Source: Streptomyces hygroscopicus
Lineage (GTDB): Bacteria > Actinomycetota > Actinomycetes > Streptomycetales > Streptomycetaceae
Length of the DNA: 64,000 nucleotides
Direction: 5' to 3'
Assembly: GCA_002021875.1 (NCBI GenBank)
Contig: CP018627.1
Coordinates: forward strand, 8,246,001-8,310,000
Below are positions 1 through 64,000 of this stretch, one piece after another. A program made the translations under genes and the position numbers. A model generated the notes under the pieces. That model did not search any database. It saw only the letters and a list, made by a program, of their open reading frames with translations, and was not told the DNA's origin. Numbering within the stretch: the first letter of the stretch is position 1; each line of letters opens with the position of its first letter.

Positions 1-340
1 CCGATCCGCCACACGGAAGCGATCCGCCACACGATCACCCCCTCTGACCTGCGCTGTGGCGGCGTGGCGGCTGTGGCGGATTCTCAGGAAGGGGGCGAGC
101 GGCGGACAGTGGACGCCGGGGCGGGTAGCGGGAGTCATCCGCTACCGCCGCCCCTTCCCGCTACCTCAATCATGGCTCTGACCTGCGAGGTAGCGCCGGT
201 AGCGGAGGTAGCGGACCTGAGAGGGAGAGGGGGTGGGTCCAGCTCGTGTAGCGGAACCTATCCGCTACACGAGCTGGATCCGCTACAAAAATCATGCCCC
301 TGACCTGCGATGTAGCGGATGTTGCGGATGTAGCGGACCC
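1..340. repeat. Three-unit iteron/hairpin region
   Basis: No gene is seen here. Three diverged units share one layout: inverted CCGCTAC-type motifs, then CTGACCTGCG (44-53, 178-187, 300-309; spacing 134 and 122 bp), then three tandem forward motifs of about 9 bp (53-80, 188-215, 309-338; core GTAGCGG), then a CTGAG/AAGGGGG tract. Unit 3 holds a perfect 18-bp stem with a 5-base loop (238-255 with 261-278). Unit 1 uses GTGGCGG instead of GTAGCGG in both its forward and its inverted motifs. Inferred role: binding array for a replication, transfer or regulatory protein of the element, such as an origin or a clt-type transfer locus. The sequence alone does not choose between these. Confidence 0.6.
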
Positions 341-361
341 CTGAGGGAAGGGGGAGGGGAG

Positions 362-1609
362 TCACTGCGGCAGGAAGCCAGGCTTCGCCTGGCCCAGGTC
401 GCGAAGGTGCGCAAGGTAGTCCTGAGCAGCGGGCTCCGACGCGTATAGGCGCCTCATCTCAGCGGCTAGTTCGCGGCTCGTCATGATGAGCGATGGCACC
501 GACTGGCGCTCACCCTCCAGGGCTCGTTCGCCCATGATGAGCGCCTGCTCAAGGTCGCCTTCCCGAGCTGCTGTCACACCCAGCGTGACGCGGGCTTCCG
601 CATTGCGCATGGGGCTGCGTTCCGTGCCGTCGAAGTCCGTACCCGCTCGTAGGACTTCCTCAGCAAGCATGCGAGCCATCTTGTCCTCACCCACGAGGCG
701 GTAGCAGTCCATGGCGTAGAAGTCGAACTTCGCTGGGTCCACCACAAAGTGGTTGTCCAAGTTCTCAGGGTGCGGCATGCCCTCAAGCAACTGGCGTCCC
801 CTGTCGAGCGCCACCTCAACCTGTCGGCGGTCCCCGAGGCGCGCCCACGCCTTTGCCTCTTGTCCAGCGAGCTGCACGGCGACTCCGTGATGCCCGGCCA
901 GGTCTGCGCCAGCCTGCGCGGCAGCGATGACGCCACGATAGTCGCCCGTCGTGAGGGCGAACCATGCCCGCATCTCGTGGGCCCAACCACCGACTTCGGC
1001 ATGGTCAGCTTCGGTGGCCAGCGACAGTGCGGCCCGTCGCGTGGACTCAGCTGCGTGGCGGTCGCCCGTGTCGTACTCCACGCAGCCCACCAGGAGAGCA
1101 AGCCAGCCAGAGAGCGCGAGCACTTCGCGGTGCTGCGCGAGAGTGAGGCTCTTCGAAGTAAGCTCCACAACGCGACGCAGCCACTGGCGCCCCTCAATGA
1201 GAAGCTGTTCGCTCGGCATGAACGGATACTCCGAGCAGAGTCGATCCGTCGTGATCCGCAGAGCATCAAGCGTCGCTGCGTCTACGTCGGAACGACTTAG
1301 GCGGCTGACGATCTCAAGCGTTTCCATCCCGCTTGCCGCGAGAACTTCGTTCTTCCCGTCTCTGCGCGTCGGCGCAGGGAAGAGGGCGTTGGTCACGGTC
1401 CCGAAAGCGGTCGCGATGAGCGGACGATAGAACTCGTTCGGAAGCTGCCCCGACTCCCACCGCTTCCACTGCCGGATCAGGCTGTCGTCGGCGGGAAGCT
1501 CCTCTGAGGCGTGCATGCGAAGCGCCCCCACTGCGTCTCGCTGCGACCAATCGCGCGCCGCCCGTTCTGCCGCGATACGGCGTGCCCATGCGGGCCTGTC
1601 GTCGCCCAT
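362..1609 (-). CDS. XRE-type helix-turn-helix regulator with helical repeat domain
   Basis: The protein has 415 residues. The start at 1609 has GGAGGAGG about six bases upstream; an in-frame start at 1729 exists but has no such site. The N-terminal 75 residues resemble an XRE/Cro DNA-binding domain (WSQRDAVGAL, then DSLIRQWKRWESGQLP). The remaining roughly 330 residues are alanine- and leucine-rich helical segments of TPR-like character (for example GWLALLVGCVEYDTGDR and ALIMGERALEGE). Such regulators are common on Streptomyces mobile elements and may sense a peptide or small ligand; that role is inferred. It is transcribed away from the GntR gene side, and its 3' end abuts the repeat region. 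TGACAC palindromes lie upstream of its start. Confidence 0.75.
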   Translation of the reverse strand: MGDDRPAWARRIAAERAARDWSQRDAVGALRMHASEELPADDSLIRQWKRWESGQLPNEFYRPLIATAFGTVTNALFPAPTRRDGKNEVLAASGMETLEIVSRLSRSDVDAATLDALRITTDRLCSEYPFMPSEQLLIEGRQWLRRVVELTSKSLTLAQHREVLALSGWLALLVGCVEYDTGDRHAAESTRRAALSLATEADHAEVGGWAHEMRAWFALTTGDYRGVIAAAQAGADLAGHHGVAVQLAGQEAKAWARLGDRRQVEVALDRGRQLLEGMPHPENLDNHFVVDPAKFDFYAMDCYRLVGEDKMARMLAEEVLRAGTDFDGTERSPMRNAEARVTLGVTAAREGDLEQALIMGERALEGERQSVPSLIMTSRELAAEMRRLYASEPAAQDYLAHLRDLGQAKPGFLPQ

Positions 1610-1680
1610 ACGCCCTCCTCCGGGTGCCTTCACCTGAGTCTCACGCATCAACCATGGGGACAGGCAAGGGGACAGCGAGG

Positions 1681-1738
1681 TGACACCGGACATGTCCCCA
1701 GTCGAACCGCGCTGCCACCTCAGTGTCACTTATGACAC
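1681..1738. promoter_or_regulatory. Palindromes upstream of the XRE regulator
   Basis: Upstream of the minus-strand start at 1609 lie GTGTCA-CTTA-TGACAC (1723-1738), a further TGACAC (1681-1686) and the perfect palindrome GGACATGTCC (1688-1697). The spacing and symmetry suit an operator, possibly autoregulatory. Binding is inferred only. Confidence 0.4.
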
Positions 1739-1768
1739 ACGCTCTGTTCATCCCATGCTGGTTGCAGA

Positions 1769-2104
1769 TCACGCACCACTTTGGTCGGAGCGACTTTCGA
1801 GCACTGCGACCCGTTCAACCAATGATTGAATTTGGGAGCGGATTTCCTTGATTTCGTCGTGCACATCACTGGTCGGGGCGGCGCCATCGCTCACGAAATT
1901 ACCGAGGTTCCCGGCCGAGATGATCAGCCCTTCGGTTCGGAGTGCAGCCAATGCGTTCTGGATCGTTTGACTCGCAAACCCGAAGCGTTCCGCCAATTCC
2001 CGCTGTGACGGAAGTCGATCGCCTGGCTTCATCTTCTTGATGTCCGCGCGGAGCGCATCGGCGACCTGCGCAGCCTTCGGCTTGGGTGCTCCCATGGCAG
2101 TCAT
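1769..2104 (-). CDS. Short GntR-family transcriptional regulator (KorSA-like)
   Basis: The protein has 111 residues. Residues about 8-70 form a GntR winged helix (ADIKKMKPGDRLPSQRELA, then SQTIQNALAALRTEGLI). The C-terminal 30 residues (HDEIKEIRSQIQSLVERVA) look like a short coiled coil, with no UTRA or FadR effector domain. Effector-free short GntR proteins are typical transfer or copy-number repressors on Streptomyces elements. A 20-bp direct repeat directly upstream is a likely operator. The start is uncertain: ATG at 2104 or the in-frame ATG at 2095, neither with a clear ribosome binding site. Confidence 0.8.
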   Translation of the reverse strand: MTAMGAPKPKAAQVADALRADIKKMKPGDRLPSQRELAERFGFASQTIQNALAALRTEGLIISAGNLGNFVSDGAAPTSDVHDEIKEIRSQIQSLVERVAVLESRSDQSGA

Positions 2105-2118
2105 GCCCCGAGGCTACA

Positions 2119-2180
2119 CACCACAGCGAACTAGTGCACGCCATCGCACAGGGGGTTGTGCACCACAGCGCACTAGTGCA
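2119..2180. promoter_or_regulatory. Direct-repeat operator between the GntR gene and the coupled operon
   Basis: CACCACAGCGAACTAGTGCA (2119-2138) and CACCACAGCGCACTAGTGCA (2161-2180) differ at one base and start 42 bp apart, four helical turns, so both would face the same side of the DNA. Each contains the symmetric core CACTAGTG or a near version of it. They lie 15 and 57 bp before the GntR start and 139 bp before the first gene of the divergent operon. Control of both directions by the GntR protein is inferred. Confidence 0.55.
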
Positions 2181-2318
2181 AGCTAGTCAGCAGCGGGTCG
2201 GCCCCCCGGGGCCATGAAGTCCGCAGAAAAGTCCTGGTCAGAGCCAGGAAAACCAAGGAGCGGCCTCCTACCGCCAAGCAGATTGCCGCTCCCCGACCCT
2301 CGAAGGGGTACATCCATC

Positions 2319-3068
2319 ATGCCTGAAACTCTCGTGAGGACGTCTGTCGAGCAGGTCAGCGGCTTTGCGCTCGTGGAGCGGCGCCGGGCTGGTGAGGTCT
2401 TCCCGCGTGTGCCGTTCGGCCCCCATGAGCTGACGCGCGAGCAGGTGGCCACAGCGCTGTTCCTGGACGGGGCGAAGCTGTCGAAGCTGCCCGACAACTG
2501 GGAGCTGCTGAACGTCCTCGCCTTCGCCGTGAACGACTACGGCGTGGCGGGTCTGGACGCGCGGCTGCCGGAGCTGGACGCCCGCAGCGACACGGAGGCT
2601 CACACAGCTTGGGCGTACGCATACCGGCTGTGCCTGGCGCACTGGTACGAGAACGCCACCGCCGTACTGGTCTCGCCGTCGGTCATGACGGCCGCGCTGT
2701 ACGCCTCGGACCTGGCCGTCCAGCGCGACAAGAGCGCTCTCGGCAAGGCCGCTGAGCTGGACGGACACATGGCCGAGGGCATCGCCCGGATCGGCACCGA
2801 CCGAGCGGTCGAGCTGGCAGAGGCCGTGAAGCTGGAGTTCGGCTACGAGCGCGTCTCGGTCGAGTACCTTCCGGATGAGTACCGGGAAGCCATGCCCGAC
2901 CGCCGTCGGCGCAAGCACTGCTACCGGGTGGCGGTCAACCGGCAGATGCACGGGATGCGTCCGCTGCTGGTCCACCTCGACAACGGGCACCACGCGATCG
3001 GCATCACCCCGCCGGAGTGCCCGTACGAGGCCGAGTTCGACCGCGCAGCCTTCGGCGGTACCCGGTGA
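2319..3068 (+). CDS. Element protein of unknown function, paralogue A
   Basis: I do not recognise this family. The protein has 249 residues. The ATG at 2319 is preferred because AAGGGG lies about ten bases upstream; the frame is open from 2214. It is soluble-looking, with no signal peptide or membrane span. Landmarks are ERRRAGEVFPRVP near the N-terminus, AYAYRLCLAHWYENA in the middle, and a C-terminal block with RRRRKHCYRVAV, RPLLVHLDNGHHAIG and ITPPECP. The next gene shares these landmarks in the same order. It is the first gene of a chain in which every start overlaps the preceding stop, ending in xis and int, so it is probably co-expressed with the integration module. Confidence 0.7.
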   Translation: MPETLVRTSVEQVSGFALVERRRAGEVFPRVPFGPHELTREQVATALFLDGAKLSKLPDNWELLNVLAFAVNDYGVAGLDARLPELDARSDTEAHTAWAYAYRLCLAHWYENATAVLVSPSVMTAALYASDLAVQRDKSALGKAAELDGHMAEGIARIGTDRAVELAEAVKLEFGYERVSVEYLPDEYREAMPDRRRRKHCYRVAVNRQMHGMRPLLVHLDNGHHAIGITPPECPYEAEFDRAAFGGTR

Positions 3069-3928
3069 GTACTGCCCCTGATCACGCCCGCGTACTGTTC
3101 GCTGGCGTCCCCGCCGTTCCCGCCGTGCCTCTGGCGCGGCGGGAACGGCGCCGGGCCGGAGAGGCGTTCCCGACCCTTCCCGCTGCTGGGCTGGAGTGGT
3201 CGGTGACCGAGGTAGCTGCCGCGCTGTTCGAGGCGGGGGCCGATCACGAGCTGGACGTGCCCCTGCCCAGCACCGACACCCTGTACGGCGCCTTCCGCGC
3301 GTCGGTGGGGGAGTTGGGCCCGGTCGGCGTCGCGGAGGTGGTGGACACCTTCAACGGCCTTGATGCTGCCGAGTTCTTCGAGGTGGGCGTGTGCCGGACG
3401 TTCGCCTACCGGCTGGCGCTGTCGTTCTGGTACGCCGGAGCCCGCTCCCGCCCCATGACGGCCGCTGAGGCGGCTGTGGCGCTGTACCTGTCGGACGCCT
3501 ACCGGCACCACCAGGTCGACGCCCTCACCTTCCGGCGCGCGCCGCTGCTGGTCTCCCGCGCGATCCGGCAGGGCGCCGCCCTGGTGCCCGTCGAGACGCT
3601 GATGCGCCTCGGTGAGGCCATGGTGCGGGAGCTCGCCTCCCCGGCCCCCGTCACGGCCGTGACGCCGGGAGGCACGCAGGTCAGGCCCGGCGACGGGAGC
3701 GCGTCACAGGAGGGTGTGACGGCCGTGACGCCCGGCCGTGACTGGCTCTACCGGCAGGCACTGCCGGACTACCACCGCCGCCGCTTCTGCTTCGACCTGA
3801 TGCGCGCCGACACCCACCAGCCGTCCCCGCTCCTGGTGCGGCTGGACGGCGGCGGCTACCTGCTCGGGGCCACCCCGCCGGCCGGACCGGACGGCACATG
3901 GACGCGCACGCTGCGGGCCCAGTGGTGA
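3065..3928 (+). CDS. Element protein of unknown function, paralogue B
   Basis: The GTG start at 3065 overlaps the upstream TGA by four bases (GTGA), which decides the start; the protein has 287 residues. It is a diverged tandem paralogue of the preceding gene: RRERRRAGEAFPTLP, TFAYRLALSFWYAGA, ALYLSDAY, then RRRFCFDL and SPLLVRLDGGGYLLGATPP. It differs by an insertion around residues 195-225 with a duplicated VTAVTPG segment, encoded by a repeated GTGACGGCCGTGACGCC-type sequence. No catalytic motif or membrane span is visible. The conserved basic RRR and the LV(H/R)LD-G block at the C-terminus could be a nucleic-acid-binding or structural core, but that is a guess. Confidence 0.7.
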   Translation: MSTAPDHARVLFAGVPAVPAVPLARRERRRAGEAFPTLPAAGLEWSVTEVAAALFEAGADHELDVPLPSTDTLYGAFRASVGELGPVGVAEVVDTFNGLDAAEFFEVGVCRTFAYRLALSFWYAGARSRPMTAAEAAVALYLSDAYRHHQVDALTFRRAPLLVSRAIRQGAALVPVETLMRLGEAMVRELASPAPVTAVTPGGTQVRPGDGSASQEGVTAVTPGRDWLYRQALPDYHRRRFCFDLMRADTHQPSPLLVRLDGGGYLLGATPPAGPDGTWTRTLRAQW

Positions 3929-4128
3929 CCCCCGTGACAGCCCGCACCGGCCCGTTCTGTGGGAAGTGCGGCGACCCTGCCGTTCCCCGCCCGCCGAAGA
4001 CATGGCGCGCCGTGATGACGCCGCGCCCCGACTGGTCACACGAGGACGGAACCCCACTGTGCCCGACCGGCGTATCCCGGTGCCCCGGCGACTGGGGCCC
4101 CTACGCGAGCGACCCGGTGACCTCATGA
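3925..4128 (+). CDS. Small cysteine-rich (zinc-ribbon-like) element protein
   Basis: The GTG at 3925 overlaps the previous stop as GTGA; the protein has 67 residues. It carries FCGKCGDPAVPRPP near the N-terminus and PLCPTGVSRCP further on, giving CxxC and CxxxxxC pairs that could bind one zinc ion. No close functional assignment is possible. Its stop overlaps the ATG of the next gene (ATGA at 4125-4128), which supports it as a real translated gene despite its size. Confidence 0.6.
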   Translation: MTPVTARTGPFCGKCGDPAVPRPPKTWRAVMTPRPDWSHEDGTPLCPTGVSRCPGDWGPYASDPVTS

Positions 4129-4475
4129 ACACCCCGACCGTTCATGGCGTTCACGGCCCGAGTGTTCACCCGACTTCCACCCCGGCCGTGAACGCGGCCG
4201 ACCCGACCGGTCGGCCGACCGTTCATGCCTCTTTGCGGCTGGTCGGGCCCGGTGGAAGTCGGGTGAACGCCCCTGACTTCCACCCGTCTCCCACCCTCGC
4301 ACCGGCCCCGGCCACGCTCGCCGTTCTGCGGCTGCTGGCCCGACTCGCGTACGCCCGACTGTCCACCACCGACCGGGGTGGACGGTCTACCTCTCACCAG
4401 CCCATCCACCTCGATTCCATCCCCGACCGATCGACCCACCCCGAGCCGTCCACCAAGGAGGGAACGGCCGCATGA
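4125..4475 (+). CDS. Pro/Thr/His-rich low-complexity element protein
   Basis: The protein has 116 residues, rich in P, T, H, S and R, with no recognisable domain. The case for it being real is positional: ATGA overlaps at both ends (4125-4128 and 4472-4475) couple it to the upstream small protein and to xis. The DNA inside is unusual, carrying an 18-bp perfect inverted repeat and many GTTCA/TGAAC motifs, so the region may serve mainly as a DNA site that is kept open for translational coupling. It could be a non-functional linker frame. Confidence 0.45.
   Translation: MNTPTVHGVHGPSVHPTSTPAVNAADPTGRPTVHASLRLVGPGGSRVNAPDFHPSPTLAPAPATLAVLRLLARLAYARLSTTDRGGRSTSHQPIHLDSIPDRSTHPEPSTKEGTAA
4140..4268. 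repeat. Inverted repeat and GTTCA cluster upstream of xis-int
   Basis: GTTCACCCGACTTCCACC (4164-4181) is matched by a perfect reverse complement at 4251-4268, 69 bp apart. Further GTTCA or TGAAC motifs occur around 4140, 4150, 4189 and 4222, and a partial copy of the arm (GACTTCCACCC) follows at about 4274. Such clustered half-sites next to xis-int would suit binding of a recombination factor or regulator. This is inferred. Confidence 0.5.
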
Positions 4476-4666
4476 GCGCCCGAAGTCGAGACGAGAAGAT
4501 GACCGTTGCGGAAGTCCTTACTGATCTCAAGGTCGCCCCGTCGACCTTCTATCGCTGGCGCCAACTCGGGAAGGGGCCGCGCTCGATCAAGCTCCCGAAC
4601 GGCGACGTCCGGATCCGGCGGTCGGAGTACGAGCGTTGGCTTGCGGAGCGGGAGGACGCTGCGTGA
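4472..4666 (+). CDS. xis: Excisionase / MerR-like helix-turn-helix protein
   Basis: The protein has 64 residues and is a winged-helix Xis of the MerR-like (HTH_17) type: MTVAEVLTDLKVAPSTFYRW, then LPNGDVRIRRSEYERWL. In this family the domain binds attP arm sites and directs the integrase toward excision. ATGA overlaps the upstream stop, and its own stop overlaps the integrase GTG (4663-4666). Co-translation with the integrase is the usual pSAM2-type arrangement. Confidence 0.88.
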   Translation: MSARSRDEKMTVAEVLTDLKVAPSTFYRWRQLGKGPRSIKLPNGDVRIRRSEYERWLAEREDAA

Positions 4667-6126
4667 GTGCCGAGAACGACACCCCGGCCGGGCGCCCTCG
4701 CGGGTCGGCCCGGCCGGGCTACACCTTCGACGTCAAGCTCTGGAGCATCACCAAGACCGGCCGCAAGTCCCGCCCCTGGCGGCTCCGCTGGGTGGTGGCA
4801 GGCCAGGGGTTCGGCGATACGTTCGCCACGTACCCGCTCGCCGAAAGCCGACGCAACGAGCTGTGGCACGCCATGAACCGGCGCGGTGAGCCGTTCGAGA
4901 CCGAATCGGGTCTGCCGGAGTCCGAAGTACGCGCGGCGGCGGAAGCAGCCGAAGCGGCGAACACGAAAGCTCCGGTGCGATGGTTCGATTTCTGCCGAAA
5001 GTACGTGGCCGGGCGGTGGCGTACGGGCGCGGCCAAGACCCGTGAGGGCATGGCGGACGGTCTTGCAGCCGTGACGCTCGCCATGGTCAAGCGCGGGGAC
5101 GGAGTTCCCGATGACGAGACGCTTCGACTGGCCTTCAGGTGGGGGGTCGTGCCAGCAAACGCGGGGGAGGAACCGCCGACCGAACTCAAGGCCGCGTACG
5201 ACTGTGTCACGACGGCCGACCGACCGTTGGGCGACCTGGCGGACCCCGAGGTGTTCGAAGAGGTGCTGTACCGCCTCAGCTACAAGCTGGACGGCACCCC
5301 AGCGGCAGGCGACACGTACAAGCGGCGCCGCCGCGCTCTGAATACCGCCCTGGAACACGCTGTGGTTGCGGGGGAGCTCCCGGAGAACCCGCTTCAGCGC
5401 GTCCGCCGGAAGCACGTCGGCTCGAACGACTCGGTGGACCGGCGCACCCTGGTGAACGCCGTACAGGCGCGGCAGTTGCTCACGGCCGTCTCCTACGTCG
5501 GGTCGTGGGATCGCTGCCGTGGGCGGCGTCTGGCGGCCTTCTACGCGGTCCTGTACTACGCGGGTCTGCGGCCCGCCGAAGCGGTGGGGCTGCGGCTCAC
5601 GGACTGCCACCTGCCGGAGACAGGCTGGGGCGCGCTCACGCTGCGGGAGACGCGCCCCGTCTCAGGGAAGCAGTGGACCGACTCAGGGGAGCGGCACGAC
5701 CGCCGGGGCCTGAAGGCGCGGGAGGCGTCCACCGACCGGCCGGTGCCCATCCCGCCCGTCCTGGTCGTCATCCTTCGGTCGCACCTGAAGGAGTTCGGGA
5801 CGGCCAAGGAAGGGCGCGTGTTCGGCAATGAGCGCGGGGGAGTGGTCGGCTCATCCACCTACTGGCGGGTATGGGAGGAAGCGCGGGAGTACGCGCTACC
5901 GCCCGAACGGGTCGACTCGCCGTTGGCCGGACGCCCGTACGACTTGCGGCACGCCTGCATCACGCGGTGGCTGAACGCCGGGGTCCCGATCGCCGAGGTG
6001 GCACGGCGAGTCGGCAACTCGCCGGAAGTGATCCACCGCCGGTATCACGGCTGCATCGACGGGCATGAGGAAGTCGCCAACGCCAAGATCACAAAGGCGC
6101 TGGAAGAAGACGGCGACACGGCCTGA
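4663..6126 (+). CDS. int: Tyrosine site-specific recombinase (integrase)
   Basis: The GTG at 4663 overlaps the xis stop, so I use it instead of the ATG at 4636; the protein has 487 residues. The N-terminal part holds an AP2-like arm-binding region and a SAM-like core-binding domain (roughly 60-260). The C-terminal catalytic domain shows R303 in YYAGLRPAEAVGLRL, R429-H430 in YDLRHACITRWLNAG, and the nucleophile Y461 in IHRRYHG, followed by about 26 residues. It is expected to integrate and, with Xis, excise the element at the tRNA-Arg gene 134 bp downstream. The reading frame is intact, so the element may still be mobile. Confidence 0.95.
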   Translation: MSAENDTPAGRPRGSARPGYTFDVKLWSITKTGRKSRPWRLRWVVAGQGFGDTFATYPLAESRRNELWHAMNRRGEPFETESGLPESEVRAAAEAAEAANTKAPVRWFDFCRKYVAGRWRTGAAKTREGMADGLAAVTLAMVKRGDGVPDDETLRLAFRWGVVPANAGEEPPTELKAAYDCVTTADRPLGDLADPEVFEEVLYRLSYKLDGTPAAGDTYKRRRRALNTALEHAVVAGELPENPLQRVRRKHVGSNDSVDRRTLVNAVQARQLLTAVSYVGSWDRCRGRRLAAFYAVLYYAGLRPAEAVGLRLTDCHLPETGWGALTLRETRPVSGKQWTDSGERHDRRGLKAREASTDRPVPIPPVLVVILRSHLKEFGTAKEGRVFGNERGGVVGSSTYWRVWEEAREYALPPERVDSPLAGRPYDLRHACITRWLNAGVPIAEVARRVGNSPEVIHRRYHGCIDGHEEVANAKITKALEEDGDTA

Positions 6127-6168
6127 TGAGTGTGTCGGGGGTGTGTCGCGAACACTGAGAGACAGTGA

Positions 6169-6207
6169 GAAAGAGCGGGAGTCAGTGAGACTGACTCCCG
6201 CTCTTTC
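6169..6207. terminator. Bidirectional hairpin between int and tRNA-Arg
   Basis: A perfect 18-bp stem (6169-6186 with 6190-6207; outer end GAAAGAGCGGGAG) closes a 3-base loop. It would end int transcription and, read on the minus strand, tRNA transcription. It lies about 50 bp from the tRNA 3' end, inside the element. Confidence 0.85.
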
Positions 6208-6259
6208 ATGTTGGCATTCGCCCTGGTCAGAGCTTGATTCTTGCTGGCTGACTGGCGAG

Positions 6260-6331
6260 TGCCCCCGGCAGGATTCGAACCTGCGCACACGGCTCCGGAG
6301 GCCGTTGCTCTATCCCCTGAGCTACGGGGGC
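6260..6331 (-). tRNA. tRNA-Arg (anticodon CCG)
   Basis: On the minus strand a full cloverleaf folds: acceptor stem GCCCCCG/CGGGGGC with discriminator A, D stem GCTC/GAGC, anticodon stem ACGGC/GCCGT with loop CTCCGGA, T stem GCAGG/CCTGC with TTCGAAT. It spans 72 bases and CCA is not encoded. It reads CGG arginine codons. Its 3' end points to the integrase, so the 3' half is the likely att core; the promoter side lies in unaltered chromosome and the gene is intact after integration. Confidence 0.95.
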
Positions 6332-6333
6332 CT

Positions 6334-6368
6334 GTCGCCGCTGTTTTGCGGCGACGGGTAGAACCCTA
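6334..6368 (-). promoter_or_regulatory. tRNA-Arg leader hairpin and candidate -10 box
   Basis: Two bases upstream of the mature tRNA 5' end lies an 8-bp perfect hairpin (6334-6341 with 6348-6355, loop of six). Further upstream TAGGGT (6363-6368, minus strand) could be the -10 box, with a weak ATGACC-like -35 about 16 bases before it. The hairpin would sit in the precursor leader cut by RNase P. Confidence 0.4.
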
Positions 6369-6545
6369 CCAGTTCGATCAGGGTGGTCATGAACGCTTAT
6401 CGGGGGGCCGGTGGGCGGGGGAGCGGAGGGGTGTATACCGCATGTGGAGGTGGGGGTGCAGGGGTCTTGGGGAAAGGTCCCTCGCACGGGGCGGAAGTGG
6501 GGAAAACCCGGACGCGGTCGTGGCTGCGCGCCTACTCTTCAGGGT

Positions 6546-6977
6546 GTGCCTGGCTTGTCCGGCCGGGTCCTTGTCGTCGACGACAACAAGGTCATCCGGC
6601 AGCTGATCAGGGTCAACCTCGAGCTGGAGGGCTTCGAGGTCGTGACCGCGGCCGATGGTGCCGAGTGCCTGGAGATCGTTCACCAGGTGCGGCCCGATGT
6701 GATCACTCTCGATGTTGTGATGCCCAGACTCGATGGGCTGCATACGGCGTCGAGGTTGCGTGCTGATGCTCGAACGTGTCATGTGCCCGTCGCGATCATC
6801 AGTGCGTGTACGCAGTACGAGATGGACAGCGGGAAGGCGCTGGGCGTCGATGCCTTCCTCGCGAAACCCTTCGAGCCCGCCGATCTGGTCGAGCTCGTGG
6901 GGAGGCTGATGAGGCAGGGGGCGGCCGGTGCGGTGGCCCCTGGCGATGCCGAGCCGGCTGTGGGGCCCACCGGGTAG
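6546..6977 (+). CDS. Single-domain response regulator (CheY-like receiver)
   Basis: The start is GTG at 6546 and the protein has 143 residues: one receiver domain (VLVVDDNKVIRQL, then LDVVMPRLDG with phosphoacceptor D56, then FLAKPFEP with the conserved lysine) and a short tail. No output domain is present, so it may act by protein contact. No ribosome binding site is visible. TACTCT at 6533-6538, eight bases before the GTG, looks like a -10 box, suggesting a leaderless transcript. No histidine kinase is adjacent. This gene is commonly found next to nrtL and lysA in Streptomyces. Confidence 0.88.
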   Translation: MPGLSGRVLVVDDNKVIRQLIRVNLELEGFEVVTAADGAECLEIVHQVRPDVITLDVVMPRLDGLHTASRLRADARTCHVPVAIISACTQYEMDSGKALGVDAFLAKPFEPADLVELVGRLMRQGAAGAVAPGDAEPAVGPTG

Positions 6978-7260
6978 TGGGTGGGCCCCGGCCCGGCCCT
7001 CTTCCGGTCCGGGGCCCTGGGGCCTGGGTCCGGGGTCTATGTTCCGGGGCCTCGGTTCTGGGGTCTCGGTTCTGGGGTCTTGGTCTTGTCCGGGGTCCGG
7101 GTCCGGGCCCCGGCCTTGTTTGCTGGGTTTGTTCCGGGGGCTCGGTCCTGTCTTCCGGGGTCTGGTTCCGTTCTTGTCGGGGCTCTTGGTGGCCTGGGCC
7201 CTGGCTTCCCGGTGTGATCCGCCTTGGGTGGGTGGGTGGTGCGGCCCGTTGCTCGTCCGA
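6978..7260. repeat. Gene-free G/T-rich low-complexity stretch
   Basis: The 334 bases between the response regulator and nrtL hold no gene. Most of it is degenerate repetition of GGTTCTGGGGTCTCGG and GGTCCGGGGTC-type words, with strongly G-rich top-strand skew and many GGG or GGGG runs able to form G-quadruplexes. The last 50 bases carry the nrtL promoter (TACGCT at 7300-7305). Confidence 0.7.
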
Positions 7261-7311
7261 TGGGCGAAACCGGTTCGCTTCGGTACCCCCCTCCTCCCAT
7301 ACGCTGGTCCC

Positions 7312-8388
7312 GTGACTCCCGCCCAGCTCTCCCGCACTGTGCTGCACACCGTGCGTCGTGCCGTTGAGGACGACGAGCTGTGCGTTGCCGTGCCGGAGCG
7401 GGTGAAGGTGCGGACGCCCCCTCGGCCCGGGTGCGGGGATTACGCCACCAATGTCGCCTTGCTGCTGGCCAGGGGGGCCAGGGGGGCCAGGGGTGAGGGG
7501 GACGCGCTCGCTATCGCCGAGGTTTTGCGGCGGCGGCTTGTTCGCGCTCCTGGGATCGCCCGCGTTGATGTCGCCGACCCTGGTTTCCTCAACATCACCC
7601 TTGAGGGCACCTCCCATGCTCAGCTTGTACGGGCCGTGCTGTCCCAGGGGCTCCGCTACGGGCATGGGGATGCGCTCGCCGGGGTGTCGGTTCCGCTCGG
7701 GGGCGGTGATGAGGTCCGGGCCGCGCTCGTCGCTCATGTGGTGCGGGGGCTTGTCGACGCCACCGGGGGAGTCGTTGTTCCTGGTGACGGGCCCGTCGTG
7801 CGGGCCGTTCCGGTCTCCGGGCGTGATCTGCTCACCCGTCTCGGGCCCGACGCCGCCCGCTGGGCGCTGCTCCGGCCCGCCGGGCACGATCTGCCCGATC
7901 TCGACCCCGCCCACCTGCTCTCCCAGCGCGAGGACAACGCCCTCTTCCGGGTGCAGTACGCCCATGCCCGCACCCGGGCGCTGATGCGGAACGCGAGCCA
8001 GTTCGGCATCACCCCCGAGCTGGAGCCCGAGTCCGGGGTGTACGGCGACCCCGCCGAGCCCCAGTCCGACCCCGACTCCGAGCCCAGCGCCTACGGCCAC
8101 CCCGCCGAGACCGCCCTGCTCGCGCTCCTCGCCGATCATCCCCGCACCCTCGAGGCCGCCGCCCGGCACCGGGCGCCCGATCGGCTCGCGCGGCACCTTG
8201 TCGCCACCGCCGACGCCTTCTTCCGGTTCCATGACGCCTGCCCGGCCCTCCCCTCCGGGGAGGAGTCCTCCGGCGAGCGCAAACCCTCGGCCGTCCACCG
8301 TTCCCGGCTGGCCCTTGCCGACGCCGCCGGGGCGGTGCTCGCCGGCGGCCTGCACCTGCTCGGCATCAGCGCACCCGAACATCTGTAA
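7312..8388 (+). CDS. nrtL: ArgS-related anticodon-binding protein NrtL
   Basis: The GTG start at 7312 gives 358 residues. The N-terminus resembles the arginyl-tRNA synthetase additional domain (LSRTVLHTVRRAVEDDEL, then GDYATNVALLLA and FLNITLEG). The C-terminus is a DALR anticodon-binding domain (DNALFRVQYAHARTRALMRN, then LARHLVATADAFFRFHD). The Rossmann catalytic core with HIGH and KMSKS motifs is missing, so it should not charge tRNA; an RNA-binding or regulatory role is inferred. TACGCT lies six bases before the GTG, consistent with a leaderless transcript. lysA follows 27 bases later, probably in the same operon. Confidence 0.85.
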   Translation: MTPAQLSRTVLHTVRRAVEDDELCVAVPERVKVRTPPRPGCGDYATNVALLLARGARGARGEGDALAIAEVLRRRLVRAPGIARVDVADPGFLNITLEGTSHAQLVRAVLSQGLRYGHGDALAGVSVPLGGGDEVRAALVAHVVRGLVDATGGVVVPGDGPVVRAVPVSGRDLLTRLGPDAARWALLRPAGHDLPDLDPAHLLSQREDNALFRVQYAHARTRALMRNASQFGITPELEPESGVYGDPAEPQSDPDSEPSAYGHPAETALLALLADHPRTLEAAARHRAPDRLARHLVATADAFFRFHDACPALPSGEESSGERKPSAVHRSRLALADAAGAVLAGGLHLLGISAPEHL

Positions 8389-8415
8389 GACCTTGAGAGA
8401 GACAGCGAAGACAGC

Positions 8416-9807
8416 ATGAGCCGTTCCGCCCACCCCGCCGGGCCCCGCCACGCCGATGTCCTTCCCGAGGGGCACTACGCCGCGCCGCCCGCCGATCTCA
8501 ATCAGCTCGACCCCCGCGTGTGGTCCCATACCGTCGGCCGGAACGCCGACGGCGTCGCGACCGTCGGCGGGATCGACGTCAAGACGCTCGCGGAGGAGTT
8601 CGGGACCCCCGGCTACTTCCTCGACGAGGCCGACTTCCGGGCCCGCTGCCGGGCCTGGCGGGAGGCGTTCGGGGAGGACGCCGACGTGTTCTACGCCGGG
8701 AAGGCGTTCCTCTCCCGCGCCGTCGTGCGCTGGCTGACCGAGGAGGGGCTCAACCTCGACGTGTGCTCCGCCGGGGAGCTGGTCACCGCGCTCGCCGCCG
8801 GGATGCCCGCCGAGCGGATCGCGCTGCACGGGAACAACAAGTCCACCGGTGAGATCGAGCGGGCCGTCGAGGCGGGTGTCGGGCGGATCGTGCTCGACTC
8901 GTTCCAGGAGATCGCGCGGGTCGCGCACGTCGCCCGGCGGCTCGGCAAGCGCCAGCGGGTGCAGATCCGCGTCACCGTGGGTGTGGAGGCGCATACGCAC
9001 GAGTTCATCGCGACCGCCCACGAGGACCAGAAGTTCGGCATTCCGCTCGCGGGCGGGCTGGCCGCCGAGGCCGTACGGCGGGCGCTCAAGCTGGACGGGC
9101 TGGAGCTCATCGGGATCCACTCGCACATCGGGTCGCAGATCTTCGACACCTCGGGCTTCGAGGTGGCCGCCCACCGCGTCGTCGGGCTGCTGAAGGAGAT
9201 CCGGGACGAGCACGGCGTCGAGCTGCCCGAGATCGACCTCGGTGGCGGCCTCGGCATCGCGTACACCTCGGAGGACGACCCCCGCGAGCCGCAGGAGATC
9301 GCCAAGGCGCTGCGCGACATCGTCCACCGGGAGTGCGACGCGGCCGGGCTCGCGGTGCCGCGGCTGTCGGTCGAGCCGGGGCGGGCGATCGTCGGGCCGA
9401 CCGCGTTCACGCTGTACGAGGTGGGCACGGTCAAGGAGCTGCCGGGGCTGCGGACGTACGTCAGCGTCGACGGCGGGATGTCCGACAACATCCGTACCGC
9501 GCTCTACGATGCGGAGTACTCCGTGGCGCTGGTCTCCCGCTCCTCCACCGCCGAGCCGATGCTCTCCCGCGTCGTCGGCAAGCACTGCGAGTCCGGCGAC
9601 ATCGTCGTACGGGACGCCTTCCTGCCCGCCGATCTGGCGCCCGGCGACCTGATCGCCGTCCCCGCCACCGGTGCGTACTGCCGCTCGATGGCGAGCAACT
9701 ACAACCACGCGCTCCGTCCGCCCGTCGTCGCCGTACGGGACGGTCAGGCGCGCGAGATCGTCCGGCGCGAGACGGAGGAGGATCTCCTGCGGCTCGATGT
9801 CGGCTAG
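8416..9807 (+). CDS. lysA: Diaminopimelate decarboxylase
   Basis: The protein has 463 residues, the usual length. It converts meso-diaminopimelate to L-lysine with pyridoxal phosphate. Fold type III features are visible: K96 in [10 protein letters not shown] as the PLP lysine, the IHSHIGSQI segment, the glycine-rich LGGGLGIAY phosphate loop, [10 protein letters not shown] and the C-terminal TGAYC. It follows nrtL closely and is followed by hom, so this is the lysine-threonine branch of the aspartate pathway. The hairpin at 9827-9857 separates it from hom. Confidence 0.97.
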
Positions 9808-9826
9808 CGAGAAAAGGATCTCGGAT

Positions 9827-9857
9827 ACTGGACCTGGGACAGGAAATCCCGTCCAGT
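9827..9857 (+). terminator. Hairpin between lysA and hom
   Basis: ACTGGAC (9827-9833) pairs with GTCCAGT (9851-9857), and inside it GGGA (9836-9839) pairs with TCCC (9847-9850). No T-run follows. It may be a Rho-type or partial terminator, or a leader structure of the hom transcript. Confidence 0.5.
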
Positions 9858-9921
9858 GCCTGAGACTGGTGCACTAACGCGCTGATGCATTAACGCGATG
9901 GATGAGAAACGAGGTCGGATG

Positions 9922-11211
9922 ATGCGTACGCGTCCGCTGAAAGTGGCGCTGCTGGGCTGTGGAGTGGTCGGCTCAGAGGTGGCGCGCATCATGACGACGC
10001 AGGCGGACGATCTCGCGGCGCGCATCGGGGCCCCGGTCGAGCTGGCCGGGATCGCCGTGCGGCGCCCCGGCCGGGTCCGGGAAGGGGTGCCGGCGGAGCT
10101 GGTGACCACCGATGCCACGGCCCTGGTCAAACGCGGGGACATCGATGTGGTGGTCGAGGTCATCGGCGGGATCGAGCCCGCCCGCACCCTCATCACCACC
10201 GCCTTCGACCACGGCGCGAGCGTGGTGTCCGCGAACAAGGCGCTGGTCGCCCAGGACGGCGCCGCGCTGCACGCCGCGGCCGAGCAGCGCCGTGCGGACC
10301 TCTACTACGAGGCCGCGGTCGCGGGGGCGATCCCGCTGGTCCGGCCGCTGCGCGAGTCGCTCGCCGGCGACAAGGTCAACCGGGTCCTCGGCATCGTCAA
10401 CGGCACCACCAACTTCATCCTGGACCGGATGGACGGCAGTGGCGCCGGCTACAGCGAGGCGCTGGACGAGGCCACGGCCCTGGGCTACGCCGAGGCCGAC
10501 CCGACCGCGGATGTCGAGGGTTTCGACGCCGCCGCGAAGGCCGCGATCCTCGCCGGGATCGCCTTCCACACCCGGGTCACCCTCGACGATGTGCACCGCG
10601 AGGGCATCACCGAGGTGACCGCCGCCGACATCGCCTCCGCCAAGCGCATGGGCTGCACCGTCAAGCTGCTCGCGATCTGCGAGCGGGCCGCCGACGGCCG
10701 CTCGGTCACCGCGCGGGTGCATCCGGCGATGATTCCGCTGAGCCACCCCCTCGCCTCCGTCCGCGAGGCGTACAACGCGGTCTTCGTGGAGGCCGACGCC
10801 GCGGGGCAGCTCATGTTCTACGGACCGGGCGCGGGCGGTTCGCCGACCGCCTCGGCCGTCCTCGGCGACCTCGTCGCCGCCTGCCGCAACAAGCTGGCGG
10901 AGGCCACCGGACCCGGGGAGTCCGCGTACAGCAGGCTCCCGGTGAGCCCGATGGGCGATGTGATCACTCGCTACCACATCAGCCTGGACGTCGCCGACAA
11001 ACCGGGAGTTCTCGCACAGGTCGCCACAGTCTTCGCCGAGCATGGCGTATCCATCGATACGGTCCGCCAGCAGGGGAAGGACGGCGAGGCGTCCCTCGTC
11101 GTCGTGACTCACCGCGCGAGCGACGCCGCGCTGTCGTCGACCGTGGAGGCGCTCCGCCGGCTCGACACCGTCCGCGATGTCGCGAGCATCATGCGGGTCG
11201 AGGGCGAGTAG
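9922..11211 (+). CDS. hom: Homoserine dehydrogenase
   Basis: The start at 9922 is chosen because GAGG lies seven bases before it; ATGs at 9919 and 9898 are also in frame. It has 429 residues. It reduces aspartate semialdehyde to homoserine with NAD(P)H. Seen: N-terminal LLGCGVVGSEVARI dinucleotide fold, the VSANKALVA segment, catalytic-domain YYEAAVAGAIPL and NGTTNFIL, and a C-terminal ACT domain (about 345-425: ISLDVADKPGVLAQVATVF, HGVSIDTVRQQG). The ACT domain implies allosteric feedback, by threonine in the known family. thrC follows 59 bp later. Confidence 0.97.
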   Translation: MRTRPLKVALLGCGVVGSEVARIMTTQADDLAARIGAPVELAGIAVRRPGRVREGVPAELVTTDATALVKRGDIDVVVEVIGGIEPARTLITTAFDHGASVVSANKALVAQDGAALHAAAEQRRADLYYEAAVAGAIPLVRPLRESLAGDKVNRVLGIVNGTTNFILDRMDGSGAGYSEALDEATALGYAEADPTADVEGFDAAAKAAILAGIAFHTRVTLDDVHREGITEVTAADIASAKRMGCTVKLLAICERAADGRSVTARVHPAMIPLSHPLASVREAYNAVFVEADAAGQLMFYGPGAGGSPTASAVLGDLVAACRNKLAEATGPGESAYSRLPVSPMGDVITRYHISLDVADKPGVLAQVATVFAEHGVSIDTVRQQGKDGEASLVVVTHRASDAALSSTVEALRRLDTVRDVASIMRVEGE

Positions 11212-11270
11212 AGGCCGGGTAGCGGCCGCGCTGAGGCCGAACAGAGGGTGAGCGGAGAGTAAGGGAAATC

Positions 11271-12389
<1,119 letters not shown>

Positions 12390-12428
12390 TCCGGCCCCGC
12401 GAGGGTCTCGACACGCAGTGCCCCGACG

Positions 12429-12447
12429 CGGCCCCGCAGCGGGGCCG
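12429..12447 (+). terminator. Terminator-like hairpin after thrC
   Basis: CGGCCCC (12429-12435) and GGGGCCG (12441-12447) enclose a 5-base loop. It is GC-rich without a T-run, the common Streptomyces form. Confidence 0.55.
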
Positions 12448-12790
12448 TGACCTGGGGCGATGAGGGTTTCGGCGGGCCGCCGCACCGCGGCTCGCCGGGC
12501 CTCCTCCAGGCCGTATCCTAAAGATCCACTCAAGTGGTGGCAGAGCAGCGCGAGGGCGCGCGGAGCGACCCAGTAGAGTGGTCGCGGATGGTTGCTGGGA
12601 GCGCGACACGCATCGTGCGCCTCCCGTGCGCCCTATGTCGCCACAGAACCTTCCTTCGATAGGCTGTACTGAATCCGCCCCGACGCAGAGTGCTCGCCTC
12701 TGCGCGGCGTCGCCGTACGTGTCGCGGCCCCCGCGGTGTTCCGTACCTCTTCGAGCAATCGCACGTAACCACAAGGAGAGTCATCGAGCG
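12448..12790. promoter_or_regulatory. Upstream region of thrB
   Basis: The stretch holds no gene. Visible elements are a short palindrome CCACT-CA-AGTGG (about 12528-12539), TAGAGT at about 12572 and TAGGCT at 12660-12665 as candidate -10 boxes, and AAGGAGAG before the thrB ATG. A separate thrB promoter is inferred. No threonine-rich leader peptide was seen. Confidence 0.35.
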
Positions 12791-13705
12791 ATGGCCGGTC
12801 CAGCGTTCCGCGCCGCCGCCGTCCGAGTGCGCGTCCCCGCCTCGAGCGCCAACCTCGGTCCCGGCTTCGACGCCCTCGGCCTGGCCCTGGGGCTCTACGA
12901 CGACGTGGTGGTCCGGGTGGCCGACTCCGGTCTGCACGTCGATATCGCCGGCGAGGGCGCGGAGACGCTGCCGCGCGACGAGAGCCACCTGCTCGTACGC
13001 TCCTTGCGCACCACCTTCGACCTGCTGGGCGGGCAGCCCCGCGGTCTCGAAGTGGTCTGCGCCAACCGCATTCCGCACGGCCGGGGCCTGGGCTCCTCCT
13101 CCGCCGCCATCTGCGCCGGGATCGTCGCCGCGCGCGCGGTGACGATAGGCGGCGCCGAGCGGCTCGACAACGAGGCGGTGCTGGAGCTGGCCACCGAGAT
13201 CGAGGGCCACCCCGACAATGTCGCCGCCTGTCTGCTCGGCGGCTTCACCCTTGCCTGGACGGACGCGGGATCCGCCCGGGCGATCAGGATGGACCCTGCG
13301 GATTCCATCGTTCCGGTTGTCTTCGTCCCGGACCGGCCGGTGCTCACCGAGACCGCCCGCGGGCTGCTGCCGCGCACCGTCCCGCATGTGGACGCGGCGG
13401 TGAACGCGGGCCGGGCCGCACTGCTCGTCGAGGCCCTGACCAGGCGTCCCGAGCTGCTGCTCGCGGCAACGGAGGACCGGCTGCACCAGGAATACCGTGC
13501 TCCGGCGATGCCCGAGAGCGTGAGCCTGGTGAACCGACTGCGGACGGACGGCGTCCCCGCGGTCATCTCCGGCGCGGGCCCCACGGTGCTCGCGCTGGTC
13601 GAGGACGGTGCGGCCGACAAGGTCGCACGACTGGCGGGCGAGGGGTGGGCGGCCAACCGGCTGGCTCTCGACGCCGGGGGGGCGAGCGTCCTGCCGCTCA
13701 CCTGA
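12791..13705 (+). CDS. thrB: Homoserine kinase
   Basis: The start at 12791 follows an AAGGAGAG site; the frame is open from 12578 but the upstream part does not resemble the family. The protein has 304 residues. It phosphorylates homoserine for threonine synthase. GHMP kinase motifs are clear: VRVPASSANLGPGFDALGLA at the N-terminus, the ATP loop PHGRGLGSSSAAI (about 98-110), EGHPDNVAACLLGG, and C-terminal AVISGAGPTVLAL. It completes the set hom, thrC, thrB. Confidence 0.97.
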   Translation: MAGPAFRAAAVRVRVPASSANLGPGFDALGLALGLYDDVVVRVADSGLHVDIAGEGAETLPRDESHLLVRSLRTTFDLLGGQPRGLEVVCANRIPHGRGLGSSSAAICAGIVAARAVTIGGAERLDNEAVLELATEIEGHPDNVAACLLGGFTLAWTDAGSARAIRMDPADSIVPVVFVPDRPVLTETARGLLPRTVPHVDAAVNAGRAALLVEALTRRPELLLAATEDRLHQEYRAPAMPESVSLVNRLRTDGVPAVISGAGPTVLALVEDGAADKVARLAGEGWAANRLALDAGGASVLPLT

Positions 13706-14107
13706 CACCGCGGTCCGGGGCGTCCCGGGCCCGGGAAAACTCGATAGCCGGTCTTGGAAAGGGGGAATGTTTGTTGGATCCGGTAGTGTTAACCTCAAGT
13801 CAGCACTTGATGCCTCTTGGATCTATTCGGAGGCGAGGTGCTCAGTGTCCCCATCCGGGACCACCCTTCTTCCGGGAGCCTCCCCCACTGCCTGAGCAGC
13901 CTGCCTGAGCAGTAGCGAGCACGCTCCGGAATCGGCGTGGCGGATCTCAGTGAACCCTCCACCGCGTCGGAACCATGAATTGATCTCTCCGCCGTACCCC
14001 GGCGGACCACCGCCCCGGCCCGGTCCGTTTCGGAAGGACCACAGCCGGACAGCACAACCGGTCGCCGAGCCAGACAGGCCGACGCCCGCTCCAGGGAAGG
14101 ACCCTTC
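13706..14107 (+). promoter_or_regulatory. Long upstream region of rho with a possible short leader frame
   Basis: The region lies between thrB and rho. It holds a candidate 25-codon leader frame, GTG at 13838 to TAG at 13913-13915 (MLSVPIRDHPSSGSLPHCLS and onward), with GGAGG at 13829-13833, four bases before the GTG. TAGTGT near 13782 could be a -10 box. Rho is autoregulated through its leader in other bacteria, and E. coli has a leader peptide gene upstream of rho. A similar function here is inference only. Confidence 0.35.
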
Positions 14108-16282
<2,175 letters not shown>

Positions 16283-16310
16283 GCGGATATCCGCCGGAAC
16301 GCTCCGTAGA

Positions 16311-16339
16311 CGAGGCCCCCCGCACCGCGGGGGGCCTCG
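16311..16339 (+). terminator. rho terminator
   Basis: CGAGGCCCCCC (16311-16321) pairs perfectly with 16329-16339; two further inner GC pairs leave a 3-base loop. It is 28 bases after the rho stop. Confidence 0.85.
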
Positions 16340-16639
16340 CTGCGTTCGATGAGAGGTGAGCCACAGCGGCAAGGCGGGCCACGGACCGGTCCTGATCATG
16401 TTATCGCCCGCGAAAGTGCAGGTCAGAGCGGTAAGGCGGACGAAGGGGACGAACGGAGCGCCCGGCGGCCCGCACGAAAACCGGCCATGGCACGTATGCA
16501 ACCCTGGCGCACGGCCTTCCATCTGTCAGGTCGGAATATGGGGCCGGAACACAGGCAGACTCCACCGCGAAACCGCGACGCCACGCCTGACCGTGACGGC
16601 AGGGGGTACTCGGGCAGCACATAGAGGACTGAGGAGCAC
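16340..16639. other. Gene-free spacer before the LCP gene
   Basis: About 300 bases with no convincing gene or repeat. GAGGAG lies just before the ATG at 16640. No promoter could be assigned with confidence. Confidence 0.5.
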
Positions 16640-17764
16640 ATGGCCGAGGACAGCAGCAACGCACCGGTAAACCCGGGCCGCCACCGCGCCCGCGGCGCAA
16701 CGCCGGGCCGCCGCCGCAAGCGGCCCAGCACGCGCCGCAGGGCCGTGGTCTACACGGTGTGGACGCTGGCCGCCGTGCTGGTGCTGGGCGGTGCCGGACT
16801 CGGCTACCTCTACTACAAGCTGAACGGGAACCTCACCGGCGTCGACGTCAACGCCGCCCTCGGTGCCGACCGCCCCAAGAACGTCGACAACGGCTCGATG
16901 GACATCCTCGTCCTCGGCTCCGACTCCCGGGCCGGCAAGAACGCGAAGTACGGCAAGGACGAGGGCACATCGCGCTCCGACACGGCGATGATCGTCCACG
17001 TCTACAAGGGCCACAAGAAGGCCAGCGTCATCAGCATCCCGCGCGACACCCTCATACAGCGGCCGTCCTGCACCACCAAGGGCGGGCAGGAGACGCCCGC
17101 CGTGCAGGCGGCGATGTTCAACAGCGCGTATGAGGCCGGCGGCCCGGCCTGCACCATCAAGACCATCGAGTCCATGACGGGCATACGCATGGACCACTTC
17201 CTCGAGGTCGACTTCTCGGGCTTCAAGCAGCTCATAAACGACCTCGGCGGCGTCAACCTCACCACCACCGCCCCGATTCACGACTCGAAGAGCCACCTCG
17301 ACCTGGAGCCCGGCCCGCACACGCTGAACGGGGAGCAGTCCCTGGGCCTGGTGCGTACCCGGCACGGCGTGGGCGACGGCAGCGACCTCGGCCGGATCAA
17401 GCTCCAGCAGGCGTTCGTCAAGGCGCTGCTGGACCAGGTCAAGCACGTCGACGTGTTCGGCAACCCGAAGAAGCTCTACGACCTGGCGGACACCTCCACC
17501 AAGGCGCTCACCACCGACTCCGAGCTGGCCTCGGTGAGCAAGCTGAAGGGCTTCGCCGAATCCCTGAAGGGCATCGGCTCGGGCGACATGAAGATGACCA
17601 CGCTGCCCGTCGAGTACGACCCGCAGAACCCGGCCCGGGTGCTGCCCATGGAGCGCAAGGCCAAGCTCATATGGACGGCGCTCCGCAAGGACCAGCCGGT
17701 GCCCGCCTCGGCCACCAAGGGCTCCGCGGGCGACGCCACCGACGCGGGCAAGGTCGTCGAATAG
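16640..17764 (+). CDS. LytR-CpsA-Psr (LCP) family cell-wall glycopolymer ligase
   Basis: The protein has 374 residues. The cytosolic N-terminus is short and basic (RHRARGATPGRRRKRPSTRR), followed by one membrane span at about 36-58 (VVYTVWTLAAVLVLGGAGLG). The extracellular LCP domain shows DILVLGSDSRAG, SDTAMIVHVY, VISIPRDTLI and GGVNLTTTAP. Family members transfer lipid-linked polymers such as teichoic acids to peptidoglycan; R and D residues in these motifs bind the pyrophosphate. The nearby WecA/TagO-like gene at 23099 could supply the lipid-linked substrate. The exact polymer is unknown. Confidence 0.92.
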   Translation: MAEDSSNAPVNPGRHRARGATPGRRRKRPSTRRRAVVYTVWTLAAVLVLGGAGLGYLYYKLNGNLTGVDVNAALGADRPKNVDNGSMDILVLGSDSRAGKNAKYGKDEGTSRSDTAMIVHVYKGHKKASVISIPRDTLIQRPSCTTKGGQETPAVQAAMFNSAYEAGGPACTIKTIESMTGIRMDHFLEVDFSGFKQLINDLGGVNLTTTAPIHDSKSHLDLEPGPHTLNGEQSLGLVRTRHGVGDGSDLGRIKLQQAFVKALLDQVKHVDVFGNPKKLYDLADTSTKALTTDSELASVSKLKGFAESLKGIGSGDMKMTTLPVEYDPQNPARVLPMERKAKLIWTALRKDQPVPASATKGSAGDATDAGKVVE

Positions 17765-17774
17765 CGTCCCGGGA

Positions 17775-17802
17775 GGGGTCGGGAATATCCCGGTCCGACC
17801 CC
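17775..17802 (+). terminator. Terminator after the LCP gene
   Basis: GGGGTCGG (17775-17782) pairs with CCGACCCC (17795-17802); CGGTTTT follows. It is a canonical stem plus short T-run. Confidence 0.75.
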
Positions 17803-17910
17803 CGGTTTTGGGAGATGCGGCCAGTACTGGCAAACTGGATCGTCGGTCCCGGTTCACGACAGGGCATTCCGCCCGTCGACCCGGTGCCCTCCCGAACCTA
17901 GGAGATTCCC

Positions 17911-18135
17911 TTGAAGCGCGACATCCACCCGGAGTACGTCGAGACGCAGGTCAGCTGCACCTGTGGCGCCTCCTTCACCACCCGTAGCACCGTGGGCGGC
18001 GGCACCATCCGTGCCGACATCTGCTCCGAGTGCCACCCGTTCTACACGGGCAAGCAGAAGATCCTCGACACCGGTGGCCGCGTGGCGCGGTTCGAGGCCC
18101 GCTTCGGCAAGAACGCCGGGTCCGCCAAGAAGTAG
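17911..18135 (+). CDS. rpmE: Ribosomal protein bL31, zinc-binding type
   Basis: The start codon is TTG, with TAGGAGAT upstream; the protein has 74 residues. It belongs to the 50S subunit. Cysteines C16 and C18 (QVSCTCGA) and C38 and C41 ([13 protein letters not shown]) mark the zinc-bound C+ form, not the zinc-free paralogue made under zinc limitation. It is flanked by terminators, so it is probably a monocistronic unit. Confidence 0.97.
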
Positions 18136-18147
18136 CGACCCGCACGG

Positions 18148-18191
18148 CGCCGGTCTTCGGTCGCCCCTTCCCTGGGGCGACCGGACCGGCG
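18148..18191 (+). terminator. rpmE terminator
   Basis: CGCCGGTC (18148-18155) pairs with 18184-18191 and CGGTCGCCCC (18158-18167) with 18174-18183, a stem of 18 pairs with a two-base bulge and 6-base loop. TTTT follows at once. Confidence 0.9.
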
Positions 18192-18264
18192 TTTTGTCGT
18201 CACCGGCCCTTCCGGCACTTCTTCTCCGCAACACCACCACGCAGACCACCCAGGGAGCCCCCCG

Positions 18265-19344
18265 ATGTTCGAGGCGGTCGAGGAACTCATCGGCGAACAT
18301 GCCGACCTCGAAAAGCGGCTCGCCGACCCCGCGGTCCACGCAGACCAGCGGGAGGCGCGTCGGCTCAACAAGCGCTATGCCGAGCTGACCCCGGTGATCG
18401 CCGTCTACCGCGCCTGGAAGCAGGCCGGGGAGGATATCGAGACCGCCCGGGAGCTGGCCCAGGACGACCCCGACTTCGTGGACGAGGTCAAGGAGCTGGA
18501 GCAGTCCCGCGAGGGGCTGACCGACCGGCTGCGGCTGCTGCTCGTCCCCCGCGACCCGAGCGACGACAAGGACGTCATCCTGGAGGTCAAGGCCGGAGAG
18601 GGCGGCGAGGAGTCCGCGCTGTTCGCCGGCGACCTGCTGCGGATGTATCTGCGGTACGCCGAGCGCGTCGGCTGGAAAACCGAGATCCTCGACGCCAACG
18701 AGTCCGACCTCGGCGGGTACAAGGACGTCCAGGTCGCGGTGAAGACCAAGGGCGGGAACGGCGCCACCGAGCCCGGCCAGGGCGTCTGGGCCCGGCTGAA
18801 GTACGAGGGCGGGGTGCACCGGGTGCAGCGGGTGCCCGCCACCGAGTCCCAGGGCCGTATCCACACCTCCGCGGCCGGTGTGCTGGTCACGCCCGAGGCC
18901 GAGGAGGTCGAGGTCGAGATCGGCCCCAACGACCTGCGGATCGACGTCTACCGCTCCTCGGGACCCGGCGGCCAGTCGGTCAACACCACCGACTCCGCGG
19001 TGCGCATCACCCACCTGCCCACCGGCATCGTCGTCTCCTGCCAGAACGAGAAGAGCCAGCTCCAGAACAAGGAGCAGGCGCTGCGCATCCTGCGCTCGCG
19101 GCTGCTGGCCGCGGCCCAGGAGGAGGCCGAGCGGGAGGCGTCGGACGCGCGCCGCAGCCAGGTCCGCACCGTCGACCGCTCCGAGCGCATCCGTACGTAC
19201 AACTTCCCGGAAAACCGGATCTCGGACCATCGAGTCGGTTTCAAGGCGTACAACTTGGACCAGGTGCTCGACGGTGAACTCGAACCGGTCATCCAAGCGT
19301 GCGTCGACGCCGACGCGGCCGCCAAACTGGCGGCCGCGGGCTGA
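18265..19344 (+). CDS. prfA: Peptide chain release factor 1
   Basis: The protein has 359 residues, the standard length. It recognises UAG and UAA stop codons on the ribosome. The anticodon-like tripeptide P191-A192-T193 ([12 protein letters not shown]) and the catalytic G235-G236-Q237 ([18 protein letters not shown]) are both present. prmC, whose product methylates that glutamine, follows 54 bp later in the same operon, a widely conserved pairing. Confidence 0.98.
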
Positions 19345-19398
19345 GCCACCCACCGTCGTAGGCTTCGTGCTCTTGTCCGGACCGGCTGGAGGAATTCA

Positions 19399-20244
19399 GT
19401 GAACGTGCTGCTCGCCGAGGTGGCGCAGGCCACTCAGCGGCTGGCCGACGCGGGCGTGCCCTCACCGCGCTTCGACGCGGAGGAGCTCGCCGCCTTTGTG
19501 CACAGCGTCAAGCGGGGAGAGCTGCACGGCGTGCCCGACGCCGACTTCGACGCCCGCTACTGGGAGGCGGTCGCCCGGCGCGAGGCCCGTGAGCCCCTTC
19601 AGCACATCACCGGCCGCGCCTTCTTCCGCTATCTCGAGCTCCAGGTGGGACCTGGGGTCTTCGTGCCCCGGCCGGAGACCGAGTCGGTGGTCGGCTGGGC
19701 GATAGACGCGGTCCGCGCGATGGATGTCGTCGAACCGCTCATCGTCGATCTGTGCGCCGGTTCCGGCGCCATCGCGCTGGCGCTCGCCCAGGAGGTGCCG
19801 CGCTCCCGGGTGCACGCCGTTGAGCTGGACGAGGGCGCCCTGCGCTGGGCCCGCAAGAACGTCGAGGGGTCCCGCGTCGTTCTCCATCACGCGGACGCGT
19901 TGACGGCCCTGCCCGAGCTCGACGGGCAGGTGGACCTCGTCATCAGCAACCCGCCGTACATCCCGCTGACCGAGTGGGAGTACGTGGCGCCGGAGGCCCG
20001 CGACCACGACCCCCAGCTCGCGCTCTTCTCCGGAGAGGACGGCCTCGATGTGATCCGTGGCCTGGAGCGCACCGCCCACCGGCTGCTGCGCCCCGGGGGC
20101 GTGGTGGTCATCGAACACGCAGACACCCAGGGCGGCCAGGTGCCGTGGATCTTCACGGAGGAGCGTGGCTGGGCGGACGCCGCCGACCACCCCGACCTGA
20201 ACAACCGGCCCCGGTTCGCCACCGCGCGGAAGGCCATGCCGTGA
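19399..20244 (+). CDS. prmC: Release-factor glutamine methyltransferase
   Basis: The GTG start is preceded by GGAGGAATTCA; the protein has 281 residues. It methylates the GGQ glutamine of release factors with S-adenosylmethionine. An N-terminal helical substrate-binding domain (about 1-75) precedes the methyltransferase fold with VDLCAGSGAIALALA (SAM loop) and the catalytic N184-PPY motif (LVISNPPYIPL). It lies between prfA and the threonylcarbamoyl-AMP synthase, probably co-transcribed. Confidence 0.97.
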   Translation: MNVLLAEVAQATQRLADAGVPSPRFDAEELAAFVHSVKRGELHGVPDADFDARYWEAVARREAREPLQHITGRAFFRYLELQVGPGVFVPRPETESVVGWAIDAVRAMDVVEPLIVDLCAGSGAIALALAQEVPRSRVHAVELDEGALRWARKNVEGSRVVLHHADALTALPELDGQVDLVISNPPYIPLTEWEYVAPEARDHDPQLALFSGEDGLDVIRGLERTAHRLLRPGGVVVIEHADTQGGQVPWIFTEERGWADAADHPDLNNRPRFATARKAMP

Positions 20245-20293
20245 CGGCGGCACCGCACCACACATTGGCCACGTACGAGGAGGTCCGTTAAAG

Positions 20294-20941
20294 ATGGCAC
20301 GGCGATACGACTGCGGGGACGCGACCGATCGCAAGACCGGCCTGCGCGAGGCCGCCTCCGCCGTCCGCCGCGGCGAACTGGTCGTGCTGCCCACCGACAC
20401 CGTCTACGGGATCGGCGCGGACGCCTTCAACGCCGAGGCGGTCGGCGACCTGCTCGAGGCCAAGGGCCGCGGCCGCAATATGCCCACCCCGGTGCTGGTC
20501 GGCTCCCCGAACACCCTGCACGGACTGGTCACCGACTTCTCCGAGATGGCCTGGGAACTGGTCGACGCCTTCTGGCCCGGTGCGCTCACCCTCGTCGCCC
20601 GGCACCAGCCCTCCCTCACCTGGGACCTGGGGGAGACCCGGGGCACCGTCGCGGTGCGGATGCCGCTGCACCCGGTCGCGATCGAGCTGCTGACGGACTT
20701 CGGCCCGATGGCGGTCTCCAGCGCCAATCTGACCGGACACCCCTCTCCGCAGGACTGCGACGCCGCCCAGGACATGCTGGGGGACTCCGTCTCGGTGTAC
20801 CTCGACGGCGGGCCCACCCCGGCCGCCGTGCCCTCCTCGATCGTCGACGTCACCGGCAAGGTGCCGGTGCTGCTCCGGGCGGGCGCGCTCACCGCCGAGC
20901 AGCTCCGCGAGGTCGTACCCGACCTCGAGGTGGCGAATTGA
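20294..20941 (+). CDS. tsaC: L-threonylcarbamoyladenylate synthase (Sua5/YrdC family)
   Basis: The protein has 215 residues, a single YrdC domain without the Sua5 C-terminal extension. It makes threonylcarbamoyl-AMP from threonine, bicarbonate and ATP for the t6A modification at A37 of ANN-reading tRNAs. Motifs: GELVVLPTDTVYGIGADAFN, KGRGRNMPTPVLVGS, then FWPGALTLVARHQPS and VAVRMPLHP with AVSSANLTG. Its stop overlaps the TTG start of the next gene by four bases. Confidence 0.93.
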   Translation: MARRYDCGDATDRKTGLREAASAVRRGELVVLPTDTVYGIGADAFNAEAVGDLLEAKGRGRNMPTPVLVGSPNTLHGLVTDFSEMAWELVDAFWPGALTLVARHQPSLTWDLGETRGTVAVRMPLHPVAIELLTDFGPMAVSSANLTGHPSPQDCDAAQDMLGDSVSVYLDGGPTPAAVPSSIVDVTGKVPVLLRAGALTAEQLREVVPDLEVAN

Positions 20942-21597
20942 CAGCCCCTGAGGGGCGTGGCATAGCGGAACACCGTGAGAAGAAGCCCGAGGCCACCTTC
21001 CGCATCCTCCACGTCAGCACCGGCAATGTGTGCCGCTCGCCGATCACCGAGCGGCTGACCCGGCATGCCCTCACGCACCGCCTCGGCACCGTCCGCACCC
21101 GCGGTCTGATCGTGGAGAGCGCCGGCACCTGGGGCCATGAGGGCGCGCCCATGGAGGCGCACGCCGCGACGGTCCTGACCGACTTCGGCGCCGACCCGGC
21201 GGGCTTCCTCGGCCGTGAGCTGCTGGACGAGCACGTCATCCGCGCCGACCTGGTCCTGACCGCCACCCGCGACCACCGGGCGCAGGTCATCTCGATGGGG
21301 CATTCGGCCGGCCTGCGCACCTTCACGCTCAAGGAGTTCACCCGGCTGGTGCGGGCCATAGACCCCGCGACGCTGCCCGATCCGGCGGAGGCGGGCGGCG
21401 TGGTCGAGCGCGCCCGCGCCCTGGTGCAGGCGGCTGCCGCGCTGCGCGGCTGGCTGCTGGCGCCCACCGAGGACGCGGACGAGGTGCACGATCCGTACGG
21501 GGCGCCGATCACCTTCTTCCGCTCCATCGGGGACGAGATCAACCAGGCCCTGGACCCGGTCGTCACGGCCCTGACGGGGGTTCCCGCCCCCGCGTAG
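20938..21597 (+). CDS. Low-molecular-weight phosphatase homologue lacking the catalytic Cys
   Basis: The TTG start overlaps the upstream TGA (TTGA at 20938-20941); the protein has 219 residues. The LMW-PTP fold is recognisable from ILHVSTGNVCRSPITERL at about residues 23-40 and the DPAEAGG-type acid loop near 140-150. The family P-loop is C-x5-R with a cysteine nucleophile. Here the codon at that position is AGC, serine, giving S-T-G-N-V-C-R. Arginine and the second cysteine are kept. Catalysis by the known mechanism should be lost or much reduced; a phosphate-binding or regulatory role is possible. Related proteins act on protein tyrosines in exopolysaccharide synthesis or on arsenate. Confidence 0.85.
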   Translation: MTAPEGRGIAEHREKKPEATFRILHVSTGNVCRSPITERLTRHALTHRLGTVRTRGLIVESAGTWGHEGAPMEAHAATVLTDFGADPAGFLGRELLDEHVIRADLVLTATRDHRAQVISMGHSAGLRTFTLKEFTRLVRAIDPATLPDPAEAGGVVERARALVQAAAALRGWLLAPTEDADEVHDPYGAPITFFRSIGDEINQALDPVVTALTGVPAPA

Positions 21598-21598
21598 C

Positions 21599-21618
21599 CC
21601 CCTGGCGGGGCCCAGGGG
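21599..21618 (+). terminator. Hairpin between the phosphatase homologue and glyA
   Basis: CCCCTGG (21599-21605) pairs with CCAGGGG (21612-21618) around a 6-base loop, directly after the stop codon. Confidence 0.6.
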
Positions 21619-21733
21619 CGCGCCAACGGGGGTCTCCCGCGGCTCACGGCGCGCCACGAGGGCCTGCGGGGCCTACATTGGGGGTGACCACCTTCGACGA
21701 CCCGCCGTCCCCTCCCGAGGCTGTGAGCACGCC

Positions 21734-23023
21734 ATGGCCGTCACCCCCCGGGGCCCCGATTTCGGAGCGCTCGCCCGCCAGGACCCGGAGCTGGCGGGGA
21801 TCATCCTGAGCGAGATCGACCGTGTCTCCGGCGGCCTCCAGCTCATCGCGGCCGAGAACTTCACCTCGCCGGCCGTGCTGGCGGCGCTCGCCTCGCCGCT
21901 GGCCAACAAGTACGCCGAGGGGTATCCCGGCGCCCGCCACCACGGCGGCTGCGAGATCGTGGACATCGCCGAGCGGGTCGCCCAGGACCGGGCGAAGGCG
22001 CTGTTCGGCGCCGAGCACGCCAATGTGCAGCCGCATTCGGGGTCCTCTGCGGTGCTGGCCGCCTACGCCGCGCTGCTGCGCCCCGGGGACACGGTGCTGG
22101 CGATGGCGCTGCAGCACGGCGGCCATCTCACCCACGGCTCACCCGCCAATTTCTCCGGCCGCTGGTTCGACTTCATCGGCTACGGCGTCGATCCGGCGAC
22201 CGGCCTGATCGACTACGAGCAGCTCCGCGCGCTCGCCCACGCCCACCGGCCGAAGGCGATCGTCTGCGGTTCGATCTCCTATCCGCGCCATCTGGACTAC
22301 GCCGCCTTCCGTGCCGTCGCCGACGAGGTGGGCGCGTATCTCATCGCCGACGCCGCCCATGCGATCGGTCTGGTCGCGGGAAAGGTGGCGCCGTCCCCGG
22401 TGCCGTACGCGGATGTGGTGTGCGCAACGACACACAAGGTGCTGCGCGGGCCGCGCGGCGGAATGCTGCTGTGCGGCGCGGAGCTCGCCGAGCGGGTCGA
22501 CCGGGCGGTGTTCCCGTTCACGCAGGGCGGTGCCCAGATGCACACCGTCGCGGCCAAGGCGGTGGCGTTCGGGGAGGCCGCGGCGCCCGCCTTCACCGCC
22601 TATGCGCGGCGGGTGGTGGCCAATGCCCGGGTGCTCGCGGACGCCCTGGTCGCGGAGGGTCTCGCGGTGGCCACGGGCGGCACCGACACCCATATGATCA
22701 CCGCCGATACGGCCCCGCTGGGCCTGGACGGACGGGCCGCGAAGGCCCGCTGCGCCGCCGCCGGGATCGTCCTGGACACCTGCGCGCTGGCGTCCGCCAC
22801 GGATCCCCGGGGATGCGTCAAGGGGGTGCGGCTGGGCACCGCCGCGGTGACCACCCAGGGAATGGGAGCGCCGGAAATGGAGCGGATAGCGGCCTTGATG
22901 GGAACCGTCTTGCGGGACGAAGGCGTGGTGCGGGAAAAGGTGGCGGAACTGGCCGGGAGATTTCCGCCCTATCCGGACGAGAGCCGAATCATGCAACCAT
23001 CCGAAGGTGTAGGACGTCTGTAA
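21734..23023 (+). CDS. glyA: Serine hydroxymethyltransferase
   Basis: The protein has 429 residues. It interconverts serine and glycine with tetrahydrofolate, feeding one-carbon units. PLP features: K235 in CATTHKVLRGPRGG, D206 and H209 in IADAAHAIGLVAG, and ENFTSPAVLAAL and NKYAEGYPGARHHGG at the N-terminus. It is somewhat diverged from the most conserved SHMT wording (for example DAAHAIGLVAG for the usual DMAHVAGLVA), so it may be one of two SHMT copies in the genome. Confidence 0.95.
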   Translation: MAVTPRGPDFGALARQDPELAGIILSEIDRVSGGLQLIAAENFTSPAVLAALASPLANKYAEGYPGARHHGGCEIVDIAERVAQDRAKALFGAEHANVQPHSGSSAVLAAYAALLRPGDTVLAMALQHGGHLTHGSPANFSGRWFDFIGYGVDPATGLIDYEQLRALAHAHRPKAIVCGSISYPRHLDYAAFRAVADEVGAYLIADAAHAIGLVAGKVAPSPVPYADVVCATTHKVLRGPRGGMLLCGAELAERVDRAVFPFTQGGAQMHTVAAKAVAFGEAAAPAFTAYARRVVANARVLADALVAEGLAVATGGTDTHMITADTAPLGLDGRAAKARCAAAGIVLDTCALASATDPRGCVKGVRLGTAAVTTQGMGAPEMERIAALMGTVLRDEGVVREKVAELAGRFPPYPDESRIMQPSEGVGRL

Positions 23024-23098
23024 GTACGTTCACCGCCAGGCGTCCGACACGCATAAGGTGTGAGGCTGTGATGGCCAGCGATACCTCTGGGGCAGCCT

Positions 23099-24544
23099 GT
23101 GCGTGAATACCTGCTGACTCTGTGCATCACGGCCGCGGTCACTTATCTGCTGACCGGGCCGGTGCGGAAATTCGCCATCGCGGCCGGTGCGATGCCAGAG
23201 ATCCGCGCCCGTGATGTGCATCGCGAGCCCACTCCGCGGCTCGGCGGCATCGCCATGTTCGGCGGGCTGTGCGCGGGGCTGCTGGTCGCCGCCCATCTGA
23301 CCAACCTCAAGGACGTCTTCGAGGTCTCCAACGAGCCACGGGCGCTGCTGTCCGGCGCCGGGCTGATCTGGCTGCTGGGCGTGCTGGACGACAAGTGGGG
23401 CGTGGACGCGCTGATCAAGCTCGGCGGCCAGATGATCGCCGCCGGTGTGATGGTGCTCCAGGGTCTGACCATCCTGTGGCTTCCGGTGCCCGGGGTGGGG
23501 CCGGTCTCGCTGACGCCCTGGCAGGGCACGCTGCTGACCGTCGCCCTGGTCGTCATCACCATCAACGCGGTCAACTTCGTTGACGGGCTTGATGGGTTGG
23601 CGTCCGGGATGGTGTGCATCGCCGCCGCCGCGTTCTTCATGTACGCCTACCGCATCTGGTACGGCTACGGCCTGGAGGCGGCCGCGCCCGCCACGCTGTT
23701 CGCCGCCGTCCTCATGGGGATGTGCCTGGGCTTCCTGCCGCACAACGCGCACCCCGCGCGGATCTTCATGGGCGACTCGGGCTCGATGCTGATCGGGCTG
23801 GTGCTGGCGGCGGGCGCCATCTCCATCACCGGCCAGGTCGACCCGGACGCGATGAAGCTGTTCGAGGGGTCCGAGCAGGCCGCGGTGCACGCCACCGTCC
23901 CGGTCTACATCCCGCTGCTGCTGCCGCTGACCGTCATCGCGGTGCCCTTCGCGGACCTGGTGCTGGCCATCGTCCGGCGCACCTGGCGGGGCCAGTCGCC
24001 GTTCGCCGCGGACCGCGGCCATCTGCACCACCGGCTGCTGGAGATCGGCCATTCGCACAGCCGGGCCGTCCTGATCATGTACTTCTGGTCGGCGCTGATC
24101 GCCTTCGGCGCCGTGGCGTACTCGGTGAACTCGGCCGGTGTGTGGTTCGTCCTCGCGATCGTCGCGCTGAGCGGGGTCGGGCTGGTGCTGTTGCTGCTGC
24201 CGCGGTTCACCCCGCGCGTTCCGCGCTGGGCCGAGGCGTTCGTTCCGCCGCGCTACCGCCGCGCCAACCGGATCGCGCGGGCCGAGCGGGGCGCCGAGGC
24301 GCCCGCGGAGCCGGTGGCGGCCGTGGCCGGCGGAGGGTCCGCACTGTCGGATCCGGAGATGGCCGCGCCCGAGCCGGTGGGCTCCGGGATGAACGGCGGG
24401 GCGAACAGCGGGATGAACGGCGGCGCGAGCGGCGGGACGAACGGCGGTGTGAACGGCGGGACGAACGGCGGTGTGAACGGCGCCACCGCGATCGGCGACC
24501 GGTCCCGCTTCACCCACCGCCGCAGGATCGGAACACCCCGGTAA
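23099..24544 (+). CDS. Undecaprenyl-phosphate sugar-1-phosphate transferase (WecA/TagO type)
   Basis: The GTG start gives 481 residues. It is a polytopic membrane protein of the MraY/WecA superfamily, with about ten or eleven spans within residues 1-370. Conserved cytosolic motifs: REPTPRLGGIAMFGG, VNFVDGLDGLASGM, FMGDSGSMLIGL and the histidine-rich RGHLHHRLLEIGHSH. It would transfer GlcNAc-1-phosphate or a related sugar to undecaprenyl phosphate, the first step of wall-polymer synthesis. The C-terminal 110 residues are not family-typical and carry a G-N repeat (GMNGGANSGMNGG, then GTNGGVNGG twice). The atp operon begins 290 bp downstream. Confidence 0.92.
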   Translation: MREYLLTLCITAAVTYLLTGPVRKFAIAAGAMPEIRARDVHREPTPRLGGIAMFGGLCAGLLVAAHLTNLKDVFEVSNEPRALLSGAGLIWLLGVLDDKWGVDALIKLGGQMIAAGVMVLQGLTILWLPVPGVGPVSLTPWQGTLLTVALVVITINAVNFVDGLDGLASGMVCIAAAAFFMYAYRIWYGYGLEAAAPATLFAAVLMGMCLGFLPHNAHPARIFMGDSGSMLIGLVLAAGAISITGQVDPDAMKLFEGSEQAAVHATVPVYIPLLLPLTVIAVPFADLVLAIVRRTWRGQSPFAADRGHLHHRLLEIGHSHSRAVLIMYFWSALIAFGAVAYSVNSAGVWFVLAIVALSGVGLVLLLLPRFTPRVPRWAEAFVPPRYRRANRIARAERGAEAPAEPVAAVAGGGSALSDPEMAAPEPVGSGMNGGANSGMNGGASGGTNGGVNGGTNGGVNGATAIGDRSRFTHRRRIGTPR

Positions 24545-24693
24545 CCGCCCTGGTAATTCCCCCAGTAAGTGCCGGAGGGAACGGTGGGGGAGAGCGCCGA
24601 AGATCACAGGACGGCGTCAGCACGGTACACAGCAGATAACTCTCCCGTGTGACGTGCAGCACATCCGAAGGGTAAAGACCTCATCAAATAGTT

Positions 24694-24709
24694 TGTGATA
24701 CCGTTCACT
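24694..24709. promoter_or_regulatory. Candidate Rex operator upstream of the atp operon
   Basis: TGTGATACCGTTCACT has the TGTGA-N6-TCAC(A) form of actinobacterial Rex operators (compare TGTGAACGCGTTCACA); 9 of 10 arm bases match. Crp-type proteins recognise a similar GTGA-N6-TCAC form. It lies 128 bp before the atpI start. Rex senses NADH/NAD+ and controls respiratory operons in Streptomyces. Confidence 0.6.
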
Positions 24710-24836
24710 AAACCCGGTGCTTAGACCGCGAGGGGCCGTAGGGCGACGGCTCTTCGTCGTGAGGTCTCCTCTGTTCCCGGGGATACGCTCGTCCACGACG
24801 AATCGTTGTTTCCGACACTTGCCGGAGAAACCCTTC

Positions 24837-25292
24837 ATGCAGTCCAACGACGCCAGAACGCTCCTGAGTTGCGCCGTGCCCACCGCCGTCGCCGGCGTGG
24901 TCGCCGTCGCTGTCGGTGCCGCGTTCGCAGGTGGCAAGGGAGCGATCGGCGCGGGCTTCGGCACATTCGTCGCCATGGCGGTGATGGCTTCGGGGCTGAT
25001 CGTGCTGGAGCGCACCGCGAAGCACCTCCCGCACCTGTTCCAGGCCATGGGCATGGTGCTTTTCATGACCGAGTTCCTGCTGGTGGCGGTCGTGCTCGCG
25101 GTGTTCCAGGACACCACGCTGTTCAACGTCAAGGCTTTCGCCCTCGCGCTGCTCGCCGCGACCCTGGTGTGGGTCGGCGCACAGACCCGTGCGCATATGA
25201 AGGCGAAGATCCTCTATGTGGAGCCCGAAGCCGAGGACGAACGTAAGCCCGAGGGGGCGAAGAAGTCCGCTCCCGCCGGGTCCACGTCGTGA
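24837..25292 (+). CDS. atpI: ATP synthase operon protein AtpI
   Basis: The protein has 151 residues. The ATG at 24837 has GGAGAAA upstream. It is a membrane protein with four predicted spans (about 14-30, 39-56, 71-91, 98-115), first in the atp operon. In other bacteria AtpI assists c-ring assembly or cation supply, and its sequence is weakly conserved, so the name rests partly on position and topology. The charged tail is rich in E and K. Confidence 0.85.
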   Translation: MQSNDARTLLSCAVPTAVAGVVAVAVGAAFAGGKGAIGAGFGTFVAMAVMASGLIVLERTAKHLPHLFQAMGMVLFMTEFLLVAVVLAVFQDTTLFNVKAFALALLAATLVWVGAQTRAHMKAKILYVEPEAEDERKPEGAKKSAPAGSTS

Positions 25293-25557
25293 GAAGTAGG
25301 GCCGGGATAAGAGCATGTGCGCTCACCTGCTATCGTCCGGTGCCATCTGAGGCACAGCGGGCGCAGGTAGCTGAACCCCCGGATTCCACGGGACGGAATC
25401 GGCGGCCCATGCAGCTGATGCCCGACATACCACTCGGCCACGCGCCGATCAGCCGCCCCCACATCCGTAAGACCAGTCCAGTGCCGTTCCGTGGCCGCGT
25501 GCCGCGCCGACACAACGAGGTTGCCGTACCCATGCGCCACGCTGAAGGAGTCTCGCG

Positions 25558-26367
25558 GTGAGTTCTGACCAGACGCTCGCCTTCGAGACGAACTGCCACA
25601 TCTTCGACGGGTGCGGCTTCCCGGCACCCGGACTCCATTCCTTCAAGTTCGAGCCGCTCTTCTCCATCGGCGGCTTTGACTTCAACAAGCCGATGCTGCT
25701 GGCCCTGCTGGGTACGGTCGCCATCGTCTGGTTCTTCTGGGCCGCTTTCGCCCGGGCCAAGGTCGTGCCGGGCAAGCTGCAGATGATCGGTGAGGCGGGC
25801 TACGACTTCGTGCGCCGCGGCCTGGTCTATGAGGCCCTCGGCAAGAAGGAGGGCGAGAAGTACGTCCCTCTCATGGTCTCGATCTTCTTCTTCGTCTGGA
25901 TCATGAACCTCTGGTCGATCATTCCGGTCGCCCAGTTCCCGGTGACGTCGATCATCGCCTTCCCGGCCGGTCTGGCCGCGATCGTCTACATCCTCTGGAT
26001 GTACCTGACCTTCAAGAAGCACGGCTTCGTCGGCGGCTGGAAGAACATCACCGGCTACGACAAGGAGCTCGGCGCGATCCTGCCGATGATCGTCGTGATC
26101 GAGTTCTTCTCGAACGTCATCATCCGGCCCTTCACCCACGCGGTCCGGCTCTTCGCCAACATGTTCGCGGGCCATCTGCTGCTGCTGATGTTCACCATCG
26201 GCACCTGGTACCTGCTGAACGGCATTGGCATCGTCTACGCGGGCGCGTCGTTCGTGATGACGATTCTGCTGACCGCCTTCGAGCTCTTCATCCAGGCTGT
26301 CCAGGCGTACGTCTTCGTGCTCTTGGCCTGCAACTACGTCCAGGGCGCGCTCGCCGAGCACCACTGA
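25558..26367 (+). CDS. atpB: ATP synthase Fo subunit a
   Basis: The GTG start at 25558 follows AAGGAG; the protein has 269 residues. It is the polytopic stator channel subunit. The essential arginine lies in the span FTHAVRLFANMFAGHLLLLM. The C-terminal ELFIQAVQAYVFVLLACNYV matches the family's last span. A 265-base gap separates it from atpI, long for this operon; nothing specific was recognised in the gap. Confidence 0.97.
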   Translation: MSSDQTLAFETNCHIFDGCGFPAPGLHSFKFEPLFSIGGFDFNKPMLLALLGTVAIVWFFWAAFARAKVVPGKLQMIGEAGYDFVRRGLVYEALGKKEGEKYVPLMVSIFFFVWIMNLWSIIPVAQFPVTSIIAFPAGLAAIVYILWMYLTFKKHGFVGGWKNITGYDKELGAILPMIVVIEFFSNVIIRPFTHAVRLFANMFAGHLLLLMFTIGTWYLLNGIGIVYAGASFVMTILLTAFELFIQAVQAYVFVLLACNYVQGALAEHH

Positions 26368-26444
26368 GCAGACCTGGCTCCCAGACCATCAGACGTCCGG
26401 TGGCCAACCCCCACCGGCCCATGAAACGCAAAGGAAGAACCGGC

Positions 26445-26687
26445 ATGTCCGCTCTCCAGACCCTCGCCGCCAGCGGCGTCACCGGCAACCTCGGCTCGAT
26501 CGGTTACGGTCTCGCCGCCATCGGCCCCGGCGTCGGCGTCGGCATCATCTTCGGTAACGGCACCCAGGCCCTGGCCCGTCAGCCCGAGGCTGCCGGCCTG
26601 ATCCGCGCCAACCAGATCATGGGCTTCGCCTTCTGTGAGGCGCTCGCGCTGATCGGTATCGTCATGGGCTTCCTTTTCAAGTCCTGA
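26445..26687 (+). CDS. atpE: ATP synthase Fo subunit c
   Basis: The ATG at 26445 follows AAGGAAG; the protein has 80 residues. It consists of two membrane helices with the polar loop RQPEA at 45-49. The proton-binding carboxylate is E65 in MGFAFCEALALIG. The first helix has the glycine pattern GPGVGVGIIFGNG. An upstream in-frame ATG at 26400 would add a non-family basic peptide and is rejected. Confidence 0.98.
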   Translation: MSALQTLAASGVTGNLGSIGYGLAAIGPGVGVGIIFGNGTQALARQPEAAGLIRANQIMGFAFCEALALIGIVMGFLFKS

Positions 26688-26725
26688 ACGGACCGCTTTA
26701 ACCACGACAGACGGAAGGCACTGAT

Positions 26726-27298
26726 GTGAACGCCCTGGTACAGGTGGCGGCTGAGGAGAGTGAGAACCCCCTCATCCCGCCGATCCCGGAGCTGGTCATC
26801 GGCCTGATCGCCTTTGCCATCGTCTTCTTCTTCCTCGCCAAGAAGCTCCTCCCGAACATCAACCGGGTTCTGGAGGAGCGCCGCGAGGCGATCGAAGGCG
26901 GCATGGAGAAGGCCGAGGCCACTCAGGCCGAAGCCCAGCAGGTCCTCGAGGACTACCGAGCCCAGCTCGCTGACGCCCGCCACGAGGCCGCGCGACTGCG
27001 CCAGGAGGCGCAGGAGCAGGGCGCCGCGCTCATCGCCGAGATGCGCGCGGAGGGCCAGCGGCAGCGTGAAGAGGTCATCGCGGCCGGTCACGCTCAGATC
27101 GAGGCCGATCGGAAGCAGGCCGCTCAGACCCTGCGCCAGGACGTGGGCAGGCTCGCCACCGACCTGGCCGGCCGGATCGTCGGCGAGTCGCTCGAGGACG
27201 TGGCCCGGCAGAGCCGCACCATCGACCGGTTCCTCGACGAACTCGATGACAAGGCTTCCAAGACGAACGACGGCTCGAAGGCCGAGGCCGGCCGATGA
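26726..27298 (+). CDS. atpF: ATP synthase Fo subunit b
   Basis: The GTG start gives 190 residues. One membrane span at about 20-42 (PELVIGLIAFAIVFFFLAKK) is followed by a long helical coiled coil (LEERREAIEGGMEKAEATQA and onward) that forms the peripheral stalk. The stop overlaps the atpH ATG (ATGA at 27295-27298). Confidence 0.97.
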   Translation: MNALVQVAAEESENPLIPPIPELVIGLIAFAIVFFFLAKKLLPNINRVLEERREAIEGGMEKAEATQAEAQQVLEDYRAQLADARHEAARLRQEAQEQGAALIAEMRAEGQRQREEVIAAGHAQIEADRKQAAQTLRQDVGRLATDLAGRIVGESLEDVARQSRTIDRFLDELDDKASKTNDGSKAEAGR

Positions 27299-28110
27299 AC
27301 GGAGCGAGCCGGGAGGCACTGGCAGCCGCGCGCGAGCGCTTCGACGCCCTGACGGACAACACCGCCGTCGACGCGTCGAAGCTCGCCGAGGAGCTGGCCG
27401 CCGTCACCGCGCTGCTCGACCGCGAGGTCTCGCTGCGCCGGGTCCTCACCGACCCGGCGCAGCCCGGCGAGGCCAAGGCCGAGCTGGCCGCGCGGGTGCT
27501 GGGCGGACAGGTCGGCGGTGAGTCCATCGACCTGGTCTCCGGCCTGGTCCGGTCCCGCTGGTCGCGCTCGCGCGACCTGGTGGACTCGCTGGAGCAGCTC
27601 GCCAGCGCCGCCGACCTGGTGGCGGCCGAGCGGACGGGTGCCCTCGACAACGTCGAGGACGAGCTGTTCCGGTTCGGCCGGATCGTCTCCTCCTCGCCCG
27701 AGCTCCGGGGTGCGCTCACCGACCGGCGCGCGAGCGTCTCGGCCAAGGCCGGGCTGGTCCGCGAGCTGCTCGGCGGCCGGGCCGACCAGGTCACCGAGCG
27801 GCTGGTGATCCGTCTGGTGACCCACCCGCGGGGTCGTAGCCTGGAGGCGGGTCTCGACGAGCTGTCCAAGCTGGCGGCGGAGCGCCGGGACCGTACGGTC
27901 GCGGTCGTCACCTCCGCGGTGCCGCTCAGCGACCGGCAGAAGCAGCGGCTCGGTGAGGCACTGGGGAAGCTGTACGGACGGAAGATGCACCTCAATCTCG
28001 ACGTGGACCCGGAGGTCCTCGGCGGGATCTCGGTGCGCATTGGCGACGAGGTCATCAACGGGACCATCGCGGACCGCCTCGACGAGGCGACCCGGCGGAT
28101 GGCCGGCTGA
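27295..28110 (+). CDS. atpH: ATP synthase F1 subunit delta
   Basis: The protein has 271 residues, longer than the 177-residue E. coli form, as is usual in actinobacteria. It links the peripheral stalk to the alpha3beta3 head. The C-terminal signature region [20 protein letters not shown] is clear. It is translationally coupled to atpF by a 4-base overlap. Confidence 0.96.
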
Positions 28111-28199
28111 CACAGCCACCAACTCAACAAGCATGTAAGCGGCCCGAGTTGGGCCGTAGTCAGATACTTCGGGCCCAACAAGGAGAGCAGGGAACCCAG

Positions 28200-29771
28200 A
28201 TGGCGGAGCTCACGATCCGGCCGGAGGAGATCCGGGACGCGCTGGAGAACTTTGTCCAGGCGTACCAGCCGGACGCGGCCTCGCGCGAGGAGGTCGGTAC
28301 GGTCAGCGTTGCCGGCGACGGCATCGCGAGGGTCGAGGGTCTTCCCTCGGCCATGGCGAACGAGCTGCTGAAGTTCGAGGACGGCACCCTCGGCCTCGCC
28401 CTCAACCTCGAGGAGCGCGAGATCGGTGCGGTCGTCCTCGGAGAGTTCAGCGGTATCGAGGAGGGCCAGCAGGTGCACCGCACCGGCGAGGTCCTTTCGG
28501 TCGCCGTCGGCGAGGGCTACCTCGGCCGCGTCGTCGACCCGCTGGGTGCCCCGATCGACGGCCTCGGCGAGATCGAGACCGAGGGCCGCCGAGCCCTCGA
28601 GCTGCAGGCCCCCACGGTCATGGACCGCAAGTCGGTGCACGAGCCGATGGAGACCGGCTACAAGGCCGTCGACGCGATGACCCCGATCGGCCGCGGCCAG
28701 CGCCAGCTGATCATCGGCGACCGGCAGACCGGCAAGACCGCGCTGTGCGTCGACACGATCATCAACCAGCGCGACAACTGGCGCTCCGGTGACCCGAAGA
28801 AGCAGGTCCGCTGCATCTACGTCGCCATCGGCCAGAAGGGCTCCACCATCGCGTCCGTGCGCGGCGCGCTGGAGGAGGCCGGTGCCCTGGAGTACACCAC
28901 CATCGTCGCCGCCCCGGCGTCCGACCCGGCGGGCTTCAAGTACCTGGCCCCCTACACCGGCTCGGCCATCGGTCAGCACTGGATGTACCAGGGCAAGCAC
29001 GTCCTGATCGTCTTCGACGACCTGTCCAAGCAGGCCGACGCCTACCGCGCCGTCTCGCTGCTGCTGCGCCGTCCGCCGGGCCGTGAGGCTTACCCGGGCG
29101 ACGTCTTCTACCTGCACTCCCGGCTGCTGGAGCGCTGCGCCAAGCTCTCCGACGAGATGGGCTCCGGTTCGATGACCGGTCTGCCGATCGTCGAGACCAA
29201 GGCGAACGACGTGTCGGCGTTCATTCCGACCAACGTCATCTCCATCACCGACGGCCAGTGCTTCCTGGAGTCGGACCTGTTCAACGCCGGTCAGCGCCCG
29301 GCGCTGAACGTCGGTATCTCGGTCTCCCGTGTCGGTGGCTCCGCCCAGCACCGGGCCATGCGGCAGGTGTCCGGCCGGCTCCGCGTGGACCTCGCCCAGT
29401 ACCGCGAGCTCGAGGCCTTCGCGGCCTTCGGCTCGGACCTGGACGCGGCCTCCAAGGCGTCGCTGGAGCGCGGTGCGCGCATGGTCGAGCTGCTGAAGCA
29501 GTCGCAGTACGCCCCGTTCTCCACCGAGGACGAGATCGTCTCCATCTGGGCCGGCACCACGGGCAAGATGGACGATGTCCCGGTCGAGGACATCCGCCGC
29601 TTCGAGCGTGAGCTGCTGGACTACCTGCACCGTGAGCACAAGGGGCTGCTGACCAGCATCGTCGAGGGCGGCAAGATGTCCGACGACACGATCGCGGCGC
29701 TGGGCGAGGCCGTCGACAGCTTCAAGAAGCAGTTCGAGACCTCGGACGGCAAGCTGCTGGGCGAGGGCTGA
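28200..29771 (+). CDS. atpA: ATP synthase F1 subunit alpha
   Basis: The ATG at 28200 follows AAGGAGAG; the protein has 523 residues. It is the non-catalytic nucleotide-binding subunit. Walker [11 protein letters not shown], the [29 protein letters not shown] segment with the arginine finger region ([11 protein letters not shown]), and the N-terminal beta barrel are all present. It lies two bases upstream of atpG. Confidence 0.98.
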
Positions 29772-29773
29772 GT

Positions 29774-32138
<2,365 letters not shown>

Positions 32139-32155
32139 GCCCCGTAGCTCCGCGG

Positions 32156-32181
32156 GAGGGGTGGGCCCGGTCCCACCCCTC
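32156..32181 (+). terminator. Hairpin between atpD and atpC
   Basis: GAGGGGTGGG (32156-32165) pairs perfectly with CCCACCCCTC (32172-32181), loop of six. There is no T-run, and atpC follows 69 bases later, so it may attenuate or stabilise rather than fully terminate. Confidence 0.6.
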
Positions 32182-32249
32182 TCCGTACGCCCGTTATTCT
32201 TTGACGAAAGCCCTGCCCGACCCGGCAGGGAGAGACCCGAGGAGCCACG

Positions 32250-32627
32250 TTGGCTGCTGAGCTGCACGTCGAGCTGGTCGCGGCGGACCGTAGTGTCTGG
32301 TCCGGCGCGGCCACCTTGGTCATCGCGCGCACCACATCGGGTGACATCGGCGTCATGCCCGGCCACCAGCCGCTGCTCGGTGTGCTGGAGTCCGGCCCGG
32401 TGACCATCCGTTCGGTCGACGGCGGGACGGTCGTGACCGCGGTGCACGGTGGGTTCATCTCGTTCGCGGACGACAAGCTCTCACTGCTGGCCGAGGTCGC
32501 GGAGCTGTCCGACGAGATCGATGTCAAGCGCGCGGAGCGGGCGCTGGAGCGTGCCAAGTCGGCGGCGGACGCCGCCGCCGAGCGGCGCGCCGACGTCCGG
32601 CTGCGTGCGGTGGCGGGAGCGCACTGA
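32250..32627 (+). CDS. atpC: ATP synthase F1 subunit epsilon
   Basis: The TTG start follows GAGGAG; the protein has 125 residues. The beta-sandwich (LHVELVAADRSVWSGAAT, then DIGVMPGHQPLLGVLE) is followed by two C-terminal helices (EIDVKRAERALERAKSAADA) that can inhibit ATP hydrolysis. It is last in the operon; the weak start codon and the preceding hairpin may keep its output lower than that of atpD. Confidence 0.96.
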   Translation: MAAELHVELVAADRSVWSGAATLVIARTTSGDIGVMPGHQPLLGVLESGPVTIRSVDGGTVVTAVHGGFISFADDKLSLLAEVAELSDEIDVKRAERALERAKSAADAAAERRADVRLRAVAGAH

Positions 32628-32650
32628 GCCTGTCACGTACGGTCGGAAAA

Positions 32651-32699
32651 CCTCAGCCGCGGACCTCGCTGGAGCCCTTTCAGCGGTCCGCGGCTGAGG
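32651..32699 (+). terminator. Terminator of the atp operon
   Basis: CCTCAGCCGCGGAC (32651-32664) pairs perfectly with 32686-32699, and CGCTG (32667-32671) with CAGCG (32681-32685). TTTTT follows at 32714-32718. It is a strong long hairpin. Confidence 0.88.
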
Positions 32700-32745
32700 C
32701 GATGCAGGTGCGGTTTTTCCGGATGACGCGAGGAGGTCGGTGAAG

Positions 32746-33195
32746 ATGGTCCTCGCTCTGCTTGTGGGCGGCGTGGTCGTCGCGCTGGTGGTGGTGGGAC
32801 TCTTCGTCTTCGGTCTCCGGAGGCGGCTGATCCAGCGGTCCGGCGGAACCTTCGACTGTTCCCTGCGCTGGGACCCACCCGCAAGCGAATCCGAGACCAG
32901 CGGCAAGGGCTGGGTGTACGGAGTCGCCCGCTACAACGGTGACCGCATCGAGTGGTTCCGGGTCTTCTCCTACGCGCCCAGGCCCCGGCGGGTGCTGGAG
33001 CGCGCCTCGATCGAGGTGCTGGAGCGGCGCACCCCCAAGGGCGAGGAGGAGCTGGCGCTGCTCTCCGACGCGGTGGTGCTCGCCTGCCGGCACGGCGGCA
33101 CCCGGCTGGAGCTGGCCATGAGCGAGGACGCCCTGACCGGCTTCCTGGCCTGGCTGGAGGCCGCGCCCCCCGGCCAGCGCGTCAACGTGGCCTAG
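32746..33195 (+). CDS. DUF2550 membrane-anchored protein
   Basis: The ATG at 32746 is nine bases after AGGAGG; a GTG at 32740 is too close to it. The protein has 149 residues, with one N-terminal membrane span (VLALLVGGVVVALVVVGLFV) and then a small conserved domain: GTFDCSLRWDPP, GKGWVYGVARYNGDRIEWFRVFSYAPRP and LACRHGGTRLELAMSEDALT. The family is conserved after atpC in actinobacteria; its function is unknown. The domain wording suggests a PH-like fold, which I cannot verify. Confidence 0.85.
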   Translation: MVLALLVGGVVVALVVVGLFVFGLRRRLIQRSGGTFDCSLRWDPPASESETSGKGWVYGVARYNGDRIEWFRVFSYAPRPRRVLERASIEVLERRTPKGEEELALLSDAVVLACRHGGTRLELAMSEDALTGFLAWLEAAPPGQRVNVA

Positions 33196-33233
33196 CCACC
33201 TCGTCGCCCGCGGCACCCACACCATCCCCTGCG

Positions 33234-33950
33234 CTAGCGCACGCCCAGTTCCTGGGCCAGTACCGCGGCCTGGACCCGGCTGCGCAGCTCCAGCTTGTTC
33301 AGCAGCCGGCTGACATGTGTCTTCACCGTTGCCTCCGCCATGCTGAGCCGCGCCGCGATCTGCGCGTTCGACAGCCCCTGACCGAGACAGGCCAGCACCT
33401 CCCGCTCCCGCGGGGTGAGCGAGGCGAGCGCCGCGGGGCTGGGCGCGGTGGGGGAGCGGGCGGCCTGGGGGCGGGCGAACTCCGCGATCAGGCGGCGGGT
33501 CACCGCCGTGGCGATCATCCCCTCGCCGCGCCCCACCGTACGGACCGCCTCGATCAGATCGGCCGCCTCGCTGTCCTTGAGCAGGAATCCGGAGGCGCCC
33601 GCGCGCAGCGCCCCGAAGACGTACTCGTCGAGGTCGAACGTGGTGAGCACCAGCACATCGGCAAGCTGTTCGGCGACCACCTGGCGGGTGGCCGACACCC
33701 CGTCCAGCCGTGGCATCTGGACGTCCATCAGCACCACATCGGGGCGCAGCGCCCGGGCCATCTCCACTGCCTGGAGGCCGTCGACCGCCTCGCCGACCAC
33801 CTCGACATCGGGGGCGGACCGCAGGATCAGCACCAGCCCGGAACGGACCGCGCTCTGGTCCTCGGCGACCAGAACCCTGATCGGCTCGGACGCGGTACCT
33901 GAGGGCGGGGCGGGCGGGGTCACGGCGGCTCCTGGTCGTCGAAGGGTCAT
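33234..33950 (-). CDS. NarL/LuxR-type response regulator
   Basis: The protein has 238 residues. The ATG at 33950 overlaps the kinase stop (ATGA), so the two are co-translated. Receiver domain at about 24-140 (IRVLVAEDQSAVRSGL, phosphoacceptor D76 in VVLMDVQMPRLDG). Output: LuxR helix-turn-helix at about 172-235 (LTPREREVLACLGQGLSNAQ, then ATVKTHVSRLLNKL). It pairs with the kinase directly upstream. The signal and targets are unknown. Confidence 0.95.
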   Translation of the reverse strand: MTLRRPGAAVTPPAPPSGTASEPIRVLVAEDQSAVRSGLVLILRSAPDVEVVGEAVDGLQAVEMARALRPDVVLMDVQMPRLDGVSATRQVVAEQLADVLVLTTFDLDEYVFGALRAGASGFLLKDSEAADLIEAVRTVGRGEGMIATAVTRRLIAEFARPQAARSPTAPSPAALASLTPREREVLACLGQGLSNAQIAARLSMAEATVKTHVSRLLNKLELRSRVQAAVLAQELGVR

Positions 33951-35170
33951 GGCACGCTCTGAGCGCTCTCGTCACCCAGCGGCAGCGTGGCCCGCACCTG
34001 CCACACCGAGCCCTCGGGCCCGGCGACGGGTCCGGCGTCGAGGTTGCCGCCGAGCAGGTTCACCCGCTCGCGCATCCCGATCAGCCCGGTGCCGGAGCCG
34101 GGTGCCCGGGGGCCCGAGCGCTCGCCGTAGGGGCTGATGACGCTGACTTCGAGCGGGCCGTCCGCGCGGTGCGCCAGCGTCACGTCCACCCGGCCGGGTG
34201 CGGCGTGCTTGAGGGCGTTGGTGAGCGATTCCTGGACGATGCGGTACGCGGCGAGCTCGACCGGGGCGGGCAGCGGGTCGGCGCCGGCCGGCCGCTCATC
34301 GCACAGGACGATGTCCTGCCCGCCGGGGCGGCCGTTGGTGCGGGCCTGCTCCAGCAGGGTGTCGAGTCCGTCGAGCGTGGAGGTGGCGGCCGGTTCCGAG
34401 GTCTCCCCGGGGTCCCGCAGCAGCCCGATCAGCCGGCGCATCTCGGCCAGGCCCCGCACGCTGTTCTCCCGGATGACGCCGAGCGCCTCGTCGGTCGCGG
34501 CGGGGTCCTTCAGGGAGAGCGCGGCGCTGGAGTGGATGGCGATGGCCGACAGGTGGTTCGCCACCATGTCGTGGAGTTCGCGCGCCATCCGGGAGCGCTC
34601 GGAGGCGACCGCCTCCCGCCGGTCCAACTCGGCCAGCAGGGCGACGCGTTCGGCCTCCAGACGGGCGGCCTGGGCCTCTTCGCGGTGGTTGCGGACCACC
34701 GACCCGGTCCACGCCGGGGTGACGGTGAGGAGTGCGACGAAGGCTCCGGACAGCAGCGCCAGGGGGTCGTTGTAGACGGCCAGCGGCACCACGGTCGCCA
34801 GCCCGGAGAGCAGCCAGCAGATCCGGGGGATGCGCCGGGCGGCGACGGGCCCGGAGTGCAAGACGGCCGCGTAGATCAGGTCGGTGTACATCAGCATGGT
34901 CGTGGCCAGCCCGCCGCTGAGGACGTCGACGCCGAGCGCGGCGGTCCCCACGCCCAGGCCGATGAGGGGCTTGGAGCGCCGCAACAGTTCGGCCGCGGAC
35001 ATCACGAACAGCGCGACCAGCCCCAGCCATCGGGGCATGCCGTAGTACGACGGAGTGTTGTGCATCCCCAGCGCCCACATCAGGATCCCGCCGAGCAGTC
35101 CGCCAAGACCGATCAGGACGTCATGCCGGTGTGGGCGTGGGAGATGGGGACGGGACGGCATGGCACCCAT
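33947..35170 (-). CDS. NarL-family sensor histidine kinase
   Basis: The start is uncertain: I use ATG at 35170 (MGAMPSRPH), giving 407 residues; 35161 is nearly equal, and the frame remains open to 35671. About five N-terminal membrane spans (residues 18-155) have little extracellular sequence, then a linker coiled coil. The HisKA_3 dimerisation box has H200 in MARELHDMVANHLSAIAIHSS. A HATPase domain follows (GTGLIGMRERVNLLGG). Such kinases often sense membrane or lipid state; that is only a family tendency. Confidence 0.9.
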   Translation of the reverse strand: MGAMPSRPHLPRPHRHDVLIGLGGLLGGILMWALGMHNTPSYYGMPRWLGLVALFVMSAAELLRRSKPLIGLGVGTAALGVDVLSGGLATTMLMYTDLIYAAVLHSGPVAARRIPRICWLLSGLATVVPLAVYNDPLALLSGAFVALLTVTPAWTGSVVRNHREEAQAARLEAERVALLAELDRREAVASERSRMARELHDMVANHLSAIAIHSSAALSLKDPAATDEALGVIRENSVRGLAEMRRLIGLLRDPGETSEPAATSTLDGLDTLLEQARTNGRPGGQDIVLCDERPAGADPLPAPVELAAYRIVQESLTNALKHAAPGRVDVTLAHRADGPLEVSVISPYGERSGPRAPGSGTGLIGMRERVNLLGGNLDAGPVAGPEGSVWQVRATLPLGDESAQSVP

Positions 35171-35332
35171 CACACCATGTGGCGCGCGGGGTGGGCCTCC
35201 CCCCTGGGTCCGGGCCCGACGCCCGGCGGCGTACATCGAAGGATGCAGCCGGGTTTCATCGCCGCCGACGACGCGGGCGCCCTGATCGCCGGGAGAGGGT
35301 GGGGCCAAGGACAGAGCGAGAGAGGAAACATC

Positions 35333-35884
35333 GTGGTTGTCGCGTTGATCATCGCCTGTGAGGTCGGCTTCTGGGTGCTGCTGGCCATCGGGCTCCTGCT
35401 GCGGTACGTGGCGAAGATGCCGAAGGCCAGCACCGTGGTGCTGCTGTGCGAGCCGCTGCTGGAGCTGGTGCTGTTCGTGACGACCGTGATCGACCTGCGG
35501 AACGGTGCCGAACCGGACTGGAAGCACGGCCTCGCCGCGGTCTACATCGGATACTCGGCCGCACTCGGCCATTCGACGATCAAATGGGTCGACGCCCGGG
35601 TGGCCCACCGCTTCTTCGGCGGTCCGCCGCCGGTCAAGCCGGCCAAGTACGGCGCGGCGAAGACGCTTCACGAGTGGAAGACGGCCGGCCGCTGGGTGCT
35701 GGCGGCGGTCATCGCCATCGCTCTGCTCCAGGGCGCGATCTGGTACGTCGGCGACGACGGCGAGATCGGCTCGCTGCGCGACTGGCAGACCAAGATGCTG
35801 TACCTGATCGGCATCAACGTGATCATCGCGCTCAGCTACACACTCTTTCCCAAGCGGGAGCGCTCGGCTTCCTCTGCCCGCTAA
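35333..35884 (+). CDS. Integral membrane protein of unknown function
   Basis: The GTG at 35333 follows GAGAGAGGAAA; the protein has 183 residues. Four hydrophobic segments are seen: about 2-23, 35-54, 118-136 and 153-171. Between them lie WKHGLAAVYIGYSAALGHST and a cytosolic stretch ending in KTLHEWKTAGRW. I recognise no catalytic motif. It is divergent from the kinase gene and convergent with the adenosyltransferase gene. Confidence 0.75.
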   Translation: MVVALIIACEVGFWVLLAIGLLLRYVAKMPKASTVVLLCEPLLELVLFVTTVIDLRNGAEPDWKHGLAAVYIGYSAALGHSTIKWVDARVAHRFFGGPPPVKPAKYGAAKTLHEWKTAGRWVLAAVIAIALLQGAIWYVGDDGEIGSLRDWQTKMLYLIGINVIIALSYTLFPKRERSASSAR

Positions 35885-35924
35885 CCCCCGTAGCGGGCAG
35901 GTCGCCGAGCCCCGCCCCCGCCCC

Positions 35925-35964
35925 GTCGGCCCCGGCCGCGCATCCGCGTAGCGCCGGGGCTGAC
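35925..35964. terminator. Bidirectional terminator between convergent genes
   Basis: GTCGGCCCCGGC (35925-35936) pairs with 35953-35964 with one G-T wobble. It lies between the membrane protein and the minus-strand adenosyltransferase. Confidence 0.7.
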
Positions 35965-35977
35965 GGGACCGGGGGTT

Positions 35978-36550
35978 TCAGCGGTTCTCGCCCGGGACCC
36001 ACAGGACGTCGCCGACCTCCTTGTTGGCCGCGCGGGCCAGGATGAACAGCAGGTCGGAGAGCCGGTTGAGATAGGTGGCGGTGAGCGCGTTCATCGACTC
36101 CCCGTGCTCGGCGAGCGCCGCCCAGGTGGAGCGCTCGGCGCGGCGCGCCACCGTGCACGCCTGGTGCAGCAGCGCGGCCCCCGGGGTGCCGCCCGGGAGG
36201 ATGAAGCTGCGCAGCTTCTCCAGACCCGCCAGGAATTCGTCGCAGTCCGCCTCCAGCTTGTCGACATAGCTCTGCTCGACGCGGAGCGGAGGGTGTTCCG
36301 GGTTCTCCACCACGGGGGTGCACAGATCCGCGCCCACGTCGAACAGGTCGTTCTGGACGCGGACCAGCACCTTGACGATCTCGGCGGGCAACTGGCCCAT
36401 GGCGATGGCCACTCCGATCGCGGCGTTCGCCTCGTTCGCGTCGGCGTACGCGGCGATCCGCGTATCGGTCTTGGCGGTGCGGCTCATATCGCCGAGGGCG
36501 GTGGTGCCCGTGTCCCCGGTACGCGTATAGATGCGGGTGAGATTGACCAT
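35978..36550 (-). CDS. Cob(I)alamin adenosyltransferase, PduO type
   Basis: The protein has 190 residues with ATG at 36550. It adenosylates cob(I)alamin with ATP to make the cofactor of methylmalonyl-CoA-type mutases. Motifs: IYTRTGDTGTTALGDMSRT (ATP binding), RIAAYADANEANAAIGVA, then FILPGGTPGAALLHQACTVARRAER and NRLSDLLFILARAAN. It stands alone, with mce, meaB and a thiolase about 20 kb away as functional partners. Confidence 0.95.
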   Translation of the reverse strand: MVNLTRIYTRTGDTGTTALGDMSRTAKTDTRIAAYADANEANAAIGVAIAMGQLPAEIVKVLVRVQNDLFDVGADLCTPVVENPEHPPLRVEQSYVDKLEADCDEFLAGLEKLRSFILPGGTPGAALLHQACTVARRAERSTWAALAEHGESMNALTATYLNRLSDLLFILARAANKEVGDVLWVPGENR

Positions 36551-36573
36551 GGGCCCGAGCCTACGCGGCGGCC

Positions 36574-37329
36574 CTACGCCCCGGCCTGCCGGAAGAGCCG
36601 TGCCCCGAGGGTGACGGCCACGACCGCGAGCGCGGAGGCCACCAGCGAGGCCAGCGCGATCTTCCCGTCCCCGTACTCGCCGGCGAAGGCGGCCCGCACC
36701 CCGTCCACGAGATAGCGGAACGGCACGAAGTGCGAGGCGATGTCGAGCCAGCGGGGCCCGAGCGACATCGGCAGCAGAATCCCGGACAGCAGCATCGCGG
36801 GCATGGTGATGGAGTTGATGACCGGCGCGAACCCCTGCGGGGACGCCACCCGCATCGCCAGCGCGTAGGAGAGCGAGGCGAGCGAGACGGTCAGCACCCC
36901 GACGAAGACGAAGCCGATCGCCACGCCCAGCACCGGGGCGCGCAGCCCGAGCACCACGGCGACGCACACCAGCAGCAGGGACTGCACCAGCAGCAGGGCG
37001 ACGTCCTTGAGCACCCGGCCCATGAGCAGTGCCAGCCGGCTGACCGGGGTGACCCGCATCCGCTCGATGACGCCCGTACGCCGCTCGAGGATCAGCCCGA
37101 TCCCGGTGAACGAGGCGCTGAACAAGCCGAGTTGGACGAGGATTCCGGGGACGATGGTCTGCCAGGAGCCGGCCTGGCCGCCGAGCGGCAGATCGGTGAG
37201 CAGCGGGCCGAAGAAGACGAGGAAGAGCAGCGGCTGGACCATCCCGAAGATCAGGGCGGGCTTGGAGCGCAGCGTCTGGCGGGCGTAGCGGCCGAATATC
37301 AGGGCCGTGTCGGCGATGAGTGGGGGCAT
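36574..37329 (-). CDS. ABC-2 type exporter permease
   Basis: The protein has 251 residues and six predicted membrane spans, with the DrrB-like wording FGMVQPLLFLVFFGPLLTDL, FTGIGLILERRTGVIERMRV and MLLSGILLPMSLGPRWLDIA. It is paired with the ATPase gene 55 bases upstream. Likely an exporter of a hydrophobic drug or lipid; the substrate is unknown. Confidence 0.93.
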   Translation of the reverse strand: MPPLIADTALIFGRYARQTLRSKPALIFGMVQPLLFLVFFGPLLTDLPLGGQAGSWQTIVPGILVQLGLFSASFTGIGLILERRTGVIERMRVTPVSRLALLMGRVLKDVALLLVQSLLLVCVAVVLGLRAPVLGVAIGFVFVGVLTVSLASLSYALAMRVASPQGFAPVINSITMPAMLLSGILLPMSLGPRWLDIASHFVPFRYLVDGVRAAFAGEYGDGKIALASLVASALAVVAVTLGARLFRQAGA

Positions 37330-37384
37330 GGGGCCTTCCTTGGGGGGACTGCTTGCGGTGCTGGGGTGCTTCGGTGACCGCGCG

Positions 37385-38167
37385 TCAGACGGCGAGCGGG
37401 GCGGGCTTCCGCGGAGCGGTGGCGCGCCCGGTGATGGCGATGAAGGCGTCCTGGAGGGTGGCGTCCGGTGAGCCGCCGTGCCCGGCCTTGAGCCGTTCCG
37501 CGGTCCCCTCGGCGGCCACCAGGCCCTGGTCGACGATGACCAGACGGTCGGCCAGCGCCTCCGCCTCGTCCAGGTAGTGGGTGGTCAGGAAGACCGTCAT
37601 GCCGTGCTCGGAGCGCAGCTCGCGGATCAGCTCCCACAGATCGGCGCGGCTGCCGGGGTCGAGGCCGGTGGTCGGCTCGTCCAGGAAGAGGATCTCGGGC
37701 CGGTGGACCAGGCCGAGGGCGATGTCCAGCCGCCGCCGCTGCCCGCCGGAGAGCGCGGCACAGGGGCGGTCCAGCAGCTCGGTCAGGCCCAGGTCCCGGG
37801 CCAGCTCCCCGGCGCGGGCGGTCGCCTCGGTCTTGGCCATCCGGTAGAGCCGCCCCTGGGTGACCAGTTCCTCCCGTACGGAGACGGTCGGATCGACCCC
37901 GCCGGACTGCGCCACGTATCCGATCCGCCGGCGCACCCCGGCCGGATCGCGGGCGAGGTCGCGCCCGGCGACGGTGGCGCTGCCGCCGGTGGGCGGGAGC
38001 AGCGTGGTGAGCATGCGCAGCGTGGTGGTCTTGCCCGCTCCGTTGGGCCCGAGGAAGCCCAGGATCTCACCGCGCTCGACGGTCAGGTCGATACCGCGCA
38101 CGGCGGTCACGGGGCCGCGCTTGGTCCGGAAGGTGTGGGTGAGGCCGTTCGTCGTGATGACTGCCAT
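37385..38167 (-). CDS. ABC exporter ATPase (DrrA-like)
   Basis: The protein has 260 residues. Walker A GFLGPNGAGKTTTLRML, signature ALSGGQRRRLDIALGL, Walker B ILFLDEPTTGLDP and the H-loop LTTHYLDEAEALADR are all present. It energises the permease encoded downstream. A TetR gene is divergent 80 bp away, suggesting drug-inducible control. Confidence 0.95.
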   Translation of the reverse strand: MAVITTNGLTHTFRTKRGPVTAVRGIDLTVERGEILGFLGPNGAGKTTTLRMLTTLLPPTGGSATVAGRDLARDPAGVRRRIGYVAQSGGVDPTVSVREELVTQGRLYRMAKTEATARAGELARDLGLTELLDRPCAALSGGQRRRLDIALGLVHRPEILFLDEPTTGLDPGSRADLWELIRELRSEHGMTVFLTTHYLDEAEALADRLVIVDQGLVAAEGTAERLKAGHGGSPDATLQDAFIAITGRATAPRKPAPLAV

Positions 38168-38247
38168 GCGACCCAGAAAAACAGAGTCTCACTAATTTTG
38201 AAACGACCCCAAAAATCAAGCAGCCCCAGCGAAGCTAGGATGAGGCC
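38168..38247. promoter_or_regulatory. A+T-rich divergent promoter region of the ABC exporter and TetR gene
   Basis: These 80 bases are markedly AT-richer than their surroundings, with CTCACTAATTTTGAAACGA at 38187-38205. It must carry both promoters, and probably the TetR operator; no clean palindrome was found. Confidence 0.4.
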
Positions 38248-38889
38248 ATGGCGGAAGGACTCAGGGAGCGGAAGAAGCGGCAGACCAGGCAGCACATCTC
38301 GGACGTCGCGACCGGGCTCTTCATGGAGCGCGGCTTCGACGCGGTCACGATCGCGGAGATCGCCGAGGCTGCCGAGGTCTCCGTCAACACGGTCTACAAC
38401 TACTTCCCGGCCAAGGAGGACCTCTTCGTCGACCGCGAGGAGGAGGTCGTCGACCGCCCCTCCCGGCTCGTACGCGAGCGTGCGGGCGGACGGTCGGCGG
38501 CGCGGGCGCTGATGGACCAACTGCGCCAGGACATCCGCGAACGGCACCCCTACGTCGGGCTGACCGAGGGCTATGAGCGGTTCCGTCGGGTCATCGTGGA
38601 GTCCCCGACGCTGATGGCCAGACTCTTCGCCATCCAGGGCAGGACGGTCCAACAGCTCGGTGCCACCCTGCGCGAGGAGGCCGCCGCCGACCCGCGGGAC
38701 CCGACGCCCGAGTTCATCGCGCACCAGCTCATCGGGTTGCAGAACGCCGTCCTGCGCTCCATCATCCGCGGGCTCGCGGAGGGCGGCGGCGTGGACGAGG
38801 TCGCCGAGGACGCCCTCCGCAATGTCGACGTCATGGAGTCGCTCCTGAGCGACACGGTCCTCAACTATGCGGTGAAGAACACACCGTGA
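38248..38889 (+). CDS. TetR-family transcriptional regulator
   Basis: The protein has 213 residues. N-terminal helix-turn-helix: RQHISDVATGLFMERGFDAV, then TIAEIAEAAEVSVNTVYNYF and PAKEDLF. The C-terminal ligand domain is variable, as is usual. It lies divergent to the ABC exporter operon, most likely its repressor, with the exported compound as candidate ligand. Confidence 0.92.
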   Translation: MAEGLRERKKRQTRQHISDVATGLFMERGFDAVTIAEIAEAAEVSVNTVYNYFPAKEDLFVDREEEVVDRPSRLVRERAGGRSAARALMDQLRQDIRERHPYVGLTEGYERFRRVIVESPTLMARLFAIQGRTVQQLGATLREEAAADPRDPTPEFIAHQLIGLQNAVLRSIIRGLAEGGGVDEVAEDALRNVDVMESLLSDTVLNYAVKNTP

Positions 38890-38986
38890 CGCGCGTTACG
38901 AGGGGCTGCCCGCAGGGGTGAACGGGCGTTAAGGTCCGGCACATCGGACTGTTGACCAGATCAGATGGAACAGAGGGGTGTGTGTC

Positions 38987-39835
38987 GTGGCCAAGAAGCT
39001 CGCGGTCATCGGAGCCGGACTCATGGGGTCCGGTATCGCGCAGGTCTCGGCCCAGGCCGGCTGGGACGTGGTGCTGCGCGATGTGACCGATGAGGCGCTG
39101 CGCCGCGGCACCGACGGCATCAGGGCCTCGTACGAGAAGTTCGTCTCCAAGGGCAAGCTGACGGCGGAGGAGGCCGAGCGGGCGCTGGGCCGGATCACCA
39201 CCACGACGGACCTCGCCGCCGCCGCCGACGCGGATGTCGTGGTGGAGGCGGTCTTCGAGAAGGTCGAGGTCAAGCGGGAGATCTTCCGTACCCTCGATGA
39301 ACTGGTCAAGGACGACACGATCCTGGCCTCGAACACCTCCGCCATCCCGATCACCAAGATCGCCGCGGCCACCCGGAACCCGGAGCGGGTCGTCGGCACC
39401 CACTTCTTCTCGCCCGTCCCGATGATGGGGCTGTGCGAGCTGGTCCGCGGTCACAAGACGAGTGACGAAACCCTGGCCGCCGCACGGGAGTTCGCGGAGG
39501 GTGTCGGCAAGACCTGTATCGTCGTCAACCGCGATGTCGCGGGCTTCGTCACCACCCGGCTGATCTCCGCGCTCGTCGTGGAAGCGGCGAAGCTGTACGA
39601 GTCGGGGGTCGCCACGGCCGAGGACATCGACACGGCCTGCAAGCTGGGCTTCGGCCATGCGATGGGACCCCTCGCGACGGCCGACCTGACCGGCGTGGAC
39701 ATTCTGACGCACGCCACCGACAACATCTACACCGAGTCGCAGGACGAGAAGTTCGCACCGCCGGAGATCATGCGCCGGATGGTCGACGCGGGGGACGTCG
39801 GCCGTAAGAGCGGCGAGGGCTTCTACCGCTACTGA
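38987..39835 (+). CDS. 3-hydroxybutyryl-CoA dehydrogenase
   Basis: The GTG at 38987 is chosen because AGAGGGG lies at the right distance; 282 residues. It interconverts acetoacetyl-CoA and 3-hydroxybutyryl-CoA with NAD(P). N-terminal NAD fold LAVIGAGLMGSGIAQ, the ASNTSAIPIT segment, the catalytic histidine in VVGTHFFSPVPMMGLCELV, then C-terminal GFGHAMGPLATADLTGVD. It probably works with the thiolase at 56054 in acetoacetyl-CoA metabolism (butyryl-CoA, ethylmalonyl-CoA or PHB routes). Confidence 0.95.
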   Translation: MAKKLAVIGAGLMGSGIAQVSAQAGWDVVLRDVTDEALRRGTDGIRASYEKFVSKGKLTAEEAERALGRITTTTDLAAAADADVVVEAVFEKVEVKREIFRTLDELVKDDTILASNTSAIPITKIAAATRNPERVVGTHFFSPVPMMGLCELVRGHKTSDETLAAAREFAEGVGKTCIVVNRDVAGFVTTRLISALVVEAAKLYESGVATAEDIDTACKLGFGHAMGPLATADLTGVDILTHATDNIYTESQDEKFAPPEIMRRMVDAGDVGRKSGEGFYRY

Positions 39836-39864
39836 GGGCCCTGGTGCGGCGCCAGGCCCGGAAC

Positions 39865-39880
39865 TCACCCTCCCGGGTGA
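39865..39880 (+). terminator. Small hairpin after the hydroxybutyryl-CoA dehydrogenase gene
   Basis: TCACCC and GGGTGA enclose TCCC. The perfect palindrome TTCTGT-AG-ACAGAA follows at 39935-39948 in the upstream region of the STAS gene and may be an operator. Confidence 0.4.
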
Positions 39881-39990
39881 ATTCGGTATCGGTTCGCTTA
39901 CAGACGGCAACTTCCGCGTGTGAGAGGCAGTCAGTTCTGTAGACAGAAATGGCGCATTGACGACACGACGCACCGTATAGGGGAGCGCAT

Positions 39991-40314
39991 ATGCACATCA
40001 GGGGCGACCACGCCGAGCTGGTCGTCGGGGGCCGACTGGACGTCCGGAGCGCGGCGGACGCCCGTACGGCCCTGCACACCGCCGTCGACGCGGGCGGCGG
40101 GGATCTCGTTCTCGACCTGACCGAACTGGACTCCTGGGACGCCACCGGGCTCGGGGTGATCATGGGCGCGCACCGCCGCGCGGGCCGGGTGGGCAGACGG
40201 CTGGTGCTGCGCGGGGTGCCGCCCCAGATGCAGCGGCTGCTGGTGGCCACCCGGCTGCACCGCATCCTGGCGATCGAAGGCGGGCTGGAGGCGGAGTCAC
40301 TGCCGCGAGTGTGA
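39991..40314 (+). CDS. STAS-domain anti-sigma factor antagonist homologue
   Basis: The protein has 107 residues, a single STAS domain: LVVGGRLDVRSAADARTALH, LVLDLTELDSWDATGLGVIM, and GVPPQMQRLLVATRLHRIL. At the phosphorylation site the usual D-S-S/T-G-L is D-A-T-G-L, leaving threonine as the only candidate phosphoacceptor. No anti-sigma kinase is adjacent. The gene for a large STAND-like NTPase follows 210 bp later. Confidence 0.88.
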   Translation: MHIRGDHAELVVGGRLDVRSAADARTALHTAVDAGGGDLVLDLTELDSWDATGLGVIMGAHRRAGRVGRRLVLRGVPPQMQRLLVATRLHRILAIEGGLEAESLPRV

Positions 40315-40524
40315 GCCGCGCGGGCCGGATATCCGGGGGTGGTGGGTTACCCGGGGTGGCGTGGGCCCCCTCCCGCGCGGTGGATACTGTGAGCAGGTCC
40401 AGGCCGTGTGATACGGCCCGGGGTTCGGTGGATGCCGGACACATTCCCTACGGCGGCACCGGACCAGAAGCGAAGGCAGGCCGGGGAGCCTTACAGCACG
40501 CCACGCATCTGGGGGGCAAGGACC

Positions 40525-43158
40525 ATGGACCCGAAGAACCGCGGATCGCAGGAGCACGGCTGGGACGAGTCCGGGCCGGGCGCGGCGTCCGGTGCGCCGC
40601 ATGCCGCGGACACCTCCGGCGCCGGTTCGCCATCGCGCCCGCCCGCGCCGTCGGGGCCGCCGGGGGACGTACCGACGCCCCCTCTGGGCAGCCCGGCGCC
40701 CGGCTCCTCCGCCTCCTCCGCCTCCTCGGCATCTTCCGTTTCTTCCGATCCTTCTGGGCCTCCCGCCCGCACCGCGCGCATCGTCACCGGTGACTACCTG
40801 CTCACGGTCAACCCCGTCGACGGCAGCGAGATAGAACCCTGCCCGCCCCGAGAGCGCCCCGCCCGCCCCGAGCGCCATGGCCCCGACGAGCGGGCCGAGC
40901 TGCGCCACGCCGCCGCCGCGCCGCGTCCCTCCGGCACCGTCCTGCCCGACCTGCCGATGCTGGAGCGCGACGAGGAGCGGGAGCGGCTCGCCCGGCTGCT
41001 CGCCCGTGGCCGCTCGGTGCGGGTCACCGGGCCCTCCGGCTCGGGCCGCAGCACCCTGCTGGAGGCCGTCGCCGCCGACTGCGAGCGGCTCGCGCCCGAC
41101 GGTGTCGTACGCCTCTCCGGCTACCACCGCACCCCGGCCGACCTTCTCCACGACCTCTACGCCGCCGTCTTCAGCGCCCCGCTGTACCGGCCCGAGCGCG
41201 CGGAGCTGCTGGAGGCGGTCCAGGGGGTCGGTGCGGTCGTCGTCCTCGACGACATCGACTTCGGCGGCGCCGCGCTGGACGAGTTCCTCGACGCGACCCC
41301 CGAATGCGCGTTCCTGATCTCCGCCACCCCCGATGTCCCGGCGCCGTCCCCCGACTCCCACCTCGAAGAGGTCTTCCTCTCCGGGCTCAGCCGTACGGCC
41401 GGTCTCGAACTGCTGGAGCGGGCCGCACGACGGCCCCTGGAGGAGGACGAGGCGAGCTGGGCGGCGGACCTGTGGTTCGAGTCCGAGGGGCTGCCGCTGC
41501 GCTTCGTCCAGGCGGGCGCGCTGCTGCGGCAGCGCGACGCCCTGCGCGACGACCCCTCCGCGCGGGAGGCGGGCGGGGACCATGACGTCCCGCTGCCCTC
41601 GATCGCCGAGGCGGCGTCCCCCGCCGCGCTGCTCGCCGGACAGCTGAGCGAGGCGGCCCACGACGCCCTGCGGTTCGCGGTCGCGCTCGGCGGCGAGTGC
41701 CCGCACCAGGTGCATCTGCGCGCGCTGTCCGCGGACACCCACGCGGACGCGGCCCTCGGCGAACTGCTCGGCTGCGGCCTCGTCACCGCGGCCGGGGCGC
41801 ACCACCGGCTGGCGGCGCGCGTCACCGCCCAGCTCGCGGAGGAGGGCTACGCCGACGCGGACGCCGGGCGCGCCCACGCCGTCGCCGGGCACTACGCCTG
41901 GTGGGCCGGGCACCCCTCGGTGGCCCCCGAGCGCGTCGCCGCCGAGGCCGACGCGATCCTCGCGGCGATGACCGCGCTCATCGGCAGCCGCGAGGCGGGC
42001 CACGCGGACGCCGCCGTGCTCCTCGCCCGCGCCGCCGCGCCCGCCTTCGCCGCGGCGCTGCACTGGGGCGCCTGGGAGCGCGCGGTGCGGCATGGCCAGG
42101 AGGCCGCGCGGCTGGCGGGACAGGTCGCGGACGAGGCGTACTTCCACCACGAGCTGGGCGTCCTCGCACTGTGCACGGGCCATCTGGACCGGGCCCGCGC
42201 GGAGCTGGAGGCGTCCATCGGGCTGCGGGGCGTCCTCGCGGACAAGCGGGGCACGGTCGCGGGCCGGCGCGCGCTGGCGCTGGTCGCCGACCGCTCGCCC
42301 GGTTCGGCGATGGCCGGGGCGTTCGGGGCGAGCGGCGGAAGCCGTAAGGGCGAGGACGTGACGCCCCCGGCCGCGGGCGCCGCGCCGGACGACACCGAGA
42401 CCACGATCGTCACCCCGAAGGCGGCCACGACGACGCCGATGGCCGCCATGGGCACCCCGGCCCCGACCAAGGCGGTGACCGCGGTGGTCCCGGCCGTCTC
42501 CCGGACCACGGTGGCCGCCTCCGCCACTCCCTCGGCCCTCGCCTCCGCTTCTCCTTCCGCCCCCGCCGGGCCCTCGGACGGCGAGCCACGTGGTCTGCGC
42601 CGGCTGGCGGTGCAGGGTGCCCGGCGCAATGTGGTCGCGGCGTCCGCGGGCGTGCTGCTGGTGGCCGTGCTCGGCACCGTCGTGACCCTGGGCGCCACCT
42701 CGGGCGACGACTCCGACAGCCCCTCCGACAAGGTCAAGCCGGACCGGTCGGCCTCTCAGCAGGACGACGACAAGGGTCTGACCGCCGACGAGCCCACGCC
42801 CGGCACCAGCCAGGCCCCCCAGCCCGGCCTCAGCGGAACACCCAAGGCATCCACCTCCCCGACCGCCCCGAGCAGCAGCGGCTCGCCCAGCGGCACCACG
42901 GCGTCCAGCGACCCGTCGTCCACCAGTGGCTCGCCCTCCGGCACCGAGCAGCCACCCTCGCCGCCGTCGTCGGATCCGACGACCAAGCCGCCTACGACCA
43001 AGCCGCCGACGGGCAAGCCGACGACCCCGACCGGCGAGCCCACCAAGCCGACGCCCACTACCTCCGCCCCGACGCCGACCTCCACGGGCGATACGTCCAA
43101 TACGGCGAGCGCGCCCACGACCCACACGGCGTCGGGCATGGCTTCTCCGGTCGCGTAG
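40525..43158 (+). CDS. STAND-like NTPase with C-terminal membrane anchor and Ser/Thr/Pro tail
   Basis: The protein has 877 residues from ATG 40525. Residues 1-90 are disordered and P/S/A-rich. The NTPase starts near 150: RVTGPSGSGRSTLLEAV is a Walker A with arginine instead of the lysine, then VGAVVVLDDIDF (Walker B), CAFLISATP (sensor-like), GLPLRFVQAGALL (the GLPL-like motif of NB-ARC/STAND ATPases) and a winged-helix-like part. Alanine-rich helical repeats of TPR type follow to about 590. A single span at about 697-715 (NVVAASAGVLLVAVLGTVV) leads to a 160-residue S/T/P/G tail expected outside the cell. I do not know its function; a membrane signalling role is inferred. Confidence 0.75.
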   Translation: MDPKNRGSQEHGWDESGPGAASGAPHAADTSGAGSPSRPPAPSGPPGDVPTPPLGSPAPGSSASSASSASSVSSDPSGPPARTARIVTGDYLLTVNPVDGSEIEPCPPRERPARPERHGPDERAELRHAAAAPRPSGTVLPDLPMLERDEERERLARLLARGRSVRVTGPSGSGRSTLLEAVAADCERLAPDGVVRLSGYHRTPADLLHDLYAAVFSAPLYRPERAELLEAVQGVGAVVVLDDIDFGGAALDEFLDATPECAFLISATPDVPAPSPDSHLEEVFLSGLSRTAGLELLERAARRPLEEDEASWAADLWFESEGLPLRFVQAGALLRQRDALRDDPSAREAGGDHDVPLPSIAEAASPAALLAGQLSEAAHDALRFAVALGGECPHQVHLRALSADTHADAALGELLGCGLVTAAGAHHRLAARVTAQLAEEGYADADAGRAHAVAGHYAWWAGHPSVAPERVAAEADAILAAMTALIGSREAGHADAAVLLARAAAPAFAAALHWGAWERAVRHGQEAARLAGQVADEAYFHHELGVLALCTGHLDRARAELEASIGLRGVLADKRGTVAGRRALALVADRSPGSAMAGAFGASGGSRKGEDVTPPAAGAAPDDTETTIVTPKAATTTPMAAMGTPAPTKAVTAVVPAVSRTTVAASATPSALASASPSAPAGPSDGEPRGLRRLAVQGARRNVVAASAGVLLVAVLGTVVTLGATSGDDSDSPSDKVKPDRSASQQDDDKGLTADEPTPGTSQAPQPGLSGTPKASTSPTAPSSSGSPSGTTASSDPSSTSGSPSGTEQPPSPPSSDPTTKPPTTKPPTGKPTTPTGEPTKPTPTTSAPTPTSTGDTSNTASAPTTHTASGMASPVA

Positions 43159-43266
43159 CCGGGGAAGGCCGCACGGGGGCGCGGGCGATGGGCGCCGGAT
43201 CACGCCAGACGGCTCTCGGCCTCCGTGGCGTGATCTCGTCGCCTCCATGGCGCCCGTACGACGGAA

Positions 43267-43296
43267 GGGCGCCGGGGCCCGACGGCCCCGGCGCCC
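43267..43296. terminator. Bidirectional terminator between convergent genes
   Basis: A perfect 13-bp GC-only stem (43267-43279 with 43284-43296) closes a 4-base loop, between the NTPase gene and nucS. Confidence 0.85.
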
Positions 43297-43323
43297 CCGT
43301 GTCGGCCCGGCGTCAGCCCCGTG

Positions 43324-43986
43324 TCAGAACAGGCGGAGCTTGTCGTCCTCGATGCCCCGGAGCGCGTCGTAGTCCAGCACCACGCAGCCGATGCTCCGGT
43401 CCGTGGCGAGGACGCGGGCCTGGGGCTTGATCTCCTGGGCGGCGAAGATGCCCTTCACCGGGGCGAGATGCGGGTCCCGGTTGAGGAGTTCGAGATAGCG
43501 GGTGAGCTGCTCGACACCGTCGATCTCACCACGGCGTTTGATCTCCACGGCGACCGTCGTCCCGTCCGCGTCGCGGCAGAGAATGTCCACGGGACCGATG
43601 GCAGTGGGGTATTCACGCCGAATAAGCGTCCAGCCATCGCCAAGTGTCTCGATACGATCGGCGAGCAGCTCCTGCAGATGGGCCTCCACCCCGTCCTTGA
43701 TCAGACCGGGGTCGACGCCGAGCTCATGCGAGGAGTCATGGAGGACCTCCTCCATGGTGATGATGAGCTTCTCGCCCGCTTTGTTCACGACCGTCCACAC
43801 ATCGTCGTCGCCTTCCTTCAGCGTGCACGGCGGAGACATCCAGTTGAGGGGTTTGTAGGCCCTGTCGTCCGCGTGGATGGACACACTTCCGTCGGCCTTG
43901 ACGAGGATCAGGCGGGGTGCCGAGGGGAGGTGGGCGGTGAGGCGGCCGGCGTAGTCCACGGAGCACCGGGCGATGACGAGACGCAT
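43324..43986 (-). CDS. nucS: Mismatch-specific endonuclease NucS
   Basis: The ATG at 43986 gives 220 residues; the frame is open to 44199 but the added part is not family-like. NucS/EndoMS cuts mismatched DNA and replaces MutS-MutL repair in most actinobacteria, acting with the beta clamp. N-terminal dimerisation domain: [20 protein letters not shown]. Catalytic RecB-like core: [12 protein letters not shown] and [20 protein letters not shown] (D, E and K of the active site). The C-terminal KLRLF resembles a clamp-binding tail. Confidence 0.97.
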
Positions 43987-44197
43987 GGTCGGCAACGCTA
44001 CTCGACCACCGCCGCCCGACGCGATTCGTCCGTCGATGGACCCCTTCGGGGATGGCTGGTTGTGTGCCCATTCTCCTGGTGCGGGTGGAGTGGCCGAATT
44101 ACCGTTGAAGCGGGCGGTCGTCGGACGGGTACGCTCCGTCGCCGTCCGCCCTTCCCATCCCTGAGACCCCGCTCGCGGGGTCGCGAGAGGAGAACCC

Positions 44198-44590
44198 ATG
44201 TCGCTCGACGTCTCACCGGCCCTGCTCGAACAGGCCGAGCGAGGCGAGGTCGACGAAGCAGCTTTCGTCGACTGCGTCCGGAACTCCCTACCCTACGCAT
44301 GGGAGATGATCAGCTCGCTGGTGGCCCAGTTGAAGGTGGACGGCGGGGAGTTCGCCGACAACCAGACGCCGCCGCCCAATGAGCAGGCACGCGGTCAACT
44401 GCTTCGCGCACTCGCCAGTGACGCGATACGCGGCGCGCTCCAGCGCCACTTCGGGGTGCGGCTGGCCTTCCAGAACTGTCACCGGGTGGCCGTCTTCCCG
44501 ATGGACGTATCCGCCGACGAACGCCTCGCCCGCTTCACCTCGGTCCGGGGGCAGCTGCTCAACCAGTCACCCACACTCCGCGACTGCTGA
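44198..44590 (+). CDS. SCO5389-family conserved protein
   Basis: The protein has 130 residues; ATG 44198 is preceded by AGAGGAGAA. It is a conserved Streptomyces protein next to nuc[60 protein letters not shown]. No catalytic motif is visible and its function is unknown. I recognise it by resemblance to SCO5389, from memory. Confidence 0.85.
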
Positions 44591-44627
44591 CGGGATGTCC
44601 GCTGCCGCTCCACCAGGGGGAGGTGCA

Positions 44628-45668
44628 TCAGCGCAGGAGCGGCAGCACCTCACCACCGAGCCGTCGTACGTTCTCCTCCGTGGCGACCAGGTCGCCCGAC
44701 CCCTCGACCAGCAGCGCGAACCGGTGGATCCCGGTGCGCTCCGCGGTCGCCGCCAGCCGGTCGGCGCACAGCCGCGGCGGTCCCACCGGATGCAGCTCGC
44801 ACAGCAGCTCCGCATAGGCCACGGGGTCGCGCATCCGCCGCTCCCGGCCGTCGACCGTCACATGCGCCTCGAGCCCCTGCCGTAACCAGCCGGGCATCGC
44901 CTTGGTGAGGACCTCGGCCGCCGCGGGGCGGTCGTCCGCGATCTGCACCACCCCGGCCGAGACATGGCGCGCCGCCACCGCCTCGACGTCCTCCGGTGAA
45001 CGGCCCGCCTCCAGCGCGGACTTCCGCCACAGGCCGATCACCTCGGCCTTCTCCTCGTCCCCGCAGTGCATGCCGAGCAGCATGGGCAGCCCGCGCTCGG
45101 CGGCCAGTCGCACGCCGACGGGCGAGGTGCAGGCGACGAGCACCGGCGGGGCGTCCGCCGCCGGTCCGGCCAGGGCGTCGTCGGAGCGCGGCACCACCGC
45201 CACCTCGCGGAAGGCGAACCGCTCACCGTCCGCCCCCACCCGTGGCTCGCGCAGCCAGCGCAGCAGCAGATCGAGTGATTCGGGGAAGCCCCGCTCGTAC
45301 GCCCGCAGCCCCGAGCCGAAGACCTCGAGGTCCACCCAGGGGCCGCCACGGCCGACGCCCAGCGTGAACCGGCCGCCGGAGAGGAGATGGAGCAGTGCCG
45401 CCTGCTCACCCAGCGCGACGGGATGCGCGGTCGGCAGTACGCTCACCGCCGTACCGACGCCGATCCGGCGGGTACGTCCCAGCAGCAGCGCGGCGAGGGT
45501 GACCGCGGACGGGCAGACGCCGTACGGAACGAAGTGGTGCTCGGCGACCCAGACCGCGTCCAGCCCCGCCTCCTCGGAGATCTCGGCCGACCGCACCGCC
45601 CGGTGCAGCGCCTCCTCCTGCCCCTGGCCTGGGAATTGAGCGGCCAGGATGAAAGCCCCCACATCCAT
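44628..45668 (-). CDS. LLM-class flavin-dependent oxidoreductase
   Basis: The ATG at 45668 is preceded by AAGGAGG, which decides the start; 346 residues. Bacterial luciferase-like TIM barrel: MDVGAFILAAQFPGQG, LDAVWVAEHHFVPYG, RIGVGTAVSVLPTAHPVALG, GRFTLGVGRGGPWVDLEVFG. Such enzymes are monooxygenases using FMNH2 or F420H2; the substrate is unknown. A cluster of three palindromes lies upstream, shared with the divergent small gene. Confidence 0.92.
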   Translation of the reverse strand: MDVGAFILAAQFPGQGQEEALHRAVRSAEISEEAGLDAVWVAEHHFVPYGVCPSAVTLAALLLGRTRRIGVGTAVSVLPTAHPVALGEQAALLHLLSGGRFTLGVGRGGPWVDLEVFGSGLRAYERGFPESLDLLLRWLREPRVGADGERFAFREVAVVPRSDDALAGPAADAPPVLVACTSPVGVRLAAERGLPMLLGMHCGDEEKAEVIGLWRKSALEAGRSPEDVEAVAARHVSAGVVQIADDRPAAAEVLTKAMPGWLRQGLEAHVTVDGRERRMRDPVAYAELLCELHPVGPPRLCADRLAATAERTGIHRFALLVEGSGDLVATEENVRRLGGEVLPLLR

Positions 45669-45723
45669 CGTGATCCTGCCTCCTTGTCGCGGCTGATGTG
45701 CCGGCGCGGGCATCCCCCCTTGT

Positions 45724-45777
45724 AGGCATTAACGCCTGACACGTGCCAAGGGCACGGCCGTGCATGAATTTTTCATG
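45724..45777. promoter_or_regulatory. Three consecutive palindromes in the divergent intergenic region
   Basis: AGGC-ATTAAC-GCCT (45724-45737), CGTGCC-AAG-GGCACG (45742-45756) and CATGAA-TTT-TTCATG (45763-45777) follow one another. They lie between the LLM oxidoreductase start and the small zinc-finger-like gene. Operator function is inferred. Confidence 0.45.
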
Positions 45778-45876
45778 ATGATCAGAGGGTGGGTGTGGAC
45801 AACGACTTTCCAGGACGGTGACCGTAGCGCGTACGCTGGTCACAGCCCGTTAGTCACAGTTCTGTCGAGGTGCCCT

Positions 45877-46194
45877 GTGTCTCCACGCCGAAACCGCCCG
45901 CGAGGCGGCGAGCAGCCCGTCGGCCACGAGAGTGCGAATCGCTACGGTCTGGATCGCATGGAGACCTGGCAGGACGAGGAGTGGGTGGTCCGGCAGGTCG
46001 GCGGCGGGGCCGCCGCCAAGCACTACCGCTGCCCGGGCTGTGACCAGGAGATTCCGCCGGGGGTGGCGCATGTGGTCGCCTGGCAGCAGCATATGGGCGC
46101 GGACGACCGGCGCCACTGGCACAAGGCGTGCTGGAGCGCACGGGACCGCCGGAGCGCCAAGCTCCAGCGGTCCCGTAACGCACCGCGATATTGA
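45877..46194 (+). CDS. Small conserved protein with zinc-finger-like cysteines and histidines
   Basis: GTG 45877 is used (GAGGTG upstream); 105 residues. The frame extends to an ATG at 45760, less likely because that part overlaps the palindromes. The basic N-terminus (SPRRNRPRGGEQ) is followed by WQDEEWVVRQVGGGAAAKHY and a putative metal site: YRCPGCDQEIPPGVAHVVAW, then RRHWHKACWSARDRR. Homologues are sometimes labelled ATP/GTP-binding, but no P-loop is present. Its function is unknown; nucleic acid binding is a guess. Confidence 0.8.
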   Translation: MSPRRNRPRGGEQPVGHESANRYGLDRMETWQDEEWVVRQVGGGAAAKHYRCPGCDQEIPPGVAHVVAWQQHMGADDRRHWHKACWSARDRRSAKLQRSRNAPRY

Positions 46195-46242
46195 CTCGGG
46201 CCCTGGCACCCGGGCCCTGACCTCCGCAGGGGCTACGGAGCG

Positions 46243-47262
46243 CTACACATCCCGCTTCTCCAGCAGCGCATACGCGGCGATCATCGCCCCCGCCGTGACC
46301 ACGGCCAGCGCCGATAGCTGGGGCCAGCCGCTGTTCAGGCTTTCGTCGAGGCGGAAGAGGGAGGCCAGCGACTGGGGGGAGGAGTACTCCAGCATCTTCT
46401 CTCCCAGGTCGCGGAGGCTGTCCGACATCATCAGGAACGCGGGGAGGATGGCCGGCAGCAGCACCACACCGAGCATCGTGGTGATCGCCCCCGCGGAGTG
46501 CCGCAGGATGGCTCCGACGGCCAGCGAGAGCAGCCCCAGCAGCGACACATAGAGCCCCGCGCCGACCGTCGCGCCCAGGATCTCGTCACCCGTCGGCTCC
46601 GGGACATCCGGCCCGCCGTGCATCCCCATGCTCGCGTAGGCCACCAGCGCGAGCGAGACGGTCGTGGTGGTGAACGAGAGGGTGAAGAAGACCAGCGCCT
46701 TGGCGGTGAGCACCCGAGAGCGCTGCGGGGAGGCGGTGAGGGTGGTCCGGATCATTCCGGTGCCGTACTCGGAGGTGATCACGAGCACCCCGAGGGTGAC
46801 GACGCACAACTGGCCGAGCAGAGTGCCGAAGAACCCGGGGAGGGTGGTGGGCACGCTGCCGTAGTCGGCGTCGTTCGTGGTCGCCGCCACCAGGAGTCCG
46901 ATTCCGATCACCAGCGCGACCATGACGCCGAGCGTCCAGATCGTGGAGCGCACCGACTTGATCTTGGTCCACTCGGAGGCGAGGGCGTTGCCGAGGTGGG
47001 TACGTCGGACCGGGATCGGCGAGGTGTACGGGCCCACACCGGCGTACGGCTGCGCCGGAGGCCCGGACGGCACCGGCTGCTGGTACGCCTGGGGCGCGGG
47101 GTGGTGGGGGGCTGCCTGGTGCGGGGCCGCTTGGTGCGGGGGTGTTTGGTGCGGGGCCCGCGGCGGCATCTGTGGTGCGGTCTGGGGAGGACCCTGCGGA
47201 GGGCCCTGGGGGGCCTGCGGGGGGACGGGCGCCTGGGACTGGTGCTGGTACGGGGTCGTCAT
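46243..47262 (-). CDS. ABC-2 type permease with proline-rich N-terminus
   Basis: The ATG at 47262 overlaps the ATPase stop (ATGA); 339 residues. Residues 1-85 are P/Q/A/H-rich and disordered (PPQGPPQTAPQMPPRAPHQ). Six membrane spans follow (for example TIWTLGVMVALVIGIGLLVA, LYVSLLGLLSLAVGAILRHS). The wording ALASEWTKIKSVRSTIWTL is typical of Streptomyces ABC-2 permeases. The substrate is unknown. Confidence 0.93.
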   Translation of the reverse strand: MTTPYQHQSQAPVPPQAPQGPPQGPPQTAPQMPPRAPHQTPPHQAAPHQAAPHHPAPQAYQQPVPSGPPAQPYAGVGPYTSPIPVRRTHLGNALASEWTKIKSVRSTIWTLGVMVALVIGIGLLVAATTNDADYGSVPTTLPGFFGTLLGQLCVVTLGVLVITSEYGTGMIRTTLTASPQRSRVLTAKALVFFTLSFTTTTVSLALVAYASMGMHGGPDVPEPTGDEILGATVGAGLYVSLLGLLSLAVGAILRHSAGAITTMLGVVLLPAILPAFLMMSDSLRDLGEKMLEYSSPQSLASLFRLDESLNSGWPQLSALAVVTAGAMIAAYALLEKRDV

Positions 47263-48503
47263 CGGGCGTCGTCCTCGTTGTCGCTCTTGGTCAGATCGGC
47301 GGGGGCGGGGGGCGCCGCGGGCGGCTGAGCCGGGGGAGCGGGGGGAGCCGGGGGTGGCGTCGCGGGGGCGGCCGGAGCGGGAGGTGCGGCAGGGGCTCCG
47401 GGCATGGGCATGCCCGGAGCGTGCGGATGCGGATGCGGATGCGGCTGCGGCGGGGCCGGCGGTTCGGCGTACCCCGGCAGTACCGTCCCCGGCGGAAAGC
47501 CCATCGGCGCTCCCGGGGCATAGCCGTACGGCGCGCCCTGCGGCACCGCGGCGGGGACCTGCTGCTGCAGGGCGGCGCGCTCGTCGACGGTCGAGCGGTA
47601 GTCCACCGCGCCCTGCGTCATCCGCATGTACGCCTCTTCCAGTGACGCCTGGTGCGGGGAGAGCTCCCACAGCCGGACGTCCGCCCCATGCGCCAGATCG
47701 CTGATGCGCGGCAGCGGCAGCCCGGTCACCCGCAGCGCGCCGTCCTGCTCGGGGAGCACCTGGCCGCCCGCCTCGCTCAGCGCGGCGGTCAGTTTCTCGC
47801 GCTGCCCCGGGTCGCCCTCGGGGGTGCGGACGCGTGCGAAGTCCGCCGAGTTGTAGGAGATGAAGTCCTTGACGTTCATATCCGCGAGCAGCTGACCGCG
47901 CCCGATCACGATCAGATGGTCGGCGGTGAGCGCCATCTCGCTCATCAGATGGCTGGAGACGAAGACGGTGCGGCCCTCGGAGGCCAGCTGCTTCATGAAG
48001 TTGCGGACCCAGAGGATGCCTTCGGGGTCCAGGCCGTTGACCGGCTCGTCGAAGAGCAGCACCTGCGGGTCGCCGAGGAGGGCGGCCGCGATGCCCAGAC
48101 GCTGCCCCATGCCGAGCGAGAAGCCCTTGGAGCGCTTGCGCGCCACGTTCTGCAGGCCCACTACGCCCAGCACTTCGTCGACCCGGCGGGCCGGGATCCC
48201 GGAAAGCTGGGCCAGGCAGAGCAGATGGTGACGTGCGCTGCGGCCGCCGTGCACCGCCTTGGCGTCCAGGAGCGCGCCCACCTGGCGGGGGGCGTTGGGC
48301 AGCTTGCGGAACGGGTAGCCGCCGACCGTGACATGGCCGGCGGTGGGCTCGTCGAGGCCCAGGATCATCCGCATCGTGGTGGACTTGCCCGACCCGTTGG
48401 GCCCGAGGAAGCCGGTGACGGCGCCGGGCCGCACCTGGAAGGACAGGTTGTACACGGCCGTCTTGGCGCCGTAGCGCTTCGTCAGACCGACTGCCTCGAT
48501 CAT
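47259..48503 (-). CDS. ABC transporter ATPase with proline-rich C-terminus
   Basis: The ATG at 48503 follows GGGGCGGAGA; 414 residues. Walker A GFLGPNGSGKSTTMRM, signature region FSLGMGQRLGIAAALLG, Walker B VLLFDEPVNGLDPEG, and SSHLMSEMALTADH are in the first 230 residues. A BcrA-like helical part follows. The last 100 residues are P/A/H-rich (PHPHPHPHAPGMPMPG), mirroring the N-terminus of the permease, with which it is translationally coupled. Confidence 0.94.
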   Translation of the reverse strand: MIEAVGLTKRYGAKTAVYNLSFQVRPGAVTGFLGPNGSGKSTTMRMILGLDEPTAGHVTVGGYPFRKLPNAPRQVGALLDAKAVHGGRSARHHLLCLAQLSGIPARRVDEVLGVVGLQNVARKRSKGFSLGMGQRLGIAAALLGDPQVLLFDEPVNGLDPEGILWVRNFMKQLASEGRTVFVSSHLMSEMALTADHLIVIGRGQLLADMNVKDFISYNSADFARVRTPEGDPGQREKLTAALSEAGGQVLPEQDGALRVTGLPLPRISDLAHGADVRLWELSPHQASLEEAYMRMTQGAVDYRSTVDERAALQQQVPAAVPQGAPYGYAPGAPMGFPPGTVLPGYAEPPAPPQPHPHPHPHAPGMPMPGAPAAPPAPAAPATPPPAPPAPPAQPPAAPPAPADLTKSDNEDDAR

Positions 48504-48585
48504 TCTCCGCCCCTCATGAGCATGGGTCGGGCGTGCTCGCCCCCGGTGAGGGTTAGGAGGATAGCCGGGGTGTTGACGGTTCCCG

Positions 48586-49539
48586 CTATTCGGGAGATGT
48601 GAGCGCACCGTAACTCTTGGGGCCTCGGGGGTTTCGGGGGCCTCCGGGTCCGTCGGGGTCTGCGGGCCCGCCGGGGCCGTCGTGGTCGTCGTGGTCGTCC
48701 TCCGGGCAGCGGAGGAGGTCGGGCTGTGGGAGTGCCCAGCCCTCCTCCTGGAAGATCCGGGTACCGGACTTCCGTACGGCGGGGTCGGCGCCCGCGCGGG
48801 CGACCCAGGCGGCGGGGTCGGGCCCGAGGAGTTCGCGCAGCCGCGGCGAACCGGCGAGCAGGCGGGTGAGCAGGGCGCTCTGGTCGCCGCCGCCGGGGAG
48901 GGGACGTTCGGTGCCGTCCGGGGACATCAGCACTCCGCGCTCGCCGACGTAGAGATACGCGCCGCCGAGCCGCTCGCCGGACGGCATCACCATCGGGTAC
49001 TCCGTGCCGGGCAGCAGGACGCGGCGGTAGTTGGGGTACTCGGTCGCGTCCACGGCTGCCAGTTGCTCGGCGTCCAGCCAGCCGATGACCAGGGGGGTAC
49101 GGGCTCCCGGCGCGGTGTACGGGGCGGAGGCCACGTAGCCGTACCGGCCGATGTGGGCCGAGCAGCCGACCGCGATGCCGTGCACGTCGACCGGGACCAT
49201 GGGGACGGTGGCCGGGTGGCCGGGGCGGGACAGCTTGTGGTGGAGCTGGGCGGGGGAGGCGTTGGAGCCAACCGCGATGACGGGGTGGCGGTTGGGAGTC
49301 GGGGGGTGGCCGAGGGTGGTGAGGAGGGTGTCGAGTGGCTCCGGGTTCTCTTTCGGCCCTTCGCCGGGGCCTGTGTCGACTGTCCAGGCGCCGAGGCGGC
49401 CGCCTGGTGTGGGGGTGAGCTCCCACAGTTCGCCTGCGGTGAGGAGGGTGGGGCGGGTGATGGGGCGGCCGGGGTAGGTGAGGGGGTGCTTGGCGGGGAT
49501 GTCGGCGAAGCCGAGGGTGGGGAGGGTGCGGTCGGTCAC
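48586..49539 (-). CDS. Conserved protein with weak gamma-glutamylcyclotransferase-like signature
   Basis: GTG 49539 is used; 317 residues, start uncertain. The segment VIAVGSNASPAQLHHKL (about 93-109) resembles the YGSN loop of the GGCT/AIG2 fold, and GWLDAEQLAAVDATEYPNYR resembles its later acidic region; this is a weak assignment. Near residues 280-305 there is a G-P-rich collagen-like stretch (GPGGPADPDGPGG). No signal peptide is seen. Confidence 0.6.
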   Translation of the reverse strand: MTDRTLPTLGFADIPAKHPLTYPGRPITRPTLLTAGELWELTPTPGGRLGAWTVDTGPGEGPKENPEPLDTLLTTLGHPPTPNRHPVIAVGSNASPAQLHHKLSRPGHPATVPMVPVDVHGIAVGCSAHIGRYGYVASAPYTAPGARTPLVIGWLDAEQLAAVDATEYPNYRRVLLPGTEYPMVMPSGERLGGAYLYVGERGVLMSPDGTERPLPGGGDQSALLTRLLAGSPRLRELLGPDPAAWVARAGADPAVRKSGTRIFQEEGWALPQPDLLRCPEDDHDDHDGPGGPADPDGPGGPRNPRGPKSYGALTSPE

Positions 49540-49550
49540 GGAGGGGTGTC

Positions 49551-49644
49551 TCCCCCACCCCGCCCCTTCCCGAAACCGGGCCCCCGCCCGGCCCCGGCCG
49601 GGGCTCCGCCCCTGGACCCCGCTCCTCAATCGCCGGAGGGGCTG
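49551..49644 (-). repeat. Dispersed repeat, copy A
   Basis: Read on the minus strand it runs from CAGCCCCTCCGGCGATTGAG through GGAGCGGGGTCCAGGGG and CGGAGCCCCGG to CGGGAAGGGGCGGGGTGGGG. Copy B at 58716-58811 has the same order of words. It is intergenic. Confidence 0.75.
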
Positions 49645-49789
49645 GGTTTCCTCACGTGCGGGAGGGGTTGGGTTTCCTCACGTGCGGGAGGGGTTGGGTT
49701 TCCTCACGTGCGGGAGGGGCTGGGTTTCCTCACGTGCCGGAGGGGCTGGGTCTCCCCATGCGCCGGAGGGGCTGGGTTGTCTCAGGCAC
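49634..49789. repeat. 26-bp tandem repeat array
   Basis: Six consecutive units of 26 bp start at 49634, 49660, 49686, 49712, 49738 and 49764 (unit of the form GGGAGGGGTTGGGTTTCCTC then ACGTGC). Units 2 and 3 are identical, unit 4 differs at one base, units 5 and 6 decay. It appears to have grown from the end of the dispersed repeat next to it. The rest of the 467-base gap between the genes at 49540-50006 holds no gene. Confidence 0.9.
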
Positions 49790-49950
49790 TGGCGGGGCTG
49801 GGGTGTCGTGCCCGGGAGTTGGGGCTTTGGGACCCCGGCTCGGGTGCGGCGCACGGTTGTTCAGGTGCCCGTGGGGCGGCGTTCGCTTGCTGTGGGCGGG
49901 GTCGGGCGCGGCGCGGCCGGAACTCGGGCCGTCTGCCCCGGACATGCGCG

Positions 49951-49981
49951 TGCCCCGCGCCGCTCGTGGCGGCGCGGGGCA
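49951..49981. terminator. filP terminator
   Basis: A perfect 13-bp stem, TGCCCCGCGCCGC (49951-49963) with 49969-49981, loop TCGTG, 25 bases after the minus-strand filP stop. Confidence 0.85.
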
Positions 49982-50006
49982 TCGTACGCTCCGTTGGGAC
50001 CGAGGG

Positions 50007-50945
50007 TCACCGGGACTGCTGGGCCGGGACGCCGCGGGTGGCCGCCTCGTCCTCGCCCGGGGCACCGGCCGCGGCCACGGCCGCGCCGGTCAGCGTGGCC
50101 AGCATCTCGCGGACGTTGGTCAGCTGGGCGTTGATGCTGTCGCGGCGGTTGGTGAGGGCCGCGAGCTCGCGCTCGGATTCGCTGCGGATCCGGTCGGCCT
50201 TGGCGTTGGCGTCGGCCACGATGTCCTCGGCCTGGCGCTGCGCGGTCTCCACCGTCTGGCGGGCGCGGCGCTCGGCGTCGGTGCGCAGCTTCTCGGCCTC
50301 GAGGCGGAGCTGCTCGGCGCGGTGCTCGATCTCCGCGAGCCGCTTCTCGGCCTTGGCCTGACGCGAGGCCAGGTCGCGCTCGGACTGCTCGCGGCGCTTG
50401 GCGAGGTTGGTCTCGAAGTCGGCGGCGGCCTGCGCGGCCTTGGCGCGGGTCTCCTCGAAGAGGGAGTCCGCCTCCTCGCGCTTGGACTGGGCGTCCTTCT
50501 GCGCCTCCTGGCGCAGCGTGGTCGCCTCGCCCTTCGCCTTCTCGACGATCCGCGCGCCCTCGTCCTCGGCCTTCGCCTTGCGCTCGGCGGCGAACGACTC
50601 GGCGTCGTTGCGGACCTGCTGGGCGGCCGACTCGGCCAGCTCACGGTGCTGTTCGGCGGCGCGCCGAGCCTCCTCGCGCAGATCCTTCGCCTCTTCCTCG
50701 GCGAGACGAAGGATCTTCTCGACCCGGGCGCCGAGCCCCGCGTAGGACGGCTCCGAATCGTTGATCTGGGCCTGAGCGTTCTGCGTTTCGAGGTGCAGCT
50801 CCTCGATGCGCTTTTCCAGAGAGGTGATACGGGCCAGTGCACTGTCACGGTCGGCGACGAGCTTGGAAATGCGGTCGTCCACCTGACCGCGGTCGTACCC
50901 ACGCCGCACGAGCTCGAAGCCGAAGGGGGAGGAAGTGTCGCTCAT
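50007..50945 (-). CDS. filP: Filament-forming coiled-coil protein FilP
   Basis: The protein has 312 residues. The N-terminal segment FGFELVRRGYDRGQVDDRIS is DivIVA-like, and nearly all the rest is alanine- and glutamate-rich coiled coil (AEQHRELAESAAQQVRNDAE and onward). Position next to scy, length and composition match S. coelicolor FilP (SCO5396), an intermediate-filament-like protein supporting hyphal rigidity and tip growth with Scy and DivIVA. Databases often label it cellulose-binding protein, a historical name. Confidence 0.93.
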   Translation of the reverse strand: MSDTSSPFGFELVRRGYDRGQVDDRISKLVADRDSALARITSLEKRIEELHLETQNAQAQINDSEPSYAGLGARVEKILRLAEEEAKDLREEARRAAEQHRELAESAAQQVRNDAESFAAERKAKAEDEGARIVEKAKGEATTLRQEAQKDAQSKREEADSLFEETRAKAAQAAADFETNLAKRREQSERDLASRQAKAEKRLAEIEHRAEQLRLEAEKLRTDAERRARQTVETAQRQAEDIVADANAKADRIRSESERELAALTNRRDSINAQLTNVREMLATLTGAAVAAAGAPGEDEAATRGVPAQQSR

Positions 50946-51185
50946 GGGGTTCCTGTCGAAAGAGACCGGTGAGGTGATAGAGGGAATCCTAGGGGTCCGA
51001 GCGGCGTGTCATCGAGTCAACGTCTGTTTGATCTGCAGAATGTCCAGCCTTTTGAGTGGCAGTAAGACGGAGACCTCGTCACTCGTCGGGATGATACGGA
51101 CATGCCGTGATGGACGCGGACTGACGCGAGAGTTACGCGAAATTGACGCGGACGGGCACAGCCGACCCTCGTCCCCCGCATACGG

Positions 51186-54100
51186 TTACCCCTCCGACCG
51201 CTTTCCACTCCTCGTCGCACCCGCGCCCGCCGCTGTCTTGACTCCGTTGTTCTCCTTGCCACCCGCGCCACCCGACGCGGGGGTCTCGAAGGATTCCAAC
51301 GCTTCTAGCACGTCCTGGACACGGGAGATCTCCGCGTTGATGTCCTCGCGGCGTCGTTTGAGCAACTCGAGTTCGCGCTTGCCCTCGTCCACGATCTGCT
51401 GCGCCTCGTCCGTGGCCTGGTTCCGGAGCCGCTCCGCCTCCCGGTCGGCCTCGGCCTTCTTCTGCTCGGCCTCCTTGAGCAGACCCTCGGCCTTCTTCAC
51501 CGCCGCGATCCGCACCCGGCTCGCTTCGCTCTCCGCCTCCGCGACCAGCGACTTGGCCTTCTCCTCCGCCTTCATGAGCTGCGCGGTGGCGGCCGCGACC
51601 AGCTTGTCGACCCGCTCGCCGGTGGACTTCATCTGCTCCGCGGACTCCCGGCGGGCCCGCTCGTGCAACTCCTCGACCTCGGCCTCGGTACGGGTGCGCA
51701 GCTCCTCGGCGCGCTCCCGGATGGCCGTGGCGTCGCCCCGGGCCTCGCTGAGCATGGTGTCGGAGTCCGTACGGGCCTTCTCCACCATGCCGTTGGCCTC
51801 GGCCGTGGACTCGGAGATCACCCGGTCCGCCTCCTGGCGGGCCACTCCCACCATGGTGTCGGCCTGCTCCTCGGCCGCGGTCGCCGTGCGCAGCGCGGCC
51901 TCCCGCGCCTCGGAGGTGAGCCGCTCGGCCTCCGCCGCGGACTCGGTGATCAGCCGGTCGGCCTGCTCGGCGGCGTCGGAACGCCGCTTGTTGGCGTCCT
52001 CGCGCGCCCTGTCGACCAGCCGGTCCGCCTCGGCCTGCGCCTCGTTACGGATCCGCTCCGCCTCGGCCGCCGCCTCGGTCTCGATGCGCTCGGCCTCGGC
52101 GCGGGTGCGCGCCGCGTGCTGCTGCGCCGAACCCACGGTCTCCGCGGCCTCGCTGCGCAGCCGCTCCGCCTCACCGCTGGCCTCCGCGTGCAGCCGCTCG
52201 GCCTCGTGCCGGGCCTCGGCGACCAGCCGGTCGGCCTGCTCGGCCGCCTCCGAGCGGATGTTGTTGGCATCGCCGCGGGCCTGGGCGCGGGTGCGGGCCG
52301 CGTCCTGCTCCGCCGTCGCCCGTGCGTCGGACGCCTCCGTACGCAGCGCCTGCGCCCGCGTGGTGGCCTCCGAGACCAGCCGCTGTGCCTCCTCGGTCGC
52401 GCCGCCGACCAGCGTATCGGCCTGCTCGGCCGCCTCGGCACGGCTCTTGTGGGCCGAACGGCGCGCCTCGTCGAGCGTTTCGTTGGCCTCCGCGCGCAGC
52501 CGCTCGGCCTCGTGGGTGGCCTCGGTGACCAGCCGGTCCGCCTGCTCGGCGGCCTCGGCGCGGCGCCTGCCGGCCTCCTCGCGGGCCTGTTCGGTCAGCC
52601 GCTCCGACTCGGCGATCGCCTCGGCGACCGTGCGCTCCGCGAGCGACTTGGCGGCCTCGGCCTCCTCGTGGGCCTCCCGCCGCACCCGCGTGGCGTCCTG
52701 CGAGGCGCGCTCCCGCTCGTCCTGGGCGTCCGCGCGGACCCGGTCGGCCTCGCCCTGCGCCTCGCCGCGCATCCGCTCCGCGGCGTGCTCCGCGGCCGTA
52801 CGCAGCGCCGTGATGTCCTGCTCGGCCTGCTCGTGCAGCCCCGCGACCGAGTCCCGCACCTGCTGCGCCGTCTGCTCGGCGGCGGCCACCAGATCGGCCG
52901 AGCGCCGCTCGGCCTCCTCGACCAGCCGCTGCGCCTCGGTCTGCGCCTCGGAGACCCGGTTCCGGGCGGCGGCCAGCAGCTCCTCGCTCTGCTCCCGCGC
53001 CGCAGTCCGCTCGGCCTGCGCCTCCTCGCGGGCGTCGGCGAGCAGCTCCTCGGCCTCGCGGCGGCGGCGGGCCGCCTCCTCCTGCGCGGCGGCCAGGGCC
53101 TCCGCGGCCTCGGTGCCGATCCGCTCGGCGGCGCTCGCCGCCTCCGCCCGCACCCGGTCGGCCGTCTCCTGGGCCTCGGAGCGCAGCCGCTCGGCCTCCG
53201 CGGCGGCCTCGCCGCGCAGCCGTACGGCCACCGACTCGCCCTCGGCGCGCGCGTTCGACGCGTCCGCGGCGGCCTCGTCACGAAGCCGTACGGCCTCGTC
53301 CTCCGCCTGCTGGCGCAACGCGTTCAGCCGTTCGGCGGACTCCGCGCGCTGCCGCTCGATCTCCTCGGCGGTCTCCTTGCGCAGCCGCTCCGCCTCGGTG
53401 CGGGCGTCCCGCAGCGCCTCGTCGGCGGAGGAGAGCCGCTGCTCGGCCTCCTGGTGCAGCCGGTTCAGCTCGCCCTCGGCCTCGGAACGGCGGTCCTCGG
53501 CGGCCCGCTCGGCCTCCTCGCGCAGCTCCTCGGCCGCGGTGGACGCCTCCGACTTGACCCGCTCGGCCTGCTCCTCGGCCGAGGTCACCAGCTCCTCGGC
53601 CTCGCCGCGGGCCCGCTTCAGCAGCTCATCGGCCTGCCGGCGCAGCGCGTTGGCCCGCTCGATGGCCTCGGTGCGCACCCGCTCGCTCTCGGCGGTGGCA
53701 CCCGAGCGGGTCTCCTCCGCGTCGGCCTTCGCCTTGGTCAGCAGGTCCTCGGCGGTGCTGGCCGCCTCCTCGATCTGCTGGACCGCCTCCCGGCGCGCCT
53801 CGGTGCGGACCCGCTCGCCCTCGGCGACCGCCTCCGACCGGAGCTGCTCGGCCTCGCCGCGCAGCCGGCGCGCCTCCTCCTGCAGCTCGACGGTCTTGGC
53901 GCGGTACTCCTTGGTGTCGTCCTTCGCCGTGCCCTTGAGCTGCTCGGCCGTGTCGTGCGCCTCGGCCCGCAGCCGGTCCGCCTCTTCCTCGGCCTCGCCC
54001 CGGATCCGCTCGGCCTCGTCGATGGCCGCCTTGGTGGTGGCCTGCGCCTGCTCCGAGGCGCGGGTCAGCACCTCCTCGGCGCTCCGGGCGGCCTTGGCGA

Positions 54101-55184
54101 GCTGGGCCGCCGAGTCCTCGGCGGCCCTGGCCCGGGCGTCGTCGCCCGCCTCGGCGACCATCCGCTCGGCCTCGGCGCGGGCGTCGTCCCGCAGCTGCTC
54201 GGCCTCGGCCCGCAGCCGCTCGGCCTCCTTGGTGGCCTCGCCGACCAGCCGGGCGACCTCCGCCTTGGCGGTACGGGTGCGCTGCTCGTTGTCCGACTCG
54301 GCGGCCGTGAGCCGCTTGGCCGCCGCGTCCTTGGCCTCGGTGACGACCTTCTCGGCCTCGCTGCGCGCCTCACGCAGCGCCTGCTCGGCCTCCTGCATCC
54401 GCTGCTCGGCGGCGCGGGTCTGCTCGGCCGCGTTACGACGGGCCTGGTCCGCCTCGGTGGCGGTGGTGGTGCGCAGCTGCTCCGCGTGGTCGGTGGCCTC
54501 CTGGGCCTGGGTGCCCGCGTTGGTCAGCAGCCGCTCGGCGTCGGTGCGGGCCCGGCGCAGAATCGCCTCGGCCTCGGCACGGCTGGCCTCCGCCTCGGAG
54601 CCCAGCCGCTGACGGGCCTGTTCGGTCATGCGCTGCGCTTCGGCGCGCGCCTCGGCCAGGGCCTGCTCGGCCTCCGTCCGGGACTCGTCCATGAGCCGGC
54701 GGGCCTGCGCCTCGGTACGGGCCCGCAGCTGCTCGGCCCAGGCCACGTTCTCGTTGACATGCGACTCGACGGTGGCGCGGCGCTCGGCCAGCTCCTGGTC
54801 CAGCCGCTGGCGCCGGGCCACGGCCTCGGCGTGCAGCTCGGCCTCCAGCCGGGCCTGCCGCTCGGCCTGCTCCTGGAGCAGCCGCTGGGTCTGCGCCCGG
54901 GTTTCGCGCAGCTCACGCTCGGCGTTGGCGCGCAACTGGTCCGCCTGGAGCTGGGCGTCCCGCAGCAACTGCTCTGCCTGATAGCCGACGTTGGCGCTGT
55001 CGTAGGCGGGACGGGCCGCCAGGTTGCGGCGCGCCTCATGCAGCTTGGCGCGCAGCACCTCGACTTGGTAGCCGAGGTCGTCGGCGTGCTGGACGGCCTT
55101 CTCACGCTCGGTCTTCAGCCGCTCCATCTCGGCCTCGAACTTGGAGAGCTGATCGTCAGGCTCGTAGCGGTCGTAGCCCCGCAC
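51186..55184 (-). CDS. scy: Polarized growth protein Scy (long coiled coil)
   Basis: The protein has 1332 residues, close to the length known for S. coelicolor Scy (SCO5397). The N-terminus (YDRYEPDDQLSKFEAEMERL) is followed by more than 1200 residues of continuous coiled coil with quasi-repeats such as AEQADRLVTEATHEAERLR. Known role: molecular assembler of the tip-organising centre, recruiting DivIVA and FilP and marking branch points. The repetitive GC-rich sequence makes long false frames on the other strand. Confidence 0.95.
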   Translation of the reverse strand: MRGYDRYEPDDQLSKFEAEMERLKTEREKAVQHADDLGYQVEVLRAKLHEARRNLAARPAYDSANVGYQAEQLLRDAQLQADQLRANAERELRETRAQTQRLLQEQAERQARLEAELHAEAVARRQRLDQELAERRATVESHVNENVAWAEQLRARTEAQARRLMDESRTEAEQALAEARAEAQRMTEQARQRLGSEAEASRAEAEAILRRARTDAERLLTNAGTQAQEATDHAEQLRTTTATEADQARRNAAEQTRAAEQRMQEAEQALREARSEAEKVVTEAKDAAAKRLTAAESDNEQRTRTAKAEVARLVGEATKEAERLRAEAEQLRDDARAEAERMVAEAGDDARARAAEDSAAQLAKAARSAEEVLTRASEQAQATTKAAIDEAERIRGEAEEEADRLRAEAHDTAEQLKGTAKDDTKEYRAKTVELQEEARRLRGEAEQLRSEAVAEGERVRTEARREAVQQIEEAASTAEDLLTKAKADAEETRSGATAESERVRTEAIERANALRRQADELLKRARGEAEELVTSAEEQAERVKSEASTAAEELREEAERAAEDRRSEAEGELNRLHQEAEQRLSSADEALRDARTEAERLRKETAEEIERQRAESAERLNALRQQAEDEAVRLRDEAAADASNARAEGESVAVRLRGEAAAEAERLRSEAQETADRVRAEAASAAERIGTEAAEALAAAQEEAARRRREAEELLADAREEAQAERTAAREQSEELLAAARNRVSEAQTEAQRLVEEAERRSADLVAAAEQTAQQVRDSVAGLHEQAEQDITALRTAAEHAAERMRGEAQGEADRVRADAQDERERASQDATRVRREAHEEAEAAKSLAERTVAEAIAESERLTEQAREEAGRRRAEAAEQADRLVTEATHEAERLRAEANETLDEARRSAHKSRAEAAEQADTLVGGATEEAQRLVSEATTRAQALRTEASDARATAEQDAARTRAQARGDANNIRSEAAEQADRLVAEARHEAERLHAEASGEAERLRSEAAETVGSAQQHAARTRAEAERIETEAAAEAERIRNEAQAEADRLVDRAREDANKRRSDAAEQADRLITESAAEAERLTSEAREAALRTATAAEEQADTMVGVARQEADRVISESTAEANGMVEKARTDSDTMLSEARGDATAIRERAEELRTRTEAEVEELHERARRESAEQMKSTGERVDKLVAAATAQLMKAEEKAKSLVAEAESEASRVRIAAVKKAEGLLKEAEQKKAEADREAERLRNQATDEAQQIVDEGKRELELLKRRREDINAEISRVQDVLEALESFETPASGGAGGKENNGVKTAAGAGATRSGKRSEG

Positions 55185-55461
55185 TGCGCGGTCCCATCCG
55201 TCCCCTGGTCGCGTTGGCGGCCGGCTCCGTCACCCTCGTGGTCCCCCGTGGTCCCTTGCGGTGCCCAGGGGTTCCTCGACGGTTCCCTTGCGGTACCGAC
55301 CAGGCGAAGTGCGTGCCGGGTCGGACCGGAGCTGGCCCTTCCGAAGAAATGGTGTCAGATCATCGGCGAAGCCCGGGCCGGACCCCGATCCCTTTCCGAT
55401 TCCGTACCCCGGCCGATGCTGCACTCTACCGGCCGGGGAAGGGGTAGGTCAGTGGTCCGCT

Positions 55462-55914
55462 TCAGTGATCCTCTTCGCCCTTGTGGGCGGCGGGGTCCGC
55501 GGCGGTGACGAGCTCGGTCAGCACACCGTGACAGTCCTTGGGGTGGAGGAAGGTGATCCGGGAGTCCATCGAGCCACGGCGGGGCTGTTCGTAGAGGACC
55601 CGGACGCCCTTGTCGCGGATGGCCTCGGAGTCGGTGTCGACATCGGCGGTGCCGAAGGCGATGTGGTGGACGCCCTCACCGTTCTTGGCCATCCACTTGC
55701 CGACCGCGGAGTCCTCCCGGATCGGCTCGAGAAGCTGCAGGTACGAGGCCCCGCCGTCGGAGGTCTCATTGATCTTGAGCATGGCCTCGCGGACGCCCTG
55801 CTCCTCGTTGATCTCGGAGTGGAACACCTCGAAGCCGTACGTGGCACGGTAGAACTCAACGGTCTTGTCGAGGTCGAAGCAGGCGATCCCGATGTGGTCG
55901 ATTCTCGTCAACAT
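55462..55914 (-). CDS. mce: Methylmalonyl-CoA epimerase
   Basis: The ATG at 55914 (MLTRIDHIGIACFDL) is preferred to 55935; 150 residues. Vicinal-oxygen-chelate fold with metal ligands in RIDHIGIA and GEGVHHIAFGTADV, and the C-terminal glutamate in VLTELVTA. It interconverts R- and S-methylmalonyl-CoA. It is divergent from the thiolase gene and close to meaB. Confidence 0.95.
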   Translation of the reverse strand: MLTRIDHIGIACFDLDKTVEFYRATYGFEVFHSEINEEQGVREAMLKINETSDGGASYLQLLEPIREDSAVGKWMAKNGEGVHHIAFGTADVDTDSEAIRDKGVRVLYEQPRRGSMDSRITFLHPKDCHGVLTELVTAADPAAHKGEEDH

Positions 55915-56053
55915 GGGAACAGTGCACCGCCGCACAGCCGGTTACGCAACGTGCGCGCGATCACACCGATGCGCCGGTGACCGCGCGGGTACTCGTCAGT
56001 ACATTGACGATAACCCTCGTTAACTTCCTTCTCCTCGTGAAGGGGACGCACCA

Positions 56054-57250
56054 ATGACTCGTACGACCTCTGTGATGGTGGCGGGCGCCCGGACGCCCAT
56101 GGGACGGCTGCTCGGCGGCCTGCGCTCGTTCTCCGGCGCCGACCTGGGCGGAATCGCGATCAAGGCCGCGCTGGAGCGGGCCGGGGTCGGCGCCGAGCAG
56201 GTGCAGTACGTGATCATGGGGCAGGTGCTCCAGGCGGGCGCCGGGCAGATCCCGGCCCGGCAGGCGGCGGTCAAGGCCGGCATCCCGATGAGCGTGCCCG
56301 CCCTCACGATCAACAAGGTCTGCCTCTCCGGGCTGGACGCGATCGCCCTGGCCGACCAGCTCATTCGCGCGGGCGAGTTCGACATCGTGGTCGCGGGCGG
56401 GCAGGAGTCCATGACCAACGCCCCCCATCTGCTGCCCAAGTCCCGCGAGGGCTACAAGTACGGCGCGGTCGAGATGCTCGACGCGATGGCGCACGACGGG
56501 CTGACCGACGCCTTCGAGTCCATCGCCATGGGCGAGTCCACCGAGAAGCACAACACCCGGCTGGGCATCCAGCGCCCCGAGCAGGACGAGTTCGCCGCCC
56601 AGTCCCACCAGCGGGCCGCCGCCGCCCAGAAGAACGGCCTCTTCGACGCCGAGATCACCCCCGTGGAGATCCCGCAGCGCAAGGGCGAGCCGGTGGTCTT
56701 CGACAAGGACGAGGGCATCCGCGGCGAGACCACGGCCGAGCTGCTGGGCAGGCTGCGGCCCGCGTTCGCCAAGGACGGGACGATCACGGCGGGCACGTCG
56801 TCGCAGATCTCGGACGGGGCCGCCGCGGTCGTCGTGATGAGCAAGGCCAAGGCCGAGGAGCTGGGGCTGGAGTGGATCGCCGAGATCGGCGCCCACGGGA
56901 ATGTGGCGGGACCCGACAACTCCCTCCAGTCCCAGCCGTCCAACGCGATCGCGCACGCCCTGGGCAAGGAGGGGCTGACGGTGGACGATCTCGACCTCAT
57001 CGAGATCAACGAGGCGTTCGCCGCGGTCGCCGTGCAGTCCATGAAGGATCTAGGTGTTTCCCCCGAAAGGGTGAATGTGAATGGGGGCGCGATCGCCCTC
57101 GGCCACCCCATCGGGATGTCCGGTGCGCGGATCGCGCTGCATCTTGCGCTGGAGCTGCGGCGGCGTGGGGGCGGGACCGGGGCGGCGGCGCTGTGCGGTG
57201 GGGGTGGGCAGGGCGATGCGCTGATCCTGCGGGTGCCGGCCGGGGAGTAG
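56054..57250 (+). CDS. Acetyl-CoA C-acetyltransferase (thiolase)
   Basis: The protein has 398 residues. Catalytic residues are C90 ([16 protein letters not shown]), H351 ([16 protein letters not shown]) and C381 ([13 protein letters not shown]). It condenses two acetyl-CoA or cleaves acetoacetyl-CoA. With the dehydrogenase at 38987 and with mce and meaB it fits an acetoacetyl-CoA to ethylmalonyl-CoA or methylmalonyl-CoA route. Confidence 0.96.
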
Positions 57251-57393
57251 GCGGTTTGCCTGTGGGCGGCTGCCTGTGGGTGGCCGCCTGTCAGTGGTTT
57301 GCCTGTGGTGGCTGCCTGTGGGTGGTCTTCCTCGCGGGGAGTCGGTTTCCGTTGTGATGTAGCGATGATGGAGCGGTAAGGAGTACGGCACCC

Positions 57394-58353
57394 ATGGCTG
57401 ATGTGCCCACGCTGGTGGAGCAGGCGCGGCAGGGGCGGCCGCGTGCGGTCGCCCGGCTCATCTCGCTGGTCGAGGGTGCCTCGCCGCAGCTCCGTGAGGT
57501 GATGGCCGCGCTCGCTCCGCTGGCCGGGGGCGCGTACGTGGTCGGGGTGACCGGCTCGCCGGGCGTCGGCAAGTCCACCTCGACCTCCGCGCTCGTCTCC
57601 GCCTACCGGCGGATGGGCAAGCGGGTGGGCGTCCTCGCCGTCGACCCGTCCTCGCCGTTCTCCGGCGGGGCGCTCCTGGGCGACCGCGTACGGATGTCGG
57701 AGCACGCCTCCGACCCCGGCGTCTACATCCGCTCCATGGCCACGCGCGGCCACCTCGGCGGGCTCGCCTGGGCGGCCCCGCAGGCCATCCGGGTGCTGGA
57801 TGCGGCCGGGTGCGATGTGGTGCTGGTGGAGACGGTGGGCGTCGGTCAGTCCGAGGTCGAGATCGCCGCCCAGGCCGATACGAGTGTGCTGCTGCTCGCG
57901 CCGGGGATGGGGGACGGGATCCAGGCGGCCAAGGCCGGGATCCTGGAGATCGGCGATGTGTACGTGGTCAACAAGGCCGACCGGGAAGGGGCCGATGCCA
58001 CGGCCCGCGAGCTCAACCACATGCTGGGCCTGGGCGAGGGGCGGGCGCCGGGGGACTGGCGGCCGCCGATCGTGAAGACCGTGGCGGCGCGCGGCGAGGG
58101 GATCGATGAGGTTGTCGAGGCGCTGGAGAAGCACCGTGCGTGGATGGAGGAGCGCGGGGTGCTCGCGGAGCGCCGGATGCGGCGGGCGGCGGGCGAGGTC
58201 GAGACGATCGCGGTGACGGCGCTACGGGAGCGGATCGGCGATCTGCACGGGGATCGGCGGCTGGGGGCGCTCGCGGAGCGGGTCGTGGGCGGTGAGCTGG
58301 ATCCGTATACGGCGGCGGATGAGCTGGTGGCGGGGGTGACGGAGCGGGGGTGA
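57394..58353 (+). CDS. meaB: Methylmalonyl-CoA mutase-associated GTPase MeaB
   Basis: The protein has 319 residues, a G3E P-loop GTPase: Walker [21 protein letters not shown], then [20 protein letters not shown] (switch region), [15 protein letters not shown] and the base motif NKAD. It protects and reloads the adenosylcobalamin of acyl-CoA mutases. The mutase itself is not in the window. It lies 143 bp after the thiolase; that gap has GCCTGTGGGTGG-type low-complexity repeats. Confidence 0.97.
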
Positions 58354-58897
58354 CGGGTGCGCCTGGGCGCTGCGTTTTGGGCGCGCCCGGGTGTGCTGCG
58401 GGTGCGTTGTGGGTGCGTCCGGGGTGCGCGTCGGGTGCGCCCGGGGTGCGTTGTGGGTGCCGGGTGCGGGGCCTCCGGGGCGGGGCCCTGGACCGTATAT
58501 TTACGGCGCCATTGACCGGGGGCGTTGAGTTGGTCGGAGATCGGCGCCACAAATACACGTAAGCGTCCAGGACCCCACCCCTGCGACCCCGCCCCCTCCT
58601 GTCTCGCTGGCGACCGCGCCCCGGTGGCACCGGGGCGCCTGTACGTCCTGCGTTCAGCTCGGGGGTCGGGTGTTGGGTGGGGGTGGGTGCGACCGGGCCT
58701 CCGGGGCGGAAAATTCAGCCCCTCCGGCGTTTGAGGAGCGGGGTCCGGGGCGGAGCCCCGGCGGGGGCGAGGGGGCGGAGCCCCCTCCTTCGGGAAGGGG
58801 CGGGGTGGGGGTTATCCGTCGGAGGTCGGTGTTCGGCCCCGGGCCGGGTGTTGGGCGGGTGCGGCCCCGCTGCCTCCCGTCTCGTCGGCGGCTCTCC
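58354..58897. other. Gene-free region with GGGTGCG repeats and a long imperfect palindrome
   Basis: The 544 bases hold no convincing gene. From 58354 to about 58470 degenerate GGGTGCG and GTGCGTTG words recur. At 58487-58571 CCTGGAC/GTCCAGG arms flank CGTATATTTACGGCGCC and GGCGCCACAAATACACG (14 of 17 paired), an unusually AT-rich imperfect palindrome. The dispersed repeat copy B follows. Confidence 0.6.
58716..58811 (+). repeat. Dispersed repeat, copy B
   Basis: It runs from CAGCCCCTCCGGCGTTTGAG through GGAGCGGGGTCCGGGGCGGA, GCCCCGGCGGGGGC and onward to CGGGAAGGGGCGGGGTGGGG. It matches copy A (49551-49644) in reverse orientation, with an internal stretch changed. It contains nested palindromes such as GGGGCGGAGCCCC. 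Confidence 0.75.
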
Positions 58898-59452
58898 CTA
58901 GTCGTCGTCGCCGTCGTCGGACGGGGCCTGGGTGACCTTGCCGGACTGGGCGTTGACGTTCAGGTCACGCTCCTTGTGGTTCTTGACGGTCTCGACCTCC
59001 CACACCGGGGTGCGGTCGCCGTCGAACTCCACGGAGGTCACGGTGCCGCTGGACGCGGCCTTCCGGGCAGCCTCGGTGGCCGAGATGTCGGCGTTCCGCA
59101 GGGCCTTGGCCTCGGCGGCGTCCTCGGCGTCGGTGTCCCTGTCGATGTGCTGGTTCAGGACCTTGGCGTTCGACGCGTCCAGCGTGACCTCGTGCCACTT
59201 GCCGTCCTTGCCGAGGATTTCCGCGTCCCACCGGCCGTGGTCCCGGTCGAGGGAGTCCAGCGTGCCCGGGACGGCCTTGAGCGCGGCGTGCGCGGCGTCG
59301 GAGAAGGACGCGCGGGCGGTGGTCCCGGACGCGTTGGTCGTGTGCGTGGTCGGGGCCCCGGTGGACGAGGACTGGGTGCCTGCCACGGCGACGGCCGTAC
59401 CGCTGAGCAGGGCGGCCGCGGTGACCGATGCGATGACGATGTTGCGCTTCAT
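58898..59452 (-). CDS. Secreted PepSY-domain protein
   Basis: The protein has 184 residues. A signal peptide is visible (MKRNIVIASVTAAALLSGTA, then VAVAGTQ). Two PepSY-like units follow: about 50-100 (ALKAVPGTLDSLDRDHGRWD, then WHEVTLDASNAKVL) and 120-178 (ISATEAARKAASSGTVTSVE, then PVWEVETVKNHKERDLNVNA). The acidic end is DDGDDD. PepSY domains often inhibit peptidases or bind wall ligands outside the cell. It is divergent from a two-component system that may control it. Confidence 0.9.
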   Translation of the reverse strand: MKRNIVIASVTAAALLSGTAVAVAGTQSSSTGAPTTHTTNASGTTARASFSDAAHAALKAVPGTLDSLDRDHGRWDAEILGKDGKWHEVTLDASNAKVLNQHIDRDTDAEDAAEAKALRNADISATEAARKAASSGTVTSVEFDGDRTPVWEVETVKNHKERDLNVNAQSGKVTQAPSDDGDDD

Positions 59453-59565
59453 GAGGGTTCCTCCCCGGGTCGTGTTCGGACGTCAACCACCATCGGGGAG
59501 CGATGCTGAAGCTGAGCTGAAGCCGCCTGAAGAGATCTTCAGGTTCGCTTTGGGAGGCTGGTCGT

Positions 59566-60222
59566 ATGCGTTTGCTGATTGTGGAGGACGAGCGGCGGCT
59601 GGCCCTGTCGCTGGCCAAGGGGTTGCAGGCCGAGGGGTTCGCCGTGGATGTCGTCCATGACGGGCGCGAGGGGCTGCACCGTGCGCGGGAGGGCGACTAC
59701 GACCTGATCGTTCTCGACATCATGCTGCCGGGGATGAACGGCTACCACGTGTGCGGGGCGCTCCGGGCGGCCGGGAGCGATGTGCCGATCCTGATGCTCA
59801 CCGCCAAGGACGGCGAGTACGACGAGGCCGAGGGGCTCGATACCGGCGCCGACGACTATCTGACCAAGCCGTTCTCGTACGTGGTGCTGGTGGCCCGGGT
59901 GCGGGCGCTGTTGCGGCGGCGGGGGGCCGGGGCCTCACCGGTGGTGCGGGTCGGGGAGCTGTCGGTGGACCGGGGTGCGCGCAGGGTGGAGCGGGGTGGT
60001 GGTGAGATCGCGCTGACCGCCAAGGAGTTCTCCGTACTGGAGCAGTTGGCGCTGCGGCCGGGGGACGTGGTCTCCAAGGCCGAGATCCTGGAGCACGTCT
60101 GGGACTTCGCGTACGACGGCGACCCCAACATCGTCGAGGTGTACATCAGCGCCCTGCGCCGCAAGCTGGGCGCCGGGCTGATCGAGACCGTGCGGGGAGC
60201 GGGGTACCGGCTCCGTGGGTAG
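59566..60222 (+). CDS. OmpR/PhoB-type response regulator
   Basis: The protein has 218 residues. Receiver: MRLLIVEDERRLALSLAKGL, D51 in LIVLDIMLPGMNGYHV, K in DDYLTKPFSYVVL. Output winged helix at about 125-217 (EIALTAKEFSVLEQLALRPG, then VEVYISALRRKLGAGLIETV). The kinase gene starts inside its 3' end, giving coupled translation. Confidence 0.96.
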   Translation: MRLLIVEDERRLALSLAKGLQAEGFAVDVVHDGREGLHRAREGDYDLIVLDIMLPGMNGYHVCGALRAAGSDVPILMLTAKDGEYDEAEGLDTGADDYLTKPFSYVVLVARVRALLRRRGAGASPVVRVGELSVDRGARRVERGGGEIALTAKEFSVLEQLALRPGDVVSKAEILEHVWDFAYDGDPNIVEVYISALRRKLGAGLIETVRGAGYRLRG

Positions 60223-61729
60223 GGTCTTCGGTTCCGTACGGGCGCGGGCGGCGCTGGGTGCGACCGTGGTGGTCGCGGTGGCGCTGGTGGCCGCGGGGTT
60301 CGCGGTGCTCGGGGTGTTGCGGAGCAATCTGGCGGACCGGGCCGAGGTGGATGCCGGGGCGACCGCCCGGGCGGTCGCCTCGAAGGTCGCCGGTGGGGTG
60401 GCGTACCGGGAGCTGGACCTCGGGGACGACACCCCGGTGCAGATCGTGGACGAGGACCACCGGGTGCGCGCGGTCAGTGACGATCTCCAGGCCGTGACGG
60501 GCACCGGCAGTTCCTCGGTGCGGCCGGTTCCGGCGCCCGGCGAGGACGATGACGACGACGGCGCGGGGGAGGTCTCCTCGACCCCTCAGTACAGCGCCGG
60601 TACGGCCCGGATCGACGGCGAGACGGCGGAGTACCGCTGGGCGGCCCTGGAGGTCACCGACGCCCGCGGTGAGGACGTCACGGTCTACGCGGGCGCCCCG
60701 CTGGCCACCGAACAGGGCGCGGTGGGCACCGTGCGGCAGGCGATGCTGATCGGGCTGCCGCTGCTGCTGGTGGTCGTGGCGGGAGTGACCTGGCTGGTGA
60801 CCCGGCGCGCGCTGCGGCCGGTGGAGGGCATCCGGCGGGAGATGGCCGCCATCACGGCGAGTACGGATCTGTCCCGGCGGGTGCCCGTGCCGGGGTCGTA
60901 CGACGAGGTGGCGCGGCTGGCCCGGACCACCAACGAGACGCTCACGGCGCTGGAGGCGTCGGTCGAGCGGCAGCGGGCCTTCGTGGCGGACGCCTCCCAT
61001 GAGCTGCGCTCTCCGGTGGCCTCGCTCCGTACCCAGTTGGAGGTGGGCGCCGCCCATCCGGAGCTGCTGGACCTGGACGGCGCGGTGGAGGACGTGGTGC
61101 GGCTGCAGCGGCTGGCGGCCGATCTGCTGCTGCTGGCCCGGCTGGACGCGGGGGAGCGGCCCGCCCACGCGTCGGTGGCGCTGGACGCCCTGGTGCGCGA
61201 GGAGCTGGCCCAGCGGCTGGGGGACCGGGTGCCGGTGCGTACGGAGGTGGCTCCGGTGGTGGTGCCGGGCTCGCGCGGGCAGCTCGCCCGGGTGCTGGGC
61301 AATCTGGTCGACAACGCGCAGCGGCATGCCCGGGGCGGGGTGCGGGTGGCGGTGCGCGAGGAGGGCCGGTGGGCCGTGCTGGAGGTCGCGGACGACGGCG
61401 CGGGGGTGCCCGAGGACGAGCGGGAGCGGATCTTCGAGCGGTTCGTACGGCTCGACGACGCCCGCAGCCGCGACGATGGCGGGGCCGGGCTCGGCCTCGC
61501 CATCGCGCGGGACGTGGCGGTGCGCCACGGCGGCACCCTGGCCGTCCGGGCGGCACCCGAGGGCGGTGCCTTGTTCGAGCTGCGGCTGCCGGCCGCCGAG
61601 GCGCTGCCGGCCAGGCTGTCCGCCGCACTCGCACCCGCCGGACCCGCCTGCCCCAAACCCGCCTCGGCGACATACTCGCCGCCACCGCGATCAACATCAT
61701 CCGACTCATCCGACTCGATGCCCGGCTGA
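60215..61729 (+). CDS. Sensor histidine kinase (HAMP type)
   Basis: The GTG start at 60215 overlaps the regulator by eight bases; 504 residues. Membrane spans at about 8-30 and 175-197 bound an extracytoplasmic sensor of about 145 residues with a strongly acidic patch (GEDDDDDGAGE). HAMP at 198-250, then the H-box FVADASHELRSPVASLRTQL with H262, then HATPase motifs: NLVDNAQRHARGG, VADDGAGVPEDERERIFERF, GGAGLGLAIARDVAVRHGG. It probably pairs with the upstream regulator; the PepSY protein is a candidate target or co-sensor. Confidence 0.95.
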   Translation: MGRVFGSVRARAALGATVVVAVALVAAGFAVLGVLRSNLADRAEVDAGATARAVASKVAGGVAYRELDLGDDTPVQIVDEDHRVRAVSDDLQAVTGTGSSSVRPVPAPGEDDDDDGAGEVSSTPQYSAGTARIDGETAEYRWAALEVTDARGEDVTVYAGAPLATEQGAVGTVRQAMLIGLPLLLVVVAGVTWLVTRRALRPVEGIRREMAAITASTDLSRRVPVPGSYDEVARLARTTNETLTALEASVERQRAFVADASHELRSPVASLRTQLEVGAAHPELLDLDGAVEDVVRLQRLAADLLLLARLDAGERPAHASVALDALVREELAQRLGDRVPVRTEVAPVVVPGSRGQLARVLGNLVDNAQRHARGGVRVAVREEGRWAVLEVADDGAGVPEDERERIFERFVRLDDARSRDDGGAGLGLAIARDVAVRHGGTLAVRAAPEGGALFELRLPAAEALPARLSAALAPAGPACPKPASATYSPPPRSTSSDSSDSMPG

Positions 61730-62400
61730 CCGCAATTCCGCTCGGCGGGACCAGAACCACTCACCCGGACCGCCTCGAACTCGCCGCTTGAACAGCATCA
61801 GGCCATCGGTTCACGGATTCCCAACGGAGCCCTGCAACACCCGGGCTTCCTCGCAAGAGATCAGGTGAAGCCGTCACAAGCGAACCGGGCGAGGAATTAC
61901 CTGGCGCCTGCCGGGGTGCCGGACGAGGAAGTGCGGCGGTTCGCGGCGCCGTGCCCGGCCGGGAGGGTGTCGACACTCATCGACACAGGTCCGGCCGACG
62001 GCCATCCGGCCCGTCCGGAATTCTCCCGGGCCGCCGTGTAGCCGGGTCAGGCACTGCTCCGAGAACCGCACCGGCGGATACCCGGGCGTTCCGCGTAGCG
62101 GCCCGATCGCCCTGACCAGCTGACTCGGGCGCCGCCTGCGAAACGGCCGTCCTACGGAATTCACGCCCGCTCGGAACAGCGGTGAGTGCGGGGGGACTTT
62201 GCCGACGCCGTTTGGTCGAATTTTCACCTCGGTAGTGCCAAGGGCTCTCCAACGGAGTCAAGACTTGGGCAACCCGGTTCGCCCGCATATGCCGCGCCAT
62301 CAGCGGTGATTTCACTGTGCACTCACCTGGTCACCAACTTCCGCCGACGCGCCTCGCAATTCCGAGCGTAGGCTCCGAAACAAGTTGTTGATCAAGCTCG
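61730..62400. other. Gene-free stretch between the kinase and the urea transporter gene
   Basis: About 670 bases without a convincing gene on either strand. Short frames exist (for example minus strand 61874-62227), but they show no family likeness and their codon pattern is not clearly that of real genes here. It may be a decayed gene or an insertion boundary. No inverted terminal repeats were found. Confidence 0.5.
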
Positions 62401-62455
62401 GCCCCCCTCGGTTCAAGGGGGGCTGGTGAATTCGTCATGTTCCCGTCAGGGGGAA
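62401..62455 (+). promoter_or_regulatory. Leader hairpins of the urea transporter gene
   Basis: GCCCCCCT (62401-62408) pairs with AGGGGGGC (62416-62423), and TTCCC (62440-62444) pairs with GGGAA (62451-62455). The second hairpin overlaps the GGGGG ribosome binding site (62449-62453) of the ATG at 62460, so it could limit initiation. An ATG inside the hairpin region (62437) would start an overlapping frame. Confidence 0.4.
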
Positions 62456-62459
62456 ACTC

Positions 62460-63410
62460 ATGCCTACAACAGGGCAGGTGTCGCAGCCGGGACGCTGGGC
62501 TCCGGCCGATGTGGGACGGATACCGATGCGGGGCGTCGCCCAGGTGGCGCTCAGCGCGAGCCCGTGGACCGGCTTATTGTTCACCATCGCGTTATTCGCG
62601 GGCGGCTGGCGGATCGGCGTGTACGGCCTGCTCGGCGCGGCGGCGTCCACCGTGGCCGCATCCGTGCTGGGCGCCGACCGGGACGGTCTGGCCAACGGGC
62701 TGGAGGGCTACTGCGGTTGCCTGACCAGCATCGCCATAGTCGTCCGGCTCGGCGCCTCCTGGCGGACCGCACTGCTCGCCGTCCTCGCCGCAGCGGTCTG
62801 CGCGGTGCTGAGCGCGGCGGTCGGCCATCTACTGGGCCGCATCGGTCTGCCCGCGCTGACGGCCCCGTTCTGCCTGGTCGCCGGGGTGCTGGCGATCGCC
62901 CTGCCGACCGCGCCGGCCGCCGCACCACCGCTCCCCCGCGACGGGGCAACCACCTTGTCGGCCTCGGAACTCGGCCATGCGTTCTGCAACAACCTCGGTC
63001 AGGTCTTCTTCCTCGACAAGTGGTACGCGGGCCTGGTCCTGCTTGCCGGACTGCTCATCACCTCCCGGGTCGCCGCCGTCGCCGCCGCCTGCGGCAGCGT
63101 CGTCGCGATCCTGACCGCTTGCGCCATGGGCCTGCCCGCCGAACGGATCAGCGAGGGGCTCTACGGCTACAACGCGGTGCTCGTCGCCATCGCACTGGCC
63201 GCCACCTTCTTGACCCTCACTCCGTGGACCGCGGGGTACGCCGCGCTCGCCGCCGTGGCCTCGGTCCCCTTCACGGCCGCCTGGCAGGCATTCGCCCAGC
63301 CCTCCGGCGGATCTCCCTTCACCTGGCCGTTCGTCGTGACGACCTGGCTCTTCCTGGAGGCCGCTCCAGCCTTGGACCGGCCGGGCATCTCGTCAGAGAA
63401 AGCGAAGTGA
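62460..63410 (+). CDS. Urea transporter (UT family)
   Basis: The protein has 316 residues with about ten membrane spans in two homologous halves. The half-signatures are [18 protein letters not shown] (about 79-96) and [20 protein letters not shown] (about 229-248), related to the LNG-x-L urea-channel motif. It would admit urea for the urease encoded directly downstream (ureA starts six bases after its stop). ATG 62460 follows GGGGGAAA. Confidence 0.88.
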
Positions 63411-63415
63411 CACCA

Positions 63416-63721
63416 ATGAACCTCGCACCGCGCGAAATCGACAAGCTCCACGTCTACGTGGTGGCCGACCTGGCCCGGCGCCGCAGGGACCGGGGCACCA
63501 AGCTCAACTACACCGAGGCCGCCGCCCTGATCACCGAGGCCGTCCTGGAAGCCGCCCGCGACGGCCACACGGTGGCCGAGTGCATGGAGCTGGGCCGCAA
63601 GGTCGTCACGGCCGACCACGTCATGCCCGGGGTACGCGAGATGCTCACCGTCCTCCAGGTCGAGACCGCGTTCGTGGACGGGACGAAGCTGGTCACCTGC
63701 CACGACCCCATCGGCGCCTGA
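63416..63721 (+). CDS. ureA: Urease subunit gamma
   Basis: The protein has 101 residues, full length: [64 protein letters not shown]-type end present as [20 protein letters not shown]. It is the small structural subunit of nickel urease, here encoded separately from beta. The gene is coupled closely to the transporter gene. Confidence 0.97.
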
Positions 63722-63758
63722 AACCGCCTGAATCCCCGCCTGAGACAAGGAGACGACG

Positions 63759-64000
63759 ATGTCGGGTGGAGCCCACTACCTCTACGGGGACGATCCCGTG
63801 GAGATCAACCCCGGTCGGGCCAAGGTCGGTCTGACGGTCGCCAACACCGGTGACCGGGCCGTCCAGATCGGCTCCCACTACCACTTCTTCGAGGTCAACC
63901 GCGCCCTGCGGTTCAACCGCGAAGCCGCGTACGGCATGCACCTGGACATCCCGTCCGGCACCGCCGTCCGCTTCGAGCCCGGCGACACCCGCGAGGTCGA
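63759..64000 (+). CDS. ureB: Urease subunit beta (partial, cut by window end)
   Basis: ATG 63759 follows ACAAGGAG; 80 codons are visible. [40 protein letters not shown] and [20 protein letters not shown] are standard urease beta wording. ureC and the nickel accessory genes should follow outside the window. Confidence 0.96.

Follow-up and report, generated by a model that had tools for sequence, protein, structure and literature searches.

What kind of site is built from short words that recur in both orientations, and why do the words of the two orientations change together from one repeat unit to the next? These questions are raised by the first bases of the window, the 64,000-nucleotide stretch of Streptomyces hygroscopicus DNA analyzed here (CP018627.1, positions 8,246,001 to 8,310,000), which comes from a 12.0-Mb, single-contig genome (G000). 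Three units occupy positions 1 to 345. In each, CTGACCTGCG stands between inverted words and three forward words. The window begins inside the array and cuts it. A script re-check placed CTGACCTGCG at 44 to 53, 178 to 187, and 300 to 309. Unit 1 (1 to 81, plus strand, left end cut) has GTGGCGG at 56 to 62, 64 to 70, and 73 to 79 (spacing, 8 and 9) after this block and CCGCCAC at 6 to 12 and 24 to 30 before it. Unit 2 (122 to 218, plus strand) has GTAGCGC at 190 to 196 and GTAGCGG at 199 to 205 and 208 to 214 (spacing, 9 and 9), preceded by CCGCTAC at 139 to 145 and 158 to 164. Unit 3 (235 to 340, plus strand) has GTAGCGG at 312 to 318, GTTGCGG at 321 to 327, and GTAGCGG at 330 to 336 (spacing, 9 and 9), CCGCTAC at 262 to 268 and 280 to 286, and a 21-nt hairpin at 235 to 281. 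An extra forward word stands upstream of the inverted words at 125 to 131 in unit 2 and 248 to 254 in unit 3; that of unit 1 sits just left of the window (17992 to 17998 of L007, the host locus that includes the DNA to the left). A first-pass annotation of the window had proposed that forward and inverted words change in step, and the re-scripted positions bear this out (GTGGCGG/CCGCCAC in unit 1, GTAGCGG/CCGCTAC in units 2 and 3). GTAGCGG is the top both-strand 7-mer (6 × 4 copies), with a score of 24 against a mean best of 1.29, and none of 100 dinucleotide shuffles reached 24. The regular 9-bp triplets of that annotation survive as three forward words per unit, but two of the nine words are one base off their own unit's motif and one spacing is 8. 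An inverted copy of all three units lies left of the window (arms of 425 nt, 96% complementary, 1470 nt apart). Folded as single-stranded DNA, a check that the annotation had suggested, the window array gave z = -7.39, with 0/100 shuffles as good.

Another locus of the same genome, L008, carries a related array between a DUF3631 gene, the only one in the host genome, and excisionase-like and integrase genes. DUF3631 corresponds to RepAM, described in the accessible part of PMC3218068 as the initiator of pMEA300-type AICEs, and is present in 115/199 genomes of the same genus. We inspected the DNA 3′ of DUF3631 in 61 loci, of which 40 were of the L008 type and 21 of another RepAM type. The 40 generally run from inverted words through a left core (missing in some loci, elsewhere GCAGGTCA or a variant), a hairpin with mixed words, a right core (TGACC(T/A)G or a near variant), and three forward words to a small helix-turn-helix gene; in one of them, L078, the array contains an insertion. 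Each window unit corresponds to the right half of such an array, and each of the three falls in its own word subfamily: GTGGCGG (unit 1; common to RepAM loci L046, L054, L058, L073, and L160), GGTAGCGG (unit 2; also in L008 and others), and TGTAGCGG (unit 3; also in L041, L044, L074, and others). An exact pattern of the core and two words had 50 matches in 44/199 genomes, and the reversed control pattern had none in those 44 or in any other genome listed. All 48 matches outside the host genome adjoin DUF3631, as judged from DUF3631 coordinates and, at 14 places, from the DUF3631 profile (hits are partial in L146, L149, and L150); the two matches without DUF3631 are window unit 3 and its inverted copy. 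Because the relatives adjoin repAM, a TraB site is not supported for the window array, an option raised in the first-pass annotation; the same idea gained support for six neighboring arrays outside the window (see below). Its alternative, a replication origin, stands in kind: the search for the same unit layout in other AICEs, as it had advised, found the right-half match in the array that follows repAM, the units share the hallmarks of RepAM origins (words in both orientations, the TGACC(T/A)G core, and a phased triplet of forward words), and they resemble the Rep-bound iteron units of plasmid pWTY27. They are half copies only, however. They do not lie directly 3′ of repAM, which was undetected in the element that carries them, and their left halves occur only in the inverted copy, ∼1.7 to 2.2 kb away, compared to an arm spacing of ∼150 bp in AICE origins.

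In-step change of forward and inverted words is general in L008-type RepAM loci. We sorted 53 loci by forward word, with L056, L078, and L148 falling in odd word classes. The two GTAGCGG groups (27 and 9 loci) average 6.6 and 5.3 inverted CCGCTAC per locus and ≤0.15 of other words; the GTGGCGG group (5 loci) has 7.6 CCGCCAC per locus and no CCGCTAC; and the GTAACCG locus has five CGGTTAC. The GTTGCGG group (8 loci) is mixed on both sides (CCGCAAC, 3.75, and CCGCCAC, 2.38; forward counterparts, 2.0 and 2.38). On the RepAM tree, word class changes 4 times, compared to 14.4 in shuffles, with 0/200 shuffles as low (the class of L148 was set by hand for this test). Relatives that keep the motif in one orientation, which the first-pass annotation had named as evidence against its proposal, are not what the nearer RepAM type presents: in a both-strand word shuffle test, 40/40 loci of the L008 type were at ≤2/100. 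The other type gave a weak result, with 10/21 loci at ≤5/100 and 11/21 failing to beat that level. A 2006 paper on the RepAM of pMEA300 reportedly may already describe origin repeats.

The array belongs to an integrated element whose ends can be placed. A run of 44 bases is identical at window positions 6257 to 6300 (attR, plus strand) and at 8242838 to 8242881 of the contig (attL; L007 14838 to 14881), and the element is therefore bounded at 9.46 kb. Its insertion target is a tRNA-Arg (CCG) gene (6259 to 6331, minus strand) that adjoins a tyrosine integrase gene (4636 to 6126, plus strand; Pfam PF00589 just above cut-off). Between array and integrase lie genes for an NsdA-family TPR-like regulator (362 to 1729, minus strand; NCBIfam NF053720 above cut-off, no Pfam match) and a GntR-family regulator (1769 to 2104, minus strand; Pfam PF00392 above cut-off), and two genes without assigned function. 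One of these (2214 to 3068, plus strand) is ∼30 to 32% identical to marker-gene homologues of L143 to L145; the other, which we use as a marker gene (3017 to 3928, plus strand), has no NCBIfam match and has homologues in 3 other genomes of the 199 and in 10 named Streptomyces loci. Searching the 9.46 kb by tblastn (E 1e-4) with every TraB type found plus that of pWTY27, RepAM, the Rep associated with GTGACGC arrays, pWTY27 RepA, and Prim-Pol gave 0 matches to TraB, RepAM, Rep, or Prim-Pol. The element thus has the integrase and tRNA att site of an AICE but no detected replication initiator or TraB/FtsK gene. Like an IME or hitcher it has its own integration functions and no transfer machinery that we could find, and its matching arrays suggest recognition by helpers. 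A cis-mobilizable element is an att-flanked remnant without its own integrase; the integrase gene at 4636 to 6126 sets the element apart from that class. A phage origin was also rejected, as the array bank had no match in a phage collection. Partial copies of the tRNA-Arg att sequence at 8223518 to 8223553 and 8214020 to 8214057 of the contig suggest tandem insertion of elements. Within the marker gene, around 3650 to 3735 (CGCAGGTCA; core on the minus strand at 3683), an in-frame stretch has GTGACGG-type words in both orientations; since it is missing from three aligned homologues, an array seems to have been inserted into the coding sequence.

The window units belong to a larger bank. The left 3.48 kb of the element contains 14 arrays of 11 types, to which we assign six clt types, four origin types, and one unplaced type. 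All are built from short words that occur in either orientation, and many have a core resembling TGACCTGCG. In AICE loci, the CTGACA, GCGACA, GGGAGG, GGTAGAGG, TGTGGGG, and CTAGCG arrays come directly 3′ of traB, usually 8 to 30 bp past the stop codon (75 to 100 bp for GGTAGAGG and GCGACA). Short repeats at the traB 3′ end are thus a property of the homologous AICE arrays, and the element itself has no traB nearby. CTGACA is tied to a proven clt by homology (see below), and position makes the other five candidate clt. Seven proteins encoded next to CTAGCG, GCGACA, GGGAGG, and GGTAGAGG arrays all match FtsK_SpoIIIE at E <0.01 (2/7 over the Pfam cut-off; the best family for L242 is another), and the one TGTGGGG neighbor, in L247, clusters with the GCGACA TraB. 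GTGACGC arrays, matched in 67/199 genomes, follow a gene for a Rep-like P-loop protein that belongs to no Pfam family (1/3 matched VapE weakly), and on plasmid NZ_CP109021 such an array follows an ATP-binding protein beside Prim-Pol. Among 40 GTGACGC loci, mostly the top ones of ∼100 match rows, 6 had no adjacent P-loop gene: four islands of the kind described below, plus L228 and L250, which are probably AICEs, given their linked traB array. The GTCGAAG/ACGGCCGTC array (L007 17531 to 17730) is the unplaced type; its only match elsewhere, 44 bp in L048, was not beside rep or traB.

Array type tracks protein family across 89 gene-linked arrays, a count made with a P-loop pattern outside which the CTAGCG and RepAM proteins fall. 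The Rep family accounts for 35 GTGACGC and 2 GCGGACGCT arrays, and the TraB families account for 33 GGGAGG (plus 1 GCGGACGCT at 269 bp), 9 CTGACA, 3 GCGACA with 1 TGTGGGG, and 3 GGTAGAGG; the remaining 2 belong to family GYRRGGKS, beside origin-type hits. Each of the 48 AICE loci in which both a clt type and an origin type were detected, the basis of this count, has exactly one clt type (GGGAGG, 32; CTGACA, 8; GCGACA, 3; GGTAGAGG, 2; CTAGCG, 2; TGTGGGG, 1; one of the loci, L155, may span two neighboring elements), compared to six in the element, and clt types combine freely with origin types across these loci. The host genome itself contains two AICEs whose array types match those of the bank: L008 (CTGACA, GGTAGCGG) and L242 (GCGACA, GTGACGC). 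Profile comparison with hhalign, aimed at a DNA-binding domain common to RepAM and TraB, gave 79.5% for RepAM type A with the GGTAGAGG TraB and 69.1% for RepAM type B with the GGGAGG TraB (22 to 25% with two other TraB groups), compared to ≤8% for the remaining RepAM-TraB pairs, ≤2.1% for controls, and ≤1% for the GTGACGC Rep with any other group; Pfam also reports a weak DUF3631 match in one TraB. These values are only suggestive of a related C-terminal domain in RepAM and in the TraB proteins associated with GGTAGAGG or GGGAGG arrays.

The best-characterized comparison is plasmid pWTY27 of Streptomyces sp. Y27. According to the accessible part of PMC3583192, its RepA binds an iteron beside repAB, and the clt bound by its TraA lies at the traA 3′ end; deleting this clt reduces transfer. 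The iteron has TGACCTGCG at 381 to 389 and its inverse at 518 to 526, with GTGGGAA/TTCCCAC words after and before them, and the footprints (405 to 447 and 462 to 509) cover the words and leave the cores outside. The iteron, which lies next to Rep and Prim-Pol genes, is like the window units in its both-orientation words and its TGACCTGCG cores. Its two arms point toward each other, whereas those of RepAM arrays face away, and pWTY27 RepA had no significant blastp match to RepAM. The pWTY27 clt is homologous to the element's CTGACA array (81% identical; E 3e-7). By analogy, the window units are candidate origins, Rep binding and sufficiency for replication with Rep being shown only for the pWTY27 iteron, and the element's clt arrays are candidate transfer sites; among them, only CTGACA has a homologue, the pWTY27 clt, for which TraB binding and a requirement in transfer are proven. 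Unlike the element, pWTY27 is a self-transmissible plasmid, and its single origin and single clt lie beside their genes. Plasmid NZ_CP108827 carries units like those of the window between DUF3631 and a helix-turn-helix gene, along with Prim-Pol, FtsK, and integrase genes.

Similar banks occur in other Streptomyces. All 10 named marker-gene loci contain array hits, 1 to 9 each (a single weak one in L271, a single strong one in L276); none of the 10 has TraB at 1e-6, and 6 have a Rep-like gene that is 32 to 35% identical to the GTGACGC Rep, although several of these loci end at contig ends. Clusters that combine three or more array types and have neither rep nor traB adjacent occur in at least 6 genomes of the 199: the host genome itself, G023 (L144), G057 (L145), G075 (L241), G082 (L240), and G177 (L232). 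L144, L232, and L240 share a Rep-like gene (92 to 96% identical), and on a second contig of G177 (L245), TraB lies beside one of the arrays. A GGTAGAGG-GGGAGG pair is adjacent in five islands of five genomes (L007, L144, L145, L240, and L241), the order GCGGACGCT-GTGACGC-CTAGCG is found in four islands, and the nested symmetrical layout is repeated in L269 (S. misionensis) and in L145. In L145, a fragment of a repAM/Prim-Pol gene pair lies between inverted origin arms (∼12820 to 13045). A tRNA-Arg (CCG) gene lies near the marker gene in L143/L271, L270, and L276, as in the window. A search of the other islands for att sites as exact direct repeats of ≥18 bp gave nothing convincing. We also considered an integrase common to the islands and rejected it, since the window and L240 integrases share only 23% identity over 197 residues.

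We consider it likely that the array is part of a cis-site bank and that the small integrative element carrying it is a satellite, dependent on many AICE families for replication and conjugation. What look like half copies of origins from several kinds of self-transmissible Streptomyces elements are gathered there with likely transfer sites of other kinds, replication and transfer genes went undetected, and the element therefore probably hitch-hikes on many different helpers. The satellite would contribute its integrase and att sites; its RepAM-type and GTGACGC-type arrays would serve as replication origins read by the helper's matching Rep, and its GGGAGG, GGTAGAGG, CTGACA, GCGACA, TGTGGGG, and CTAGCG arrays as clt for the corresponding FtsK-like TraB. 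In a cell with an active matching AICE, the satellite would excise as a circle, be replicated by the Rep of that AICE, and be moved by the TraB of the same AICE, in double-stranded form, to a recipient, where the satellite integrase would insert it; we infer Rep and TraB binding, excision, replication, and mobilization alike. The in-step change of the words would follow from a single protein reading both orientations, with every unit derived from a different helper specificity. Some observations count against the satellite reading. The window units are right halves whose left halves lie kilobases off rather than at AICE spacing, and some related islands have a Rep-like gene of their own (L144, L232, L240, and 6/10 named loci) or, in L245, a TraB. 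The arm orientation of pWTY27 and its cores outside the footprints are further points of this kind, as is the weak result of the second RepAM type in the shuffle test (10/21).

Other explanations were considered. The arrays could instead be decoys, with origin and clt copies titrating the Rep and TraB of incoming AICEs and so shielding the cell or the occupied tRNA site. The same sequence facts, several helper-type arrays without rep or tra, would be expected of such a device, and the repetition of the RepAM units in inverted pairs would suit it, but an integrase, att repeats, and a marker gene that has spread among Streptomyces strains indicate a mobile element, and one clt per TraB type would make a poor sponge; we regard the decoy explanation as unlikely. 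We think it quite unlikely, too, that the arrays are relics left by AICEs that inserted successively at the same tRNA gene and have since lost their genes. The partial att copies at 8223518 and 8214020 do suggest tandem insertion, and L145 retains its repAM/Prim-Pol fragment between arms, yet no rep or tra fragments were found in the element, and the side-by-side GGTAGAGG-GGGAGG pair in five islands of five genomes, the GCGGACGCT-GTGACGC-CTAGCG order in four, and the nested layout that recurs in L269 and L145 also count against this explanation.

The first-pass annotation had left open whether the in-step change reflects pairing between the two orientations or one protein of shifted specificity, and of these the protein fits better, because word class tracks the RepAM tree and the forward copies are phased direct repeats. 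If the folded single strand were the functional form, pairing would make the motifs covary, as the strong folding (z = -7.39) and the 21-nt hairpin could suggest; the authors of PMC3583192, in its accessible part, likewise propose that RepA reads a folded-back repeat. Pairing does not require phased direct copies, however, and the word tracks the Rep family here and the TraB family in other arrays. Strand pairing alone is accordingly not the main cause and is a very improbable explanation of the array, although folding may assist protein binding.

Set beside known systems, the satellite reading finds its nearest apparent parallel in staphylococcal plasmids with several oriT subtypes. As described in the accessible parts of PMC4652767 and PMC8136818, these non-conjugative plasmids, mobilized by pWBG749-family plasmids, collect the transfer sites of several helper subfamilies, as the element does, and 58/67 multi-oriT plasmids carry different oriT subfamilies. 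Unlike the element, they use a relaxase and single-strand transfer and usually have two or three oriT of one helper family, and a bank of replication origins is not described in those parts. IMEs and hitcher elements are likewise integrated, with their own integrase and borrowed transfer machinery, but those described in the accessible parts of PMC11389934 and PMC9513070 use oriT and a relaxase or T4SS, and the defective AICEs of PMC9513070 keep traB, which was not found in the element. RepAM/Prim-Pol AICEs, as far as PMC3218068 was accessible, share origin arrays, an integrase, and a tRNA att site with the element but carry rep, traB, and one clt type, compared to six clt types and no detected rep or traB. 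In a literature search that covered few subscription papers, we found no description of a satellite that depends on TraB-type elements and carries more than one clt or origin type.

With somewhat better than even confidence, we extend the satellite reading to a Streptomyces family of polyvalent conjugation satellites, each with a library of up to six TraB-type transfer sites and up to four Rep-type origins, which many AICEs would replicate and transfer as double-stranded DNA; a related C-terminal domain with which RepAM and several TraB proteins would read DNA would partly explain why origins and clt have one grammar. A satellite that answers many helpers would, if real, explain the spread of small islands free of transfer genes among Streptomyces, and each bank would be a record of the helpers met by its lineage. 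From the comparison, six TraB types gain a candidate clt and several Rep types gain candidate origins, which makes helper specificity testable through site swapping, and the word-protein pairs form a natural data set for protein-DNA specificity. Two smaller features of the element's left part complete its description: an inverted repeat at L007 15981 to 16042 (23-nt arms, 96% complementary) and GGACCGCCTTCGGCGGACGAC modules that recur between the arrays of the left end.
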